Of a stretch of DNA of 64,000 nt, positions 1 through 64,000 are shown in pieces. Within the stretch, counting starts at the first letter, position 1. The number at the start of each line of letters is the position of its first letter. The DNA comes from Bacteroidia bacterium (GTDB taxonomy: Bacteria; Bacteroidota; Bacteroidia; J057): the NCBI GenBank assembly GCA_030430575.1, contig JAUIKF010000003.1, positions 62,001 to 126,000 of the forward strand. The letters are read 5' to 3'. A model generated the notes under the pieces. It was not told where the DNA came from and did no database searches. It saw only the letters and a program-made list of their open reading frames with translations. The position numbers and the translations under genes are program-made.

Positions 1-2094
1 CTTATCTGGATCGTCTGTTCCTGGTATGGCAATTATGGATCTGAAGGAAATGTACCCAATGTATGGTCCTATAATCCCACCTCTGACACATGGACCCAAC
101 GCATGTCTATTCCTTCTAATCGTCGTAGAGGATCAGCTGGCGTCATTGTCTACAACAATAAATTGTACATCGTGGGAGGAAATAGCGGTGGTCACGGCCC
201 CCAAGGAGATGTAAAAAATTGGGTGGATGTCTACGACCCCAACGCCAATGGCGGCGCAGGCCAATGGACCGCTTTAGCCAATATGCCGATTGGGCGAGAC
301 CACTTCCAGGCAGTTGCTGCCAATGGAAAGATATATGCCATCGGCGGCAGAGATTCGGGGGTTTCGGGTAATTTTTTTGCCACTTCTCGGGCAGAAGTAG
401 ACATCTATGACATCGCCACCAATGCCTGGACAAGACTGCCTTCTACGGCCAATTTACCCACGTTGCGGGCGGGTAGTTGCAATATCTTGATGGATGATGA
501 AATCCTTGTACTATTAGGGGTGGGCAATTTTCGAGAAGATGAAAAGCGAGAGGCAGAAGCTTTTAACATACAAACCCATACATGGAGAACCCTTCCTCAA
601 GCACCCCATGCCCGTAGCGGTACTCAGGCAGTAGCCTTCGGTCGTGATATTCTCATTGCCTCGGGGATTGGCAGCGTGTATGGAGGCACCGTTTTAAGTG
701 AGCAGGACAAGCTCACGATTCCTGCCCAAACCAATGGACCACCTACCGTTAGTGGGCCTGACAACGACGTCGTAGTTGCAGGGCAAGTCGCTACTTTCAC
801 CGTTGCGGCTACGCCTTCCGCCAATGCCCAGTACCAATGGCAACGTCTCGGTGCCCAAGGCTGGGCGGCTATTCCAGGCGCACAGCAAGCCACCTATACC
901 CTCACTGGAATCACGCTTGCGGATGATAGCAGTTGGTTTCGATGTGAGGTGAGCAATACCTATGGGACAGTCATGTCTAGCCAAGCTATGCTCAGTGTGC
1001 GCTGTGGGGATGTGTATTTGGGGGATGTAGACCCCATCGTGATGGAGGCAGAAAACTATAAGGACAATCTCAGTGGTACGACGCAGACCTGGTCTGTAGC
1101 TTCTACCAGCAACGCCGTAGGCAGCGCTTTGGAAGCCGTTCCCAATCAAGGCACCAACCTCAATACGGGTTATCAGGGCACGAGTCCTGAGCTGCAATAT
1201 GACATCAGCTTTACCCAGACGGGGACCTATTACCTTTGGTTGCGGATGTATTCGCCTAGCTATGAAGATAATTCTGTCCATGCAGGCCTAGATGGAAACC
1301 CGCTTACTACAAGTGATCGCATCACTTACGATACCTACCAGCAATGGGGCTGGTCAAATAGTACCATGGATGGCGTCAGAGCAAGCATTGCTGTCAATAG
1401 TACGGGAATCCATTCTCTGAACATCTGGATGCGCGAAGATGGCGTCATCATCGACCGCATTTTGCTTACGAGAGATGCCAACCTTATCCCTAGTGGCACA
1501 GGGCCCAATGAAAGTAGCTCTTGCTTTACGCCGAGTGTATTTCCAGTAGAGCTAGAATACTTTGACGCAAAGCCCGTCGAGGCAGGCGTTCAGATAAGCT
1601 GGGCGACGACCCAGGAGCGCAATAATGCCTATTTTGTGGTGCAAAAAAGTGTAGATCAGGCAGCTTGGGAGCCTATTTATCGTGTAAAGGGACAGCAGTT
1701 TTCAGATCAACCTATCCCTTACAGCACCTTTGATGCTCAACCTTGGCAAGGGGTCAATTATTACCGATTAAAACAGGTAGACCTCGATGGGCACTATTCA
1801 CTAAGCCCTATCATTGAATTGTCATTTAGCACTTACCCCACGCGCATTTTTAGCCTTTCCCCCAATCCTGTTTACGGAAAAAAACTGACAGTCTCCTATG
1901 GTAACCCTGGAGAAGCAGTCAATTTTTCTATCCTCAATCTTCAAGGCAAATTGGTCAAAAAAATAGCTATTCAAAGTGGTTATATAGGCAAAGAAATGGT
2001 AGCCATAGACCTCTCTTCTTTTCAGCGTGGTATCTACTTTCTTCAATTCACTTTTGGGCAATATATAGAAGTTAAAAAAGTAGTAATCCCATGA
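1..2094 (+). CDS. Secreted Kelch / Ig-like / CBM-like protein with T9SS tail (5' partial)
   Basis: The reading frame is open from base 1, so the true start lies before the window; 697 codons are visible. Order of domains: the later Kelch blades (blade motifs of the form GGxxSG followed by VDxYDxxxxxW), an Ig-like domain with the YQWQR...WFRCEV pattern (about bases 730-1000), a carbohydrate-binding or GH115-C-like beta-sandwich starting at EAENY (about 1045-1480) and ending with the DRILLTRD strand, an FN3-like segment (FPVELEYF...ISWATTQE), and a T9SS C-terminal sorting domain with the LSPNPV motif (about 1855-2094). It is very similar throughout to the next gene, so the pair is a tandem duplication. 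It is inferred to be exported and attached to or released from the cell surface. The ligand cannot be read from the sequence; the CBM-like domain points to a glycan. Confidence 0.85.
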   Translation, partial: LIWIVCSWYGNYGSEGNVPNVWSYNPTSDTWTQRMSIPSNRRRGSAGVIVYNNKLYIVGGNSGGHGPQGDVKNWVDVYDPNANGGAGQWTALANMPIGRDHFQAVAANGKIYAIGGRDSGVSGNFFATSRAEVDIYDIATNAWTRLPSTANLPTLRAGSCNILMDDEILVLLGVGNFREDEKREAEAFNIQTHTWRTLPQAPHARSGTQAVAFGRDILIASGIGSVYGGTVLSEQDKLTIPAQTNGPPTVSGPDNDVVVAGQVATFTVAATPSANAQYQWQRLGAQGWAAIPGAQQATYTLTGITLADDSSWFRCEVSNTYGTVMSSQAMLSVRCGDVYLGDVDPIVMEAENYKDNLSGTTQTWSVASTSNAVGSALEAVPNQGTNLNTGYQGTSPELQYDISFTQTGTYYLWLRMYSPSYEDNSVHAGLDGNPLTTSDRITYDTYQQWGWSNSTMDGVRASIAVNSTGIHSLNIWMREDGVIIDRILLTRDANLIPSGTGPNESSSCFTPSVFPVELEYFDAKPVEAGVQISWATTQERNNAYFVVQKSVDQAAWEPIYRVKGQQFSDQPIPYSTFDAQPWQGVNYYRLKQVDLDGHYSLSPIIELSFSTYPTRIFSLSPNPVYGKKLTVSYGNPGEAVNFSILNLQGKLVKKIAIQSGYIGKEMVAIDLSSFQRGIYFLQFTFGQYIEVKKVVIP

Positions 2095-2363
2095 AACTAA
2101 CATAATTTCCAATTCTATTATTTCCTCAAAATCTCCCCTTTTATATTTCGTTGCTTTATTATTATTATCCTACAAATTACAATGAATGGAGTTATTTAAC
2201 CCTATATTTAATATGTCTATTTAACATATAACATACCTTTTCTAATGGCATTCCTCATAGTGGTTTCTTGTTTTCACAAAAAAATGTGCTAATTTAGCAG
2301 CAGACGCACTTAATCCTCACTAGCCTTGGCGCAACCATTTCACATCCAATAAATAACCTGAGT

Positions 2364-4745
2364 ATGCCCCTTAGTTTTAGTAGGAAATTCCTCCTCATAG
2401 GAGTAGGTCTGTTACTGTGTTTTCCCCTTTCAAGTATTAGTCAAGCTTGGCAAACCATCACTTCTAGTACTAGTTATTCCAATCGCGATGAGCATGGCTA
2501 TGTAGAACTCTTTGGCAAATTTTACCTCATAGGAGGGGCCTATCAAGGCCTTCCCAAAGTTCAAGAATACGATCCTGCCACCAATACCTGGACTGATAAA
2601 GGCAATGTTCCTATAGGATTCCACCATATCCAGCCTGTCGCTTATGACTCGCTGATCTGGGTGATGGCTTCCTGGGAGGGCAGTTATGCTTCTGAAAATG
2701 ACGTATCTCATGTCTGGACCTATAACCCTCTGACAGACACGTGGACACAGGGCATGATGATACCTGCTTCTCGTCGGCGAGGTTCGGCAGGAGTAGTTGT
2801 TCAAGATGATAAATTTTATATCCTGGGTGGCAATAGCGGGGGCCATGGCCCTCAAGGTGATGTGAAGGATTGGGTAGATGTATTTGATCCGCATGCCAAT
2901 AACGGTGCTGGGCAGTGGGACACCCTCAGCCCCATGCCCATCGGGCGTGATCATTTTCAGGCCGTAGGCGATACAGGCAAAATATATGCGATTGGCGGGC
3001 GTGACTCAGGTACTTCTGGCAATTTTTTCGCTAATACGCGTGCACAAGTAGACATATACGACATTGCTAGTGATACGTGGACGACCCTTCCGGCGACTGC
3101 CAACTTACCTATCACAAGAGCCGGAAGCTGCAATCTCCGTATGGATCATGAAATCATTGTGATGCTAGGGGTAGGAGAAAATAGCACCGATGAGAAAGTA
3201 TCAGCCCTCGCATTTAATACCATTGCACAGACTTGGCGAAATTTACCTGATGCGCCACATTCGCGTAGTGGTACACAGGCAGTGCCTTTTGGAAGAGACA
3301 TTTATGTCGCTTCTGGGATAAATAGCCTGTTTGGGGGCGCTTCCCTAAATGAGCAAGATAAGCTTTTTGCCCCCGTTCCTGTAGTAGGTCCCCCAGAATT
3401 GACAGGGCCTGATGATGTATCAGCCGCCGATGGGCAAAGTGCCACTTTCTCCGTGTATGCCAGCTCTATCACGGCTGTCACCTATCAGTGGCAACGACTC
3501 ACAGCTCAAGGATGGAGCAATATTCCTGGTGCCGATCAGACCGACCTGGTCCTCCCAGCAGTTTCTCAAGCTGATGATAGCACCTATTTTCGTGTCGAGG
3601 CTACCAATTCTCTTGGGACCACCATATCGGACTCAGCCTTATTGACGATCCGTTGTGGGGACGTTTACTTTGGGGATGTGGAGCCTATCGTCATGGAAGT
3701 AGAGCACTATTATCGGTACCAAAGTGGCAACATCCAGGACTGGTCTCACTCTACGACTCCCAACGCCGAAGGCAGTTCTCTCGCTGCTCTGCCCAATCAA
3801 GGCACAAACCTCAACACAGGCTATCAAACCAATAGCCCAGAGTTAGAATACGACATTGATTTTGTCCATACAGGAACTTATTACGTCTGGATGCGCATCT
3901 ATGCCCCCAGTTTTGAAGACAATTCCGTGCATGCTGGTCTGGATGGTGTAGGGCTTGCAAGCGCTGATAAGATCACGTATGATACCTACAACCAATGGGG
4001 CTGGACCAACAAAACCATGGATGGCCCAGTGACGACTATTCCTGTCAACAGTACAGGTACACATACCCTCAATCTCTGGATGCGTGAAGATGGGGTGATC
4101 GTTGACCGCATTTTGCTTACACGTGATGCGAGTTATACCCCTACTGGTGCAGGACCTCCCGAAAGCGATTTTTGCTACAATTCTATTCCCTTTCCTGTGG
4201 AATGGACTTATGCAGAAGCCATCCCTGAAACAGATAAAGTAAGCATCCAGTGGGGCACTAGTCAGGAATACAACAATGCCTATTTTGAGGTACAAAGACG
4301 CCTCAATCGTTTTGAATGGATAACCATTGACGAGGTAGAGGCCCATACCTACTCCTCTGAGCCACAAGCATATCAAGCCTACGATAAGGCTCCAGAACAA
4401 GGCAAGAACTACTACCGCATCAAACAAGTGGACTTTGATGGCAAATTCGCCTTTAGCTCCATTATGGAAGTCACTTTTGAGGCAGCTCCTGTTCAGCTCG
4501 TAACCGTTGCTCCTAATCCGGTCAACGGCCATAACGTGACCGTATCTTTTGACGGACATGGAAAAGGCGCCCATATTTCTATCCTCGATTTGCAGGGGAA
4601 AATGGTGCAGCAAGTTTTTGTTACGGGCAATCAGGCCGGCACCACCGAAGCCAACGTTGACGTAAGTTCCTTGGCAAAAGGCATTTACTTCTTCCATGTC
4701 GGCAATGAAGGTTTTGCCGAGGTGAAGAAAGTAGTGGTTAACTAA
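2364..4745 (+). CDS. Secreted Kelch / Ig-like / CBM-like protein with T9SS tail
   Basis: This is a 793-residue protein with a signal peptide (residues 1-28, hydrophobic LLIGVGLLLCF, cleavage after SQA). About six Kelch blades follow (roughly 30-340), enough for a six-bladed propeller. Then come one Ig-like domain (345-432, YQWQR and YFRVEA), a CBM/GH115-C-like domain (433-600, starting EVEHYY and ending DRILLTRD), an FN3-like segment and a T9SS type A sorting domain with VAPNPVNG near 720. It is the complete paralogue of the upstream gene, 269 bases downstream on the same strand. It is probably a surface or extracellular glycan- or protein-binding propeller. No enzymatic residues are recognised. 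The start is chosen because it gives a clean signal peptide. Confidence 0.88.
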   Translation: MPLSFSRKFLLIGVGLLLCFPLSSISQAWQTITSSTSYSNRDEHGYVELFGKFYLIGGAYQGLPKVQEYDPATNTWTDKGNVPIGFHHIQPVAYDSLIWVMASWEGSYASENDVSHVWTYNPLTDTWTQGMMIPASRRRGSAGVVVQDDKFYILGGNSGGHGPQGDVKDWVDVFDPHANNGAGQWDTLSPMPIGRDHFQAVGDTGKIYAIGGRDSGTSGNFFANTRAQVDIYDIASDTWTTLPATANLPITRAGSCNLRMDHEIIVMLGVGENSTDEKVSALAFNTIAQTWRNLPDAPHSRSGTQAVPFGRDIYVASGINSLFGGASLNEQDKLFAPVPVVGPPELTGPDDVSAADGQSATFSVYASSITAVTYQWQRLTAQGWSNIPGADQTDLVLPAVSQADDSTYFRVEATNSLGTTISDSALLTIRCGDVYFGDVEPIVMEVEHYYRYQSGNIQDWSHSTTPNAEGSSLAALPNQGTNLNTGYQTNSPELEYDIDFVHTGTYYVWMRIYAPSFEDNSVHAGLDGVGLASADKITYDTYNQWGWTNKTMDGPVTTIPVNSTGTHTLNLWMREDGVIVDRILLTRDASYTPTGAGPPESDFCYNSIPFPVEWTYAEAIPETDKVSIQWGTSQEYNNAYFEVQRRLNRFEWITIDEVEAHTYSSEPQAYQAYDKAPEQGKNYYRIKQVDFDGKFAFSSIMEVTFEAAPVQLVTVAPNPVNGHNVTVSFDGHGKGAHISILDLQGKMVQQVFVTGNQAGTTEANVDVSSLAKGIYFFHVGNEGFAEVKKVVVN

Positions 4746-4750
4746 GGAAA

Positions 4751-4834
4751 GTTTTAGGTTTTAGGTTTTAGGTTTTAGGTTTTAGGTTTTAGGTTTTAGG
4801 TTTTAGGTTTTAGGTTTTAGGTTTTAGGTTTTAG
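4751..4834 (+). repeat. Tandem repeat, 12 perfect copies of GTTTTAG
   Basis: The heptamer GTTTTAG is repeated twelve times without a mismatch, beginning six bases after the stop codon of the Kelch gene. It is followed by looser related words on the opposite strand (AGAACCTAAAACCTAGAACT, about 4854-4873). It lies between convergent genes. Such a perfect array is expected to be prone to copy-number slippage. Confidence 0.97.
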
Positions 4835-4877
4835 GAAAAAGCAACATAGAACATAGAACCTAAAACCTAGAACTAAC

Positions 4878-5354
4878 TCATCTAAACCGCCTTTCCCTGA
4901 CAAATGCCGATAACCTATATTTATTTAGCATTTCATCTGACAAAAAAGCTGCCCCTTGAATCTGCCCAAGGCAATTTTCGCTTCCACAGACACAGTCAAA
5001 TGGCTCTGTCATTTCCCACTCAGTAGAGGGATAAAAAAAGGCAATTTCTTCCCCAATCTTGATCTCAGTTATTGATTGCAATACCATACCGGTTGTGTCA
5101 AAAAACACATTTGGGCTGCAGCTGTGGTTTGTGTAGCGCAGATAGATAGGCTCAAGCTCAATATGCTGTCCATCTTGCAACTGAAGCGAATACCGTGAAG
5201 GGCTAGGCAAAATTTCTTGGTAAGTAACAGGCGACAAGATGGTAGCAGGAGCTATATTTTGGGCAGCAAATAAGGATTTGTAGCCAGCGTCTATGTATTC
5301 TCTTACTTCAAGGAAAGGGGTGACTTGGTGTTTTTTAAGGTTATCTGCTTTCAT
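4878..5354 (-). CDS. SET-domain protein (probable protein-lysine methyltransferase)
   Basis: This 158-residue protein consists almost entirely of the C-terminal half of a SET fold. RYTNHSCSPN (N76-H77-S78-C79) is the conserved SET motif that helps form the pseudoknot and the SAM site. GEEIAFFYPSTEW carries the tyrosine (Y108) at the position of the catalytic SET tyrosine. A post-SET-like CxC...C cluster follows (C121, C123, C128). Known SET enzymes transfer methyl from SAM to protein lysine. The bacterial target here is unknown. Its start lies 12 bases after the macro-domain gene stop on the same strand, so the two are probably co-transcribed. The N-terminal SET part is short, so it may be a minimal SET protein. 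Confidence 0.8.
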   Translation of the reverse strand: MKADNLKKHQVTPFLEVREYIDAGYKSLFAAQNIAPATILSPVTYQEILPSPSRYSLQLQDGQHIELEPIYLRYTNHSCSPNVFFDTTGMVLQSITEIKIGEEIAFFYPSTEWEMTEPFDCVCGSENCLGQIQGAAFLSDEMLNKYRLSAFVRERRFR

Positions 5355-5366
5355 TGTTTGTTTATT

Positions 5367-5840
5367 TTACCCAAAATCATATACAAATGTATCCACGCCC
5401 AAGGCTATCAACTCATGGGAAATAGAAGGCTCTATCTGCTCCCATTTCCCTCCTGCCAACCCGCAGCCTATACGCGGCATATGAACAGAAGCCTGCAATT
5501 CTCGGGCTTTCTGGCTGACCTTGGTGAGGCCCCATCGAATTGAAGCATAACGAACGGGAGGGTTGCCGTTTTCGTCTTTTCTGATCTTATGTTGACCTAT
5601 CAGATTCGCTATCCAGAGATTGTCTTCTACTTGTACAAACTGCACCTCTCCTAGCTCAAATCCTTCACCTGAAGCGTGCCAGGCACGATATTGAGCTTCT
5701 GGCTCAGGCCACCGTTTAGAAATAGCCATGACAAAACCACGTCCCCATCCCCCGATGTCGTTACAGACATGAACAATAATTTTATTGCCTTCGCCTATAG
5801 GGGCAGTCGCGTCGCCTTGAAGATATGTGAGTGTTGCCAT
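5367..5840 (-). CDS. Macro-domain protein (ADP-ribose-binding / Appr-1''-p type)
   Basis: A 157-residue stand-alone macro domain. Visible motifs are QGDAT (8-12), HVCNDIGGWGRGFV (24-37), the SKRWPEPEAQYR helix typical of the TARG1/POA1-like branch, and PRIGCGLAGGKW (122-133). Known relatives bind ADP-ribose and remove ADP-ribosyl groups or dephosphorylate ADP-ribose-1''-phosphate. The position of the TARG1 catalytic Asp (GCGLD) is Ala129 here, and the TARG1 Lys84 region reads LIGQH. A TARG1-type mechanism is therefore unlikely, and binding or phosphatase activity is more plausible. It is the first gene of a probable two-gene unit with the SET protein. Confidence 0.85.
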   Translation of the reverse strand: MATLTYLQGDATAPIGEGNKIIVHVCNDIGGWGRGFVMAISKRWPEPEAQYRAWHASGEGFELGEVQFVQVEDNLWIANLIGQHKIRKDENGNPPVRYASIRWGLTKVSQKARELQASVHMPRIGCGLAGGKWEQIEPSISHELIALGVDTFVYDFG

Positions 5841-5944
5841 ATTGAATTTAAGGTATTGTGAAATGATTTTTTACCCAAAGGAAGTACAAAGATACAAGTA
5901 GATTGAAGACATTCTCCCCTTTTTACCTCCTTGTTCTTTATTTA

Positions 5945-8926
5945 TTATTTTGACTTCTTCTCCCCTACCTGCTTCTCCCAGGGTTTCGCCTCTAGTCTTG
6001 GATCAGGCTGATAGGCAAGTTTCTTGAGGTGTTTTAGTTCCAAACTAAATACCCCAAATTCCGCCACTACTTTTCCTTTCAGCCAATACACCGCACGCCC
6101 GCGCAAGGGATATTGCTCCAATTCTGTAGGGAAAATCGTCACGTCCAGGAAGTACCCTGTCCCATCTACAAAATTGGCAAACTGCATGAATTTTCCATTG
6201 ACGGTCTTAACTGTTTTGACCGTGATCAAATAGCCCAAAATTTCCACCTCTTGCCCCAGTCGCCGAGGGAAGTCTCTCACGTAGAGGCAATTAGGGATGC
6301 TCTGTGTCAATAGCCCAAATGGGGAGCACAGGGGAAAGCCAAGCAATTCCATTTCGTCATAGGCGTCCTCCAAGGGCGCCTGCGGCAAGTCAGGAAGCTG
6401 AAAGTCCTTCGGCTGGGTGTCAAACAGCGTCTCCCGCTGTTTCTTCGCCTGATACTTGGGGGCACGAATGTGCGCTTCCCACAGAAGATTGGCCTTGGTG
6501 CGGCCCGTAAAGGAAAAGGCCCCTGTCCGAATCAGCAGGATCAGTTGCTCTAAATGAATCGGCACACGCCGCATAAAGTCAATCAAATCCCGAAAAGGGC
6601 CATGAGTTGTCCGCTCTGCTTCCAATTGCTTGGCCAGCTTCTGGCCCAAGGATTTAATATGGACAAATCCCACATAGATGTGCTGACCTTTCAGCGAGGT
6701 CATATAAGCTCCTTCATTCACGCAAGGTGGATATACAGTTGCCCCCCAAGTCCGTGCCTCATGAAAATACAATTCGGCATCGTAGAATCCACCAAAATTG
6801 TTGATCACAGCCACGATAAAGTCCAGGGGATAGTGGGCCTTGAGGTAAAGGCTCTGATAGCTTTCGACAGCAAAACTCGCTGAGTGTGCCTTGCAGAATG
6901 AGTAGCCTGCAAAGCTCTCCATCTGCCGCCAGACTTCCTGAATAATAGGTTCTGGGTAGCCTTTTTCCCGACATCCCCGAAAAAAGCTTTCCGAGACCTC
7001 CTGAAATTCCTGATGGGTGCGGAATTTCCCGCTCATCGCTCGTCGGAGCATATCTGCCTCCGCCAAGTCTACCCCACCAAAGTAGTGAGCCACTTTGATC
7101 ACATCCTCTTGATAGACCATTACCCCATACGTCTCTCCCAAAATCTCCCCTAGTTGCGGATGGAGGTAACGAAATGGATGCCCATTGTGGCGCTCGATAT
7201 AGGCGCGCATCATGCCTGAGCGGGCCACCCCTGGCCGGATCACCGAACTCGCTGCCACCAGTGTCGGATAGTCTGCACAGCCCAGTTTTTGTAGCAATTG
7301 GCGCATGGCTGGAGATTCGATGTAAAAACAGCCGACAGTGCGCCCTGTGGCAAGCAAGCGACGGACCTTTTCGTCTTTCTTAAATCGGTAAATATCGTGG
7401 ACGTCGATGCTTCTCTCGTGGTTTTGGTAAATGAGCTCCGCAGCTTCTTTGATATGTCCCAAACCCCGCTGACTCAAGACGTCAAATTTGTGCAAACCGA
7501 TGGTTTCGGCTTCATACATATCGAAGTGAGTAATCGGAAAGCCCTTGGGCGGCATATTGGTCGCGGTATAGCTGTGAATGGGCTGCTTGGCGATCAGGAT
7601 GCCGCCCGCATGGATGCTCAGGTGACTGGGAAACCCTTTGATATAGTGGGCATAGCGCACGGCCTGACGTGTGACGTCGTCGACGTCACTGGCCTTGAGC
7701 GTAGGCTTGCTCAGCAACTGATCAATCTCTGCTTTGGGAATCCCAAATACCTTTCCGATCTCCCGAATCACCGATCGCGCTTTGAAGTGCTGATAAGTGG
7801 CCAAAAGCGCTGTGTGTCGCTGGCCGTAACGCTTAAAAACGTAGTCGATCACCTGATCCCGATCCTTCCACGAGTAGTCAATATCAAAATCAGGAGGTGA
7901 AGTTCGCTTGGGATTCAGAAAGCGCTCGAAGTACAGATCCAGTTCCAACGGATCTACATCCGTTATCCCCAAACAGTACGCCACCAAACTATTGGCTCCA
8001 CTCCCCCGACCTACATGATAAAATCCGCACGACTGGCTGAAACGCACAAAGTCCCAAGTGATGAGGAAATAAGCATTGAAGTCCAATTGGTCAATGATCT
8101 GGAGTTCACGCGCCATGCGCTGTTGGGCAGTTTTGTTCCCGAGGCCATACCGCCGCTCTAGGCCTCTTTGGGCTAGGGACTCCAACAAGACCATATCGTC
8201 ATATTTGTGACCCGTGTAGTTTTGCTTAGTATGTCGTTCCCCAAAAGTGAAGCCAAAGACACAGTCATATAGGATCTGCTTAGTGTTTTGAAGGATTTGG
8301 GGATAATCGGAAAAATAGCCTTGCAACTGCTCCTGGGGGAGCATCAGTTCGTCTTTTTCAGCGTATTGGTGAGGTTTTAATTTGGTTAATAGGGTATTGT
8401 GGTCAATAGCGCGGAGCAGACGGTGTGCATTATAACTGCGCTTGTCTTTGTAAGTCACGGGCTGTAAGACGACCAGTTTCTCTTGTCGATGGCGATAGCG
8501 AGAGCGAAACAGCTGATTCAGCTCGGTAGGGCGGATGCCTAGAAACTCATTATCCGCCAAGGCCAAACGGTCATGTTTATGCCAAGGATAGATGACATAG
8601 ACTTGCGACCAATTAGGGGGCAATTCGGGAAATGCCACGCCTTCATGTTGATAGGTAGAATAGAATTCATTGATCTCTCGAAATCCTTCCAGATTACGCG
8701 CCAAAGCGACGTAGAGCAGTTCATCCTGCCTACGGAATTCCATGCCGACCACCGGGTCGATATCCACTGCGCGGCATCGCCGCACAAAGTCATAACAAGC
8801 GGACGTATTGTGGACATCCGTCAAGGCAAGCGTACGCACCCCAAACGCCAGGGCCAGCTCTACCAGCTCCTCCACAGATAGGGTACCATACCGCAAACTG
8901 AAATACGTATGGCAGTTTAGGTACAT
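5945..8926 (-). CDS. dnaE2: DNA polymerase III alpha-like subunit, DnaE2/ImuC type
   Basis: A 993-residue C-family polymerase, shorter than replicative DnaE (about 1,150-1,500). The N-terminal PHP domain begins NCHTYFSLRYGT and contains LALTDVHN. The palm has SPPDFDIDYSW with the two metal-binding Asp, and the third catalytic Asp sits in HKFDVLSQRG. ADMLRRAMSGK and SFCKAHSASFAVESYQ are standard DnaE motifs. A helix-hairpin-helix/OB region ends the protein (VEILGYLITVKTV). Bacteroidota of this group usually carry this shorter DnaE in DNA-damage-inducible translesion cassettes. No imuB/dinB or lexA gene is adjacent here, so the mutagenesis role is inferred from type and length. A large palindrome lies 25-65 bases upstream. 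The start at MYLNCH matches the family. Confidence 0.87.
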   Translation of the reverse strand: MYLNCHTYFSLRYGTLSVEELVELALAFGVRTLALTDVHNTSACYDFVRRCRAVDIDPVVGMEFRRQDELLYVALARNLEGFREINEFYSTYQHEGVAFPELPPNWSQVYVIYPWHKHDRLALADNEFLGIRPTELNQLFRSRYRHRQEKLVVLQPVTYKDKRSYNAHRLLRAIDHNTLLTKLKPHQYAEKDELMLPQEQLQGYFSDYPQILQNTKQILYDCVFGFTFGERHTKQNYTGHKYDDMVLLESLAQRGLERRYGLGNKTAQQRMARELQIIDQLDFNAYFLITWDFVRFSQSCGFYHVGRGSGANSLVAYCLGITDVDPLELDLYFERFLNPKRTSPPDFDIDYSWKDRDQVIDYVFKRYGQRHTALLATYQHFKARSVIREIGKVFGIPKAEIDQLLSKPTLKASDVDDVTRQAVRYAHYIKGFPSHLSIHAGGILIAKQPIHSYTATNMPPKGFPITHFDMYEAETIGLHKFDVLSQRGLGHIKEAAELIYQNHERSIDVHDIYRFKKDEKVRRLLATGRTVGCFYIESPAMRQLLQKLGCADYPTLVAASSVIRPGVARSGMMRAYIERHNGHPFRYLHPQLGEILGETYGVMVYQEDVIKVAHYFGGVDLAEADMLRRAMSGKFRTHQEFQEVSESFFRGCREKGYPEPIIQEVWRQMESFAGYSFCKAHSASFAVESYQSLYLKAHYPLDFIVAVINNFGGFYDAELYFHEARTWGATVYPPCVNEGAYMTSLKGQHIYVGFVHIKSLGQKLAKQLEAERTTHGPFRDLIDFMRRVPIHLEQLILLIRTGAFSFTGRTKANLLWEAHIRAPKYQAKKQRETLFDTQPKDFQLPDLPQAPLEDAYDEMELLGFPLCSPFGLLTQSIPNCLYVRDFPRRLGQEVEILGYLITVKTVKTVNGKFMQFANFVDGTGYFLDVTIFPTELEQYPLRGRAVYWLKGKVVAEFGVFSLELKHLKKLAYQPDPRLEAKPWEKQVGEKKSK

Positions 8927-8950
8927 GGGAAATACATCGTCAGGCGAAAA

Positions 8951-8991
8951 TTAGCAAAATATATTAGTATTAATACTAATTTTTTTGCTAA
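8951..8991. promoter_or_regulatory. Nested palindrome upstream of dnaE2, candidate operator
   Basis: The core ATTAGTATTAATACTAAT (8963-8980) is a perfect 18-bp palindrome. It is flanked by a second pair of arms, TTAGCAAAA (8951-8959) and TTTTGCTAA (8983-8991). It sits 37 bases ahead of the dnaE2 start codon in promoter territory. The position and symmetry suit a dimeric repressor, possibly of a DNA-damage response. The regulator is not encoded nearby. Confidence 0.6.
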
Positions 8992-9070
8992 AAATATTTT
9001 TTGACCAAAAATATTATCTGCCGATGTGCTTTGGAAGAGGCTTTTTAAGCGCTATCAGACACCTCCCTGA

Positions 9071-10243
9071 CTACCTCCCAACCGCCATTACCGCTTCTCC
9101 CCCTTTGACTTCTACAAAATCGTCAGGATCATCCAGGTTATAAAGCAGGCAGTCAAAACGCAATGTAAGCTTCATGGTCGCTTGACCGTCGGCATCAGGC
9201 CCATAAGGGACGGCATCGAGTAAGGTGAAGGTGCTTGTCGTGGGTTGACCACGTATGGGGTCGTGGGAAGTGTAGGAGGTGCCATCTTCGCTAATCCACT
9301 CAATATAGACAGTGGAGGTTTCGAGGTCTTTGGGGATCACTGCGTACTCTATTCGGCTTGCACAACTGGGAGAGGTTTCGGTATAAATATTCTGGGAATC
9401 ATAGGCCAAACACCCCTCATCATTGATTGCCAATAAACTCACTGGGTAGATACCAGGCCCCTGGAAGTGGAACAGAAAATGCCCTGTATCCAACGTTGCT
9501 GGTGCAAATAGACCAGGCCCAAAATTCCATAGGCCGCTCACAATTTGGTTGCTAGGCCATGTCTCAGTCACCCAAAAGTCTACGGCCCCATTGCCCAAAG
9601 CCTTATAATCAAAACTCACTCTGCAATCCTCATACTTCTCTCCTGTCGAGATCTTGTGGGAGGTCACATCGGCACAACCGTTGTCATCTGTGAGCTTTAA
9701 TACCACTTCGTAATCGCCTGATTGGGCATAAACATGGACAGGCTGTGCATCTGTAGAGGTATGTCCATCACCAAATTCCCACTCATAATCAAATGGCGGT
9801 GTACCGCCTGAGAATCCTGAAAAGCGAAAAGCACTACCCTCTGAGGCTGTAGCAGCTATAGAGTTGCCACGGTAGGCATATGCACCTAGCATAAAAGCAC
9901 TATCCAGATCCACTGGATCCCCCGTTTCACTCGCCTTGTGATCGCGCAGTACAACCCGAAACTGCCCTGGGCAGTCCATGCAATTGGCGGCTTTCAGCGT
10001 TCCGACAAACTCATTGACATCCAACTCATCGCGACGCAAGTCTGCGTCCATGATATTATCTCCCTCACCTGCATAGCGGTCAAGCTCCGTCCCATCGAAG
10101 GTCGCCTTCAAGGTAAATACAGGGTCCCCTGTAGCAGAAGGAGGCAATTCTTGCTTGCAAGAACTTGCGATTAATAAGAATAAAAGCACCAAGCCAAAAA
10201 ATATCAATATGGAATCTATTTTAATTTTCATTTCTATTTTCAT
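9071..10243 (-). CDS. PKD-domain lipoprotein
   Basis: This is a 390-residue protein if started at the ATG 8 bases after the preceding gene's stop. A longer in-frame start at 10285 would overlap that gene by 34 bases, and an ATG at 10231 is also possible. A hydrophobic signal ends in LLIASSC, a lipobox, so the mature protein should be lipid-anchored. A clear PKD domain follows (YEWEFGDGHTS...GDYEVVLKLTDDNGC), then a second, more degenerate PKD-like unit (LWNFGPG...YPVSLLAINDEGC). The remainder shows no family I recognise. It is the third gene of the sigma / beta-barrel / lipoprotein operon, so it is probably a cell-envelope output or partner of that module. Confidence 0.78.
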   Translation of the reverse strand: MKIEMKIKIDSILIFFGLVLLFLLIASSCKQELPPSATGDPVFTLKATFDGTELDRYAGEGDNIMDADLRRDELDVNEFVGTLKAANCMDCPGQFRVVLRDHKASETGDPVDLDSAFMLGAYAYRGNSIAATASEGSAFRFSGFSGGTPPFDYEWEFGDGHTSTDAQPVHVYAQSGDYEVVLKLTDDNGCADVTSHKISTGEKYEDCRVSFDYKALGNGAVDFWVTETWPSNQIVSGLWNFGPGLFAPATLDTGHFLFHFQGPGIYPVSLLAINDEGCLAYDSQNIYTETSPSCASRIEYAVIPKDLETSTVYIEWISEDGTSYTSHDPIRGQPTTSTFTLLDAVPYGPDADGQATMKLTLRFDCLLYNLDDPDDFVEVKGGEAVMAVGR

Positions 10244-10251
10244 TTTAATTC

Positions 10252-11520
10252 TTACCGCAAATAATACTGCAAACCCACGCCCCACCGACTATTTATGTCT
10301 TCACTGGTGTGACCGAAATAGTCGTTATCTACAAGGTCACGAAAGCCCTTCAAATAGTGAAGACTCACTTCCCATCGCGGCGCCAGGCGGATCGCATATC
10401 CCACCTTTAGTTGATAGTCAAATGTGGAAAATCCTTCCATATAGCCCATTTCTGTGCTTGTAGTAGGGTTTTCTGCCCCAAAACTTGTGAAAGCACGCTG
10501 GGATAACTCGCTAGTGGTGGTAAGCAAATAGGTAACATTGGCGCCTGCGATGAAACGATGGCGAGGTAGCACCTGATAGTGAAGTTCCAGCGGAACAGCC
10601 AAATAATGCAGGCGCATGGGCCGCAAAGTCAAGCGATCTTCCGAACGGAAAAATCCAAACGTCGTGGCGATAGATTCCACTTGGCGGTTGATGCCTTTAC
10701 GTTCCTGGTAACTCAGGCCAGTCGCGAGACGGATACGTCCGCTTAAAGGATAGCTCACGCCTATTCCTGCAGAAGGGCTCCACATCGCCGTAGGCCCAGC
10801 AACACGTTCTACATCAAACTCTCGGTAGCGATCTACGCCTAGCGTCACGTACAAACGCCATGACCTGGGAGCTTTAGCGAACTTCCTTCCACTTATTCGG
10901 TTCGTCGGATCTGGAAAATCATATCCCAAAGGCAGCATGCCCATCCCATCAAGTACTTCTTTTTTCACTTGAACTTCTTTAGCCTGTTCATCATCAATTG
11001 CTATCTCTTCTTCTTGGCTGCCATTTTTCCCCAAATCCTCCTCCTTCGTCATATTCAATTGCTTCACCGTTTTTTGTAACGCAAATTGATCCTTTTGCCC
11101 TAAAACCGCTACTTCTTGCGCTTGACTACCTACCTCTACATTTTCTTCAGTTGCGTTAGCTTCTTCTCTTACTCCACCTGACACCTCCTTCAAATCACTC
11201 AAGGCGATCTGTTCCTCTCGTTCTACATTAGTTGAAGATAAAGGGGAAATTGAACTTGTATTTGAACTTGAGCTTGAACTTAACCTAGAACCTAGCACCT
11301 TAGAACTTAGAACTTCTCCTCCCCCCCAATACAAACTACCTGCACCGACGGAAAATAGTAATAGGAACAACAAAAGCAGCAGGCGACGCCTACGCTTTCG
11401 CTTGGCATAGAGTTGCTCAATCACAGGTGCAGCCGCTTCCCAGGCCCCTTCTTCGTAGGGGACAGATTGCTCAGCAAGCTTTTGCTGGACCAGTTTTTCG
11501 ATGTTATCGTGTGGGCTCAT
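10252..11520 (-). CDS. Membrane-anchored protein with C-terminal outer-membrane beta-barrel-like domain
   Basis: The 422-residue protein starts with a short soluble N-terminus (about 1-40), a basic KRKRRRR patch and one TM helix (about 45-66). A Ser/Glu/Lys-rich low-complexity linker follows (68-200). The C-terminal half alternates like an outer-membrane barrel (VTLGVDRYREF, GIGVSYPLSGRIRLATGLSYQERKG, LHYLAVPLELHYQVLPRHRF, VGLQYYLR). Its ATG overlaps the sigma-factor stop by four bases, indicating translational coupling. The N-terminus occupies the place of an anti-sigma domain, which is inference from position only; no zinc anti-sigma motif is present. Residues 68-90 are encoded by a word-like DNA repeat. 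Confidence 0.75.
   Translation of the reverse strand: MSPHDNIEKLVQQKLAEQSVPYEEGAWEAAAPVIEQLYAKRKRRRRLLLLLFLLLFSVGAGSLYWGGGEVLSSKVLGSRLSSSSSSNTSSISPLSSTNVEREEQIALSDLKEVSGGVREEANATEENVEVGSQAQEVAVLGQKDQFALQKTVKQLNMTKEEDLGKNGSQEEEIAIDDEQAKEVQVKKEVLDGMGMLPLGYDFPDPTNRISGRKFAKAPRSWRLYVTLGVDRYREFDVERVAGPTAMWSPSAGIGVSYPLSGRIRLATGLSYQERKGINRQVESIATTFGFFRSEDRLTLRPMRLHYLAVPLELHYQVLPRHRFIAGANVTYLLTTTSELSQRAFTSFGAENPTTSTEMGYMEGFSTFDYQLKVGYAIRLAPRWEVSLHYLKGFRDLVDNDYFGHTSEDINSRWGVGLQYYLR
11251..11317. repeat. Word-like repeat (TTGAACTT / AGAACCTAG / TAGAACTT) inside a coding region
   Basis: On the plus strand this stretch is built from variants of one short word: TTGAACTT three times, then AACCTAGAACCTAG, CACCTTAGAACTT and AGAACTT. 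The same vocabulary appears in the intergenic DNA at about 4848-4876. Here it is read in frame as the Ser-rich linker just after the TM helix of the beta-barrel protein. Confidence 0.75.
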
Positions 11521-12086
11521 TTCAATACTTTTTCCAATGATTTGGCATTTCGCTTAGAGGAATGTGCCTGGATGATACTTCTCAGGCGTTCCTTGGCACG
11601 TGAATAATGCCACTTTGACGTGCCTTCACTGATCTTCAGGAGTTTGGCGATCTCTCGATGCTTATAGCCATCAATGGCAAATAAGTTAAATACACTGGCT
11701 GTCATGGGTGGCAAACTTTGAATATAGCGGTAAATGTCATCTGCTGATATTTCTTTTTCGGAGAAAATGATGGGTGTCGGCTCAGGCGGCAACTCACTCC
11801 CTACCATCACATGGGATTTGTAGCGTTTATGACGGCGCATTTCGTCTATGGTAGCATTGATCATGACTCTTTTGCTCCAAGCGATAAAAGGGGCTTTAGG
11901 GTTGTATTTTTTGAGATTAGTCAAGATTTTAAAAAAGCCTACATTCATATAGTCTCGCGCGTCGTCCTCACTACTGGCATAGCGCATACAGATCGGCATC
12001 AAAAAGCCAAAGCAAGCTTTGTAGAGCTCGCTTTGGGCTTTCTGATCCTTTTGGATACAGCGTTTTATGAGGTCTTGATCTATCAA
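11517..12086 (-). CDS. ECF-type RNA polymerase sigma-70 factor
   Basis: A 189-residue sigma factor with region 2 (about 15-90; ARDYMNVGFFKILTNL, then FIAWSKRVMINATIDEMRRHKR for promoter melting and core binding) and region 4 (about 130-182; LPPMTASVFNLFAIDGYKHREIAKLLKISEGTSKWHYSRAKERLR) carrying the helix-turn-helix for the -35 element. It is the first gene of the operon with the membrane-anchored barrel protein (4-base overlap) and the PKD lipoprotein. Genes of this kind commonly control their own envelope operon. Self-regulation here is inference. Confidence 0.9.
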   Translation of the reverse strand: MIDQDLIKRCIQKDQKAQSELYKACFGFLMPICMRYASSEDDARDYMNVGFFKILTNLKKYNPKAPFIAWSKRVMINATIDEMRRHKRYKSHVMVGSELPPEPTPIIFSEKEISADDIYRYIQSLPPMTASVFNLFAIDGYKHREIAKLLKISEGTSKWHYSRAKERLRSIIQAHSSKRNAKSLEKVLK

Positions 12087-12092
12087 GAGGGA

Positions 12093-12210
12093 AAGTTTAG
12101 GGTTTAGGGTTCAGGGTTTAGAGTTCTAGAGGTAAGTTTCTCAAAAGAGGCCAACGCCCAAATTCTAAAAACAGCTCGCCCCCTGAACTCTGAACCCTAC
12201 ACTCTGAACA
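12093..12210. repeat. Word-like imperfect inverted repeat between tandem genes
   Basis: The left part holds GGGTTTAGGGTTCAGGG and TTTAGAGTTC (12100-12127). The right part holds CCCTGAACTCTGAACCC and ACACTCTGAAC (12181-12209), which pair with the left-hand words in several registers. It follows the PKD protein stop and precedes the sigma-factor start on the minus strand, so it may act as a transcript 3' hairpin. Confidence 0.7.
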
Positions 12211-12217
12211 TTTATCC

Positions 12218-14479
12218 TTATTCTATAATCACTTTCTCTGGCCTAAATGCCTGTCCGTCTATCGACAAATGAAGGAAGTACATGCCTTCCGTCAGGCCTT
12301 CGGCCTGATAAGTCAGCTTCTGGTTACCAGCGGATAGGGTTTGGGTTTCGCCCAATACTTTCCTTCCAGCCAAGTCATAAAGTGCCACTTGAGCTTCTGC
12401 CCCTCGCTTGAGGTTAAATGTCAAATTGAATGACTGCTGCGCAGGATTTGGGAAAAGCGCCAAGCTTGTACCATCTGCCAAGAGATCATCCACACTTGTC
12501 GTGCCCAAAGCTACGATTTTAGTGGAATGTACTTCGAAGAAGAGCAAGTCAATGGATGGATTGGCAGCGCTGAGCCTGACGGTATAGGGGTCATGCGCCC
12601 TGCCCCAGACCTCTACGATGACTTCGTAGGTGCCATAGGCTATATTGGTGAAACCAAATTCGCCATCATGGTTGGAACTGGTGGTAGCAACTGGGTTGCC
12701 ACTTTGATCCATCAACAGCACATGAATACCTTCCATTGGGTCGCCAGGGCCGTTTTTATTGGCACCTTGACTGATCAACCCGCCTACAAAGCCTGGTCCG
12801 CCAGGATTGCTCCCTGGAACGAGGTTGATGATGGCAAATGGGAACATGAACTGATTGACAACCAGGGCATCACTCCATAGGAGGGAATCGCCGTAGTAGG
12901 TAGGCAAATAATTGGAATAATCGGGATCAGCACTGTTCAGCGCTGCTTTTACCAAATAGTCTCCTGGAGGGGCCGCAAAGCCAAAAAAGCCTTGGGTAGA
13001 ATCGCTGACGAAGGTATCAATGGCTGTCAGCGTACCCGCAGCACTGTCATGTACGATGAGCCATGCGGTGAAGTCCTGAACGGGCGTACCGTTGGTCATG
13101 ACCTGGCCAATCACAGGCAAGCCTGGAGGCGGAGGAGGCGTGGTACTTATATTTTGGCAAAGAGTATCTCTACAGCCATTGCCATCGTCAACGACAAGGC
13201 AAACTGTGTAAGTGCCTGCAGCAGCATAAGTATGTGTAAATATATTATCTGTTTGTGTATTACCATCCCCTAGGTCCCAGCTATAGGTATATCCAATCCA
13301 AAGTTGGGTAGAAAAGCTCACACGATTGTTCCCGATGGCTGTAGCAGTAAATGATGCATGACAACCACCGCTGTTTCCTATTGACACAAAGCCTACAAAG
13401 GTGCTGGTACAGCCTGTAGAGTCAGTCACCGTCAGCAAGACAAGGTAAATCCCGTTTTGGGCATAGGTGTGCACAGGGTTCTGTACAATAGAGGTATCAC
13501 CATCTCCAAAGTCCCAATGGTAAGTAGCCCCTCCAGCATGCGTGGAAGAGTCCGTAAAGGTGACGGTCATGCCATTGACGGTATGTACAAACCATGCATT
13601 ACAACCTGTCGGAGGTCCGCCAGTCACGACCACACTTTGGCAAGAAGTATCCTTGCAGCCATTGCCATCATCGATGATGAGACAGACATTATAGGTACCT
13701 GCAGACGCATACGGATGGTTAGGGTGTGATTGCGTGCTGGTATTTCCATCTCCAAAGTCCCATGCATAGCTAGCAGCTATCGGGTTATTTGGCACAAAGC
13801 AAACTAGGTTTCCTAATGGCAAGGCAGAAAAACTAGCATCGCAGAGGTTGGGAGGCAAGTGTGGTCCTGCAATAACTGATTGGCAAAGCGAATCCATACA
13901 TCCGTTCTGACCCGTTACAACCAAACAGACCTGATAGGTATCCGCTGTAGCATAAGTATGTGTGGGGTTAATCCCTGTACCTGTGGTACCATCTCCAAAG
14001 TCCCAGGCATATGTCTGATTAGGAGGAACTGGTACAAAGCCTCCATTGAGGAAGTCGATCGTCAGTGAACCCATCGTATCTGGCGTCCAGACAAAAATAG
14101 GGTTGCACTGAAATGGTCCACCTCCACCTCCGCCTCCCCAGGTACAGGTAAGGGCGATGTTTTGGGTTACATTTGCCGTGACAGAAGGGATATTAATCGC
14201 TAGTGTAACGCCACCACAGTCCGTGTAATTCAAAATAATATTCAAAGAATTGGAAGGAGGCAAGGGAATCGTATCTGTGTATACCCCATTGGCATCGGTC
14301 ACGACAGATGGATTACCATAAAACCCCGAAACATCAGTTGCCAATACGCCCAAGACATAATTGGGAACAGGAGCGCCCGAACTATCGGTCACGACCCCAG
14401 AAATCGTGAGGGGATTCTGTGCCAAGCCTATAAGGCTCGAGCAGAGGAGAAATAGCAGTGGAAGCAAATACCTTTTCAT
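12218..14479 (-). CDS. Secreted PKD-repeat protein with T9SS sorting domain
   Basis: A 753-residue protein started at MKRYLLPLLFLLCS, which gives a proper signal peptide; an upstream in-frame ATG at 14512 would add 11 residues ahead of it. An N-terminal carboxypeptidase-regulatory-like domain (TISGVVTDSSGAPVPNY) is followed by a Gly-rich linker and four PKD domains, each with YxWDFGDG or WDLGDG. Then come two further carboxypeptidase-regulatory-like segments (QVMTNGTPVQDF; GGLISQGANKNGPGDPMEGIHVLL) and a T9SS type A sorting domain (ALFPNPAQQSFNLTF...GMYFLHL). It is probably a surface adhesin or matrix protein. It is divergent from the glycosidase gene, with 176 bases between them. Confidence 0.87.
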   Translation of the reverse strand: MKRYLLPLLFLLCSSLIGLAQNPLTISGVVTDSSGAPVPNYVLGVLATDVSGFYGNPSVVTDANGVYTDTIPLPPSNSLNIILNYTDCGGVTLAINIPSVTANVTQNIALTCTWGGGGGGGPFQCNPIFVWTPDTMGSLTIDFLNGGFVPVPPNQTYAWDFGDGTTGTGINPTHTYATADTYQVCLVVTGQNGCMDSLCQSVIAGPHLPPNLCDASFSALPLGNLVCFVPNNPIAASYAWDFGDGNTSTQSHPNHPYASAGTYNVCLIIDDGNGCKDTSCQSVVVTGGPPTGCNAWFVHTVNGMTVTFTDSSTHAGGATYHWDFGDGDTSIVQNPVHTYAQNGIYLVLLTVTDSTGCTSTFVGFVSIGNSGGCHASFTATAIGNNRVSFSTQLWIGYTYSWDLGDGNTQTDNIFTHTYAAAGTYTVCLVVDDGNGCRDTLCQNISTTPPPPPGLPVIGQVMTNGTPVQDFTAWLIVHDSAAGTLTAIDTFVSDSTQGFFGFAAPPGDYLVKAALNSADPDYSNYLPTYYGDSLLWSDALVVNQFMFPFAIINLVPGSNPGGPGFVGGLISQGANKNGPGDPMEGIHVLLMDQSGNPVATTSSNHDGEFGFTNIAYGTYEVIVEVWGRAHDPYTVRLSAANPSIDLLFFEVHSTKIVALGTTSVDDLLADGTSLALFPNPAQQSFNLTFNLKRGAEAQVALYDLAGRKVLGETQTLSAGNQKLTYQAEGLTEGMYFLHLSIDGQAFRPEKVIIE

Positions 14480-14655
14480 AAAATTTATTTCGATTAGTAA
14501 GGTTGTTATCATTCGTTAGGAAAATATAAAAAGTCGACTTTTACCTACATCACGGAAGCTGGCCAAAGAATAGTTGGTGGAAGAAGGTTTTTTTGAAAAA
14601 AAATCTTTCTATTTTATGACATGGCTATCATTTCTGTATTTGATTTACCTAAAGG

Positions 14656-16512
14656 ATGAAACGGCAAAAAACATTTATATTACTGATAATCAACCTATTA
14701 CTATCTACCCATTCCTGGACACAGATTCCCGTCAAAGGAGTTAATTATATTTCCTATCAACGGGGTCAATACCCAACCGCCGCCAGTTGGCAGCCCCAAT
14801 TATCAGATGGCATCCGTGCCATCCAAGCCACACAGCAAGGCACTTTTCGCCCGCTTTCAGGGCCCGCTGCACTAGAAATGGATGTACATCTCATCGGAGG
14901 AGATGCCCATCAGGCATCAGGTGAGGTATTTGTAGACATGCGAAATTGTCCACCAGCAAGTGAAACAGGACAATGTTTTAGCCAAATTGAAAATTTATCC
15001 CAGCAGACCCTCACAGCTTATGTCTACTGTCCCGCTGAAGCTATGGGAAATCCTACCAACCCCAATGGGTTACAACTGTTTGTCAAAGATCACCAATGGC
15101 GAAGCTTTTATGGCACAGTAGTGCCAATCGCTCGCGCAGGTGAATGGCTTCAGGTGACGGTCACACCTCGCCGAGAAGCACCCGTAGATGGCTATATAGA
15201 CCAAGGGTTCGATCCCACACAAGTCATTGCCATCGGCCTTAAAATAGGGGCACATGATACTTGGAGGGGTGTATTTGAAGGCAAAATATGGCTAGATGAG
15301 GTGAGTTGGGGCAATGATCACAAAAGGGGTTACCCATTTACTCACCCTGAGGATGCGATACACGACCTCGCAGCCATCCATGCGAATTATGCTAGCCTAT
15401 TGGTGACATGGTATATGGACGACATAAACGCCCATTCCCTTTACAGGCATGCCCACAAAACGCATAGCGATGAAGAGATCATCGCGACCATTCGGAAGAT
15501 GAAGGCCAACGGCCTTGAAGTGATGCTCAAACCGCAGGTAGATGTCATAGACGATACCTGGCGTGGCATGGTAAAGCCTGATGATGTGGCACAATGGTTT
15601 GATGTCTACACAGCCTTCATCACGCATTATGCACGGATAGCGGAGGCAGAAAAGGTGGCTCTTTTTTGTGTCGGAACTGAGTTCAATAAGCTAGATGGGA
15701 AATACAAAAGTGAATGGAATCAAGTCATCGAAGCGATCAAAGCGGAATACGGCGGTCTGCTGACCTATGCTGCCAATTGGGATCACTATAAACGCGTCTG
15801 CTTTTGGGATCAAATGGACCTCATCGGAATTGACGCTTATTTTCCCCTCAGTCCATCCGCCAATCCTCCCCTCAATGACCTACTTGAAGGCTGGAAGCCT
15901 TGGCAGCATCAGCTCATTTATTGGCATGAACGCATGCAAAAGGACATTCTCTTCACAGAGATTGGGTATAGCAGCCGCGAATACACGGCCGACAATCCCT
16001 GGGACAATTGCTGGGGCGGCTGGCCCTGTGACTATGCCCAGCAATGTGAATTGCAGGCGACCTGCTATGAGGCTGCCTTGCAGACGTTTGGGAGCTGTGA
16101 CTGGTTCCAGGGCTTATTTGTCTGGGGCTGGCAGCCTGTGGCTGACGCTGGCGGCTGTTGCGACCGCAATTTCACCCCGCAAAATAAGGTAGGTGCGACC
16201 ACTTTAGCATCCTGGTTTCACCCTGATTCCGCGAAACTCGGTGACCGCTTTCACAATGCCTATCACCTCGCCGTTTACCCCAATCCTACTCGCGAAGTCA
16301 CCACCATCACCTACAATGTTCCATTGCCCCAACACCTCCTCTTGAAAGTCATCGACCTAGAAGGAAAACTGTGCGCTGTTCTGGTAGATGAGGTACAAGC
16401 AACAGGGGCTTATCAAGTGACTTTTGACCCGGAAGGGCTTGTGGGTGGGGTCTATCTTGTGGTGGTTCAAGGGGCAAATGGGACGGAAGGGGTGAAATTG
16501 GTGGTGGAATGA
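14656..16512 (+). CDS. Secreted glycoside hydrolase, GH113-like (probable beta-mannanase type)
   Basis: A 618-residue protein with a signal peptide (1-22), a beta-sandwich N-domain of CBM type (about 40-210, ending VFEGKIWLDEVSW), a TIM-barrel catalytic domain (about 220-530) and a T9SS tail (AVYPNPTREVTTITY). Clan GH-A-like catalytic glutamates are visible: VGTEFN at E342 (acid/base) and FTEIGYSS at E435 (nucleophile). The barrel sequence (LLVTWYMDD, VMLKPQVDV, DLIGIDAYFPL) resembles GH113 mannanases. Substrate is inferred from family resemblance and could be another beta-glycan. Confidence 0.78.
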   Translation: MKRQKTFILLIINLLLSTHSWTQIPVKGVNYISYQRGQYPTAASWQPQLSDGIRAIQATQQGTFRPLSGPAALEMDVHLIGGDAHQASGEVFVDMRNCPPASETGQCFSQIENLSQQTLTAYVYCPAEAMGNPTNPNGLQLFVKDHQWRSFYGTVVPIARAGEWLQVTVTPRREAPVDGYIDQGFDPTQVIAIGLKIGAHDTWRGVFEGKIWLDEVSWGNDHKRGYPFTHPEDAIHDLAAIHANYASLLVTWYMDDINAHSLYRHAHKTHSDEEIIATIRKMKANGLEVMLKPQVDVIDDTWRGMVKPDDVAQWFDVYTAFITHYARIAEAEKVALFCVGTEFNKLDGKYKSEWNQVIEAIKAEYGGLLTYAANWDHYKRVCFWDQMDLIGIDAYFPLSPSANPPLNDLLEGWKPWQHQLIYWHERMQKDILFTEIGYSSREYTADNPWDNCWGGWPCDYAQQCELQATCYEAALQTFGSCDWFQGLFVWGWQPVADAGGCCDRNFTPQNKVGATTLASWFHPDSAKLGDRFHNAYHLAVYPNPTREVTTITYNVPLPQHLLLKVIDLEGKLCAVLVDEVQATGAYQVTFDPEGLVGGVYLVVVQGANGTEGVKLVVE

Positions 16513-16524
16513 GGGCCCCTCCTA

Positions 16525-17664
16525 TTAAATCGCTTCTTTTGGCTCCCCCACAAACCCAGGCCCCTTCTTATACCTCACTGGCTGCACAAGCCACTGCCCT
16601 TTCAACCCATCCTCCATCAGAGACTTCGTCTTCGCCTGATAGTCAGGCTTTTCCATCCTTGCCAGCCAGAGGCGATTCTCCGCCCAGTTGAGCATGGGGT
16701 GGTCATTGGGGCTGTCGCCTGCGATGAGGTAAGGCCGATCGGCTGAGATATGTTGGAAGAGGGTCGCGACTTTGCCGTGATAGCTGGTAAGGGGGTAGCA
16801 TATTTGGTTGGTGAGTTGATAATGGGACAGTTCTGTCGTGTCGCTGTTGGCGTAGGCAGGGTTTTCTTTGACCAGAAACTGGTCTTTGTAGAGCAGACCG
16901 TCTCGACGGTCCCGGAGCAGCATGTTGACGCCGAAGACATGGTCTGGCGCAATCATGGCCTCTTGGCCATAAGCCGCTTGTAAACGCGGATTGAGTTGGT
17001 GAGTCACCATCCAGCGTACCGTCCAGACACTCGTCGCACTGATCACATAAACTTCATATCCGTTGGTGAGAAATGCACCAACGAGGTCTATCATTTCAGG
17101 ATAGAAAAAAGGCTGGCGATAGCCGTCTACCTTTGTCTCTCCACGGTTAGGATCTGCAACATCCTGTTCCCCTACCCCATCGGCAAAAGCGCGATCGGTC
17201 GCTGCGATGACATCTGTTGGCGTCAAGCCTGCCATGATCTGGGCAGTCCAGGCATAAGCATTGGCATAGGGTGCTACATCATTTGAATGATGCGAAGTGG
17301 AAAGAAGGAATTTTTCATAATACTCTGTGAGATTTTCACTGCTTTTCACAGAAACTTTTTCCCCTTCCAACACAAACTCAGGAGAGATGCTTTCCAGGGC
17401 GGGGGTCACTTGTAGTTGTCTACTTCCGACTAAGCTGGCGAACGTTGCCTCGCCTATGTCCCTGCATATCAGGGTATTGTCAAAATCGAAGGCGACGATC
17501 TTGCCCGTTCCAGCTTCGGCATGGATGAGGGAATCAAGGCTTGCCTTGACAGCAGGATGCCATTGGCGAGGGGGAAGTTGGAAGGCATGCTGATCCATTT
17601 CTTTTGGCACATTTTTTTCACAACCGATACAACATAACAAATACACAACACATAGAAAGCGCAT
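16525..17664 (-). CDS. HAD-superfamily phosphatase lipoprotein
   Basis: This 379-residue protein has a short signal ending LLCCIGC, a lipobox with Cys15. HAD motif I is FDFDNTL (nucleophile D60, acid/base D62), motif II is the serine/threonine in VISATSVWTVRW, and motif IV is AGDSPNDHPML. A large cap lies between motifs I and II. The arrangement resembles periplasmic phosphoserine- or phosphorylcholine-phosphatase-like HAD proteins. The substrate is not readable. It is convergent with the glycosidase gene, leaving only 12 bases between the stops. Confidence 0.8.
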   Translation of the reverse strand: MRFLCVVYLLCCIGCEKNVPKEMDQHAFQLPPRQWHPAVKASLDSLIHAEAGTGKIVAFDFDNTLICRDIGEATFASLVGSRQLQVTPALESISPEFVLEGEKVSVKSSENLTEYYEKFLLSTSHHSNDVAPYANAYAWTAQIMAGLTPTDVIAATDRAFADGVGEQDVADPNRGETKVDGYRQPFFYPEMIDLVGAFLTNGYEVYVISATSVWTVRWMVTHQLNPRLQAAYGQEAMIAPDHVFGVNMLLRDRRDGLLYKDQFLVKENPAYANSDTTELSHYQLTNQICYPLTSYHGKVATLFQHISADRPYLIAGDSPNDHPMLNWAENRLWLARMEKPDYQAKTKSLMEDGLKGQWLVQPVRYKKGPGFVGEPKEAI

Positions 17665-17733
17665 ATATCGATGAATTAATCTTACAGTTACTTTTCCTCT
17701 TTTTACCTCATAAACCCCTAAACTTCACTCACC

Positions 17734-18837
17734 ATGCCGTATTACTACCGCCTCAAAAACGATATCCGCAAGCAGCTCAAACGCAACCTTGTCATTGACA
17801 ACCTCCTCCGTCTCAAAAGGCAGTTAGATGCAGATATCCCCGACAAAGATATGGAGAATAATCTCCTGTTGGCGACTTGGAATATCAGAGATTTTGGGAA
17901 ACGGACACGGCTGAGAGAAAGTCATTTCTACATCGCTGAGATTCTCTCTCGATTTGACCTCATCGCTGTCCAAGAAGTCAATCAACTGGATGACTTCCAG
18001 TATGTTATGAATATCTTGGGTCCCGATTGGGACTATATTGCCACGGATGTGGCAGATCGAGAAGCTGGCGGAAATGGGGAACGGATGGCTTTTGTCTATG
18101 ACAAGCGCAAAGTCTCTTTCAAAAATATCGCAGGCGAGATCGTCCTACCACAAAGCAAGCTCATCAGCCAAACAACTTATGAGATAGATGGCAAAACGGT
18201 TACGGAAGGCAAGCAGTTCAGGCGGACGCCGTTTGTGGTCTCCTTCCAGTCTGGCTGGTTTAAATTTGACCTTTGCACCGTGCATATCTACTATGGCGCA
18301 GCTTATGGCAAGGCGCTGAAGACGCGGATCGAAGAGATTGATGAGATTGCTGGTTATCTCGGCAAGCGAGCGGATAAGGAAATGGACGATTATAAGAGCC
18401 TGATTTTATTAGGCGATTTTAACATTGTCCACCCCGAGCACAAGACCATGAAGGCACTGACGGGAAACGGGTTCACCATCCCGAAAAAGCTCCGTCGCCC
18501 CACCAATATCGACCGCACAAAGTTCTATGACCAGATCGCTTTTAAGACACAGCAGAATGTATTGGATTATGTAGAAAAATCCAGCAGAAACCCCAAAAAC
18601 CAGAATGCTGGGGTATTTGAGATGTTTGACTCCGTCTTTCGGGAGGAAGATTTGCCACAGTATTTGCCTGACTTGATGAAGACCAAGACTGGCAAGAAAA
18701 AGAGTCCCTTGGAGATGCCCGATTACTATGACAAATGGAAAACCTATCAGATGTCCGATCATAAACCGCTTTGGGTACGACTCCAGATCAACAATAGTGA
18801 GGCGTATTTGGAAGGGCTGAAGAAGAAGCAAAAATAA
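17734..18837 (+). CDS. Endonuclease/exonuclease/phosphatase-family protein
   Basis: A 367-residue protein of the DNase I-like fold with no signal peptide. Motifs in order: ATWNIRDFG, VQEVNQLDDF (metal-binding Glu), HIYYG (His), LLGDFNIVHPEH (Asp and Asn) and MSDHKPLW (catalytic Asp-His pair). These are the metal and catalytic residues of the superfamily, which cleaves phosphodiesters in nucleic acids or phosphoinositides. The lack of an export signal favours a cytoplasmic nuclease. It stands alone on the plus strand between two minus-strand genes. Confidence 0.85.
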   Translation: MPYYYRLKNDIRKQLKRNLVIDNLLRLKRQLDADIPDKDMENNLLLATWNIRDFGKRTRLRESHFYIAEILSRFDLIAVQEVNQLDDFQYVMNILGPDWDYIATDVADREAGGNGERMAFVYDKRKVSFKNIAGEIVLPQSKLISQTTYEIDGKTVTEGKQFRRTPFVVSFQSGWFKFDLCTVHIYYGAAYGKALKTRIEEIDEIAGYLGKRADKEMDDYKSLILLGDFNIVHPEHKTMKALTGNGFTIPKKLRRPTNIDRTKFYDQIAFKTQQNVLDYVEKSSRNPKNQNAGVFEMFDSVFREEDLPQYLPDLMKTKTGKKKSPLEMPDYYDKWKTYQMSDHKPLWVRLQINNSEAYLEGLKKKQK

Positions 18838-18870
18838 GCATGGTGCTCATAACAAGAGAACCTCTCTCAA

Positions 18871-20304
18871 TTATTCCTCTACCTCCTTCAACATTCTCCC
18901 AATTTCTCGCATCAGCCAGTCCCTTTCTGTCAACTGCTTCTGTGCTTCTACCTTTTCTTTAAGGACAATGAGCACTTTATCTTCTACAGGGCTATAAAGT
19001 GAGCGCAACTTCAAGCGCAACAATTGCCTGGTGAGCTTCAGGAGGTTGCGGTGGCGGGCTACCTGTACAGCACCGAGAAGTCGATTGCGCCTGAGAAACA
19101 CAGTGAAGGCATCCAATAAGGAAGTGAGAGCTTCGTAGGCCCCTTCTTGGTAGTAGATTTTGAGCAAAAGCGTTTTGGCGCCAAGGGCATAAAAGATATC
19201 GGTGAAGTCAGCTGATTGGAGTAAGGTTAATGCTTCATTAAATCGCCCTTCTTCATATCGGAGGGTAGCCAGGTTGTAGGCATAAGTAGCTTCTCTGAAT
19301 CGGGGTTCAATAGAAATAAGATGAGCATTCAAAAAATCCTCCGCCCATTGATACTTCCCCAACTGCCGCGCCACGGTCACGATGTTTTTACAATGTGAAA
19401 TGGCAATCCATTTGCCCTTATAGATGACACGCTGCTCCACCATCCACTGGTACAGCTCAAACAGGGTTTGGCGAAAGGCAAGTGCTCCCTGATTGATCTG
19501 GCGGATGCAATGGTTGAGCAAATAGCCGTAGGCTTCGGGGAGCTGATTGGGCGGAATACGGGCTGCTCGCGTTTGCAATAAATGCATGAGTGCCTTAAAA
19601 TGTGCTTCTCCTTTGCCCTGCAACAACCTGAAACTATGATAATACACCATCAGCACAGCATCTGCTTCAAATGCTTCCAACCGACTAGAAATATGGTCTG
19701 CCACCTGCTCTTGCCAACTCAGGTCAAAGTCCACAGCCACTACCTTCTGGCGGTTGAGGCGCTCACAAGCAAAGCGCAGTGTCGTGCGGAAGTAGTAAAA
19801 ATCCAAGTTGCGAGAGACCTCTTCTATGCGCCCATCCGTCGCACGGTTTTTCTTCTTCGCCAAGTCATCGACATAGGCCTCTCCCATCAAAAAATGCTGA
19901 TAATAGGCGTCCTGGGGCAGTCTCCGTTCCAATTGCCGAAAGTGCTGACTGTATTCCTTTTCCAGGCCGCGAGCTTTTAGTTCATCTAGCAAGTAAAAAG
20001 TAGGGTAAAAGTCATCCGCCTGATATGCACTCAACCCTAGGAACTGCTCCAGCAACTTTGTCAATCCTGAGGCGACATCACTCAGCGGCTGCAAGCGATA
20101 GGCTCCTTCAAATAGCTGTGCATATAATACTTCCTTTTTGACTTCCTCCGCCTCAAATTCTGGATATGATTTCATGAGGATGTCAAGCAATTGTCGAATG
20201 CCTTCATGTTTATTGTGAAAGGGAGAGTACACAAAGTCACGGAAATGCCGCAACTCCCAAGCCGATAGGCTACTCAGGAGGCGGAGAAGTTTGCTGCTTT
20301 TCAT
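18871..20304 (-). CDS. Hypothetical helical-repeat protein (Bacteroidota type)
   Basis: The 477-residue protein has no signal peptide or TM helix and is almost entirely helical. The N-terminus (KLLRLLSSLSAWELRHFRDFVYSPFHNKHEGIRQLL) is a pattern I associate with large uncharacterised proteins of Saprospiria-like bacteria. The centre and C-terminus look like degenerate TPR or SEL-like repeats (YAYNLATLRYEEGRFNEALTLLQSADF). No catalytic motif is seen. Function unknown. Confidence 0.7.
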   Translation of the reverse strand: MKSSKLLRLLSSLSAWELRHFRDFVYSPFHNKHEGIRQLLDILMKSYPEFEAEEVKKEVLYAQLFEGAYRLQPLSDVASGLTKLLEQFLGLSAYQADDFYPTFYLLDELKARGLEKEYSQHFRQLERRLPQDAYYQHFLMGEAYVDDLAKKKNRATDGRIEEVSRNLDFYYFRTTLRFACERLNRQKVVAVDFDLSWQEQVADHISSRLEAFEADAVLMVYYHSFRLLQGKGEAHFKALMHLLQTRAARIPPNQLPEAYGYLLNHCIRQINQGALAFRQTLFELYQWMVEQRVIYKGKWIAISHCKNIVTVARQLGKYQWAEDFLNAHLISIEPRFREATYAYNLATLRYEEGRFNEALTLLQSADFTDIFYALGAKTLLLKIYYQEGAYEALTSLLDAFTVFLRRNRLLGAVQVARHRNLLKLTRQLLRLKLRSLYSPVEDKVLIVLKEKVEAQKQLTERDWLMREIGRMLKEVEE

Positions 20305-20414
20305 GACTGGGAAACGATGTTTGGGAAAAGAAAGGCTATTATACCAAAAATGGAAATCAAAACACCCTTACTGGCTATTCTGATTTCCATCTATAGGTTG
20401 ATATGTTTTACTTC

Positions 20415-20840
20415 TTATCCACCGAGCAACTCTACAAGTCGCTTTTCGATGATCTTGTCCCGATTCATTTTCCGAAATTCGAGACCGCGCTGCACATCCT
20501 CTAGTTCAGCCTCAAGGCTCTTTATTTCAGCTTCACGCTTTTTTACATTCAGCTCAAAAAGCTCATAGAGCGCGACAATGATCTGTTGGCGGACCCGATT
20601 TTTATCGCTTTGGGCAGTCTGTTGGTACAAAGTTACCAACTTGCTGACTTCGATTTCTTTGTCACGAGACAGTCGGGCATAGTTGAGGTTTCGGTTTCCG
20701 GTACTCTCGTCAACCGCAGGCATGCTTCGCGTAATGGATTTGGGGATCAAGGCTGAGTCTGATCCTGTTTGGGCATAAGAGATAGATGACATTAAAAAGA
20801 GCAAGCCAAATAGTGTTAAGTGGAATGGTCGGTTTTTCAT
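20415..20840 (-). CDS. Secreted coiled-coil hypothetical protein
   Basis: The 141-residue protein has a signal peptide (1-23, LFGLLFLMSSISYAQ) and a Lys/Glu-rich C-terminal coiled coil (about 95-135, VKKREAEIKSLEAELEDVQRGL). It is probably periplasmic. No family is recognised. It lies 110 bases downstream of, and on the same strand as it transcribes toward, the helical-repeat gene. Confidence 0.65.
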   Translation of the reverse strand: MKNRPFHLTLFGLLFLMSSISYAQTGSDSALIPKSITRSMPAVDESTGNRNLNYARLSRDKEIEVSKLVTLYQQTAQSDKNRVRQQIIVALYELFELNVKKREAEIKSLEAELEDVQRGLEFRKMNRDKIIEKRLVELLGG

Positions 20841-20951
20841 GGTGTTATAGCTTTCAGTTGTAATTCCATCATTTGTTTATTGGTACAAACGTTCAAAATC
20901 TATACCTATTGTTGCCCAAATCTAGCCCTAGGATGTCGTTATTCCTTCTTT

Positions 20952-21001
20952 CTTAACAATAAGCTAACATGGTAAAGAAAAGCTTAATCATTCGGTAACA
21001 T
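20952..21001. promoter_or_regulatory. Candidate Pho-box-like direct repeats
   Basis: TTAACA (20953-20958) and CTAACA (20964-20969) are spaced 11 bases apart. TTAATC (20984-20989) and GTAACA (20995-21000) are also 11 apart. An 11-base direct repeat of TTAACA-like hexamers is the usual form of a PhoB/PhoP site. It lies about 110 bases upstream of the lipoprotein/TonB-receptor pair. Functional assignment is inference. Confidence 0.4.
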
Positions 21002-21112
21002 TGCCATAAAGTGGGATTCACGGTTTTAGGCGAAAATTGCAGGCGAAAACAAATGGGAAACGCATCCCAGTTTCAAACATCAAAAATTTCTTCCTAAACC
21101 AATCCTATTTTT

Positions 21113-22543
21113 ATGAACTCCAACCTTTTTGTAAAGCTTACAATCACAGGATTTGTCATTTTGAGCATGATTTTCTCATCTTGCAAAGATGACGATACAG
21201 TTACCCCTCCTCCTCCTGTAACAGAGTTTGTCATTACAGATGACGGCAGTGGTACAGGCACTGTCACTTGGGAAAGTGGCAATACATACATCCTTGATGG
21301 ATTTGTTTTTGTCAATGACGGCCAGACCCTTACCATCGAGGCTGGTGCAGTAGTAAAAGGGCGTGCCGGTCAAGGTGCCAATGCCAGTGCCCTTATCGTA
21401 GCACGTGGTGGCAAGATAAACGCAGCTGGCACAGCTAGCGAGCCGATCATTTTCACGGCCGAGCAAGATGACCTTTCTGATCCAAGTGATATTGCACCCA
21501 ATACTACTGGTCTTTGGGGCGGTGTGTTGATTTTGGGAGCTGCTCCGCTCAATTCCAACCCAGGTGAAACACAGATAGAAGGTATTCCTTCCAGTGAGCC
21601 TCGTGGCTTATATGGTGGAACAAATGCCTCAGATAATTCTGGTACTTTCCAGTATTGCTCTATTCGCTATGGAGGTACTGATATTGGTGCAGGTAACGAA
21701 ATCAACGGCCTTACCCTCGGCGGAGTGGGAAATGGTACCACTATCGACCACGTAGAAGTTATTTTCAACGCTGATGATGGTGTTGAGTTCTTCGGAGGTA
21801 CGGTAAATACTAAATATCTGGCTGTTGCTTTCAACGGTGATGATGCTTATGACTACGATGAAGGATTTAAGGGAAAAGGTCAATTCTGGTTTGTAGTCCA
21901 ATCAGATGACGCTAGCAGTGACCGTGGTGGTGAGCATGATGGTGGTACCGATCCTGAAACTGCTATGCCTTATGCGACACCAGTCGTTTACAATGCTACT
22001 TATATCGGCCGTGGAGAAGCTGCTGGTAAAAGAGCCCTCACTTTCCGTGACAATGCAGGAGGTGAATACCACAACTCTATCTTTGTAGAATGGGGCAAAG
22101 GCGTAGATATTGAAATTTTGGGGAATGGTGATGACAGCTACCTTCAGTACCAAAACAAGAACCTCAAATTGGAAAACAATGTCTTCTGGAATGTAGCAGG
22201 AAATGACGATACCAAAATCTTCGCCATTTCTGCTGCCAAATATGGCTGCACTACTGCTGCTGACCCTGCCCAGTGTGCAGCAGACTCTACTGCCGAAGTA
22301 GATGCAGCGAAAGCAGACTTCCTCGCTTATTTTGCTTCTGCCAATAATACAGTAACTGATCCAGGTATCTCCGTTGGGTACAATCCTGACGGCAACCTCG
22401 ATCCCGTTCCGGCCACAGCCATAAACGCAACCCCTGCCGCCGACGCTTGGTACACCGCAGCCTCTTACAAAGGCGCATTTGCTACCGGCGACAACTGGCT
22501 CAAAGGATGGTCATTCCTCGATGATGCAGGATACCTCAAATAA
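21113..22543 (+). CDS. Surface lipoprotein with beta-helix-like domain, TonB-receptor partner
   Basis: A 476-residue lipoprotein with signal peptide ending SMIFSSC (Cys24). The residues after the Cys (KDDD) fit the K-(D/E)2 lipoprotein export signal described in Bacteroidota, so it should face outward. The body has many short beta strands of parallel-helix character (TLTIEAGAVVKGRAGQG, SALIVARGGKINAAGTASEPIIFTAE, NGLTLGGVGNGTTIDHVEVIFNADDGVEFFGGTVN). It immediately precedes the TonB-dependent receptor on the same strand, so it likely serves as its substrate-capture partner. Substrate unknown; the Pho-box-like repeats upstream hint at phosphate or phospho-compounds. Confidence 0.78.
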   Translation: MNSNLFVKLTITGFVILSMIFSSCKDDDTVTPPPPVTEFVITDDGSGTGTVTWESGNTYILDGFVFVNDGQTLTIEAGAVVKGRAGQGANASALIVARGGKINAAGTASEPIIFTAEQDDLSDPSDIAPNTTGLWGGVLILGAAPLNSNPGETQIEGIPSSEPRGLYGGTNASDNSGTFQYCSIRYGGTDIGAGNEINGLTLGGVGNGTTIDHVEVIFNADDGVEFFGGTVNTKYLAVAFNGDDAYDYDEGFKGKGQFWFVVQSDDASSDRGGEHDGGTDPETAMPYATPVVYNATYIGRGEAAGKRALTFRDNAGGEYHNSIFVEWGKGVDIEILGNGDDSYLQYQNKNLKLENNVFWNVAGNDDTKIFAISAAKYGCTTAADPAQCAADSTAEVDAAKADFLAYFASANNTVTDPGISVGYNPDGNLDPVPATAINATPAADAWYTAASYKGAFATGDNWLKGWSFLDDAGYLK

Positions 22544-22566
22544 TCACCATAACATATTACCAAAAG

Positions 22567-22601
22567 GACACCTCGGAGGTTTTTGAAACCTTCGAGGTGT
22601 C
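22567..22601. repeat. Strong intergenic hairpin between lipoprotein and TonB-receptor genes
   Basis: The arms GACACCTCGGAGGTTTT and GAAACCTTCGAGGTGTC pair over about 17 bases with one G-U pair and almost no loop. No T-run follows. It may act as a partial terminator or mRNA-processing hairpin that sets the ratio of the two proteins. Confidence 0.8.
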
Positions 22602-22654
22602 TAGCGTCTCTACTTAAGTATTTTACTTCCAATTTGACATCTAATTCTACCCAA

Positions 22655-25525
22655 ATGCATACTCCAATTCGAACCACTATTATTCTCCTCCTTTTAAGTA
22701 TTTTAGGGTTAAGCCTTGCCTTCAGTCAAGGAACCTTGCGTGGCAAAATCACAGACGGCGAAACTGGCGAAGACCTAGGCGGAGCCGTCGTGCGTGTCAT
22801 GCAAGGAGAAAACACCGTAAACGGTGCCTTGGCAGACCTTGAAGGCAACTACGACATGAAACTCCCAGCAGGCACCTATCAAGTGACCATCTCTTATATC
22901 ACCTTTATTACTGATACCCTCCAAGTCACTTTGGCAGACGGAGAAGTCGTTTTTAATGAAACGGTCATGTTGTCCGAAGCCAGTTCAGTAGAAGTGGTCA
23001 TTGAAGGAAAAAGAAATGAAGGCAGTAATGTGGCTTTTATCAGCAAAAAAAGAAATGCCGTCCAAGCAGTGGATGGCGTATCGATTGACCTGATCAAGCG
23101 GACGGGCGATGCCAATGTGGCTAGCGCCATGCAGCGAATCGTAGGCGTCACAGTAGAGGATGGAAAATATGTCTACGTGCGCGGCTTGGGAGATCGCTAC
23201 TCCAAAACCCTATTGAATGGCGCAGAGATTCCAGGGCTTGATCCTAACAGAAATACGGTCCAAATGGACATTTTTCCCTCCAATCTCGTGGACAACATCC
23301 TGACCATCAAGACATTCACCCCTGATCTACCAGGAAGCTTCTCAGGCGGATTGGTTCAAGTAAATACCAAAGATTTTCCCGATAAATTTCAGGCCAATTT
23401 CTCCGCATCTTTAGGATTTAACACCCAGTCAAGCTTAATCAACAACTTCGCTTCCTACGAAACTGGGAAACTAGATTTCCTTGGCTTTGACGATGGCACC
23501 CGTCAGCTTCCTCAGACCATTCAAAACTTTGAAGGTGGATTTATTCCTAATGTGCGCTTTATCGATGCAGATGTCTCCAATCAAGTAGATGAAGCCACCA
23601 AAAGCTTTGAGACAGGCATGGCGCCTACCTTTAACAATTCTACTTTCCTCAATCAGAATTACCAGTTCTCTATTGGCAATCAATATGCGGTATCTGAAAA
23701 AGGACGTTTGGGCTTTATTGCTAGTTTGACCTATCGCAATACCTATAAATACTATGATGGAGAAAATGATGGCCGAATCGCCAACTGGAGCAATCCTGGC
23801 AATGCTTCTTCTTTGCTCGCAGAACGCGACTTAAGCACTACCGTAGGGGAACATAATGTACTATGGGGCGGGCTTGCCAAGCTTTCTTATAAGCTCCCTA
23901 AGTCCAAGTTTGGCTTGATGTATATGCATAACCAAGGTGGCAATGACCAAACACGGTATGCAAATGGCGGGCTCTTTTCTGATGACCCCAATCTAGTCTT
24001 TGAGGCTCGTTCTATGCGCTATCAGCAGCGCTCACTCGATATTGTACAGCTTGATGGAAAACATACATTTGGCAGTACTGATGAAAATCCCCAAGGCAAA
24101 CTGAAAGTAGATTGGATTACCTCTTTTGCCTCAGCAGCCGTCAATACCCCTGACCTCCGCTTCTTTAACAATGACTATGTCCAAAATGGCGAAGTCAGGA
24201 ATTATGACATCCAACTTAACCTCTACCCTGCCCCTTTCCGCTTTTACCGAGACATGAACGAATACCAGGTTGATAGCCGCTTGAATATTGAAAAGCCTTT
24301 TATGTTCAATGGGAGAAAAGCTTCTATTAAATTTGGCGGAGCTAATACCCTGAAGTTCAGGCAATTCAACGAAACTCGTTATCAGTATATTTTTGGGTCT
24401 GAAACACCTGCTTATTTTGGAGATCCTACAGCGTTTTTTGCCCAGGAAAATTTAGGAATTTTGGAACGAACCCTCCTTCCTAGTGGCAATACCCGCAATG
24501 ATTTTGGCTTATACCTACAGGACGCCACAGAACGCCGTAACCAATATGACGCTAGTCAATGGGTGGCAGCGGGCTATTTGATGGCTGTTTTACCCCTTAC
24601 AGATCAGTTGAAAGCCATTGCTGGTGCTCGTTTTGAAACCACCCAGATCATCACAGAATCTGCTGTGGGCAATGACACCCTGTCTACCAATGATCCACTC
24701 CCTGCGCTTTCATTGATTTATGCAGTGAATGAAAAAATGAACTTGCGCGCAGCTTATTTCCGGACATTGGCCCGCCCCTCTTTCCGTGAGTTTGCGCCTT
24801 TCTCAAACGTGGACTATGTACGGAATGTGACCGAAACTGGTAACCCCGACCTAGAGCGTTCACTCATAGACAATTTCGATCTACGCTGGGAATTCTTTCC
24901 TAGCCCAGGAGAGTTGATCTCTGTTAGTGCCTATTATAAAAACTTTACCAACCCCATCGAATATGTACAAGTTGTAACAGCTTCTGCTATTGAATTTACC
25001 TGGGCGAATGTACCTAATGCGACTGTGTTAGGAGCTGAATTTGAGCTAAGGAAGGATTTGAGCTTTATCTCTGACAAACTGAAAAACTTCCAAATTGGCG
25101 GCAATGTATCTGTGCTTCAGTCTTCTGTAGATCAACTACCCGAGATTGTAAGTGCAGGATTGGCTGTGGATTCCTTATATGATCAGGATCGTCCACTTCA
25201 AGGCCAATCGCCGCTCACGACAAATGTCGAGCTTGCCTACGTCAATCCTATCAAAGGCTGGACAGCCAGTTTGAGCTATAGCCGCTTTGCCGAGCGCATT
25301 GCCATCGCATCTGTGCGTACGCCTAATATCTATGAGCAACCTCGTCCTTTGCTCAACTTTTCCCTCCAGAAGCGCTTCAGCGACAAGCTCAGCGTTCGCC
25401 TCCGCGCCAATAACTTGTTGAACCCCAATTATAAAAAGGTTCAGCATTATAGAGGAATGGACTATGTCTTTGAAAATTATCGCATAGGTCAAACCTTCTC
25501 CATGAGTGTGAATTACCAGTTTTGA
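22655..25525 (+). CDS. TonB-dependent outer-membrane receptor
   Basis: A 956-residue receptor started at MHTPIRTTIILLLL, which provides the signal peptide; an in-frame ATG 72 bases upstream lies next to the intergenic hairpin and is unlikely. The N-terminal carboxypeptidase-regulatory-like domain (GTLRGKITDGETGEDLGGAVV) is typical of Bacteroidota receptors. The plug domain follows (VDLIKRTGDANVASAMQRIVGV-like segment, then YVRGLGDRYSKTLLNGAEIPGLDP). The rest is a 22-strand-type barrel ending in the aromatic C-terminus SMSVNYQF. It should import a ligand delivered by the upstream surface lipoprotein, with energy from TonB/ExbBD encoded elsewhere. Confidence 0.93.
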   Translation: MHTPIRTTIILLLLSILGLSLAFSQGTLRGKITDGETGEDLGGAVVRVMQGENTVNGALADLEGNYDMKLPAGTYQVTISYITFITDTLQVTLADGEVVFNETVMLSEASSVEVVIEGKRNEGSNVAFISKKRNAVQAVDGVSIDLIKRTGDANVASAMQRIVGVTVEDGKYVYVRGLGDRYSKTLLNGAEIPGLDPNRNTVQMDIFPSNLVDNILTIKTFTPDLPGSFSGGLVQVNTKDFPDKFQANFSASLGFNTQSSLINNFASYETGKLDFLGFDDGTRQLPQTIQNFEGGFIPNVRFIDADVSNQVDEATKSFETGMAPTFNNSTFLNQNYQFSIGNQYAVSEKGRLGFIASLTYRNTYKYYDGENDGRIANWSNPGNASSLLAERDLSTTVGEHNVLWGGLAKLSYKLPKSKFGLMYMHNQGGNDQTRYANGGLFSDDPNLVFEARSMRYQQRSLDIVQLDGKHTFGSTDENPQGKLKVDWITSFASAAVNTPDLRFFNNDYVQNGEVRNYDIQLNLYPAPFRFYRDMNEYQVDSRLNIEKPFMFNGRKASIKFGGANTLKFRQFNETRYQYIFGSETPAYFGDPTAFFAQENLGILERTLLPSGNTRNDFGLYLQDATERRNQYDASQWVAAGYLMAVLPLTDQLKAIAGARFETTQIITESAVGNDTLSTNDPLPALSLIYAVNEKMNLRAAYFRTLARPSFREFAPFSNVDYVRNVTETGNPDLERSLIDNFDLRWEFFPSPGELISVSAYYKNFTNPIEYVQVVTASAIEFTWANVPNATVLGAEFELRKDLSFISDKLKNFQIGGNVSVLQSSVDQLPEIVSAGLAVDSLYDQDRPLQGQSPLTTNVELAYVNPIKGWTASLSYSRFAERIAIASVRTPNIYEQPRPLLNFSLQKRFSDKLSVRLRANNLLNPNYKKVQHYRGMDYVFENYRIGQTFSMSVNYQF

Positions 25526-25563
25526 TTTTTTCTAGCGAAAAATCAAGTGTCGATCAATATACC

Positions 25564-25598
25564 ATCACGGGCAGCAATCGCTGTCCGTGATTTTTTTT
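25564..25598 (+). terminator. Rho-independent terminator after TonB receptor
   Basis: Arms ATCACGGGCAGC and GCTGTCCGTGAT pair with one G-U and are followed by eight T. Confidence 0.9.
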
Positions 25599-25673
25599 GA
25601 GAAATTTTAGGATAAAATTTAAGGCTTGTCTCTGTAAGAATCTCTCAATATTAGAAGTTTGTGCGGCTGGGAT

Positions 25674-25760
25674 GAAACGGGCGCGGGCGGACGGATTGGC
25701 GCGTTGGCCTTGGTTGGCCCGTTTCGATTTTTTGGTTACTTTTTTCTAAAAAAAGTAATA
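25674..25760. repeat. Two-hairpin intergenic element, possible dispersed repeat
   Basis: GAAACGGGC (25674-25682) pairs with GCCCGTTTC (25717-25725) around a G/C-rich loop. GTTACTTTTTT pairs with AAAAAAAGTAA just after it (about 25735-25758). This combination of a G/C-rich block followed by GGTTACTTTTT is reminiscent of dispersed intergenic repeats in Bacteroidota. Copy number cannot be judged here. Confidence 0.5.
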
Positions 25761-26210
25761 ACACAATGGTTATAAAAATCTGATCAAAAAGAATGAAAAA
25801 TGGTTAAATGAGGGGAGATTAACTGGATTTGGTTGTAATAAAGGATAAATCATTGCTTATCAGTTTATGTAAATCCTATTAGCAGTCTGTAGTAAAATGT
25901 TAAACAAAAAGCACAAATGTTTTCCACTTATACATTCCACTATCCCATGTTGGACCTGTAAGAAAATCAACCGCTCGGGGGTTTTGCATCACCATCCCCA
26001 AAGGTATCTTTGACCATACTTTTTATCCCCGACAATATTCCATCCCCTGGTTTTTAAGAAATTATAGATTAATTAATTGAGAGATTATTTATTGAATCCT
26101 TGGCAAAGCCCCTAGCTATAACATGCCACTTCAATCAATAATCAATCAATTAGTCAATTAATAATCCTTACTTTTTTTCCCTAGCACTTATCTTGTAATT
26201 CTGTATCCTT

Positions 26211-29200
26211 ATGCTGTGTCTGCTTGCTCGCTACGACACGCGTCGTCCTCATCTTTGTTGTCTCATTTTTTGTCTTTCGTTTTTACTCCCTGCTCTTGCT
26301 CTTGGGCAGATTCATGCTGACTTCTCTGCCAATAAACAGGCAGGGTGTAGCCCCTTGACGGTCCAGTTCAGTGACTTGTCTACTGGACCTGTGACACATT
26401 ATCTTTGGGATTTTGGAAATGGAAATACGTCCAATAACCCCAACCCAGGCGTTATTTACGTCGTTCCTGGCACCTACACGGTATCGCTGATTGCGCGAAA
26501 TGCTGCAACCAGTGATACCATGAGGCGGACCGCCTTCATCACAGTCTTCAAGGACCCCACAGCGGCCTTTGCCGTTTCGCCGACTACGGGATGTGTACCG
26601 CTCAGCGTCTCTTACCAGGACCAGAGTGTCCCAGGAGACGCACCCATCACCCAGTACACCTGGGACTTTGGAGATGGGACCGTCAATACCAGTCAGCAAC
26701 CCGGACACGCCTATAATACCAGTGGCGTATACGATGTGACACTTGTTGTCACAGACAGCAATGGTTGTGTCAATGACCTGAGGATCAATAATTTGGTCTC
26801 GGTTACTGACAGTCCTGTCGTTTCCATGATCCCGCAGCAGCTCAACGCTTGCCAGTTGCCAATCACGTATGACTTCTTGGTGCCCAATAGCCAGTCCAAT
26901 TTCAGCTATTCCTGGACTTTTGGAGATGGGAATACAGGTACTGGGGCCAATCCCCAACACACCTACAATGCTATTGGCACGTATACCGTGACGCTAACAG
27001 CATCTGATGGAACAGGTTGTTCCTCAACCATTACCCAAAGTGTATCTGTCCAACCCCTTTACCCAGTCGCGGGCTTCAATACGTTGGACACCGTTTTCTG
27101 TGCAGGAGAATGGGTTGACTTTGCCAATACCTCCACTGGTGGCATTAACTATACCTGGCATTTTGGGGACAATGCGACTTCCGTTTCTGCCAATCCTCGC
27201 CACAAGTACAATTTACCTGGCCAATACACCGTGACCCTGATCGCTAAAGATGGGGGCTGTAATGACACCCTCGTACGTCCCAATTATCTCAGTATACAAC
27301 CTGCTGCAAACGCCAGTTTTAGCAGTTCTTATAGCTTTGGTTGTGGGGTGCCTACGGTTGTCAATTTCACTGCGGATACGAGCAGTGCCAATAGCTTTTA
27401 TTGGGATTTTGGAGATGGGAATAATGCCTCGATCTTTAATCCAACCAATGTCTACTGGTTTCCAGGCTTCTATGATGTAACCTTGATTGCTTCGAATATA
27501 TATTCCTGCAATGATACCGTTCGGGTGCCTAACTGGACCCAGATCCGACCGCCATCGGCGGACTTTGTAGCAGATACCCTTCAGGGCTGCGCGCCCTTGC
27601 GTGTGGATTTCTTAGACCTAAGTACTTCTCCGGCCGATCCTATTGTCAATTGGATATGGGATTTTGGTGACGGGGGCACCTCTTGGACGCGCAACCCTGG
27701 ACACTACTACACTACTCCCGGCATCTACGATGTCCGTTTAGTTGTGGTGACGGCCTCTGGCTGTCGTGACACGGTCATATATGAGAACCTCATCCGCGTG
27801 GGCTTAGTCCCTGGAATTGGGTTTGGAGGGAGCAAAGTTGTTGCATGTCCTGGTGACAGCATTTACTTCACCGATTATACGGGCGTAGGCAATGCTTGGA
27901 ATTGGAATTTTGGCAATGGATTCAGTTCCAATTTGCAGAATCCAGCGGCTGCCTACAGCGATACAGGACGCTTTGACGTCACGCTGAGTGTGAATTACAA
28001 TGGCTGTATAGACACAGTGACTTATGGGGGATATATCCACATCGTGGCGCCCATATCTGATTTCTGGATGTTTCCTGAAAAAGGCTGTGATGTCCCATTA
28101 ACCATTAATTTCACCGACCAATCCCTCCTACCCCATCACTGGTATTGGGACTTTGGAGATGGCAATTTGGATAGTGTGCAAAACCCTACCCATACCTACA
28201 CGGTGGCTGGGCAGTACTTTGTGGAGTTAAGGGTGACCAATGACACCACAGGGTGTACACACAAGCATCGCGACACCTTGAACATCACGCCTACGGTTGC
28301 CGATTTTTCGGTGAGCAATGCGACTGTTTGTGCCCATTCGCCTGTCACTTTCAACAACCTTTCCATCAACGCCACTGACTTTTATTGGGACTTTGGGGAT
28401 GGAAGGTTTAACATTGTTCCAAGCCCCATTCACTACTATGATGCGCCTGGCACCTATACAGTGAAACTCGTCGCTCGCAACGCCGAAGGGTGTGCAGACT
28501 CCGTCACCCGTGTGGCCTTTCTGACAGTAGAGGGACCTATTGCAGACTTCGCAACACCAGATTCCGCAGGTTGTGCACCCAATACCGCTGTTTTTTCTGA
28601 CCTGTCCACCAGGCTTCCCGCAGGCACTTCTATTACCAGTTGGGCCTGGGATTTTGGGGATGGAAATACCTCTAGCAGCCAAAATCCAACCCATACCTTC
28701 AATCAAGCTGGCAACTACACCGTCATGCTGACTGTCCAGGACAGCAAAGGCTGTCGAGACTCGTTGATCAAAACCAATTACGTGGTTGCCACTAAACCTT
28801 TTGCGTCCTATAATTCTCCCAACCCATCTGGCTGCGCCCATATCCCCACCAATTTCCTCAACCTGTCCAGTGGAACAGGGCTGAGCTATCATTGGGATTT
28901 TGATGATGGAAACACTTCTAATGCTACCAATCCAAGCCATATCTATACGGCTGGCGGCAATTACTCTGTCCTCTTGACCGTCACAGACATCAATGGCTGT
29001 GTAGCGACGCGCATTTTGCCCAATTATATCAAGGTAAATGCGCCTACAGCGAATTACTCCGCTTTCCCTACGCAACAAGCTTGTCCCCCCCTCACCGTAT
29101 CCTTCACGGACCTGTCCAGCACAGACGTTGTAGGGTGGTTTTGGGACTTTGGCGATGGGACCAGTTCGACTTTGGCGAATCCGTCAAAGGTGTACACCAT

Positions 29201-32200
29201 TCCTGGAAAATTTGACGTCAAGCTAGGGGTCACCTCCAATACAGGCTGCTCTGACACCCTGATTATCAATGACTTAATTGATATTTCTGGCCCTACGGGC
29301 AATTTCTCTTTCTCTCCTCAAGATGGCTGTAGCCCCCTTGATGTGACCTTCATCGCTCAATCTCCAACAGCGGTGAATTGGACATGGGACTTTGGCGATG
29401 GGAACCTGGGATTTGGAGATACAGTGACGCATACATATTTGAATGATACCATTTTTCATCCAACCCTGATCATAGAGGACAGTGCAGGCTGTATCGTAGC
29501 CGTTACGGTAAATGACAGTATTGTGACGCAGGCAGGGCCTATTGCGAATTTTGGTCAGGATAAAGCGGGGGTATGTTTAGGGCAAAGTGTCTTTTTCAGT
29601 GACAGCTCGTATTCAGAAGTGCCAATTGTATCCTATTCATGGGATTTTGGAGATGGCAATACCTCCAGCCTTCAGCATCCGAGCCATACCTATGCGGCCC
29701 CAGGAAGCTATATCGTAAAGCTTACCGTCACCAATGTCAATGGCTGTTCAGATAGCCTGATGTTGGGGTCTCCATTGGTGGTGAGCACAGCTCCACAAGC
29801 GCTCATCTCGGCCTTGCCAGACAAAGGCTGTGCGCCATTGCTGGTCACTTTCGCTGATAGCTCTGCCACGACTTTCCCCATTGTCAATTGGGATTGGGAC
29901 TTTGGGGACGGGACTGGCAGCTCGTCTGCATTTGCCCCACATAGCTATGCCAATATCGGGAGCTACCAAGTGGTGTTCACCATCACCGATGCTCAAGGGT
30001 GTATTGATAGCACGGTTCACACGGTGATCGTAGGGACAGGACCTACATCAGACTTTGTCGCTTCTAGCCTGACAGGATGTGCCAGTAAGACGATTCAGTT
30101 TACAGATTTGAGTAGTACCAATACGTCTATTGTCAGCTGGTTTTGGGATTTTGGGGATGGCACGACGGATTCGGTTGCTATGCCTATTCATACCTATACG
30201 GCCAATGGCACCTACACCGTGAGCCTCACAGTGACTGACGCCGAAGGCTGTAGCCACAGCCTTACCAAACCTCAGTACATTCACCTAGAATCACCGATTG
30301 CAGACTTCATGTCTAATGCTAACCAAGGATGTCCGCCCTTCAACGTCACCTTTACGCACACTTCCATTTCAAATGATCCCATTGCCTCTTATTTATGGGA
30401 TTTTGGGGATGGCACGACTTCGAGTTTGCCCAATCCCACTCATACATACACCCGCTCAGATACGTATGCGGTGAAGTTATTTATCATCAATGGTCAGGGC
30501 TGTAGTGACAGCGTGGTCTATCCACAACAGGTGATCGTCTACGATCGCCCCGTTGCCGGCATTTCGCTTTCTGACAACACGCTCTGCTTAGTCGGCAACC
30601 TCGTGGCTTCCAGCACAAGCATCCCGGGCTCCACGCCAATCTCACAGTACCTGTATGACTTTGGCAATGGCAGCACGGCTACCACCCCTACGGCCAACGC
30701 TGTATACACGAGTCCTGGCCTTTTTCCTATTTCCCTCAAGATCACCGATTTTAACGGGTGTACCGATAGTGTCACGACACAGGTGACCGTATACAGCCCG
30801 CCTACTGCTGCCTTCCAAGCCAATGACAGTTTGGGCTGTGGGGCGCAGAGCTTTTCATTTTTTGATCAGAGTAATGGGCCTTCACAATTAGTAAATTGGC
30901 AATGGAATTTTGGGGATGGAGGAACGTCCACTTTGGCACAACCCACCCATGCGTATACCTCCACAGGTCAGTACCATGTGAGCCTGAAAGTGACAGACCA
31001 AAATGGCTGTACAGACAGCATCGCCAAACCCAATTACATCCGCCTCAACGGCCCTAACGCTGCTTTTACCTTCACACAAGCCGCAGGCTGTGGGGATGTG
31101 CAAGCGAGCTTCACAGACACCTCAATCCCCGATACAACCCTCACGAGTTGGGCGTGGACTTTTGGAGATGGAGGAACGGCCACAGGGGCCAATCCCACAC
31201 ATACCTATAATGCTTCGGGTCGCTATCCCATCAGCCTTACGATCACCAATGTGATCGGCTGTACGAGCACTTTCCGTGATACCGTAGCGATCAGTACGGC
31301 TTCACCAAGGGCAATATTTAATTTACCCGATACCACCTGCCTGCCCCTTTCCATTCAATTTCAGGATAGCTCTGTCCAAGGGGCCTCACAGATCATCAGT
31401 TGGACCTGGGATTTTGGGAATGGAAATTCAGCCTTTACGCCAAATCCCAGCCAAGTTTATAATACCCAAGGGACCTATATGGTCCAACTGAAAGTAGCTG
31501 ATGCCAATGGCTGTGAAGATAGCCTTAGCAAAACCATGGTGGTCTATCCACGGCCGGTAGCTGCCTTTGGGGCAAATGATACAACGGGGTGTGCCTTAAA
31601 TCCGATTTCGTTCCAAAATTTCTCTTCGGGGGGCGCACCGATCGTTTCCTATGTATGGCAATTTGGCAATGGAGATACCAGTCATTTGGTGGCCCCTACC
31701 TATACCTACCCACGAGGCGGCCTGTACGGCGTCACCTTGACAGTCCGCGATACAAACGGCTGCGTAGGCATCCACCACAAGCCAGACTTCATCAATATGC
31801 AGGCGCCTTCGGCTGCCTTTACCTTGAATCAGCACCAAGGATGCCCAGGACTGAATGTGCAGTTTACAGACCTCAGCCAGACAGATACGACACTCATGAG
31901 TTGGGTGTGGGACTTTGGCGACAGCACCTCTTCTACCCAAATTAATCCCAATCACATCTATACCCAGTCTGGCAAATACACGGTCAGCTTGACGATTTTG
32001 GATGCCATCGGATGTGGGTCGATTACGGAAAAAATAGACACCATTACGATTATTGACGCGCCGAAAGCAGCCTTTACGATCAGTGACACCATCGGCTGTA
32101 CACCATTGGTGGTGCAGTTTGCAGATAGTTCTCAGGCTTCGGCTGGATTTGTCAGTCGCCAATGGATATTTGGCGGTGCAGGGACCACTACCCTGCCCCA

Positions 32201-35200
32201 TCCAACCAGGGCTTTTGTCAATCCGGGTTTATACCCTATTCAGCTAGTTATCACTGACAATAACGGCTGCGTAGATACGATGACACGACCTATCACAGTG
32301 GTCGGGCCACCTAACGTAAATTTCACAGCGCGAGATTCTCAGGCTTGTTTTCAAACGCCGATCACATTTTTTGACCTGTCTTCCAGCCTCGCCAATATCG
32401 TCTCCTGGCAGTGGGATTTTGGGGATGGAAATGTCTCGCAACAGCAGTTCCCTACGCATACTTATGGAGCCAATGGGCAATACAATATTCGCCTGAAGGT
32501 GACAGATCAATTTGGCTGTTCGGATAGTTTGCAAAAGCCTCAGTTTATCCAAATACAGCCCGCAGTGGCCCATTTCTCCATGAGCAGCCCCACAGGCTGC
32601 ACGGGCAATGGCCTCACGTTCACGGACCTGTCACAAGCCAATGGCGGTGTAAATACCTGGCTGTGGGATTTTGGGGATGGTAATACTTCCGGCCTGCCCA
32701 ATCCTATGCACAGCTATAGCCAGCAAGGGACGTATAGCGTCTCGCTGGCGATCATAGACGCGGCAGGATGTACCGACAGCGTGCAGCTCCCTGCTAGCGT
32801 GACAATCGCCTCTTCCCCCACCCCTTTGTTCACGATTTCCGACACGGCAGGGTGCCCGCCGCTCCTGGTGCAATTCAGTGACCTATCTCATGGCAACGGC
32901 GCTGGAATCGCTAATAGGATATGGAATTTTGGCAATGGCAGCACGGCTGCGACCCAAAATCCGGCGAGCGCCTTTGCCCAGGTCGGGACGTACTCGGTCC
33001 AGCTCACTGTCATCGACAGTATCGGCTGTAGAAGCACGCTCAGCAAGGATGTAAACGTCTATCCGCCACCTACCGCGCAGATAGGTGCCAACGACAGCAC
33101 AGGCTGTGGGCCTAAGAATATCCGCTTTTTTGATTTATCGAGCAGCCTATCAGGGCTCGTGAGCTGGCAATGGGACTTTGGCGATGGGACTACCTCCACC
33201 ACCCAATTCCCCCAACATACTTATCCCAATAATGGCCTGTATGATATAGGGTTAAAGGTAACAGATCGCTTTGGTTGTTCAGATAGTATTGTAAAGCCTC
33301 AGTATGTGCAATTGGCACTTCCTGTAGCAGATTTTGGGGTAACAAAAACGACTGGCTGTCCTGGCGCTGTGATCCAGTTCAATGATCAAAGTACGGCGAC
33401 TTCTTCTGTTGCTACCTACTTATGGGATTTTGGCGATGGGACTACGTCTATTTTACCTAATCCCACCCATGCTTATAGCCGCCCTGGTCAGTACACAGTG
33501 ACCCTCACGATCTCAGATGCAAAGGGCTGTAGCCACAGCAAGCAGCAGCCCAATCTGGTCCAGATTTTCACACCACCCGCAGCAGCATTTATGCGGTCTG
33601 ACTCCGCGGGATGCGCCCCCCTCAGCGTGACTTTTAGCGATCAGTCGTCTGGCAATATTCAGGCGTGGTCATGGGATTTTGGCAATGGGAATACCTCTAC
33701 CCAACCTGCGCCAGCGCAGGTCTATGGCGCAACGGGAACCTTTCCCGTGACCCTCAAAATCACGGACATCAACGGCTGTGTAGACTCTACGCAGCGTACC
33801 CTGACAAGCTATGGATTGCCTTTTGTAGACTTCTCTTCACTCGACACAACAGGCTGTGCCCCAGAGAGTTTCAGCTTTAGAGATCAGTCCTTTGGCCCAA
33901 GTAATATCGTGAATTGGCAATGGGATTTTGGAGATGGGGGCACCAGTGCCAGCCGTCATGCGACGCATACTTATACTGCCGCAGGCAGTTATGCAGTCAG
34001 CCTCAAAGTCACCGACCAAAACGGTTGTGTGGATAGTGCCTCACGCCCTGCATGGATACGTCTGACCGCGCCCGTGGCGGGGTTTGGGGTGAGTGCAACT
34101 CAAGCATGTCCTGGCACTAATTTTTCCTTCTCTGATGCCTCACTGAGTGATACCACCATTACCAGTCGAATTTGGAATTTTGGCGATGGGACTTTTAGCA
34201 ATGTGATCAATCCTTCTCACAGCTTTGGCAGTCCAGGACAGTACTATGTTTCACTGACCGTGACAGACGCCATAGGCTGCCGCGATACCTTTTTGTTGCC
34301 TAGCGTAGTAGAAGTATTCAGCCTGCCTGTGGCTCAGTTTGGGCTGTCAGATACGGCTGGTTGTACGCCTTTGATTGTCCAATTCAATGACCAATCTATC
34401 AGCACCAGCAATGGCATTCAACACCGTGTGTGGAACTTTGGCAATGGAGGTCTTTCTTCTGCCCCCAACCCTTCTAGCGGTTATAGTCAAGTGGGCATTT
34501 ACACCATTCAGCTCACCGTGATCGATAGTGCAGGTTGCCAGCACAGTACCACTGAAACGGTGCGTACCTATCCTGCGCCGATTGCGCAGTTTGGGGCGAG
34601 TGACAGCACAGGCTGTGCACAGAAAACGGTCAATTTTTATGACCTTTCTGGAAGCCTTTCAGGCCTGACCAATTGGTTCTGGGACTTTGGCGATGGAGAC
34701 ACCTCCTTCCTCCAATTTCCGCAACATACCTACCTCGTCAATGGTCAATTTGATGTCATGCTGGCTGTCACTGACCGCTTTGGCTGTACAGATACCTTGC
34801 ATAAGCCACAATTGGTACAATTGAATCCCCCTGTCATCGACTTTAGCATCAATCAAGCTACGGCATGTCCTGGGACTTCCTTGACATTCAGCGACTTGAG
34901 CAGTTCTGACACTACCCTCACCGCTTGGCAATGGGATTTTGGAGATGGCACTACCGCTAGCACCCAACACCCTTCTCATACTTATGCACAAGCTGGCCGC
35001 TATACGGTGAGCCTTACTGTAACAGATGCAAAAGGATGCTCGGGCACAAAAAGTAAAATAGATACCGTGGAAATCTATGTGCCGCCTACGGCTGCCATTG
35101 GGGTATCTGACACCTTGGGGTGTGCACCGATGCGAATACAATTTCAAGACCTTTCCATAGGAAGTATAAATGGTTGGCAGTGGGATTTTGGAAATGGACA

Positions 35201-37994
35201 AACTTCTATTGCCCAATCACCTACGAGGCTGTACACTGCTGTTTCGTCCTATTTGGTGCGCTTAAAAGTAACGGATGTGCATGGTTGTGCAGATTCTACC
35301 ACAAAAACGCTTCGCATGGTAGGGCCTCCAACAGCCAGTTTCATTGCTGCGGACACCACAGGTTGCGCGCCTGACGCTTTTACCTTTACCAATCAGTCCA
35401 ATGGGCCTAGCAATATCGTCGCATGGCATTGGCAATATGGAGATGGCACGACAAGCAACCAGCAACATGGCAATCATACTTACACACAGGTGGGAAGTTA
35501 TCATGTACGGCTGACCGTGACGGATCAGTTTGGGTGTAAAGACAGTTTGTTTAAACCGCATTACATCCGATTAAGTGCCGTAAATGCAGGCTTCACGGTC
35601 GATACGACGCGTGGATGTCCTGGAACTACCTTTACTTTCCGAGATGCTTCCAGCGCCGACACCACCTTGATGACGTGGAACTGGAATTTTGGGGATGGAA
35701 ATCGTGCCACCAATAGCGGCATTCACAGTCATACCTATCGCCAATCTGGCTTATTCAATCCGAGCCTCGTGGTGACGGATGTGTTGGGCTGTATGGATAG
35801 CATTTCCATGCCTGCCTTGATAGATATTCTCCCGCCGCCTACGGCAATCATCCAAGGCCCAACCGATGGTTGTGAACCGATGGTGGCAGCCTTTGTCAGC
35901 AATAGCACGGCCTCGGGCGGCATCAGCAATCAGCAATGGCTGGTAGATGGGAACTTTGCCGGGGGCGGTAGCACCTTCACTCAACTTTTCCAGTCTGCTG
36001 GAAATCGGCATATAGGCCTGCTCGTCACAGACCCAATGGGCTGTAAAGACACTGTTTATCAGGCGCTTAGGGTTCACGCTTTGCCGACGGCTGCCTTTGC
36101 GGCATCGGACAGCGTGAGCTGTGCGCCAAAGCTGATCGCCTTTGTAGATATGAGCAGTGCGGATGTCACAAACTGGCAATGGGACTTTGGCGATGGAACG
36201 ACTGCAAATCAGCAGCATCCTACGCACACCTTTGGCAAAGATGGCATTTATGCCATCAGCTTGAAGGTACAGACGGCTCATGGCTGTCGCGACAGCGTGA
36301 CAGCATTTGATTACATTCGCCTACAACATCCCAAAGCAGACTTCACGGTCGATATGGGTGCGCCTTGTGCCCCACTGAATGTGACCTTTAATCCTTTTGC
36401 CACTTTTGATACAGGGATAGATGATTGGTTCTGGATCTATGGAGATGGGTCAACGGGAAATGGCAACCCTGGTCAACATACTTATTTCGATCCAGGAACC
36501 TATTCCGTCAGTTTAGTTGTAACCGATTCCGTTGGATGTAGGGATACGGTAGATAAGCCTAATGTCCTGAATATCAAGGAGAATGTGCTGCTTCCTTTAC
36601 CTGAAATCTATCATGTAACGGTGGTAAAAGATGATCAGGTGGATATTCGGTTTAAAGCTTCTTCGTCTCCTGATTTTGACCATTATGTTATCTATCGGGA
36701 AACCCCTGTAGGCTCAGGCTTATTTATCCCGATTCACACTACTCCATTCCGTCATGACACCTTGTATTCGGATTTGGGGCAAGATATTGGCGGATTAAAT
36801 TGTTTGAAGAACAGCTATTGCTATAAAGTGACGGTCGTCAATGACTGTGGAACGGAATCGCCGTTGGCATTGGCACGCAAGCACTGCACAATGGAGCTTT
36901 CTGCCACGGCCATGCCTGACCGTATGTTATTGTCTTGGTCTGCCTATCGTGGCTGGCAGGATGTCGAGTACTATGAAATTCATCGCGTCAGTAACTACGA
37001 CCCCAATAACACCGAGCTGCTCGATGTAGTTCCTGCGCTCATACGCAACTACGTGGACTCCGCAGCGCGCTGCGCCAATACTTACTTCTACCGCATCAAA
37101 GCGGTAGGATTTGAGCACCTCCAGGTATCCTGGAGTGACACAGCCCGCGCCACGAATCGCCGTACGGCCGATACCGACCCCAATGAAATCGTGCGGGCGA
37201 CAGTCGTGGACAATGATCATGTATTGGTGGAATGGCACCCTATCTATATGCCAGACCTCACGACCATTCTGCTGGAGCGCCGCAGCCTGGAATACCCAGA
37301 ATGGGTAACCATCGGGCTATTACAACCTGGAAGCAGTTCCTATACCGACTTCAATGTAGCGGTAGACCGAGAGTGGTATAGTTACCGCATCATATCGCGT
37401 GACAGTTGTGGATTCATGTCTGAACTGAGCAATGTGGCAACCTCTATCCACTTAAAGCCAGGCCCTATCGACGCCTTGCAATTGCTGGAATGGACCTTCT
37501 ATGAGCATTGGGAAAATGGGGTAGACTTCTATGAAATAGAAGTATTTGATGATGTGGCGCAGCAGTGGCTCATCGTAGATGTGGTTCCAGGAGATACCAA
37601 TGGCTATGATGTCAGTGCGGTGTATTTGGATCAAGGGCAATATTGCTTCCGCGTCAGGGCTTATGAGTCAGGCGGCAATCAGGCTGTGAGTGTCTCCAAT
37701 CATGTGTGTATCCCTGTGGTTCCCGAAATTTTTGCGCCGAATGCCTTCTCTCCCAACAGCGACGGCATCAATGATGGCTTCTACCTCAAGGGGGTATTTA
37801 TTGGAGAATTTAGCTTAAAAATCTTCGACCGATGGGGCCATAAGATCTTCGAGACCAGCGATATCGTGGAGGCGTGGGACGGAACTTGGAAGGGGCAGAA
37901 TGTGCCTGAAGGCGTCTATGTCTACATCGCGACGGGCATTGGCTATAATGGGCGGGCGCATAAGTTGAAGGGGTCGATTACGCTGATTAGATAA
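26211..37994 (+). CDS. Giant PKD-repeat surface protein with gliding-type C-terminal domain
   Basis: A 3,927-residue protein with a signal peptide (about 1-32, LIFCLSFLLPALALGQ). About 41 consecutive PKD domains of 82-86 residues follow (33 to about 3455), each with a WxFGxG-type motif and usually two Cys: GC near the start and GC in the VTDxxGC strand. Domain 39 has lost the motif. From domain 19 onward the domains recur in an A-B-C order with a period near 755 bases. Residues about 3455-3835 are FN3-like (EIYHVTVVKDDQVDIRF; YYEIHRVS; WTFYEHW). The C-terminus (about 3838-3927, APNAFSPNSDGINDGF...IFDRWGHKIFET...GVYVYI) is the T9SS type B, gliding-motility-associated CHU_C domain. It is inferred to be a long surface adhesin or filament. 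The start codon was chosen for its signal peptide. Confidence 0.92.
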   Translation: MLCLLARYDTRRPHLCCLIFCLSFLLPALALGQIHADFSANKQAGCSPLTVQFSDLSTGPVTHYLWDFGNGNTSNNPNPGVIYVVPGTYTVSLIARNAATSDTMRRTAFITVFKDPTAAFAVSPTTGCVPLSVSYQDQSVPGDAPITQYTWDFGDGTVNTSQQPGHAYNTSGVYDVTLVVTDSNGCVNDLRINNLVSVTDSPVVSMIPQQLNACQLPITYDFLVPNSQSNFSYSWTFGDGNTGTGANPQHTYNAIGTYTVTLTASDGTGCSSTITQSVSVQPLYPVAGFNTLDTVFCAGEWVDFANTSTGGINYTWHFGDNATSVSANPRHKYNLPGQYTVTLIAKDGGCNDTLVRPNYLSIQPAANASFSSSYSFGCGVPTVVNFTADTSSANSFYWDFGDGNNASIFNPTNVYWFPGFYDVTLIASNIYSCNDTVRVPNWTQIRPPSADFVADTLQGCAPLRVDFLDLSTSPADPIVNWIWDFGDGGTSWTRNPGHYYTTPGIYDVRLVVVTASGCRDTVIYENLIRVGLVPGIGFGGSKVVACPGDSIYFTDYTGVGNAWNWNFGNGFSSNLQNPAAAYSDTGRFDVTLSVNYNGCIDTVTYGGYIHIVAPISDFWMFPEKGCDVPLTINFTDQSLLPHHWYWDFGDGNLDSVQNPTHTYTVAGQYFVELRVTNDTTGCTHKHRDTLNITPTVADFSVSNATVCAHSPVTFNNLSINATDFYWDFGDGRFNIVPSPIHYYDAPGTYTVKLVARNAEGCADSVTRVAFLTVEGPIADFATPDSAGCAPNTAVFSDLSTRLPAGTSITSWAWDFGDGNTSSSQNPTHTFNQAGNYTVMLTVQDSKGCRDSLIKTNYVVATKPFASYNSPNPSGCAHIPTNFLNLSSGTGLSYHWDFDDGNTSNATNPSHIYTAGGNYSVLLTVTDINGCVATRILPNYIKVNAPTANYSAFPTQQACPPLTVSFTDLSSTDVVGWFWDFGDGTSSTLANPSKVYTIPGKFDVKLGVTSNTGCSDTLIINDLIDISGPTGNFSFSPQDGCSPLDVTFIAQSPTAVNWTWDFGDGNLGFGDTVTHTYLNDTIFHPTLIIEDSAGCIVAVTVNDSIVTQAGPIANFGQDKAGVCLGQSVFFSDSSYSEVPIVSYSWDFGDGNTSSLQHPSHTYAAPGSYIVKLTVTNVNGCSDSLMLGSPLVVSTAPQALISALPDKGCAPLLVTFADSSATTFPIVNWDWDFGDGTGSSSAFAPHSYANIGSYQVVFTITDAQGCIDSTVHTVIVGTGPTSDFVASSLTGCASKTIQFTDLSSTNTSIVSWFWDFGDGTTDSVAMPIHTYTANGTYTVSLTVTDAEGCSHSLTKPQYIHLESPIADFMSNANQGCPPFNVTFTHTSISNDPIASYLWDFGDGTTSSLPNPTHTYTRSDTYAVKLFIINGQGCSDSVVYPQQVIVYDRPVAGISLSDNTLCLVGNLVASSTSIPGSTPISQYLYDFGNGSTATTPTANAVYTSPGLFPISLKITDFNGCTDSVTTQVTVYSPPTAAFQANDSLGCGAQSFSFFDQSNGPSQLVNWQWNFGDGGTSTLAQPTHAYTSTGQYHVSLKVTDQNGCTDSIAKPNYIRLNGPNAAFTFTQAAGCGDVQASFTDTSIPDTTLTSWAWTFGDGGTATGANPTHTYNASGRYPISLTITNVIGCTSTFRDTVAISTASPRAIFNLPDTTCLPLSIQFQDSSVQGASQIISWTWDFGNGNSAFTPNPSQVYNTQGTYMVQLKVADANGCEDSLSKTMVVYPRPVAAFGANDTTGCALNPISFQNFSSGGAPIVSYVWQFGNGDTSHLVAPTYTYPRGGLYGVTLTVRDTNGCVGIHHKPDFINMQAPSAAFTLNQHQGCPGLNVQFTDLSQTDTTLMSWVWDFGDSTSSTQINPNHIYTQSGKYTVSLTILDAIGCGSITEKIDTITIIDAPKAAFTISDTIGCTPLVVQFADSSQASAGFVSRQWIFGGAGTTTLPHPTRAFVNPGLYPIQLVITDNNGCVDTMTRPITVVGPPNVNFTARDSQACFQTPITFFDLSSSLANIVSWQWDFGDGNVSQQQFPTHTYGANGQYNIRLKVTDQFGCSDSLQKPQFIQIQPAVAHFSMSSPTGCTGNGLTFTDLSQANGGVNTWLWDFGDGNTSGLPNPMHSYSQQGTYSVSLAIIDAAGCTDSVQLPASVTIASSPTPLFTISDTAGCPPLLVQFSDLSHGNGAGIANRIWNFGNGSTAATQNPASAFAQVGTYSVQLTVIDSIGCRSTLSKDVNVYPPPTAQIGANDSTGCGPKNIRFFDLSSSLSGLVSWQWDFGDGTTSTTQFPQHTYPNNGLYDIGLKVTDRFGCSDSIVKPQYVQLALPVADFGVTKTTGCPGAVIQFNDQSTATSSVATYLWDFGDGTTSILPNPTHAYSRPGQYTVTLTISDAKGCSHSKQQPNLVQIFTPPAAAFMRSDSAGCAPLSVTFSDQSSGNIQAWSWDFGNGNTSTQPAPAQVYGATGTFPVTLKITDINGCVDSTQRTLTSYGLPFVDFSSLDTTGCAPESFSFRDQSFGPSNIVNWQWDFGDGGTSASRHATHTYTAAGSYAVSLKVTDQNGCVDSASRPAWIRLTAPVAGFGVSATQACPGTNFSFSDASLSDTTITSRIWNFGDGTFSNVINPSHSFGSPGQYYVSLTVTDAIGCRDTFLLPSVVEVFSLPVAQFGLSDTAGCTPLIVQFNDQSISTSNGIQHRVWNFGNGGLSSAPNPSSGYSQVGIYTIQLTVIDSAGCQHSTTETVRTYPAPIAQFGASDSTGCAQKTVNFYDLSGSLSGLTNWFWDFGDGDTSFLQFPQHTYLVNGQFDVMLAVTDRFGCTDTLHKPQLVQLNPPVIDFSINQATACPGTSLTFSDLSSSDTTLTAWQWDFGDGTTASTQHPSHTYAQAGRYTVSLTVTDAKGCSGTKSKIDTVEIYVPPTAAIGVSDTLGCAPMRIQFQDLSIGSINGWQWDFGNGQTSIAQSPTRLYTAVSSYLVRLKVTDVHGCADSTTKTLRMVGPPTASFIAADTTGCAPDAFTFTNQSNGPSNIVAWHWQYGDGTTSNQQHGNHTYTQVGSYHVRLTVTDQFGCKDSLFKPHYIRLSAVNAGFTVDTTRGCPGTTFTFRDASSADTTLMTWNWNFGDGNRATNSGIHSHTYRQSGLFNPSLVVTDVLGCMDSISMPALIDILPPPTAIIQGPTDGCEPMVAAFVSNSTASGGISNQQWLVDGNFAGGGSTFTQLFQSAGNRHIGLLVTDPMGCKDTVYQALRVHALPTAAFAASDSVSCAPKLIAFVDMSSADVTNWQWDFGDGTTANQQHPTHTFGKDGIYAISLKVQTAHGCRDSVTAFDYIRLQHPKADFTVDMGAPCAPLNVTFNPFATFDTGIDDWFWIYGDGSTGNGNPGQHTYFDPGTYSVSLVVTDSVGCRDTVDKPNVLNIKENVLLPLPEIYHVTVVKDDQVDIRFKASSSPDFDHYVIYRETPVGSGLFIPIHTTPFRHDTLYSDLGQDIGGLNCLKNSYCYKVTVVNDCGTESPLALARKHCTMELSATAMPDRMLLSWSAYRGWQDVEYYEIHRVSNYDPNNTELLDVVPALIRNYVDSAARCANTYFYRIKAVGFEHLQVSWSDTARATNRRTADTDPNEIVRATVVDNDHVLVEWHPIYMPDLTTILLERRSLEYPEWVTIGLLQPGSSSYTDFNVAVDREWYSYRIISRDSCGFMSELSNVATSIHLKPGPIDALQLLEWTFYEHWENGVDFYEIEVFDDVAQQWLIVDVVPGDTNGYDVSAVYLDQGQYCFRVRAYESGGNQAVSVSNHVCIPVVPEIFAPNAFSPNSDGINDGFYLKGVFIGEFSLKIFDRWGHKIFETSDIVEAWDGTWKGQNVPEGVYVYIATGIGYNGRAHKLKGSITLIR
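30801..36560 (+). repeat. Three-PKD supercycle inside the giant protein gene
   Basis: A-type domains begin at 30801, 31554, 32310, 33069, 33819, 34579, 35328 and 36084. Steps are 753, 756, 759, 750, 760, 749 and 756 bases. A-type domains end in LKVTDQxGCxDS and KPxYIxL; B-type carry GCPG and DTTL; C-type carry SDTxGCxPL and WNFGNG. From 33069 a six-domain period of about 1,510 bases is also visible. Confidence 0.88.
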
Positions 37995-38026
37995 TGGTTA
38001 ATTGTCAAGGGTTAATTGTTAATGAA

Positions 38027-38097
38027 AAACCACAGATTACCCAGATTCCCACAGATTTTCTTCTTTAATCCGTGTGAATCTGTGTAATCCGTGGTTT
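38027..38097. terminator. Long inverted repeat downstream of giant PKD gene
   Basis: Left arm 38027-38057 (starting AAACCACAGATTAC) pairs with right arm 38067-38097 (ending GTAATCCGTGGTTT): 31 bases with four mismatches and a nine-base loop. It lies between convergent genes. It likely works as a bidirectional terminator. It is built from the repeated words CACAGATT and CAGATTC. Confidence 0.8.
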
Positions 38098-38135
38098 ATT
38101 TTATTCTCCTCCACCTTATTGGCAAGTCCACTTTT

Positions 38136-38801
38136 CTAAAGAGATATGCCCATTGAGAGGGAACCCAAGGGCAAAGGAAGTACACGAACTCCAGTTCCTT
38201 CAACAGGAAATAAAATCCATTGAGGCAATACACGGTTACTATCAAAAGTGGTCTTTATGTCATAAAATGAGACATTGACGCTTGCTAAAAGTCCTATGAA
38301 AAAGCGTCTAGAGAGTGTGTATCGCAGCCCCATAGTCGCATAGATGCCTAAACCTTGATGATCCAAATTATACTTTGTGAATCCTCCTGTTTCCGATATT
38401 GATTCTTTTTTATAACTCCCTTTCTGGGCAAAAATCCCCACCCCCAATGTTGGTTGAAATTTATTATGCCCAAATCGTTTTTCTGCCCCAATATTTACTT
38501 GTGCGCCTTTATATTTACCCAAATTAAAAAGCCCGTCAGTCAGGGAAGCCTCTACATGCCCAGGGATACTTTCATATACCCATGCTACAGTACCTACTCG
38601 AAGATAGAACCCGCCTATCTTATGGTTATATGTTAGCCCCCTCATTGGTTGAAGGAAAAGGCTTTGTTTTATTTGAATTCCTGCAGGCGTTGAGGTAAGC
38701 TGTAAAAAGTTGAGTTCCAGTTCATGGGAGGATGGATTTTGTGCACTTGCGAAAATCGTAGCGAAAAGGGCTAGGCAAAAAAGAATAGTTGATTTCATCA
38801 T
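38136..38801 (-). CDS. Probable outer-membrane beta-barrel protein
   Basis: A 221-residue protein started at the first of two adjacent ATGs, MMKSTILFCLALFATIFASAQ, which gives a signal peptide; the longer frame to 38861 adds 20 unneeded residues. The mature part shows alternating beta strands (FYLRVGTVAWVYE, AQVNIGAEKRFG, PTLGVGIFAQKG, GIYATMGLRYTLSRRFFIGLLASVNVSFYD), as in small 8-10 strand barrels of the PF13568 sort. Function unknown. Divergent from lepA. Confidence 0.7.
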   Translation of the reverse strand: MMKSTILFCLALFATIFASAQNPSSHELELNFLQLTSTPAGIQIKQSLFLQPMRGLTYNHKIGGFYLRVGTVAWVYESIPGHVEASLTDGLFNLGKYKGAQVNIGAEKRFGHNKFQPTLGVGIFAQKGSYKKESISETGGFTKYNLDHQGLGIYATMGLRYTLSRRFFIGLLASVNVSFYDIKTTFDSNRVLPQWILFPVEGTGVRVLPLPLGSLSMGISL

Positions 38802-38904
38802 AAATAGTGGCTTGAAGGTTATAATTATGTCACGTAAAGGCTGACAGAATATTACTTTCAATAAAAGAATTCACATCTTTTCTCGAGTTCTCGATTCTTA
38901 ATTG

Positions 38905-38912
38905 TAATTTTG
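38905..38912 (+). promoter_or_regulatory. Bacteroidota -7 promoter element upstream of lepA
   Basis: TAATTTTG matches the TAnnTTTG consensus of the Bacteroidota primary sigma factor and would start transcription about 65 bases before the lepA ATG. A good -33 TTTG is not obvious. Confidence 0.5.
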
Positions 38913-38985
38913 CATACCTTTTTGGGAAGGTGATTAAATCGCCCACCAATAAGGAATGTATTAGTCCAAAGATCGAAGGAGAACC

Positions 38986-40776
38986 ATGAAAAACATTCGC
39001 AATTTTTGCATCATTGCTCATATAGACCACGGGAAAAGCACCTTGGCGGACCGCATGTTGGAGAAGACCTTTACCTTATCCGGTCGTGAAATGCAGGCAC
39101 AGGTTCTGGACAGCATGGATTTGGAGCGGGAAAAAGGCATCACGATCAAGAGCCATGCCATCCAAATGAAGCACCCGAAAGATGGGGAGGAATTTACACT
39201 CAACCTGATCGATACGCCAGGTCACGTGGATTTTTCTTATGAAGTATCTCGTGCTATCGCTTCTTGTGAAGGAGCTTTGCTGGTGGTAGATGCGGCGCAA
39301 GGCATTGAGGCGCAGACCATTTCGAATCTTTACCTCGCCCTTGAATATGACTTAGAGATCATTCCCGTCCTCAATAAAATAGACCTTCCCAGCGCACAAC
39401 CTTTAGAAGTAAGTGATGAGATCATCGATTTGATAGGCTGTGACATGGAGGATATCCTTCATGTGAGTGCCAAAGAAGGTACCGGTGTCACAGAATTGCT
39501 AGACGCCATTGTCGACCGCATCCCAGGACCTAAGGGCGATCCTTCGGCCCCACTCAAGGCCTTGATCTTTGACTCCGTTTTCAACCCCTATCGCGGTACG
39601 ATTGTCTACTTCCGTGTATTTGATGGAGAATTGAGCAAAGGAGATGACATCATCTTGATGTCTACAGAGCAAGAGCGCGAGGTAAGTGAAGTGGGCATTC
39701 TTCAATTGAAACAGCAACCTGTCAAGACTATTCCTACAGGAAGTGTAGGCTATATGGTAGCGGGCATCAAGGAAGTTGCAGATGTAAAGGTGGGTGATAC
39801 CATTACCCTCAAATCTCGCCCATCAGATTCTGCCGTTCGAGGATTCCAGGAAGTAAAACCTATGGTATTTGCAGGAATCTACCCTGTGGAGACTTCGGAG
39901 TTTGAAGAATTGCGTGATTCTTTGGAGAAATTGAAACTCAATGATGCTTCGCTGATCTATCAGCCAGAGACCTCTGCCGCTTTGGGGTATGGATTCCGCG
40001 CAGGGTTCCTGGGCATGCTGCACATGGAGATCATCCAGGAACGCTTAGAGCGTGAATTTGGGATGACCGTCATCACGACCGTCCCTAACGTGGGCTACCG
40101 CGCCGTTCTCACCACGGGCGAGACCATTGAGGTCAATAGTCCTTCTGAGCTTCCAAGAAGCACCACCATCAAAGAACTCCAAGAACCCTTTATCAGTGCC
40201 CAAATCATCACCAAGGCGGATTATATCGGTAAGGTGATGGAATTGTGTATCACGGAGAAAAGGGGCGAATTCAAGAATCAAGGCTACTTGACGACCGACC
40301 GAGTGGAACTCAGTTTCAAGCTACCCCTTGCAGAAGTCGTCTTCGACTTTTTCGATAAGCTCAAAACTATCTCACGTGGCTACGCCTCGTTTGACTATGA
40401 ATTCATCGGCTTTGAACAGTCCCACCTCATCAAGCTTGACATCATGCTCAACGGCGATCCCGTGGATGCACTCAGTACCTTGATCCACCGTGACAAGGCA
40501 TACGAGTGGGGCAAGAAGATCTGCAAAAAGCTTAGGGAACTTATCCCACGTCAGCAGTATGATGTGGCCATCCAGGCGGGTATCGGCGCCAAGATCATCG
40601 CGCGGGAGACGGTCAAGGCCGTCCGTAAAGATGTAACAGCTCGCTGTTACGGGGGTGACATCACGCGTAAGCGTAAGCTCCTGGAAAACCAGAAAAAAGG
40701 CAAAAAGCGCATGCGTCAGGTCGGTTCTGTGGAAGTGCCGCAGAGTGCGTTCCATGCGGTGCTGAAGTTGGATTGA
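38986..40776 (+). CDS. lepA: Elongation factor 4 (LepA), ribosome back-translocase GTPase
   Basis: The 596-residue length is standard for LepA. It opens with the G1 motif [21 protein letters not shown] (G3) and NKIDLPSA (G4) follow. The LepA-specific C-terminal domain ends [28 protein letters not shown]. It binds the ribosome and acts on stalled or mis-translocated complexes. The gene is followed by a terminator, so it is probably monocistronic. Confidence 0.98.
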
Positions 40777-40809
40777 GGGGGAAATCATATGACAAGACAG
40801 TCAATACTC

Positions 40810-40842
40810 AGCGACATCGTCTCTTCAGGCGGTGTCGCTTTT
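40810..40842 (+). terminator. Rho-independent terminator after lepA
   Basis: Arms AGCGACATCG (40810-40819) and CGGTGTCGCT (40830-40839) pair, with one A-C/G-U type imperfection, and are followed by a T-run. An apparent short open frame over it is not a gene. Confidence 0.8.
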
Positions 40843-40942
40843 CTCATTGGTTTATACCCAACCCCTGCATTTTTAACTCAAAATACCTACCTTAGAAATA
40901 TTTCTTCTTTAGATTCAACCCTTTGCTCCAACAAAACAACTT

Positions 40943-42958
40943 ATGACTTTAATCTACCGCAAACTGGATACAGATTCACGGAATATCCCGTCATTGGCGA
41001 CTTTACCAGATACGCCTAATCGGCCATTTGAATTTGAACCGTTGACGATTGTCGTTCGCAAAGAGGGAACGCAATATTTCGTTGAGGCAATTGGTCCGTT
41101 TGGCGGGCGACTAGAGTCACCTACGGAGATGCCTGATTCTTCTGCCGATTCAGATGCGATGGGCAAAGCCATATTCCCAGGCAATATCGCCACTTTGTTT
41201 CAGGAACTAATCACAAAAACAAAGAAAGCAGGTCAAGGGATCCGCATACAATTAGATTTCCGGGGAGAAGCAAAAAGCTATGCCATCTGGCCATGGGAAT
41301 CGATGCGCTTGAATGGAGAATACCTATTGGCAAGTCCCCATATTAGCATCGCCCGAACCATCTCCTCACATCGACCTGCTTTGCCCTTTGGAGATACAGA
41401 GCAGCCCTATCGTTTGCTGTTTCTGATGACTTGCCCCCGCGATATCCCTGGTGAGAATAAAGGTCAAATTCCAGATATAAAAGACTCGATCGAAAAGGAT
41501 TTAACTTTTATCCGAAAAGCCCTATCCACACTTGAACAAGATGGATTGCTAGAAATAACCGTCCTGAAAGATCGAGAGGCAACGTTAGCCAACCTCCAAA
41601 ACGAGCTAAAAAAGGAGAATTACCAAGCGCTTTTTGTTTCGGGCCATGGGATGTATGGGAACCGTCAAGATGCCATAGAAAAAGGAGAAAAGTGGACTAC
41701 AGGTGATGATGGAGCCTTGGTATTCGACGATGGGACAGGCGTAGCGCACCAAGTCTTTGGGGCAGACCTCCAAAAAGATTTAGTTGATAGTTCTGTCCGG
41801 TTGGTGTTTATCAATACGATGCATACTGCCTACGGGGCAAGCCCACAAGGAGAAGGGGTCGCAGAAATGCTCTTGGAGGCCGGGATTCCCGCCGTGATCG
41901 CTTTTCAGGACCAAGTGTACACGCATTGGGCCAGTGAATTTGCGGGTGAGTTTTTTACGACCCTCACCCACCTTAATTCTTTAGAATTAGCCCTTCTTGC
42001 AGGCAGAAAGGCCATTCTTGAAAAAGATAAAAAACACTGGAATTACCCGATACTTTTTACCCGCTTTCTTGAAGGCGCCAAAGTATTTTCAGGTGAAATA
42101 GGTGGTAAAATTTCGGCCTTTGTCAATGCAGACGGGGAAGTTGAAATTGTGGAACAAAAGCAAAACGAATCTGAAGTTGACATTTTCAATCGCCAATTAA
42201 AAAGCCTCAATGGGCTGTTGCAAGATGTCGATGACCTGGAAGCCCGGACGCAGGTCCAAAATCAGATTCTGAATGCCACGCGCCAACTCCAAAAAGATGC
42301 AGACAAGGCCATCAATATGCTCTCTGATTCGACTATGATGGCGGTAGGCGCCATTAAGAAGCAGCAAGCTATCGAAGTTCAACAGGCAGCAAAAACCAAA
42401 GCCGACCAAACGGCGAAAGAGGCGCGTGAATTATTGGGGAAACGCAAGCAGATAGAGCGGACCGTCGTATTGCTTTTGGGAGTCATCATGGTTGCTGTAG
42501 TAGGTATACTGGCCTCCTTCCTAGATGAGAAAGCAGAATTGGGCGTTTTGGGCCTGCCGCTACCTGTAGTTTTGTGGAGTTTTATTGGTGGGGTTGGTGC
42601 GACTCTTTATGCTTTTGTCGGCACCCAAAAGTATACCCAAACAGAGCCCCTTAGGCTCGACTGGCTGATCGGGCGGCCTATTGTGGGAATCATCATGGGA
42701 TCTGTGGTCTACCTAGCCGTAGCAGCCAGTCTTACTGCCGTAGGCAGCGCGCCTGTAGACGCAGTAATAGCAGATGTACCTGCAGAGGCTGTAGTCGGAG
42801 ACGGGCCAGTAGATTCTTCTGAAAATACTCCCAAACCCTACCTGCTTTGGGCCTTATCCTTCATCGGTGGCTTCAGTGACAAATTTGCGATTTTACTGTT
42901 TGATAATTTGGTGGGGAAATTTACGACTGGTCAGAAGAAGGAAGACGACGACGATTAA
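40943..42958 (+). CDS. Membrane CHAT-domain protein lacking the catalytic cysteine
   Basis: A 671-residue protein with no signal peptide. Residues about 150-385 form a CHAT (caspase-like) domain. The catalytic His motif is present as VSGHGMYG (H235). The strand that normally reads LNACxTA/LNACxSA reads INTMHTA, so Met293 replaces the nucleophile Cys. The following EGVAEMLLEAGIPAVIAFQ and LALLAGRKAI are typical CHAT. A coiled-coil-prone region (about 405-505) leads to four TM helices (about 506-527, 535-560, 580-601, 632-652) and an acidic tail. It is predicted to be cytoplasmic, anchored by the C-terminal membrane domain. It likely works as a non-cleaving binder, sensor or regulator. It is the first of two CHAT genes at this locus. 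Confidence 0.83.
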   Translation: MTLIYRKLDTDSRNIPSLATLPDTPNRPFEFEPLTIVVRKEGTQYFVEAIGPFGGRLESPTEMPDSSADSDAMGKAIFPGNIATLFQELITKTKKAGQGIRIQLDFRGEAKSYAIWPWESMRLNGEYLLASPHISIARTISSHRPALPFGDTEQPYRLLFLMTCPRDIPGENKGQIPDIKDSIEKDLTFIRKALSTLEQDGLLEITVLKDREATLANLQNELKKENYQALFVSGHGMYGNRQDAIEKGEKWTTGDDGALVFDDGTGVAHQVFGADLQKDLVDSSVRLVFINTMHTAYGASPQGEGVAEMLLEAGIPAVIAFQDQVYTHWASEFAGEFFTTLTHLNSLELALLAGRKAILEKDKKHWNYPILFTRFLEGAKVFSGEIGGKISAFVNADGEVEIVEQKQNESEVDIFNRQLKSLNGLLQDVDDLEARTQVQNQILNATRQLQKDADKAINMLSDSTMMAVGAIKKQQAIEVQQAAKTKADQTAKEARELLGKRKQIERTVVLLLGVIMVAVVGILASFLDEKAELGVLGLPLPVVLWSFIGGVGATLYAFVGTQKYTQTEPLRLDWLIGRPIVGIIMGSVVYLAVAASLTAVGSAPVDAVIADVPAEAVVGDGPVDSSENTPKPYLLWALSFIGGFSDKFAILLFDNLVGKFTTGQKKEDDDD

Positions 42959-42980
42959 ATTGAGTTTTCAGAGGGATAGG

Positions 42981-43193
42981 TCAACCATAGATACACACCA
43001 ACAGACCTAACCCTATAAATACATTCAGCATCAGAAAAGAAAAAAGCGAAAAGAGGAAGTAAAAAATGTAGCGTTCACTTTGGCTTTCTTTATTCCCTAT
43101 GATCCCCAAATAGCTAATCAAAAATACTCCTGCATTTGCACATAAAGAAGCGATTTTGACAATACTTTGGTAGATGAAGAAAGCTATTTTCAT
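42981..43193 (-). CDS. Possible small two-TM membrane protein
   Basis: The 70-residue open frame on the minus strand between the two CHAT genes encodes two hydrophobic helices (SIVKIASLCANAGVFLISYLGII and YIFYFLFSLFSFLMLNVFIGLGLLVCIYG) joined by a polar loop. It overlaps the first 20 bases of the TPR-CHAT gene on the other strand. Coding is uncertain. The hydrophobic pattern is better than expected by chance, but no relative is recognised. Confidence 0.35.
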   Translation of the reverse strand: MKIAFFIYQSIVKIASLCANAGVFLISYLGIIGNKESQSERYIFYFLFSLFSFLMLNVFIGLGLLVCIYG

Positions 43194-46100
43194 AAGGGGT
43201 TGGTCAATTTGGTCAATAAGAAAGAAAGGTAGTCATTCTTATAACGGTCACATTCTCCCTTTCATTTTTTTCATCCCATGCTTATTGGCATTGAATATAG
43301 CTTCTGCTCAACAGCTTCCCGAGCGAGTGATCGCCGACAGTTTGTATGTTCAGGCGGGAGAATTTGCTGCGGCGGCAACTCTTTATCGGCAGTTAGCCGA
43401 AAGATGGGAGAAACGAGGTCGAAAGGACAGTGCGTTCCGCAATTACTTCTTTCAGGCCAAGGCCCTGAGTCAGTTAAGCGAATGGGAATCCGCTTTGAGC
43501 ATCTGCGAAAGCCTAACGCTGCCCGTTTGGGCTGATTATGGCCATACCCACACCGTGGATTTATACTTTGAGATAGGATATATCCAGGCCAATTTGGGGA
43601 ATATCAAGGCTGCAATCGTCTCGTATGATCGAGCGCTGATGGAAGAAGGGCGTGCAGACCTGGCCGATTCTATTAAACTGGCTGACATACAGCAATTCAA
43701 AGGAGTTGCCCTGATGTATGATGGGCAACCAGAGGAAGCCTTATCATTGGCTACAGAAGCGCATCAGATTCGCCTTCGACACTGGCCCCAAGACACCCTG
43801 GCCTTGGCCTACAGTGCCAATAATCTCAACCTCCTGTACAGCGAACGCTACCAATATGAAAAAGCGAATCATTATATAGCAGAAGCTGTACGAATCGCCA
43901 AGCTCCGCCTTTCTCCAACTCATCCTCATATTGCTTTTTTGTTAAATAACTACAGTACATCCCGTCGTAATATGGGAGATCCATTGGGTTCCCGCACGCT
44001 TTTACTGGAAGCTGTAGAAGCGAATAAAGCATCAAATAATGCCTATAATCTGGCCATGAATTATTACAGCCTGGGAAATCTGTATACAGATCTGAGAGAA
44101 TTTGACCAGGCTCAAACCTATTTCACCTACGCCTTCCAGATTGGGGATACCCTCTTTGCCAATCCCAGCCAGAACCGGGCAAATATTCATGATGGGATGG
44201 CCCGAATCGCCATTTATCAAAAGCATTTTGAAGAAGCTGAATCCTATTTGAAATTAGGATTGGCCCAAAAACGCCAATTAGGAGACAAAGAGTCGCTTGA
44301 AGTCGCTCGGACTTACAATAGTTTGGGAACTGTGGCCATGGAAACCCATGCCTGGGAAACGGCCTTGGCCTATTTCGAAAAAGGTTTTCAACTCCGTTTG
44401 CCAAAATTGGGCGCTAACCATCCGCTTACGCTGGAAAGTCGGTCAGGAATGGCCTCCTGTCTATGGGAATTGAATCATGCTCCTCAATCGCTGGAAATAT
44501 GGAAAGACTGTCTGCTCAAACTTAGACAAGACCAAAAAACTAGCTTTCAAGGCATTACAGAATTATCCCTTTGCCTGGCGGAGGCGTATGGAGAATTGGG
44601 ACAGGTAGATAGCCTTCAGGCCTATCTGAAAATCTCCTGGTCTAGTATTATGGGGCTGGAAAAACCCATTCAAAGTTGGAATGAGTTCGCCCAATATGAT
44701 ATTGTCCAGCTCAATCCCATCGTATTTGACCTTATTCTTTTTCATTTAGCTCAATTACGAGAGCAGGCGGGACTGGAAGTGGAAGAGAAAGTCTTCATTT
44801 GTGAACAAATGGTTGAGAAGCTATCAGACTTTCTTCCTCGCTTTTTACCGCTGATCGTTTATCAAAACATGCAAAATGAACTTGCTCAAAGTTTGCAACA
44901 GATTTACGCAAGTACTGCCTTAATTGTCCATAGAGGAGCAGGGCTCCAAGCACCCCAAAAGCAGGAATTCCTGCTTAGCTGTTTAGAGAATAGCAAGGCT
45001 TTCTCAATTCGAATAGCCCTGCAAAATCGCTCTGCGATCCAATTTGTCAACTTGCCTGATTCCATCTTGCAACAAGACCGCCAGCTTCGCGCGCGTATTT
45101 GGTCTATGTATTCTTTGAAAGAATCTGACTCTCCTCCAAGTCAGGCTGCCCTTATCAAAGAGGACCTAAACCTCAAAGATGAATGGAGCCTTTGGCAAAA
45201 AAAACTGGCTCAGGCCTATCCAAAATATCATCAATTACTCTATGAAAAAACGCCTTTTGACTTCCAAACAGTCCAAAAAGATTTACTCGACGAAAAGGAA
45301 TCTATCCTTGCCTACCTACAAATAGATTCTATCATGCTGGCAATGACTTTTGATGGGGAAAGAATGTTCACGGTAGAATTACCTTTTTCTACTTCTTTCC
45401 AAGATAGCCTACTCCTATTCAATCGACTGATAGCCCAACGGGCAGCCAAAAAGCAGATTGCCCATTTGGGCCATCAAGTGTATCAGGCGCTTTTTGCGCC
45501 TCTAGCCTCCAGGATTACCCCCAAATTGATCATTTTTCCCGATGAACTCCTTCACCAACTAAATTTTGAATTACTCGTCTCAGCTCCGCATGAGGCAGGA
45601 CAAATTCCGTGGCTGGTCAATACATATGAAATTCGCTATGCAAACCATTTTCATAAGACCGATACCGATTTTGCATATGGGGAGGACCATTTGATCATTG
45701 CACCTGGATTCTCGGCTGAGGTTAAACAAGCTTATTTGTCCCAAATTCAAGCTGGGCAAATCGTCGATTCCGTTTTCCTTCAATGGCTAAGCACGCCCTG
45801 GTCTGAAAAGCTCGCCCGAGAACTCGCTGTGAAAGAGAAGGCTAAGGCGCTTCTAGGGAGTGAGGCTAGCCAGAAAAACCTTTCAGCATCGGTTGAAAAA
45901 GCGAATATCCTTCACTTTGCTACGCATGCAGTTGTGAATGATTCAGTCCCCTTAAATAGTTTCCTTGCGCTATATCCTGATCCAGCTGGCGCGAATGACG
46001 GATTTCTGTTTGCGCATGAATTATATGGGATATCGCTCAAAGCTCCTTTGGCCATTTTGGCAGCTTGCCAGTCTGGGCGGGGGACTTATCAGAAGGGAGA

Positions 46101-46452
46101 AGGCGTTCTGTCTTTGGCTCACGCCTTTCAGTTTGCAGGTTGTCCCAACCTGCTTTATAGCCTTTGGAGCATAGACGACCAACAGAGTAATCTTCTGATG
46201 GAAGATTTTTATCAGCAGATTGACCGTGGCCAATCTATCTCTGCAGCCCTTCGACAAGCCAAACTCAACTATCTTAAGACCCATGAAGGAGAAGTTAATC
46301 ATCCATATTATTGGGGGGGATTGGTCCTTTTAGGGGATAATTTGACGATCAAAAAATCTTTTTGGGATGCCAGTAAATGGGCGTATTTGGCTGGTTTTCT
46401 GTGGTTTATACTAATAGTCGCATATTTTTTGAAAAAAAACCGAAAATCGTGA
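43174..46452 (+). CDS. Periplasmic TPR-CHAT protease, C-terminally membrane-anchored
   Basis: A 1,092-residue protein with an N-terminal signal peptide behind a longish basic leader (hydrophobic about 28-44, cleavage near ASAQ). Tetratricopeptide repeats fill about 50-480 (GKIALYR-type units such as MNYYSLGNLYTDLREFDQAQTYFTYAF and ARTYNSLGTVAMETHAWETALAYFEKGF). A helical linker follows. The CHAT domain (about 790-1060) has its dyad intact: HFATHA (H918) and LAACQSGRG (C965). SLAHAFQFAGCPNLLYSLWSIDD is typical CHAT. A final TM helix (about 1069-1085) with a KKNRKS tail anchors it in the inner membrane with the protease in the periplasm. It is followed by a sigma/anti-sigma pair, suggesting a regulatory protease. 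Cleavage target is inference. Confidence 0.87.
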   Translation: MKKAIFIRGWSIWSIRKKGSHSYNGHILPFIFFIPCLLALNIASAQQLPERVIADSLYVQAGEFAAAATLYRQLAERWEKRGRKDSAFRNYFFQAKALSQLSEWESALSICESLTLPVWADYGHTHTVDLYFEIGYIQANLGNIKAAIVSYDRALMEEGRADLADSIKLADIQQFKGVALMYDGQPEEALSLATEAHQIRLRHWPQDTLALAYSANNLNLLYSERYQYEKANHYIAEAVRIAKLRLSPTHPHIAFLLNNYSTSRRNMGDPLGSRTLLLEAVEANKASNNAYNLAMNYYSLGNLYTDLREFDQAQTYFTYAFQIGDTLFANPSQNRANIHDGMARIAIYQKHFEEAESYLKLGLAQKRQLGDKESLEVARTYNSLGTVAMETHAWETALAYFEKGFQLRLPKLGANHPLTLESRSGMASCLWELNHAPQSLEIWKDCLLKLRQDQKTSFQGITELSLCLAEAYGELGQVDSLQAYLKISWSSIMGLEKPIQSWNEFAQYDIVQLNPIVFDLILFHLAQLREQAGLEVEEKVFICEQMVEKLSDFLPRFLPLIVYQNMQNELAQSLQQIYASTALIVHRGAGLQAPQKQEFLLSCLENSKAFSIRIALQNRSAIQFVNLPDSILQQDRQLRARIWSMYSLKESDSPPSQAALIKEDLNLKDEWSLWQKKLAQAYPKYHQLLYEKTPFDFQTVQKDLLDEKESILAYLQIDSIMLAMTFDGERMFTVELPFSTSFQDSLLLFNRLIAQRAAKKQIAHLGHQVYQALFAPLASRITPKLIIFPDELLHQLNFELLVSAPHEAGQIPWLVNTYEIRYANHFHKTDTDFAYGEDHLIIAPGFSAEVKQAYLSQIQAGQIVDSVFLQWLSTPWSEKLARELAVKEKAKALLGSEASQKNLSASVEKANILHFATHAVVNDSVPLNSFLALYPDPAGANDGFLFAHELYGISLKAPLAILAACQSGRGTYQKGEGVLSLAHAFQFAGCPNLLYSLWSIDDQQSNLLMEDFYQQIDRGQSISAALRQAKLNYLKTHEGEVNHPYYWGGLVLLGDNLTIKKSFWDASKWAYLAGFLWFILIVAYFLKKNRKS

Positions 46453-46589
46453 TGACCTTTTTGTTGGTGCTGCAATAGAGGGGCAAATGGTATCATTTCG
46501 GTTCTTTGACAAAATCGTGCGCTATCTTTATTTGAGATGAAATATGCATATCTCTCATTAGCAGTGATATTCGTACTTTTACGTCCGAC

Positions 46590-47171
46590 ATGTCGAATAG
46601 CTTTTCTTCGCACAAAAATCTAGAAACACTTCCTGATCAGGAACTCTATCAGGGTTTATTGAACAACCATAGATCATCTATAAGTCAGCTCTATCGGGAA
46701 GTTTATCCCATGGCAAAGGCGCAACTGATGCGCATGGGAGCCAATGAAGAGGAAGTAAAAGATGCTTTTCAGGAAGGAATGGTGGCCCTTTGGAAAAACA
46801 CCAAACAGGGCAAATTCCAGTTACAAGCTGAGACCAAAATGAGTACCTATCTGATCCAGATATGCAAAAACCACTTCCTGGAAAAAAAACGAAAGTTGCC
46901 TAACACAGGAAGTCTTCATCCAGACCAGCAAGTTGAGCGCTTAGCGGAAGACAATTTTTTGGATCATTGGTTCAAAAGGGAAGAGATGGAACAGCTTTCC
47001 AAGCATCTTCGCATGCTCGGTGAGCGATGTCAGAAGCTGCTCAAGCTATTTTATTATGAGCGAGAGTCGATGAGGGAGATTGCTTTGGAGATGAATTTGG
47101 GCGAAGCTAGTGCAAAGAATGAGAAATATCGATGCATGCAAAAACTTAAAAAGACTTACGACTTAGGGTAA
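46590..47171 (+). CDS. ECF-type sigma-70 factor of the CHAT locus
   Basis: A 193-residue sigma factor. Region 2 is seen in EEVKDAFQEGMVALWKNTKQGKF and TYLIQICKNHFLEKKRK. Region 4 is LGERCQKLLKLFYYERESMREIALEMNLGEASAKNEKYRCMQKLKKTY, with the helix-turn-helix. It lies 137 bases after the TPR-CHAT gene, and its stop is one base before the anti-sigma-like gene. The tight coupling to a one-TM protein is typical of sigma/anti-sigma pairs. Confidence 0.9.
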   Translation: MSNSFSSHKNLETLPDQELYQGLLNNHRSSISQLYREVYPMAKAQLMRMGANEEEVKDAFQEGMVALWKNTKQGKFQLQAETKMSTYLIQICKNHFLEKKRKLPNTGSLHPDQQVERLAEDNFLDHWFKREEMEQLSKHLRMLGERCQKLLKLFYYERESMREIALEMNLGEASAKNEKYRCMQKLKKTYDLG

Positions 47172-47172
47172 T

Positions 47173-47886
47173 ATGGAGTCCAGGGACCAGGAACGAATTG
47201 ACGCTTACCTCATGGGCAAGCTAGACGAAAAGGCCAGGCAGGCCTTTGAGGAGGAAATAAATGAATCGCCTGAACTAGCAGAAGCAGTCGCTCAACACAG
47301 TCGATTTGTGCATGGAGTCGAGGAGCTTCACTTTCGTGAGTTGTTAGAAGAATTACATCAAGAGGGAGTTGGGCAGGAAAAAAATGGAATAAAAAGAAGA
47401 AAACGATGGCCTATATGGAGCATAGCAGCAGTGCTCCTCCTTTTATTAGGTGTTTTCTGGATATTTCAGCCGAATCCTACATCAGAATTCTCCATCCAAC
47501 TGGATCCTGGTTTACCTACGACTTTAGGTGGTACAAACGCACTAGCATTTGGGGAAGGTATGAATGCCTATAAGCAAGATGATTACGTTTCTGCCAGGGC
47601 ATATTGGACCCCCTTATGGGAAGCCCATCCACAGAATGACACCTTGTTGTTTTATCTGGCCCAAGTGGACCTGGGAGAGGAAAGATTTCAGGCTTCATTG
47701 GAAAAATTGGAACAGCTTATCAAAAATGAGGAATCGGGCTTTCTGGAGAAAGCAAGGTGGTATGTAGCTTTATCTCACCTCAAATTAGGCCAAATAGAGG
47801 CTGCCAAGGCTTTATTACAGGATATTTCAACACGGCAACATCCCAAATCAAAGGAAGCGCAAGAACTACTAAAAACCATCCCTTAA
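47173..47886 (+). CDS. One-TM anti-sigma-like protein with periplasmic TPR tail
   Basis: The 237-residue protein starts one base after the sigma stop. Residues 1-70 are a soluble helical domain (ERIDAYLMGKLDEKARQAFEEEINESPELAEAVAQ) of the kind that opens Bacteroidota anti-sigma factors; the HxxxCxxC zinc motif is absent. A KRRKR stop-transfer patch (74-78) precedes one TM helix (about 80-98). About 120-237 carries two to three TPR-like units (ALAFGEGMNAYKQDDYVSARAYW; LFYLAQVDLGEERFQASLEKLEQLI; ARWYVALSHLKLGQIEAAKALL). Topology puts the TPR tail in the periplasm, the same compartment as the TPR-CHAT protease. Confidence 0.82.
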   Translation: MESRDQERIDAYLMGKLDEKARQAFEEEINESPELAEAVAQHSRFVHGVEELHFRELLEELHQEGVGQEKNGIKRRKRWPIWSIAAVLLLLLGVFWIFQPNPTSEFSIQLDPGLPTTLGGTNALAFGEGMNAYKQDDYVSARAYWTPLWEAHPQNDTLLFYLAQVDLGEERFQASLEKLEQLIKNEESGFLEKARWYVALSHLKLGQIEAAKALLQDISTRQHPKSKEAQELLKTIP

Positions 47887-48016
47887 GCGGGTTGGTTCCT
47901 TAAGCTAACATCAAATTTTATTCAAATCAGCAACAGGTTCTGTTACAGATCCTGAATGGGAAAGCTATTGCTCCATCCAAGCCTGATTTTACCCTTAACC
48001 TCAAACAAAATCGAAA

Positions 48017-49600
48017 ATGAAAAACATTCAATTATGTATCCTTTTATGCCTCAGCCTTTCTATAAGTCAGGCCCAAACTGCCTTACAAAAAGTCCTATCC
48101 ACAGATTGGACCTCCGGGGACCAATTTGGTCGTGTCGTGGCGATGGATGGGCATACAGCTATTGTAGGGGCAAAACAAGAAAGCCATGATGTCAATGGGC
48201 AAAATGAAAAAGCAGGAGCAGGCGCGGCTTATATCTTTGAATTTGATAGCCTTTCCAATTCCTGGAACCAGCTCCAAAAGCTTGTGGCATCTGACCGTCA
48301 GGGAGGGGACCAGTTTGGCTTTTCTGTGGCCATAGAGGGAGATTATATCCTGGTAGGGGCGAACAAAGAAGACGAAGATGAAAATGGGATGAATACAGCA
48401 AATGATGCGGGATCGGTTTATGTGTTTGAAAAAAATGCGAATGGTATGTGGGACGAGGTTCAAAAGCTGGTTTCTTTTGACAATCGAAGGCCCGGTCAGG
48501 AATTTGGGCGGGCAGTAGCGTTGGAGGGAAATGCTGCCTTCATAGGAGCTTATCACGAAGGGACGGGCTCCAATCCCTCCTCTACTTTTTGGCAAGGCGC
48601 AGTATTTGTGTTTCAACGGGATGCAAATGGCGTTTGGACCTCATTCCAGAAAATCAAAGCCAATAATATTGGATATGCTGCCGAATTTGGCAGTTCAATC
48701 TCTGTCGATGGACGTCTCATGGTAGTAGGGGCGCGAGGAGAAAGAAGAGATGCAAATGGGCAAAATACCCTCACAGGAGCAGGGGCCGCCTATTTTTTCC
48801 ACCAAAATGATACTTCTGGCTTGTGGGAATATGTGCAGAAGGTAAGTAGCCCTTACCGCGCTCAGAACAACCTTTTTGCTGAATCTGTTTCCCTCGACGG
48901 TACTTTTGCCGTGGTAGGTGATGCAAAACAGGATTATGACTCCACGGGTATGGACCCCCAAAATTCTGCAGGTGCTGCTGTAGTTTATCAAAACCAAAGT
49001 GATGGTTCCTGGAGACAAGTGGCAATGCTGGTATCTCCATTTCGATCTGCTAACGCTTTATTTGGGCATTCAGTCTCTATCAGTGAGGATCAGATCCTTG
49101 TAGGCTCTCCTAGAGCTGCGCTGGATGCCAACGGAGACAGTTCATTGAGCAGAGCTGGGGCTGCCTATTTGTTTGCAAGGGATCCTCAGGGAGATTGGTT
49201 ACTAACTGAAAGTATAACTGCCACAGACCGCCAGGTACAAGCAGAATTTGGAGACGAAGTATGTATACAAGCAGGCAGAGTTGCGATCGCCGCAAAGGAA
49301 CTAGAAGCCGTTTACCTCAGTGTTCAAGCACTCAATAACACATCCCTTTTAGGAGATATAGGGAATATGAAGATTTCTCTGTATCCAAATCCTTGCGAGG
49401 ATTATATCATCCTTGAAACACCCTTATCCAGTTATCATGCTAGCTTCTATCATGCGAATGGTCAACTATTGAGAACCTATACACACCTATTCAAAAATAC
49501 CAAACTTAGCATTAGCCACCTTCCCCCAGGTTTATATTTCATAAAGATATTTACCCCTCAAACACACCTATCAACCATCCAAAAAATCGTCAAGCAATAG
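48017..49600 (+). CDS. Secreted seven-bladed FG-GAP propeller protein with T9SS tail
   Basis: The 527-residue protein has a signal peptide (1-20). Seven FG-GAP-like blades follow, each with a (D/E)xFGxxVxxxG strand (DQFGRVVAMDG, DQFGFSVAIEG, QEFGRAVALEG, AEFGSSISVDG, NLFAESVSLDG, ALFGHSVSISE, AEFGDEVCIQA). Most are followed by a DxNGxN...AGAAYxF loop that could bind calcium. Seven blades make a complete integrin-alpha-like propeller. The C-terminus (ISLYPNPCEDYIIL...PGLYFIKIF) is a T9SS type A sorting domain. It sits 130 bases after the anti-sigma-like gene on the same strand and may be the envelope output of the sigma factor. Confidence 0.88.
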   Translation: MKNIQLCILLCLSLSISQAQTALQKVLSTDWTSGDQFGRVVAMDGHTAIVGAKQESHDVNGQNEKAGAGAAYIFEFDSLSNSWNQLQKLVASDRQGGDQFGFSVAIEGDYILVGANKEDEDENGMNTANDAGSVYVFEKNANGMWDEVQKLVSFDNRRPGQEFGRAVALEGNAAFIGAYHEGTGSNPSSTFWQGAVFVFQRDANGVWTSFQKIKANNIGYAAEFGSSISVDGRLMVVGARGERRDANGQNTLTGAGAAYFFHQNDTSGLWEYVQKVSSPYRAQNNLFAESVSLDGTFAVVGDAKQDYDSTGMDPQNSAGAAVVYQNQSDGSWRQVAMLVSPFRSANALFGHSVSISEDQILVGSPRAALDANGDSSLSRAGAAYLFARDPQGDWLLTESITATDRQVQAEFGDEVCIQAGRVAIAAKELEAVYLSVQALNNTSLLGDIGNMKISLYPNPCEDYIILETPLSSYHASFYHANGQLLRTYTHLFKNTKLSISHLPPGLYFIKIFTPQTHLSTIQKIVKQ

Positions 49601-49664
49601 GTTTAAGAAAATTGCGCCCAGGCAGCAGAAGGGCGGGGGCTACGACAGCAGAAGCCGAAATAAG

Positions 49665-50312
49665 CTATTCTCTTTTTTTAGTCCTCCCCTCTTCAAGCTC
49701 CTCAAAATAGTGGTTATATGTGACCATTGCATCTGGGGTCAGGTAAGGGGCTAAAAGTCCACAGCATATCTTCATATAATGAACCAGCATAGCTTGGTCA
49801 TTGGCATAGGCGTTTAGTTCTGCATCGAGGGCCCAGAAATTATTGAGGATTTGCCCTACATTAACCATTCGCTCAATTATGTGCTCATCTACTTCTTGAG
49901 TTAGGATACCTTTATGTTTATAAAAAAGGATCATGTCCCTTGCCAGTTGACGCTCCGCCTGCCTATTTTGCTGATATAGTGTGCGTACAGCTTCATTATT
50001 TGTCAAGATTTCAAATAGGTTCAAAAAAAAGAATTTATATTTTTTTTGAATTAAAAATAGCTGCTTATGTGTTTCCAAATAGGAAAGGACTCCTACTTCA
50101 AGGTGTTTCAACTGTTGGGCTATTTCCATTATTTCTGCTTGCATCATCTCATAAAGTCGAAGCACAACTACCTGGCTATCAGGGAAATGATATGAATAGC
50201 TCCCAGGGCTTATACCAAGCTCTCGGCAAATTACCCGAGCGCTGACCTTCTTCATTCCTTGTACATTATACAATTGCCTTGCAGCCTCTAATATTTGGGC
50301 TTTTGTATCCAT
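49665..50312 (-). CDS. TetR-family transcriptional repressor
   Basis: A 215-residue protein started at MDTKAQILEAARQLYN; the longer frame to 50366 would run through the operator and add an unlikely leader. The N-terminal helix-turn-helix is typical (KKVSARVICRELGISPGSYSYHFPDSQVVVLRLYEMM). The rest is an all-helical ligand-binding domain. It is divergent from a small membrane-protein gene, and a doubled palindrome lies between them. It probably represses itself and that gene. Ligand unknown. Confidence 0.9.
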   Translation of the reverse strand: MDTKAQILEAARQLYNVQGMKKVSARVICRELGISPGSYSYHFPDSQVVVLRLYEMMQAEIMEIAQQLKHLEVGVLSYLETHKQLFLIQKKYKFFFLNLFEILTNNEAVRTLYQQNRQAERQLARDMILFYKHKGILTQEVDEHIIERMVNVGQILNNFWALDAELNAYANDQAMLVHYMKICCGLLAPYLTPDAMVTYNHYFEELEEGRTKKRE

Positions 50313-50330
50313 ACATAAACTTAGGCAATC

Positions 50331-50376
50331 TCGTACACTTGTACAAGTCTTCACAAATTCGTACACTTGTACAAGA
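50331..50376. promoter_or_regulatory. Doubled palindromic operator, probable TetR-regulator site
   Basis: The 17-base unit TCGTACACTTGTACAAG occurs at 50331-50347 and 50359-50375, 28 bases apart. The first contains the perfect palindrome ACTTGTACAAGT (50337-50348); the second keeps CTTGTACAAG. It lies between the start codons of the divergent TetR and membrane-protein genes. Confidence 0.85.
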
Positions 50377-50396
50377 CTTATTTAACCCCTCCGCAT

Positions 50397-50702
50397 ATGA
50401 ACATCATTGATTTCCTCATAGGCCTTACCCTCATCAATGCCCTCCCCCACTTTGTCCTAGGCGTCTGGAAAGGCCGCATGTTGAGTGGCTTGGGCTTTGG
50501 CAACAAACAAAATATCCTTTATGGCCTAATCAACTTCACGATTTCCATCACCTTATTTCTCTATAAATATGGGTTCGAAGGGTTAACCGAAAATGGGATT
50601 TATCTAGGGGCCTTGTTTGTAGTGGTAGCATATTTTGTGTTGGGGAAATTGCTGTACAGGCAATTTCATGAGAAGTTTTATGCGGAGATGGACAATGCAT
50701 AG
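50397..50702 (+). CDS. Small integral membrane protein, probable TetR target
   Basis: A 101-residue protein started at MNIIDFLIGLTLINALPHFVLG, leaving the operator outside the coding region. About three TM helices are visible (4-24; GLINFTISITLFLYKYGF; IYLGALFVVVAYFVLGKLL). No transporter motif is recognised. Its divergent placement opposite the TetR gene suggests regulation by that repressor. Its last 25 bases overlap the end of the convergent lipoprotein gene. Confidence 0.75.
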   Translation: MNIIDFLIGLTLINALPHFVLGVWKGRMLSGLGFGNKQNILYGLINFTISITLFLYKYGFEGLTENGIYLGALFVVVAYFVLGKLLYRQFHEKFYAEMDNA

Positions 50703-51340
50703 ATTAGCGTAGTATCATAATTATTTCTCCATCCATACCACTCCCAATAACTCCAAAATTTTTCATATCCTCCTGGATACAAAACCTCTAGTGGAAGCGG
50801 CACCAAGTAATCGTCTTCCTGCATGGCAGCGTCCACCGTCCAGTTTCGCCCATCACCTGTAAACATCTGAAAACCTTCTACCTCGCTCATTGTAGGCATT
50901 TTGATAGAGAGTTCTGCTCCCGCTTTTAGGGAGACAGGCACGCCGTCAGCTTTCGCTTCGATATTCATCATGCCATTGGAGATCAGGAGCTGGCCGTCTG
51001 ACATAGTTGCCAGACCCGATGTCAGAAAGTCTGACAGGTCAAAGGCTTCTACGATTTCCACCTCCACAGGGCCTGTTACAGGCTTTCCATTTTGATCTAT
51101 AAAGCTATTTTCCGGAATGAATACTTCCGTGCCTTTATCGGCGACGACTTTTGCAGGGACCGTGTTGTCGACCGTGAAGGTTTGGACCTTGGGGCGGATT
51201 TGGGAATAGACTGCCTCAAGAGCTGTTGGGGGGAAAACTTCCTTTTTGGTGGGAGCAGTAGCAGACGTGTCTTGGGCTACAGGGACACAAGCGGTCAACA
51301 GGAGGGCTACTAGAAAAGGGAAAATAAATTTTGAAGACAT
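50678..51340 (-). CDS. Hypothetical lipoprotein
   Basis: A 220-residue protein started at MSSKFIFPFLVALLLTAC, giving a lipobox; an upstream ATG at 51385 would add a second hydrophobic leader. The mature part holds a segment (KVVADKGTEVFIPENSFIDQNGKPVTGPVEVEIVEAFDLSDFLTSGLATMSDGQLLISNGMM) of a type I have seen in Bacteroidota envelope proteins as a carboxypeptidase-like or ZU5-like beta domain. It ends with an aromatic-rich tail (KFWSYWEWYGW). Function unknown. Confidence 0.7.
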   Translation of the reverse strand: MSSKFIFPFLVALLLTACVPVAQDTSATAPTKKEVFPPTALEAVYSQIRPKVQTFTVDNTVPAKVVADKGTEVFIPENSFIDQNGKPVTGPVEVEIVEAFDLSDFLTSGLATMSDGQLLISNGMMNIEAKADGVPVSLKAGAELSIKMPTMSEVEGFQMFTGDGRNWTVDAAMQEDDYLVPLPLEVLYPGGYEKFWSYWEWYGWRNNYDTTLIYALSISA

Positions 51341-51510
51341 AGGGATGAGGATTAGGATTAATAGTCTATTGAACAGAGAATGCACTTCTATCCTAAAGAG
51401 TTGAAAAGTGTAGAAATGTCCACCGAGAATATACTGGGGACTTCATTTTTCTGGTAATTTCACCCATTAACCCTATCCTGCCCGAATCATTTTCTACAAA
51501 AAGCAAACGC

Positions 51511-52143
51511 CTACGCCACCATCTTCCGCTGCAAAATAAACAAAGAGTGCTCTTTGGAGGTGATCGTCACGCTGTGTGGAACGTGAAGGGGAATGGCCAT
51601 GTAATCGCCCTCGTTCATGTCATTGACGTATTCACCCACTACGCAGCGGCAGGAGCCTTTGAGGACGAGAAATTTCTCAACCATGTCGTCGTGGATTTCT
51701 TCCTCAACTTTTCGCTTGGTGAGGACCATGAGGGTGACTTTTTGGGCGTCCTGACCAAGGACATGGGTGAAGTGTTCGCCAAAATTGGCGGGCGGCTGGA
51801 CCGCAGCTGTGAGGGATCGCCAGTATGGGAGATCGGCCGCTTCATTGAGGTCTGGCAAGCCCTCAGGAATAGAATCCGTTGAATCCTGATCCGTTAATTT
51901 TTTTTTTGAGGCGCCCGCTTCAATGGTTGCCAAAAGCTGCGTTTTGAGGGAGGCAGGCGGCGCCTTGGCATGTGCCATGGCATAGCCTTCCAGGGCCTCC
52001 ATGATCGCATCCAGTTCTGCCTGGACTTGTGGATAAATCGCTGCAAAGCGTGCTACTTCCTCCGCCTCTACAGCAGTAAGCTCGCCCATCACATATTGTT
52101 CGAGCACGCCAGAGCTTATATATGCTTGTATATCTTCCATCAA
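51511..52143 (-). CDS. ChrR-like cupin anti-sigma factor
   Basis: The 210-residue protein has an N-terminal anti-sigma-like helical domain (about 1-55, DIQAYISSGVLEQYVMGELTAVEAEEVARFAA) without the HxxxCxxC zinc motif seen in ChrR. The C-terminal cupin (about 110-205) has candidate metal ligands H151, E156, H187 and H190 (EEIHDDMVEKFLVLKG; IPLHVPHSV). Its ATG overlaps the sigma-factor stop by four bases. In known ChrR proteins the N-domain holds the sigma and the cupin senses a stress signal. The same split of roles is inferred. Confidence 0.85.
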   Translation of the reverse strand: MMEDIQAYISSGVLEQYVMGELTAVEAEEVARFAAIYPQVQAELDAIMEALEGYAMAHAKAPPASLKTQLLATIEAGASKKKLTDQDSTDSIPEGLPDLNEAADLPYWRSLTAAVQPPANFGEHFTHVLGQDAQKVTLMVLTKRKVEEEIHDDMVEKFLVLKGSCRCVVGEYVNDMNEGDYMAIPLHVPHSVTITSKEHSLFILQRKMVA

Positions 52144-52715
52144 AGCATGATTTTTCGAAGTTCTTGAATGGCCTTACGCGACCGAGTCTTGACCGTTCCC
52201 AATGGCAACGCTAATTCCTCTGCCACTTCTGCCTGGGTATAGCCCCCAAAATACATCAAATCAATGATTTTGCGATACTTGGGCTGTAATTTGGCCACGA
52301 TTTCAGGTAGCCCTATATGATCGATATTTAGCACAGAAGCACCCATCTTGGCTGTTGTCAACACGTCTCCCCTCTCCATCAGACTTTGCTGCTTTTGATG
52401 CTTGGATCGTATTTTATCAATGGCCGCATTGCGAGCGATACGCAGCAACCAGGTGAAAAGGCGGCCTTTTTGGGGCTTATAGTCTTTCATCCGACTCCAT
52501 ATTTTCATAAAAGCTTCTTGCAACACATCCTGAGCTACCGCTTCATCCTGCACGATCCGCACAATCACCCCATACAGGGCTGGGGAATATCTATCGTACA
52601 ATTCCGACAAAGCGGATTTGTCCCTGTCCACCACACGGGTGACAAGCTGCAACTCCTGATACCCTGCCCCCTGGGCGGGTTTCACATGTGGGGAAGTCAT
52701 CTTATATTCCTTCAT
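52140..52715 (-). CDS. ECF-type sigma-70 factor paired with cupin anti-sigma
   Basis: A 191-residue sigma factor. Region 2 is AVAQDVLQEAFMKIWSRMKDYKPQKGRLFTWLLRIARNAAIDKIRSK. Region 4 is LQPKYRKIIDLMYFGGYTQAEVAEELALPLGTVKTRSRKAIQELRK, with a textbook helix-turn-helix. The sequence is close to the SigK/EcfG-like group often paired with ChrR or RskA-type anti-sigmas. Translationally coupled to the cupin anti-sigma. An internal ATG at residue 6 is an alternative start. Confidence 0.92.
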   Translation of the reverse strand: MKEYKMTSPHVKPAQGAGYQELQLVTRVVDRDKSALSELYDRYSPALYGVIVRIVQDEAVAQDVLQEAFMKIWSRMKDYKPQKGRLFTWLLRIARNAAIDKIRSKHQKQQSLMERGDVLTTAKMGASVLNIDHIGLPEIVAKLQPKYRKIIDLMYFGGYTQAEVAEELALPLGTVKTRSRKAIQELRKIML

Positions 52716-52817
52716 AGAGGTACATTTATGACTACCTTATGATAGCTTTCTAGGAAAGATACGAAATAAATCTATTGGGTGGATTTAGAGGGGGTGATAA
52801 AAGTATACCCATCCTCC

Positions 52818-53468
52818 TTATTTCATTACAGCCTTCACCATCAATTGACTTGCAGACGTCCCCCCAGCCTCAAGCCCACCTTCTATAAGTACAGGAGGCC
52901 CCCAAACGACAAAGGGCCTTTGAATTTCAAAGGCGTAGTAGCGAAAGACTTTACCCTTGGGTGGATCAGGATCGATAAAATGTGCGTTTTGGGGATACCC
53001 ATCCTCTAGATATTTTTTTCCAATAAACCTTATGATATTTCCTGTTAAATGGAGATTCCCAATTATCTTGGAATTATCGCAATATGCTACTGACTGATGG
53101 GCTGGTTCAAGATAAAATCCTTCATATAGGCTATAAAGGGTTCCTTTGTTGAGAGATTCAGCATATTCGTATTCAGAAGGGATCACCCAGTTGGGGCAAT
53201 CACATGCATAAGAAATATACATCAAGTCAAGTGTGTCTAGCTTCCCTAACTTGCTAGACTTGTGCTTACACTCTTTATCAATCAAGTCAAGCCGATTCAG
53301 GCTTTCCACTATATTCATAGAAGCGATCACCGATGCGGTATCAAAGGGGATGGTAAGGTAGGGGGTTTCAGGCGAACGAGATTCAGTAAGTGGTCCACAA
53401 GCAATCAATGCCAATAAAAGAAGGGGGATGGTTTTACTTAATAAAGTGGCTTTGTGAGATAAAGTCAT
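52818..53468 (-). CDS. Hypothetical lipoprotein downstream of the EcoRV-like methylase
   Basis: A 216-residue protein started at MTLSHKATLLSKTIPLLLLALIAC, four bases after the methylase stop; the ATG at 53483 would overlap that gene by 11 bases. The lipobox LALIAC predicts lipid anchoring. Mature region contains four Cys-bearing segments (KECKHKSS, SYACDCPNW, VAYCDNS). No family is recognised. Close spacing suggests co-transcription, but a role in restriction is not implied. Confidence 0.65.
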   Translation of the reverse strand: MTLSHKATLLSKTIPLLLLALIACGPLTESRSPETPYLTIPFDTASVIASMNIVESLNRLDLIDKECKHKSSKLGKLDTLDLMYISYACDCPNWVIPSEYEYAESLNKGTLYSLYEGFYLEPAHQSVAYCDNSKIIGNLHLTGNIIRFIGKKYLEDGYPQNAHFIDPDPPKGKVFRYYAFEIQRPFVVWGPPVLIEGGLEAGGTSASQLMVKAVMK

Positions 53469-53472
53469 AGCT

Positions 53473-54426
53473 TTACTCTTCAAAAGCCAACGTTAATTGC
53501 TTAGGAATAATGTTATCAGTAGGTGCTTCTGTCAATAAAGACACTTCTGCTTCGATTCGAGATTTCATCTCCCCTGTTGAGATGCTATCAGGTAATTCGA
53601 TATTTGATAACAATGCCTCGTAAACGGCATTTCTATTTGTTTCTTTCCCCCCAACATGATAGAAGTGCTCCTTAGTAGTAAGGAAACAATCGCCCCAGAC
53701 ATCAAAAATATAATTGTTGACCCTATACTTATTACTTAGCCAAGTGGAAAGAAGGAACTTTGCTTCGGAATTGTACAATCCATTTTTGAGGAAAATTTCC
53801 TCCTCTTCAGACCAAGAATCAAAATAATCAACATGTCTTCCTATGTAAGGCGGATCTGAATAGACCAAGTCTGTTGACGTTATTTCATCTAGTGTTTGCT
53901 TAAAATCTTGGTTTTTAAATTCATAGTCGCCAGACTGGATTATTTGATAGATATTCTCAACCTGATTCGTGATTTTTGTCATGAGCGCTTGGGCAAAGCG
54001 GTTGGGCTTTTTGCAAAAAGGGACATTAAATCCTCCCTTTTTATTAAACCGCATCATCCCATTAAAACAAGACCTACTTAAGAAAAGAAAATCCAAAGGA
54101 TTGCCTTCTTCATTGAATCTATTTCGCAGTTCATAGTAATGTGCTCCCTCAGATTGCAATAACTTTTCGCCTTCAGTAATTAAGTGATTCTTTACAATTC
54201 GGCTTGTTATTTCTTTGTTTTTAAGGGCATTGTAAAAGTTTATGATATGTGGATTGCTATCGCAAAGTAGGGCCTTCTTAGGTCTAATATTGAATGCGAC
54301 GACACCTGTTCCCATAAATGGCTCAACCCATCTATCATAGTCAAGTTCATTAACATTTGAGCTTATCCATTCAACAAGCTTCGTTTTGATGCCTTGAGAT
54401 TTTATCGGGGGGACAAATATTTTCAT
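53473..54426 (-). CDS. DNA adenine-N6 methyltransferase, probable GATATC-specific (M.EcoRV-like)
   Basis: A 317-residue D12-class (Dam/EcoRV/DpnM type) methyltransferase. The SAM motif is EPFMGTG (35-41), the N-terminal [16 protein letters not shown] segment matches the family opening, and the catalytic motif is DPPY (191-194). It overlaps the restriction gene by four bases. With an EcoRV-like partner it should methylate adenine in GATATC. DNA of the pair looks clearly A/T-richer than its neighbours, a common sign of transfer. Confidence 0.9.
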
Positions 54427-55334
54427 TGTTTTCTCCTTCTTTTTGCTCCTTTTGCAACAACTTTATCCATCAAATCTAATCTCCCTTTAAATTCAAGAAA
54501 ATCCCAGATACTGGTAACCTTTATCGTTTTCCCATCCTTGATCATCGTCGCCGATCCATAGTTCATCCAATATTCATCAAACCATTCTTCTCCCAATTGA
54601 CTAAATACCCCATTTCCTGCTTTTAGATCATCAATATCTTTAATAGAGCCAATATTTGCTGTGTTTCCAGAACCTTGGCTGTCACTAGCAATCTTCCATT
54701 TGGGTGCTGCAAAAAAATCAAAATCTCTTATCACAGAAGTGATAGATTTAAGGTTTTCAATCTTGGTTACCTTCCTTGCCCCAATAGGTGATTCCTCATT
54801 CCCATATGTAGGTTCTAGCTCATTTACATGGAAAACCTCAGTTTCTGACAAATCATCTAAATCTGCTCTTGTGTATATGACTCCTAGACAATAATGGCCT
54901 GTATATTGATTATAGGGAAATTGTATATTTTTATCTTTGTCGCGTTCCTTAAAATAAGCCCCATGGCTACCAAGTGTAAACCCAGCTGATTTCTTATTTC
55001 TTCGGAAGGTAGTTTTTAAATCAAGAGCAAATTTTATTAAGTCATCCTCTTTATTGACAAGCGTTAAGTCAGGATACCAATTTTGGTGTTCGGCTAAAAT
55101 AATTTTGTACCCAATTTTATCGGCAAAACTTAGAATTTCTGGAAAAAGGTGTATTTCAAGTATTTTGGAAACAATTTTGGTATCAGATGAAATGGTAAAT
55201 ATGTTTTTATAAATATCTACAAAACCCTTTATGGTCCATTCCCCTGATTCAGTTGATACATACTGCTTTAAAGTATTTACAAATTCCTCTAAAGCGTCCT
55301 CAAATTCAGAAATATATTTCTGTCTATTGTCCAT
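54423..55334 (-). CDS. Type II restriction endonuclease, EcoRV family
   Basis: A 303-residue protein aligning by eye along most of EcoRV. The catalytic set is complete: E60 (EcoRV E45), D89 in NWYPDLTL (EcoRV D74) and D105/K107 in FALDLKTTF (EcoRV D90/K92). FTLG...[18 protein letters not shown] matches the central segment. The base-contacting recognition loop is kept as [10 protein letters not shown] (221-230), against GSGNTTNIGS in EcoRV. This predicts blunt cleavage at GATATC. The protein is longer than EcoRV (245) through an N-terminal extension and a C-terminal basic tail. Located upstream of and overlapping its methylase. Confidence 0.93.
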
Positions 55335-55399
55335 TCATCTTTTGTTTATGCAATATAGCATAAAATCTAATAAAAATTGCATATTACTAATACTTTCAG

Positions 55400-57262
55400 C
55401 TACCCTTGTCTTTCCGCCGCTAGCGCATAGGCCGCATCATAATGCCGCGTCAGCGAGTTCCAGTCGAAGCGCATGGCCGCTTCTTCTACCTTATAGCGCT
55501 GCTCGATGCGCTCCCGGCGCCCCAAGGTCACAAAGTGGTAAAGCTGGTCAGCCAGTTGGTCGGCAGCGTTGTGGTACAGTAAGTCGCGACGATTCACGAC
55601 GTAGAGGCCGTGTAACTCTGGGTTGGGGATATTCTTGAGGCTGTAGGAGCCAAATCCTGCCAGGTTGCTCGTGACAGCTGGCACGCCGCTGGCCATGCAC
55701 TCAAGTGGGGTATACCCCCAAGGTTCATAGTAACTTGGGAAGACGCCCAAATGGCATCCCCGCACAAACTCAGGGTATTCAATGCCAAACAGGGGATTGG
55801 CAGAGTTGATAAAATCGGGGTGGAAGACAATCTTGACACGATCTTCCGCTTTGTTGTAAAACTCCGCTTCACGGAGAAATTGGAGGATAGGGTCATTGGA
55901 ATCATCGACCAGGTCGTGCGTCACGACGGAAGGAAGGCCTTGGTTCTTCCAGATCTGGAGGTTGCGCCGCAGCCTGATTTTCCAGTATTCGTCCAGCAGT
56001 TCATTGAGGTCTGGGAATTTAGAATCTTCCGCCTTGGCGACGCGGGTAAAGAGGCGTTCGCCGATCTGCTCCTTGATGGCTTCTGTGGTGGCTTGAAGCT
56101 CATTGAGCATAGCGCGTGACTCCATCACATGGGGATTGATGCTCTTAACTTCCCCTTTGGTGATGAAAAACATCACCACTGTCTTGTCAATCCCCTCTTG
56201 CTTCATCCGATGATTGAGGCGGGTGAGAGCTTCTAAGGTGATGTCAAATCCTTTATTCTTGTACTCGTATCGGCCAGAAGTAAAGAAATATAAGACGCGA
56301 TCCAGGTTAAAGGGAGTACTTTGGAAAAAATGCCCTTGGACAAATTTATGGATCTCGTCTTTGTAGTCTTGATGCAAATTCTGGATCTCATGGGGTGCAA
56401 CAAATCGCTGAATATTGAGTCCATTGGGCAAAATGACATCAGGTTTCCGTCCAAGCAGTTGTTCACATTCACGACCTGTGACTTCGCTCACTGTCGTGAA
56501 GACATGGCTCCCATGTGCGGCTGCCCGCTCAAAATTCGTCTCGGTCTCTATCCCAAATTTTTTCGCTTCTGCTTCCCAATTATAGAAAGGCAAATGCTGA
56601 TAGAACTCAGGGTCATTCATCGCCAGATATCGCCCCAGAAGCGTAGCATGAGTCGTAAAGACTAGTTGGATCCGATCGGTGTTGCGGCGAATACCCGGGA
56701 TGGCAGTTGCTGCCATCCATTCATGCATGTGGGTGATGAGTTTTTTACCTGCCGAGATGTTTTCATCAGCGAGGGTTAACATGAAGGTTTTGACCAAAAA
56801 CCCAAATGCTACTACCTGATTGATTAAAGGATGATGTGTCGGGGTACTGATGTTATGGTGATCCCACAATTCATATTTTATTTCACCTAGCTTATCGTCC
56901 ACTTGAGCGGGATTGAACAGCACCACTTTTGGTTTACCACCAATCATCCAATTACCATAATGCACCTCGTAGCCCATCTCACGCATGCGGATCACCGCCA
57001 GCCCAAAAGGATCGTCATAATCCTCCGTAGGCTCAAAAAATGCTGAGACATTGGGATGTACATACGGTCCTAATAAGCAGTAGTCCTTGCCCCATTTTTC
57101 AACAATGGTGGGCGCTTTGGAACGCAAAACGGTGTAGATCCCTCCAACTTGGTTACATACCTCCCATGCACATTCAATGAGCAAGGCATTGTCTACCCTT
57201 CCTGAAGTGGCATCTCCTGTAGCAGCTTCAAATACGCGAGGATTTGGATTATTTTTGGTCAT
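55400..57262 (-). CDS. Glycogen synthase, GT3 (eukaryote-like) family
   Basis: A 620-residue enzyme beginning IECAWEVCNQVGGIYTVLRSKA, the GT3 signature in place of the bacterial GT5 KTGGL motif. HMHEWMAATAIPGIRR, FTTHATLLGRYLA, ILPNGLN and the C-terminal FPSYYEPWGYTPLECMASGVPAVTSNLAGFG donor-site segment are all present. It extends alpha-1,4-glucan from a nucleotide-glucose donor, usually UDP-glucose for GT3. Adjacent to a two-component system and near a GH63-like glucosidase, though it is not obviously co-transcribed with either. Confidence 0.93.
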   Translation of the reverse strand: MTKNNPNPRVFEAATGDATSGRVDNALLIECAWEVCNQVGGIYTVLRSKAPTIVEKWGKDYCLLGPYVHPNVSAFFEPTEDYDDPFGLAVIRMREMGYEVHYGNWMIGGKPKVVLFNPAQVDDKLGEIKYELWDHHNISTPTHHPLINQVVAFGFLVKTFMLTLADENISAGKKLITHMHEWMAATAIPGIRRNTDRIQLVFTTHATLLGRYLAMNDPEFYQHLPFYNWEAEAKKFGIETETNFERAAAHGSHVFTTVSEVTGRECEQLLGRKPDVILPNGLNIQRFVAPHEIQNLHQDYKDEIHKFVQGHFFQSTPFNLDRVLYFFTSGRYEYKNKGFDITLEALTRLNHRMKQEGIDKTVVMFFITKGEVKSINPHVMESRAMLNELQATTEAIKEQIGERLFTRVAKAEDSKFPDLNELLDEYWKIRLRRNLQIWKNQGLPSVVTHDLVDDSNDPILQFLREAEFYNKAEDRVKIVFHPDFINSANPLFGIEYPEFVRGCHLGVFPSYYEPWGYTPLECMASGVPAVTSNLAGFGSYSLKNIPNPELHGLYVVNRRDLLYHNAADQLADQLYHFVTLGRRERIEQRYKVEEAAMRFDWNSLTRHYDAAYALAAERQG

Positions 57263-57384
57263 AGGGCAAAATAAAGAAAATTTTGAACCACAAAAGAATG
57301 TAGGAGAAAATTCAAGTTCAAACTCAAGCCCAAATCCAAGCTGTCGAGGATTTCTGGATCATGGGGAGGGCCTTTTGCGTAAAC

Positions 57385-58083
57385 TCAAAACTTCTTACCC
57401 ACAAGACGGTATCCGACTCCATGGACCGTCAAAATAACCTTAGGTTGGTGAACATCCCATTCCACCTTCTGGCGCAAGCGCGCGATGAAGTTATCGACCG
57501 TTCGGGTCGTGAGTTCTGCCTCGTAACCCCAGACTTCGCTGAGTAGCTCGTTTCGGCTCACAGGGCGATCATGGTGATCTATCAAGAACTTCAGAATTTC
57601 AAATTCTTTATGACTCAACTTCACAGCAGATTGCCCTTCGAATGCTTCATAAGCAGCAAAATCGATATTCAATCGCCCAATGGCCATCACCTGACCTTCA
57701 TGGCTGGAATCATTTTTCACCGTCCGCCGGAGCACCGCTTTTATCCGTGCTAGCAACTCGCGTAGCCCAAAAGGCTTGGTGATGTAATCATCGGCCCCCA
57801 ATTCAAGGCCGAGAACTTTGTCGATTTCTTCTCCCTTGGCCGTAAGCAAGATCACGGGGGTCTCAATGCCTTCTTTGCGCATGCGTTTGCACACCTCAAA
57901 CCCTGACATCTGAGGCATCATCACATCCAAAATAATCAGGTCATATGCCTGTTGCTGGATGGCTGCAAGTCCTGCCAAGCCATCCGCAGCACACTCCACA
58001 GCATACCCTTCGAATTCCAGGTTGTCTTGTAAGCCCAGCCGCATGGCGGGTTCATCTTCTACGACGAGGATTTTGTGTTTCAT
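57385..58083 (-). CDS. OmpR/PhoB-family response regulator
   Basis: A 232-residue regulator. The receiver domain has the acidic pair E9/D10, phospho-acceptor D53 (LIILDVMMPQMSG), T81 and K103. A winged-helix DNA-binding domain follows (KLSHKEFEILKFLIDHHDRPVSRNELLSEVWGYEAELTTRTVDNFIARLRQKVE). It is 82 bases downstream of its cognate histidine kinase. Target genes are unknown. Confidence 0.95.
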   Translation of the reverse strand: MKHKILVVEDEPAMRLGLQDNLEFEGYAVECAADGLAGLAAIQQQAYDLIILDVMMPQMSGFEVCKRMRKEGIETPVILLTAKGEEIDKVLGLELGADDYITKPFGLRELLARIKAVLRRTVKNDSSHEGQVMAIGRLNIDFAAYEAFEGQSAVKLSHKEFEILKFLIDHHDRPVSRNELLSEVWGYEAELTTRTVDNFIARLRQKVEWDVHQPKVILTVHGVGYRLVGKKF

Positions 58084-58110
58084 ACCAAATCAGCGTCCGA
58101 ACGCCTGAGA

Positions 58111-58171
58111 GTCTGAACGTCTGAGGGTTAAGCAAAACACTCAGGCCATCAGACCAATCAGACGTTCAGAC
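58111..58171. repeat. Inverted repeat between kinase and response-regulator genes
   Basis: GTCTGAACGTCTGA (58111-58124) and TCAGACGTTCAGAC (58158-58171) are perfectly complementary 14-base arms. A diverged direct copy of the left word (GTCCGAACGCCTGAG) lies at about 58095. The right arm overlaps the kinase stop codon. Confidence 0.85.
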
Positions 58172-59701
58172 TTTCTTAAAATATAGTCGAAAACTGCTTC
58201 CTTTTCCCAATACACTTTTCACAGTGACTTTTCCCCCTTGGCCTTCCATAATATGTTTGACCAAACTGAGGCCTAATCCAGTACCTTTGGTATTGTGAAC
58301 AGGGCCACTTGCGACACGGTAAAATTTATCAAAAATCTGATGCTGCTGATCATTAGAAATCCCCATCCCTTTGTCCTTTATTTCAAGGTAACAATAACTC
58401 CCTTCGATTCCAGTCGTCAACTTGATTTCCTTGGTGGTTTCACTATACTTAATCGCATTGTCTATCAGGTTGATGATAGCTTCAGTAGCCGCTTCTGCAT
58501 CAGCCTGGACGAGGGGTAGATCTTCTGTTAGGTTAAATTGATAAGTAAACCCATTATTTGTTAAGTGAAATTCATAAACTGACAGAACTTCATGTGCCAA
58601 GATATTGAGATCTACTGAAGCCAATTGATACTGCCTTTTACCTGCTTGCATCTGGGAGAAATTGAGGATTTTATTGACAATGCGTGTCAGGCGTTGGGTC
58701 TCTTGACTGATGATCTTGTAGTAAGATAGCTTCTTTTCTTCCGAGGCAACACGCCCCAATTCCAAAGTCTCTGCAAACATAGCAATCAAAGCCAACGGCG
58801 TCCGTATCTCATGGGATACATTGGAGACAAAATCGCTTTTTTTTTGCGCTAATTGAAGCTCACGCTTCACATTTTTGAACACCCAAAAGACAGCTATCAA
58901 CAATAGTATATTGATTCCCAAAATGAGAAACAGGTTGGTATAAGATCTTCTCGAAGCGAGTCGTTCCAGGCTTTCACCTTTTAGCATGATACCTACTGTA
59001 TATTGAGGCAAGAGCCACATCGCCTTTTGCTGAGACGCCAATGAAGCGTCAAATGACTCGGTAGCATAGACCGTTTGTTGATCTTTTGATTGATTTACAA
59101 AAATAACCACCTTCTCTTCGGCGATCTCCTGAAGGCGTGGGGCCATGACTTCCTCTATATAAATCTTAGGATCTATGGCAATCCCACAAGTGACAGGGTG
59201 GCCATTAGGGGACTTACACAGAAAAAGCAAGAGGGTATATTTGCCAGCCCTTAGGCCATGTAAGGGTTCAATTTTGCGATAGTCAGCTTGAAAATAGGTG
59301 GATAATCGCTTAAATAAAGCCGTTTCATTGCACAATACTTCTATCGCCTCCTCTTTAAAAGTGGCCTTGGAAGTATCAGTTAGGGAATAAATACGGAGGG
59401 AAGTAGGCGAAAGGCTATCGGCCAGAAAGAACCAAGAGATAGCAGGATTTTTCCTCATAAACCCCTGACTTCCAGCACTTTCATTAGACGAGGCAATTAG
59501 CTTATCCAATTGGCTCGCCCAACTTTCTCCTACATCTTGGGAATATTGGTTAATGGAAAACAGGATGGCATCTAGCTGATTTCCATATACTTCAGCAAGG
59601 ATTTGCTCATTCTTATTGAGAGAACTCAGCTCGAGCACCGTCAAGGTGGTAGCTGGAAGGAGAAATATGATAAGGAGGACAAGTCCAATTTTGCGAGCCA
59701 T
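58166..59701 (-). CDS. Membrane sensor histidine kinase
   Basis: The 511-residue kinase has TM1 (about 5-26), a periplasmic sensor region of about 230 residues with no recognised fold, and TM2 (about 257-280). The HisKA domain carries VSNVSHEIRTPLALIAMFAETL, with phospho-accepting H297. The ATPase domain has the N box (AIINLIDNAIKYS), G1 (DKGMGIS), F box and G2 (GTGLGLSLVKHI). It is followed by its response regulator. Signal unknown. Confidence 0.94.
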   Translation of the reverse strand: MARKIGLVLLIIFLLPATTLTVLELSSLNKNEQILAEVYGNQLDAILFSINQYSQDVGESWASQLDKLIASSNESAGSQGFMRKNPAISWFFLADSLSPTSLRIYSLTDTSKATFKEEAIEVLCNETALFKRLSTYFQADYRKIEPLHGLRAGKYTLLLFLCKSPNGHPVTCGIAIDPKIYIEEVMAPRLQEIAEEKVVIFVNQSKDQQTVYATESFDASLASQQKAMWLLPQYTVGIMLKGESLERLASRRSYTNLFLILGINILLLIAVFWVFKNVKRELQLAQKKSDFVSNVSHEIRTPLALIAMFAETLELGRVASEEKKLSYYKIISQETQRLTRIVNKILNFSQMQAGKRQYQLASVDLNILAHEVLSVYEFHLTNNGFTYQFNLTEDLPLVQADAEAATEAIINLIDNAIKYSETTKEIKLTTGIEGSYCYLEIKDKGMGISNDQQHQIFDKFYRVASGPVHNTKGTGLGLSLVKHIMEGQGGKVTVKSVLGKGSSFRLYFKKV

Positions 59702-60111
59702 TCCCCAAAGCTACATGACAAAATTGTAACATACTGTAAAAAAAAAGTATCCCACACACGCCAGTACAACTGGTTGGATGGGATACAAACCACACTCGCC
59801 TCAAACCTTTATAGAAAAGTGCCGAAGCACCTTCCTTAAGATTTTGCCACTTGGAAGGTCAGGAGGTTAGTACTGCCTACCATAGTGGAAAAAGAACTAT
59901 CAATTTTGATTAACTATTCTCCTTACTTCCAATTACATGCCATCAAATTACCACAAACCACAACAGTCTGATAATCAGTTAATTAAATTTAATTTCCTCC
60001 CTAAAACATCAAAGGAAAGGCAAGGAATTTTCTCAATTTGAGAAAATCAGTCCTGAAATGAGATTTATTGCCTATTTTAGCCGCCTTTGGCAGATATTTT
60101 AGCAAAAAATC
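59702..60111. other. 410-base divergent intergenic region
   Basis: It lies between the divergent kinase and glucosidase genes, is A/T-rich, and should hold both promoters. The only clear structure is the palindrome at 60027-60047. No RNA gene is seen. Confidence 0.65.
60027..60047. promoter_or_regulatory. Palindrome upstream of GH63-like glucosidase, candidate operator
   Basis: ATTTTCTCAA and TTGAGAAAAT are perfect 10-base arms around a single central T. It lies 65-85 bases ahead of the start codon. Confidence 0.5.
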
Positions 60112-62790
60112 ATGGATCAGGAGTCAAAAAGGTTATCTGAGTTTAGTCATGGGATCAGGCCTTGGAAAAAATGGGGCCCTTACCTTTCAGAGCGCCAGTG
60201 GGGAACTGTAAGAGAGGATTATAGCCACGGAGGCAATGCGTGGGGGTATATGACCCATGATATGGCACGCAGTAAAGCGTATCGGTGGGGGGAAGAGGGA
60301 ATCGCTGGCATCAGCGATTTTCGCCAACGCATTTGCTTTGCGCTTTCCTTTTGGAATCACCAAGACTCCCAATTGAAGGAACGCCTGTTTGGCCTGACAG
60401 GCCCTCAGGGGAATCACGGTGAGGATGTCAAGGAGTATTATTATTACCTAGATAATACGCCTACCCACGCCTATATGAAAATGCTGTACAAATATCCGCA
60501 AGCAGCATTTCCCTACGAACAGCTCTACCGCGAAAACGCCCAAAGAGGACGAAACGTACCGGAATTTGAGTTGATTGACACGGGCATATTTGCTGAGGAT
60601 AAGTATTTTGATATTGAAGTGGAATACGCCAAAGCGGCTGAAGAAGACCTCCTCATTCAAGTCACAATCCACAATAGAGGGCCTGAAAAGGCAAAATTAG
60701 ATGTGATGCCCACAATCTGGTTTCGCAATACTTGGGAATGGGGCGAGGACGACTATAAGCCACACTTGAAGGCTGCTGGCAAAGGAGCCATAGACCTGTC
60801 CCATCGAGATTTTGCTCCCTTTAGTTTTTATGCTGATCAGCCAAAAGCATGGCTATTTTGTGAAAATGAGACCAATAGGCGGCGGATATATGGAGAAAAT
60901 GAGGCTGACAAGGTTTTAAAACGATCGAGCAGTATTAGCAATGAAGGCATTTACAAAGATGGGATCAATGACTTTGTGGTTCATGGCAGAGAGGATGCTT
61001 TGTCAAAGCATAAAAAAGGCACGAAGGCAGCAGCCCATTACCAACTAACACTGAAACCAGGTGAAAAGAAGGTGATACAATTGCGGTTGGGACCTACCGA
61101 TAATCCTGATCCATTTGCGGGATTTGAGTACATGTTTTCTCAGCGAAAGAAAGAGGCCGACTCCTTTTATGAAGGCCTCCACAAAGATGTGCAATCCCCT
61201 GATGCTCAAGCTATCCAGCGGCAGGCATATGCTGGGATGTTGTGGAGCAAGCAGTTTTATTTTTACGATGTACCTAAATGGCTGAATGGTGACCCTGTCT
61301 ACCCTCCTCCCCCGCCTTCCCGTCATCATGGGCGCAATAGCGACTGGCCGCACTTGCACAACGCAGACATCATCTCCATGCCTGACAAATGGGAGTATCC
61401 CTGGTATGCAGCCTGGGACCTCGCCTTCCATTGCATTCCGCTAGCTGCCTTAGATGCTGATTTTGCCAAAGAACAACTCCTCCTGCTCACCAAAGAATGG
61501 TATATGCACCCCAATGGGCAGTTGCCAGCCTATGAGTGGAACTTCAGCGATGTCAATCCGCCTGTTCATGCCTGGGCCAGTTGGCGGGTTTACCAAATTG
61601 AGAAAAAGAAGGCAGGCAAAGGGGATCGTGATTTTTTGGAACAAATATTTCACAAACTCCTCCTCAACTTTACTTGGTGGGTCAACCGAAAAGACACAGA
61701 AGGCAATAATATCTTCCAGGGAGGATTTCTTGGGCTTGATAATATTGGGGTCTTTGACAGAAGCGCAAAACTTCCGACAGGCGGTCATATTGAGCAGGCA
61801 GATGCCACGAGTTGGATGGCTATGTACAGCCTCAATCTCCTTCGCATCGCCCTTGAACTCGCCAAGGAAAACCCCACTTACCAGCACATGGCGATCAAGT
61901 TTTTTGAGCATTTTCTCTACATAGCTGCTGCTATGACGCATGTAGGAGGAGAAGAAATCAACTTATGGGATGATGAGGATGAATTTTTCTATGATGTACT
62001 GAAGCTCCCCAATGGCAAAAAGCACCGCCTGAAGGTCCGGTCAATGGTTGGGCTGATCCCCCTCTTTGCGGTGGAAGTATTGGAACAGGAACTCCTGGAT
62101 GAGATGCCTGAGTTCACGGCTCACATGGAGTGGTTTCTCAACCACCGGCCAGAACTGGCCAACCTGGTCTCCCGCTGGCAGGAGTCTGGTCAAAAAGGAC
62201 TCCACCTACTTTCTATGTGCCGTCAGCATCGCATGAGCAAACTGCTTAGTCGCATGCTAGACGAAACGGAATTCTTGTCAGATTATGGCATCCGCGCCCT
62301 CTCACGCCATCACCTTGAGCATCCCTATGAAGTTCAATTTGGCGGAACAAAATTCAGCGTTCAATACCTCCCTTCAGAATCAGATTCTGACTTTTTTGGG
62401 GGAAATAGCAATTGGCGAGGCCCCGTTTGGTTTCCCGTCAATTATCTCTTGATAGAGTCTTTGTACAAATACCATAGCTACTACGGCGACAAGTGGCAAA
62501 TCGAATACCCCAGTGGATCGGGCAAAACGTATTCGTTGCGAGAGATCGCCAATGACCTCTCCAAGCGGTTGGCGCGCTTGTTTTTGCGGGATGATTCGGG
62601 GAAAAGGCCTATTTATGGGTCAATTGCTAAATTTCAGGACGATCCACACTTCAAAGATTTGTTGTTATTTTACGAATATTTCCACGGAGATTCTGGCCTT
62701 GGATTAGGGGCTTCGCACCAGACAGGATGGACAGGCCTTGTTGCCACATTGCTCCATGAATATGGAGCAGAAGATAGCCTAAATGCTTGA
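60112..62790 (+). CDS. GH63-like (MGH1-type) glucosidase
   Basis: The 892-residue protein has no signal peptide, so it is cytoplasmic. The opening [46 protein letters not shown] is characteristic of large GH63-like proteins found widely in bacteria. The (alpha/alpha)6 barrel fills the second half, with [42 protein letters not shown] (candidate acid Asp) and [22 protein letters not shown]. It probably hydrolyses alpha-linked glucosides or mannosylglycerate-like compounds; the exact substrate is not clear. It may belong with glycogen or trehalose metabolism, given the nearby glycogen synthase. Confidence 0.88.
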
Positions 62791-62800
62791 TCTAACATAA

Positions 62801-62836
62801 TTCTTGAACCTTTGAACTCCATTGAACCCTTGAACT
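62801..62836. repeat. Word-like direct repeat TTGAACCTT
   Basis: Four variants of TTGAAC(C/T)(C/T) follow each other (TTGAACCTT, TTGAACTCC, TTGAACCCT, TTGAACTTT). The run extends into the first codons of the thioesterase frame. Confidence 0.7.
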
Positions 62837-63270
62837 TTTCCTCTTCCTCCCACTACCGAAAGCTTGAGTCCATCTATCTCAATGCGCCTGTCAATCGCGA
62901 TTTTTTCCCACAGACGACCATAGAAATTGGGGACTCAACGGCTGTCCTGACCATGGAAGTCACGCCTGACTTATTCCACGCTGGACAGTCGTTGCATGGA
63001 TCCATCTACTTCCGATTACTGGACGACGCAGCATATTTTGCCTGCGCTTCCAATGTCACAGACTTTTTCCTTTATACTACCCAATTCAATATTCAGCTAG
63101 TAAGACCGGCTAAGGCTGGAATTATCCGCTCAGAGGGACATGTCAAGGTTAAGGGAAGAAACCTGTTTGTGGCAGAATCTAAACTCACAGACGCCAAAGG
63201 ACGGTTATTGGCGTTTGGAACGGGGAATTTCATGCGGTCGCATGTGAAATTGGAGGGACTGGAAGGGTGA
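62812..63270 (+). CDS. Hotdog-fold thioesterase, PaaI type, non-ATG start
   Basis: A 152-residue hotdog protein if started at TTG 62812; a second TTG at 62830 is the alternative. No ATG occurs before the conserved part (YLNAPVNRDFFPQTTIEIGD). The active-site segment reads SLHGSIYFRLLDDAAYFACAS, close to HGGxxxxLxDxA of PaaI-like acyl-CoA thioesterases. The C-terminus (GRNLFVAESKLTDAKGRLLAFGTGNFM) closes the fold. It starts 21 bases after the glucosidase stop and may share its transcript. Confidence 0.82.
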   Translation: MNSIEPLNFSSSSHYRKLESIYLNAPVNRDFFPQTTIEIGDSTAVLTMEVTPDLFHAGQSLHGSIYFRLLDDAAYFACASNVTDFFLYTTQFNIQLVRPAKAGIIRSEGHVKVKGRNLFVAESKLTDAKGRLLAFGTGNFMRSHVKLEGLEG

Positions 63271-63280
63271 GGATGAAACA

Positions 63281-63312
63281 AAAAAAGCCCCGACAGATGC
63301 CGGGGCTTTTTT
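63281..63312. terminator. Bidirectional rho-independent terminator
   Basis: AAAAAAGCCCCG pairs with CGGGGCTTTTTT around ACAGATGC. It gives a T-run on either strand and serves the convergent thioesterase and small lipoprotein genes. Confidence 0.95.
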
Positions 63313-63325
63313 ATCTAAAATAGAC

Positions 63326-63574
63326 TTAGTCGTCTACACAAGAAGTTTGGATATTGGTTCCACCCAACAAAGCAGCTTCTGTTTCTGCTATTCCCTGAAT
63401 AGATTCTTTGTGAGCATCAACGAGGGATTTTGTTCCACAAAACTGAGGCAAGGTAGTGGATTCAGGAGCTCCACCTACATCATAAGTATAGGTACAAGTG
63501 GTACATTTTTCGCCACAGGATACCATAGCGAGACAAAAAGCGAGTGTGCTTACGATAATTGCAATCTTTTTCAT
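63326..63574 (-). CDS. Small Cys-containing lipoprotein
   Basis: The 82-residue protein has a signal peptide ending LAMVSC (lipobox). The short mature part has a CTTCTYTY motif and two more Cys (QFCGTKS, QTSCVDD), suggesting one or two disulfides or a metal site. No family recognised. The start has a clean signal peptide, and the terminator follows the stop by 14 bases. Confidence 0.75.
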   Translation of the reverse strand: MKKIAIIVSTLAFCLAMVSCGEKCTTCTYTYDVGGAPESTTLPQFCGTKSLVDAHKESIQGIAETEAALLGGTNIQTSCVDD

Positions 63575-63848
63575 AGTGTTTAGATTGATTTAGGTTGGTT
63601 TGAAAATTAATAATATTTACACAGGTATATATATTTTATCAAGCCTAGAGGCTGATAGAATACATTTTTATAAAAAATAATTTATGGGAATCATTAGGAC
63701 TTATCTATGGGAGCAAAGGAAATCTTTCTTTGAATAGCTTCTTTCTTTAGAATAAAGCTATCAAGAATACGCTTAAATAGCAATTCTGATTATAAAATTT
63801 TCGATTAAATTCAGCAAAACTTTTAAGTGGTTCCCAAAAGCATCCTTC

Positions 63849-64000
63849 ATGAAACTTCTATTTTTTATTTTTCTGAGCCTCATTTTTCTCACTTCGTGTA
63901 GTTATCACAGTCATCAAAATTCTGAGTCCCCCAAAGATGACAATAGCTTCCAGGCGGTCTTCACGACGACACAGGGCACTTTTACAGCAGCCTTCCACCC
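63849..64000 (+). CDS. Lipoprotein, probable cyclophilin-type peptidyl-prolyl isomerase (3' partial)
   Basis: Fifty codons are visible before the window ends. The signal peptide LLFFIFLSLIFLTSC ends in a lipobox. A short polar linker follows, then FQAVFTTTQGTFTAAFHP, which fits the first strands of cyclophilin-type isomerases (VxxxTTxGxFxxxxHP). The family call rests on this short segment. Confidence 0.5.
   Translation, partial: MKLLFFIFLSLIFLTSCSYHSHQNSESPKDDNSFQAVFTTTQGTFTAAFH

Follow-up and report, generated by a model that had tools for sequence, protein, structure and literature searches.

The window analyzed here is a 64,000-nucleotide stretch of DNA from a Bacteroidia bacterium, in which three consecutive forward-strand genes encode a TPR-CHAT protein, an ECF sigma factor and an anti-sigma-like protein with a single transmembrane segment (TM), the last two separated by one base. 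The genes had been described in these terms in an earlier note made from the sequence alone, and both the Pfam matches and the coordinates agreed with that description. A full CHAT domain was matched at 3.5e-52 after an array of TPR_12 repeats (43174-46452), sigma70-ECF was matched at 9e-21 (46590-47171), and the third protein (47173-47886) gave a weak NF052375 'antisigma' match (1e-5) in addition to TPR. With an N-terminal domain, a TM and a predicted periplasmic part, this protein and the adjoining sigma factor have, as judged from sequence, the makeup of an ECF/one-TM anti-sigma pair. The features of the locus are as follows.

43174..46452, + strand: predicted TPR-CHAT protease gene, 1092 aa (signal peptide, TPR array, CHAT domain, C-terminal TM)
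43174..43308, + strand: predicted signal peptide, residues 1-45 (hydropathy, sequence)
45466..46338, + strand: CHAT domain, residues 765-1055 (Pfam PF12770)
45811..45813, + strand: Leu880, predicted S1-pocket specificity residue, Glu when the partner is Arg-type (covariation)
45925..45927, + strand: His918, catalytic (invariant among aligned CHATs)
46066..46068, + strand: Cys965, catalytic (invariant among aligned CHATs)
46372..46449, + strand: C-terminal TM and basic tail of the TPR-CHAT protein (hydropathy)
46590..47171, + strand: ECF sigma factor gene, 193 aa (ECF sigma model matches)
47173..47886, + strand: anti-sigma gene, 237 aa (N-terminal cytosolic domain, one TM, periplasmic TPR)
47410..47466, + strand: anti-sigma TM, residues 80-98 (hydropathy)
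47467..47532, + strand: unstructured juxtamembrane linker of the anti-sigma, with a conserved DPGLPTTL-G motif
47524..47529, + strand: predicted scissile bond Leu118|Gly119 (P1|P1') of the anti-sigma
48017..49600, + strand: FG-GAP repeat protein with a T9SS sorting tail, module membership uncertain

Directly upstream of the TPR-CHAT gene lies a second CHAT gene, without TPRs (40943-42958), whose product has hydrophobic C-terminal segments and no signal peptide. On the other side, the FG-GAP/T9SS-tail protein is a possible target or cue of the module. Further away in the window, a 26-bp near-repeat containing CGTACACTTGTACAAG (50326-50379) overlaps the start of a TetR-family gene (49665-50366) and is probably its operator, a GTTTTAG heptamer array sits just past a gene end (4737-4848), and a second, unrelated ECF sigma is found with a cupin-type (ChrR-like) partner (51511-52715).

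Hydropathy backed the topology that had been read from the sequence, with a signal peptide (ending ...NIASA) and a C-terminal TM followed by KKNRKS in the TPR-CHAT protein, and a single TM at residues 80-98 of the anti-sigma. The same type of call gave an N-terminal signal peptide and, at the C terminus, a TM followed by basic residues in nearly all CHATs linked to such anti-sigmas in other loci, and one TM with the TPR part outside in the anti-sigmas of the family. The His918/Cys965 dyad had also been assigned correctly, and was intact in every CHAT aligned. AlphaFold2 models were obtained at pLDDT 83 for the TPR-CHAT protein and 86 for the anti-sigma; the solved folds closest to the CHAT model were Csx29 (8EEY) and then DdvA, with separase also near.

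The lack of a conserved linkage between the TPR-CHAT gene and the sigma/anti-sigma pair in relatives had been named beforehand as an outcome that would refute the idea that the CHAT cuts the anti-sigma. Instead, linkage was conserved far beyond chance, with variable orientation. In the host genome itself (8.16 Mb), roughly 30 TPR-CHATs and roughly 26 anti-sigmas of the window type were counted. An anti-sigma of this type is found no more than 8 kb away from 14 of the 30 TPR-CHATs, where 1.5 were expected (P 5e-11), and the genome contains about 15 such modules, including the one in the window. In three relatives the corresponding counts were 8/22, 8/13 and 5/13. An anti-sigma profile search covered 296 Bacteroidota genomes. 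Among its hits were 41 anti-sigmas from 17 genomes of other families, and 31 of these had a TPR-CHAT within 9 kb, matched one-to-one (expected 0.5), with 16 of the pairs divergent, 9 convergent and 6 co-directional. Within the host's class, the two families also tended to occur together: both were present in 27 genomes, the anti-sigma only in 6 and the CHAT only in 4, the number of genomes with neither being a lower bound, which makes the Fisher value for this co-occurrence approximate. About a quarter of the anti-sigmas, and half of the host-genome CHATs, were without linkage, and some of the linked pairs that lie 5-7 kb apart may not be true partners. Mirror-tree correlations were weak (CHAT versus sigma, r 0.33; CHAT versus the anti-sigma TPR, r 0.35; not the N-domain), and the approach was rejected as evidence on its own and retained only as support. 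For TPR-TPR pairing, put forward in the earlier note as a possible recognition surface, the weak tree correlation was the one observation in point.

Linkage of this kind could also arise if the CHAT were an output of the pathway, i.e., a sigma target made together with secreted T9SS cargo and acting on other surface or envelope proteins, with shared regulation as the only connection. Many loci do have the CHAT and T9SS cargo genes in a divergent operon opposite the sigma pair. However, the linkage holds when the CHAT is convergent or in the same operon with no cargo between, and shared regulation does not predict the residue-level match between the CHAT and the anti-sigma linker that is described below. 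We therefore regard a pure output role as unlikely, although the CHAT could be both a sigma target and an input. Genes for secreted proteins with a T9SS tail, in some cases more than one, are found repeatedly between the sigma pair and the TPR-CHAT, and their slot is taken in other families by a PKD-DUF7619-DUF7849 protein about 650 aa long (loci L107, L120, L121, L132; L147, L167, L176). It is plausible that the T9SS-tailed surface proteins recurring beside the modules are targets or cues.

In L063 (5010-8285), a non-TPR CHAT of 599 aa and a sigma/TPR anti-sigma pair lie in divergent orientation, 85 bp apart, and other CHAT types may therefore serve such pairs. Outside the host's class, most TPR-CHATs are without the C-terminal tail anchor and several lie beside ftsY, and as a group these proteins were not taken to belong to this module, although some of them do lie near sigma pairs. 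In L193 and L204, both from genomes outside the class, exported TPR-CHATs without a tail anchor adjoin ftsY and a CDP-alcohol phosphatidyltransferase gene.

The linker between the TM and the TPR part of the anti-sigmas is unstructured and contains, across the family, one residue with two states: mostly Arg before a small residue, and otherwise Met or Leu before Ser or Gly. We sorted the linkers into Arg and Met/Leu classes from their own alignment, and every CHAT column was then tested against this class. The column of window Leu880 was acidic in 44/44 CHATs with Arg-type partners versus 1/16 with Met/Leu-type partners (P 3e-13; 2,334 tests), and the next-best CHAT column reached only 4e-5. 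In a reverse scan, for which the initial pairs were combined with further loci, all anti-sigma columns and amino acids were compared with acidity at the Leu880 column, with no presorting (1,350 tests). The best association was Arg at the column of window Leu118, found in 64 of 70 partners of acidic-S1 CHATs and in 0 of 23 partners of non-acidic ones (P 1.3e-16). The runners-up were Met and Leu, again at the Leu118 column, while single columns of the sigma factor, used as a control, reached 5e-6 at best. Among the further loci, Glu was present in all 22 with a clear Arg-type linker and Phe in the one with a Leu-type linker. An automatic rule for Arg anywhere in the linker gave a weaker result (59/68 concordant, P 4.5e-8) and was set aside as noisy.

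An acidic S1 residue is the general rule in Arg-specific proteases of the caspase fold, and the pattern at the Leu880 and Leu118 columns is, at the level of aligned residues, that expected of a protease S1 pocket and the P1 residue of its substrate. We infer from this covariation, rather than from geometry, that residue 880 lines the S1 pocket. Several loci did not fit the pattern: L221 and L228 combine a Lys-type linker with a non-acidic S1 residue, L225, L128, and L215 have Glu at the S1 column and no Arg in the linker, L130 (a distant pair) has Met with Glu, and L046 has Arg with Ser. The 21 readable CHATs from outside the class all had Glu at the Leu880 column, and the aligned residue of Csx29 is His rather than an acid.

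Since related loci share history, sequence counts overstate the covariation. Shared ancestry might thus mimic coupling, in which case the CHAT and the anti-sigma would be mere neighbors and a general protease would cut the anti-sigma. Well-supported branches of the tree contain only 2-3 independent switch pairs, so few that a sign test on independent pairs was dropped, and unlinked anti-sigmas have similar linkers, for which reason the linker motif was also rejected as a marker of CHAT linkage. Yet about five branches of the best tree co-switch both residues (branch test P 1.7e-5), and the association is confined to one column in each protein, where it stands far above the other columns and the sigma control. 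Ancestry without coupling thus appears quite unlikely to us. The residue match would, on the other hand, be the same if the linker bound the S1 pocket without being cleaved, serving as a pseudo-substrate or dock to hold or inhibit the CHAT in the way securin holds separase, the covariation then reflecting binding rather than cutting. However, P1 is commonly followed by Gly or Ser, as in a cleavable site, and the catalytic His and Cys are kept in every aligned CHAT; we consider docking without cleavage very unlikely.

The window pair belongs to the hydrophobic side of this pattern, with Leu880 in the CHAT and Leu118 in the anti-sigma. Its CHAT clusters with those of L122, L125, L150, L153, and L170 (support 96), and L239 resembles this subgroup in gene order and linker. 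A search of named genomes yielded 77 subgroup loci, mostly from Flavobacteriaceae (e.g., Winogradskyella, Psychroserpens, Gelidibacter, and Dokdonia). An anti-sigma was found co-directional in 64 of these, and in 59 of the 77 it lies upstream of the CHAT, the spacing between the two genes being usually -19 to 24 bp. All 64 loci with an anti-sigma had Met at P1 (usually DPGLPTTM) together with Leu, Ile, or Val at S1, and PDPGLPTTM was the most conserved 9-mer in the subgroup anti-sigmas, proteins that average 46% identity. Ten Aequorivita loci (L283, L284, L287, L290, L293-L295, L299, L300, and L302) contain subgroup CHATs without a recognizable anti-sigma nearby, and these CHATs instead adjoin genes for proteins of about 303, 312, and 360 aa.

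Because of the linkage, the matched topology, the intact catalytic residues, and the S1-P1 residue match, we think it probable that the TPR-CHAT protein acts as a dedicated, membrane-tethered periplasmic site-1 protease for the neighboring anti-sigma, the genes together forming an envelope-signaling module. At rest, the ECF sigma would be held in the cytosol by the N-terminal domain of the anti-sigma. A cue at the envelope or surface, probably sensed through the TPR array of the CHAT protein itself, would trigger cleavage of the unstructured juxtamembrane linker at Leu118|Gly119, between the TM and the TPR part. A general site-2 protease of the M50/RseP type and cytosolic proteases would then free the sigma factor, whose targets may include the neighboring T9SS surface proteins and the module itself. 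The host genome encodes an M50 site-2 protease family member (PF02163, 199 bits), which would presumably act in this pathway. We infer the cleavage itself, the cue, the site-2 step, and the sigma targets, and site-1 cleavage in the periplasmic juxtamembrane region is predicted from the covariation and the conservation of the linker. In the earlier note, sigma release was proposed to begin when the CHAT protease, itself periplasmic, cleaves the anti-sigma within its periplasmic part. The linkage, the topology, and the S1-P1 covariation support this proposal well, but the site it had placed in the TPR tail moves: the candidate site, which is conserved, falls within the linker ahead of the tail.

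The module had also been likened to the output of type III-E CRISPR systems (Craspase; Csx29/Csx30/CASP-sigma), and here the parallel held for mechanism and function and failed for membership. As in that output, a TPR-CHAT protein with a His/Cys dyad is present and would cut a sigma inhibitor; cleavage of Csx30 falls between residues 427 and 429 and is blocked by deletion of Met427 (PMC10028731). Craspase, however, is RNA-guided, cytosolic, and CRISPR-encoded, whereas the window proteins are predicted to be periplasmic. The module had rightly been called CRISPR-free, as no CRISPR-like repeat array was found in the 64 kb, and Cas7-11 was not among the matches of the Pfam-scanned genes, which comprised the module and its neighbors. 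Nor was Csx30 among the Pfam or PDB fold matches of the window anti-sigma, a one-TM protein with a TPR tail, which Csx30 is not.

The closest known case is DdvA of Myxococcus xanthus, a transmembrane anti-sigma (PDB 8ROT/8RW5; chain annotated as a CHAT domain protein) for the ECF sigma DdvS (PMC4374960). DdvA has His and Cys at the positions aligned with those of the window CHAT. DdvA combines the anti-sigma and the TPR-CHAT in one polypeptide, whereas the window encodes two proteins with a separately anchored CHAT and a conserved linker site between the anti-sigma TM and TPR; nearly all linked CHATs begin with a signal peptide rather than an anti-sigma domain, i.e., they are not fusions of the DdvA type. 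The predicted cut also resembles DegS/RseA-type site-1 proteolysis, in which a one-TM anti-sigma is cut in the periplasm near the membrane, but DegS is a PDZ serine protease, and here a caspase-fold cysteine protease with matched specificity is encoded beside the anti-sigma gene. For the ECF54 group, CHAT, subtilase, and carboxypeptidase proteins encoded near ECF genes have been proposed to act by proteolysis (PMC8999054); that proposal concerns ECFs without an anti-sigma, whereas here the anti-sigma is the predicted substrate. Regulated anti-sigma cutting, CHAT control of sigma in type III-E systems, and the single-chain anti-sigma/CHAT of DdvA are thus already known. No description of the two-protein Bacteroidota arrangement with a matched specificity code was found in the open-licence literature that was searched.

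In a wider sense, we lean toward the view that caspase-like site-1 proteases, periplasmic and tethered to the membrane, form a large family in Bacteroidota, and that an S1-P1 code (Glu pairing with Arg; hydrophobic residues pairing with Met or Leu) fits each of them to an anti-sigma of its own. Such a code would help to insulate ten or more parallel ECF sigma pathways per cell. For this large class of Bacteroidota sigma-factor pathways, which is apparently undescribed, the present analysis proposes which protease acts, on which substrate, and at which single bond it is predicted to cut, and it gives TPR-CHAT proteins outside CRISPR systems a testable job. It also points to a wider pairing of CHAT proteases with sigma inhibitors, of which the Craspase sigma output and DdvA would be two examples. 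The S1-P1 match yields predictions for paralogous modules within one genome and, if true, raises the broad question of how numerous copies of one signaling module are kept insulated within a cell.
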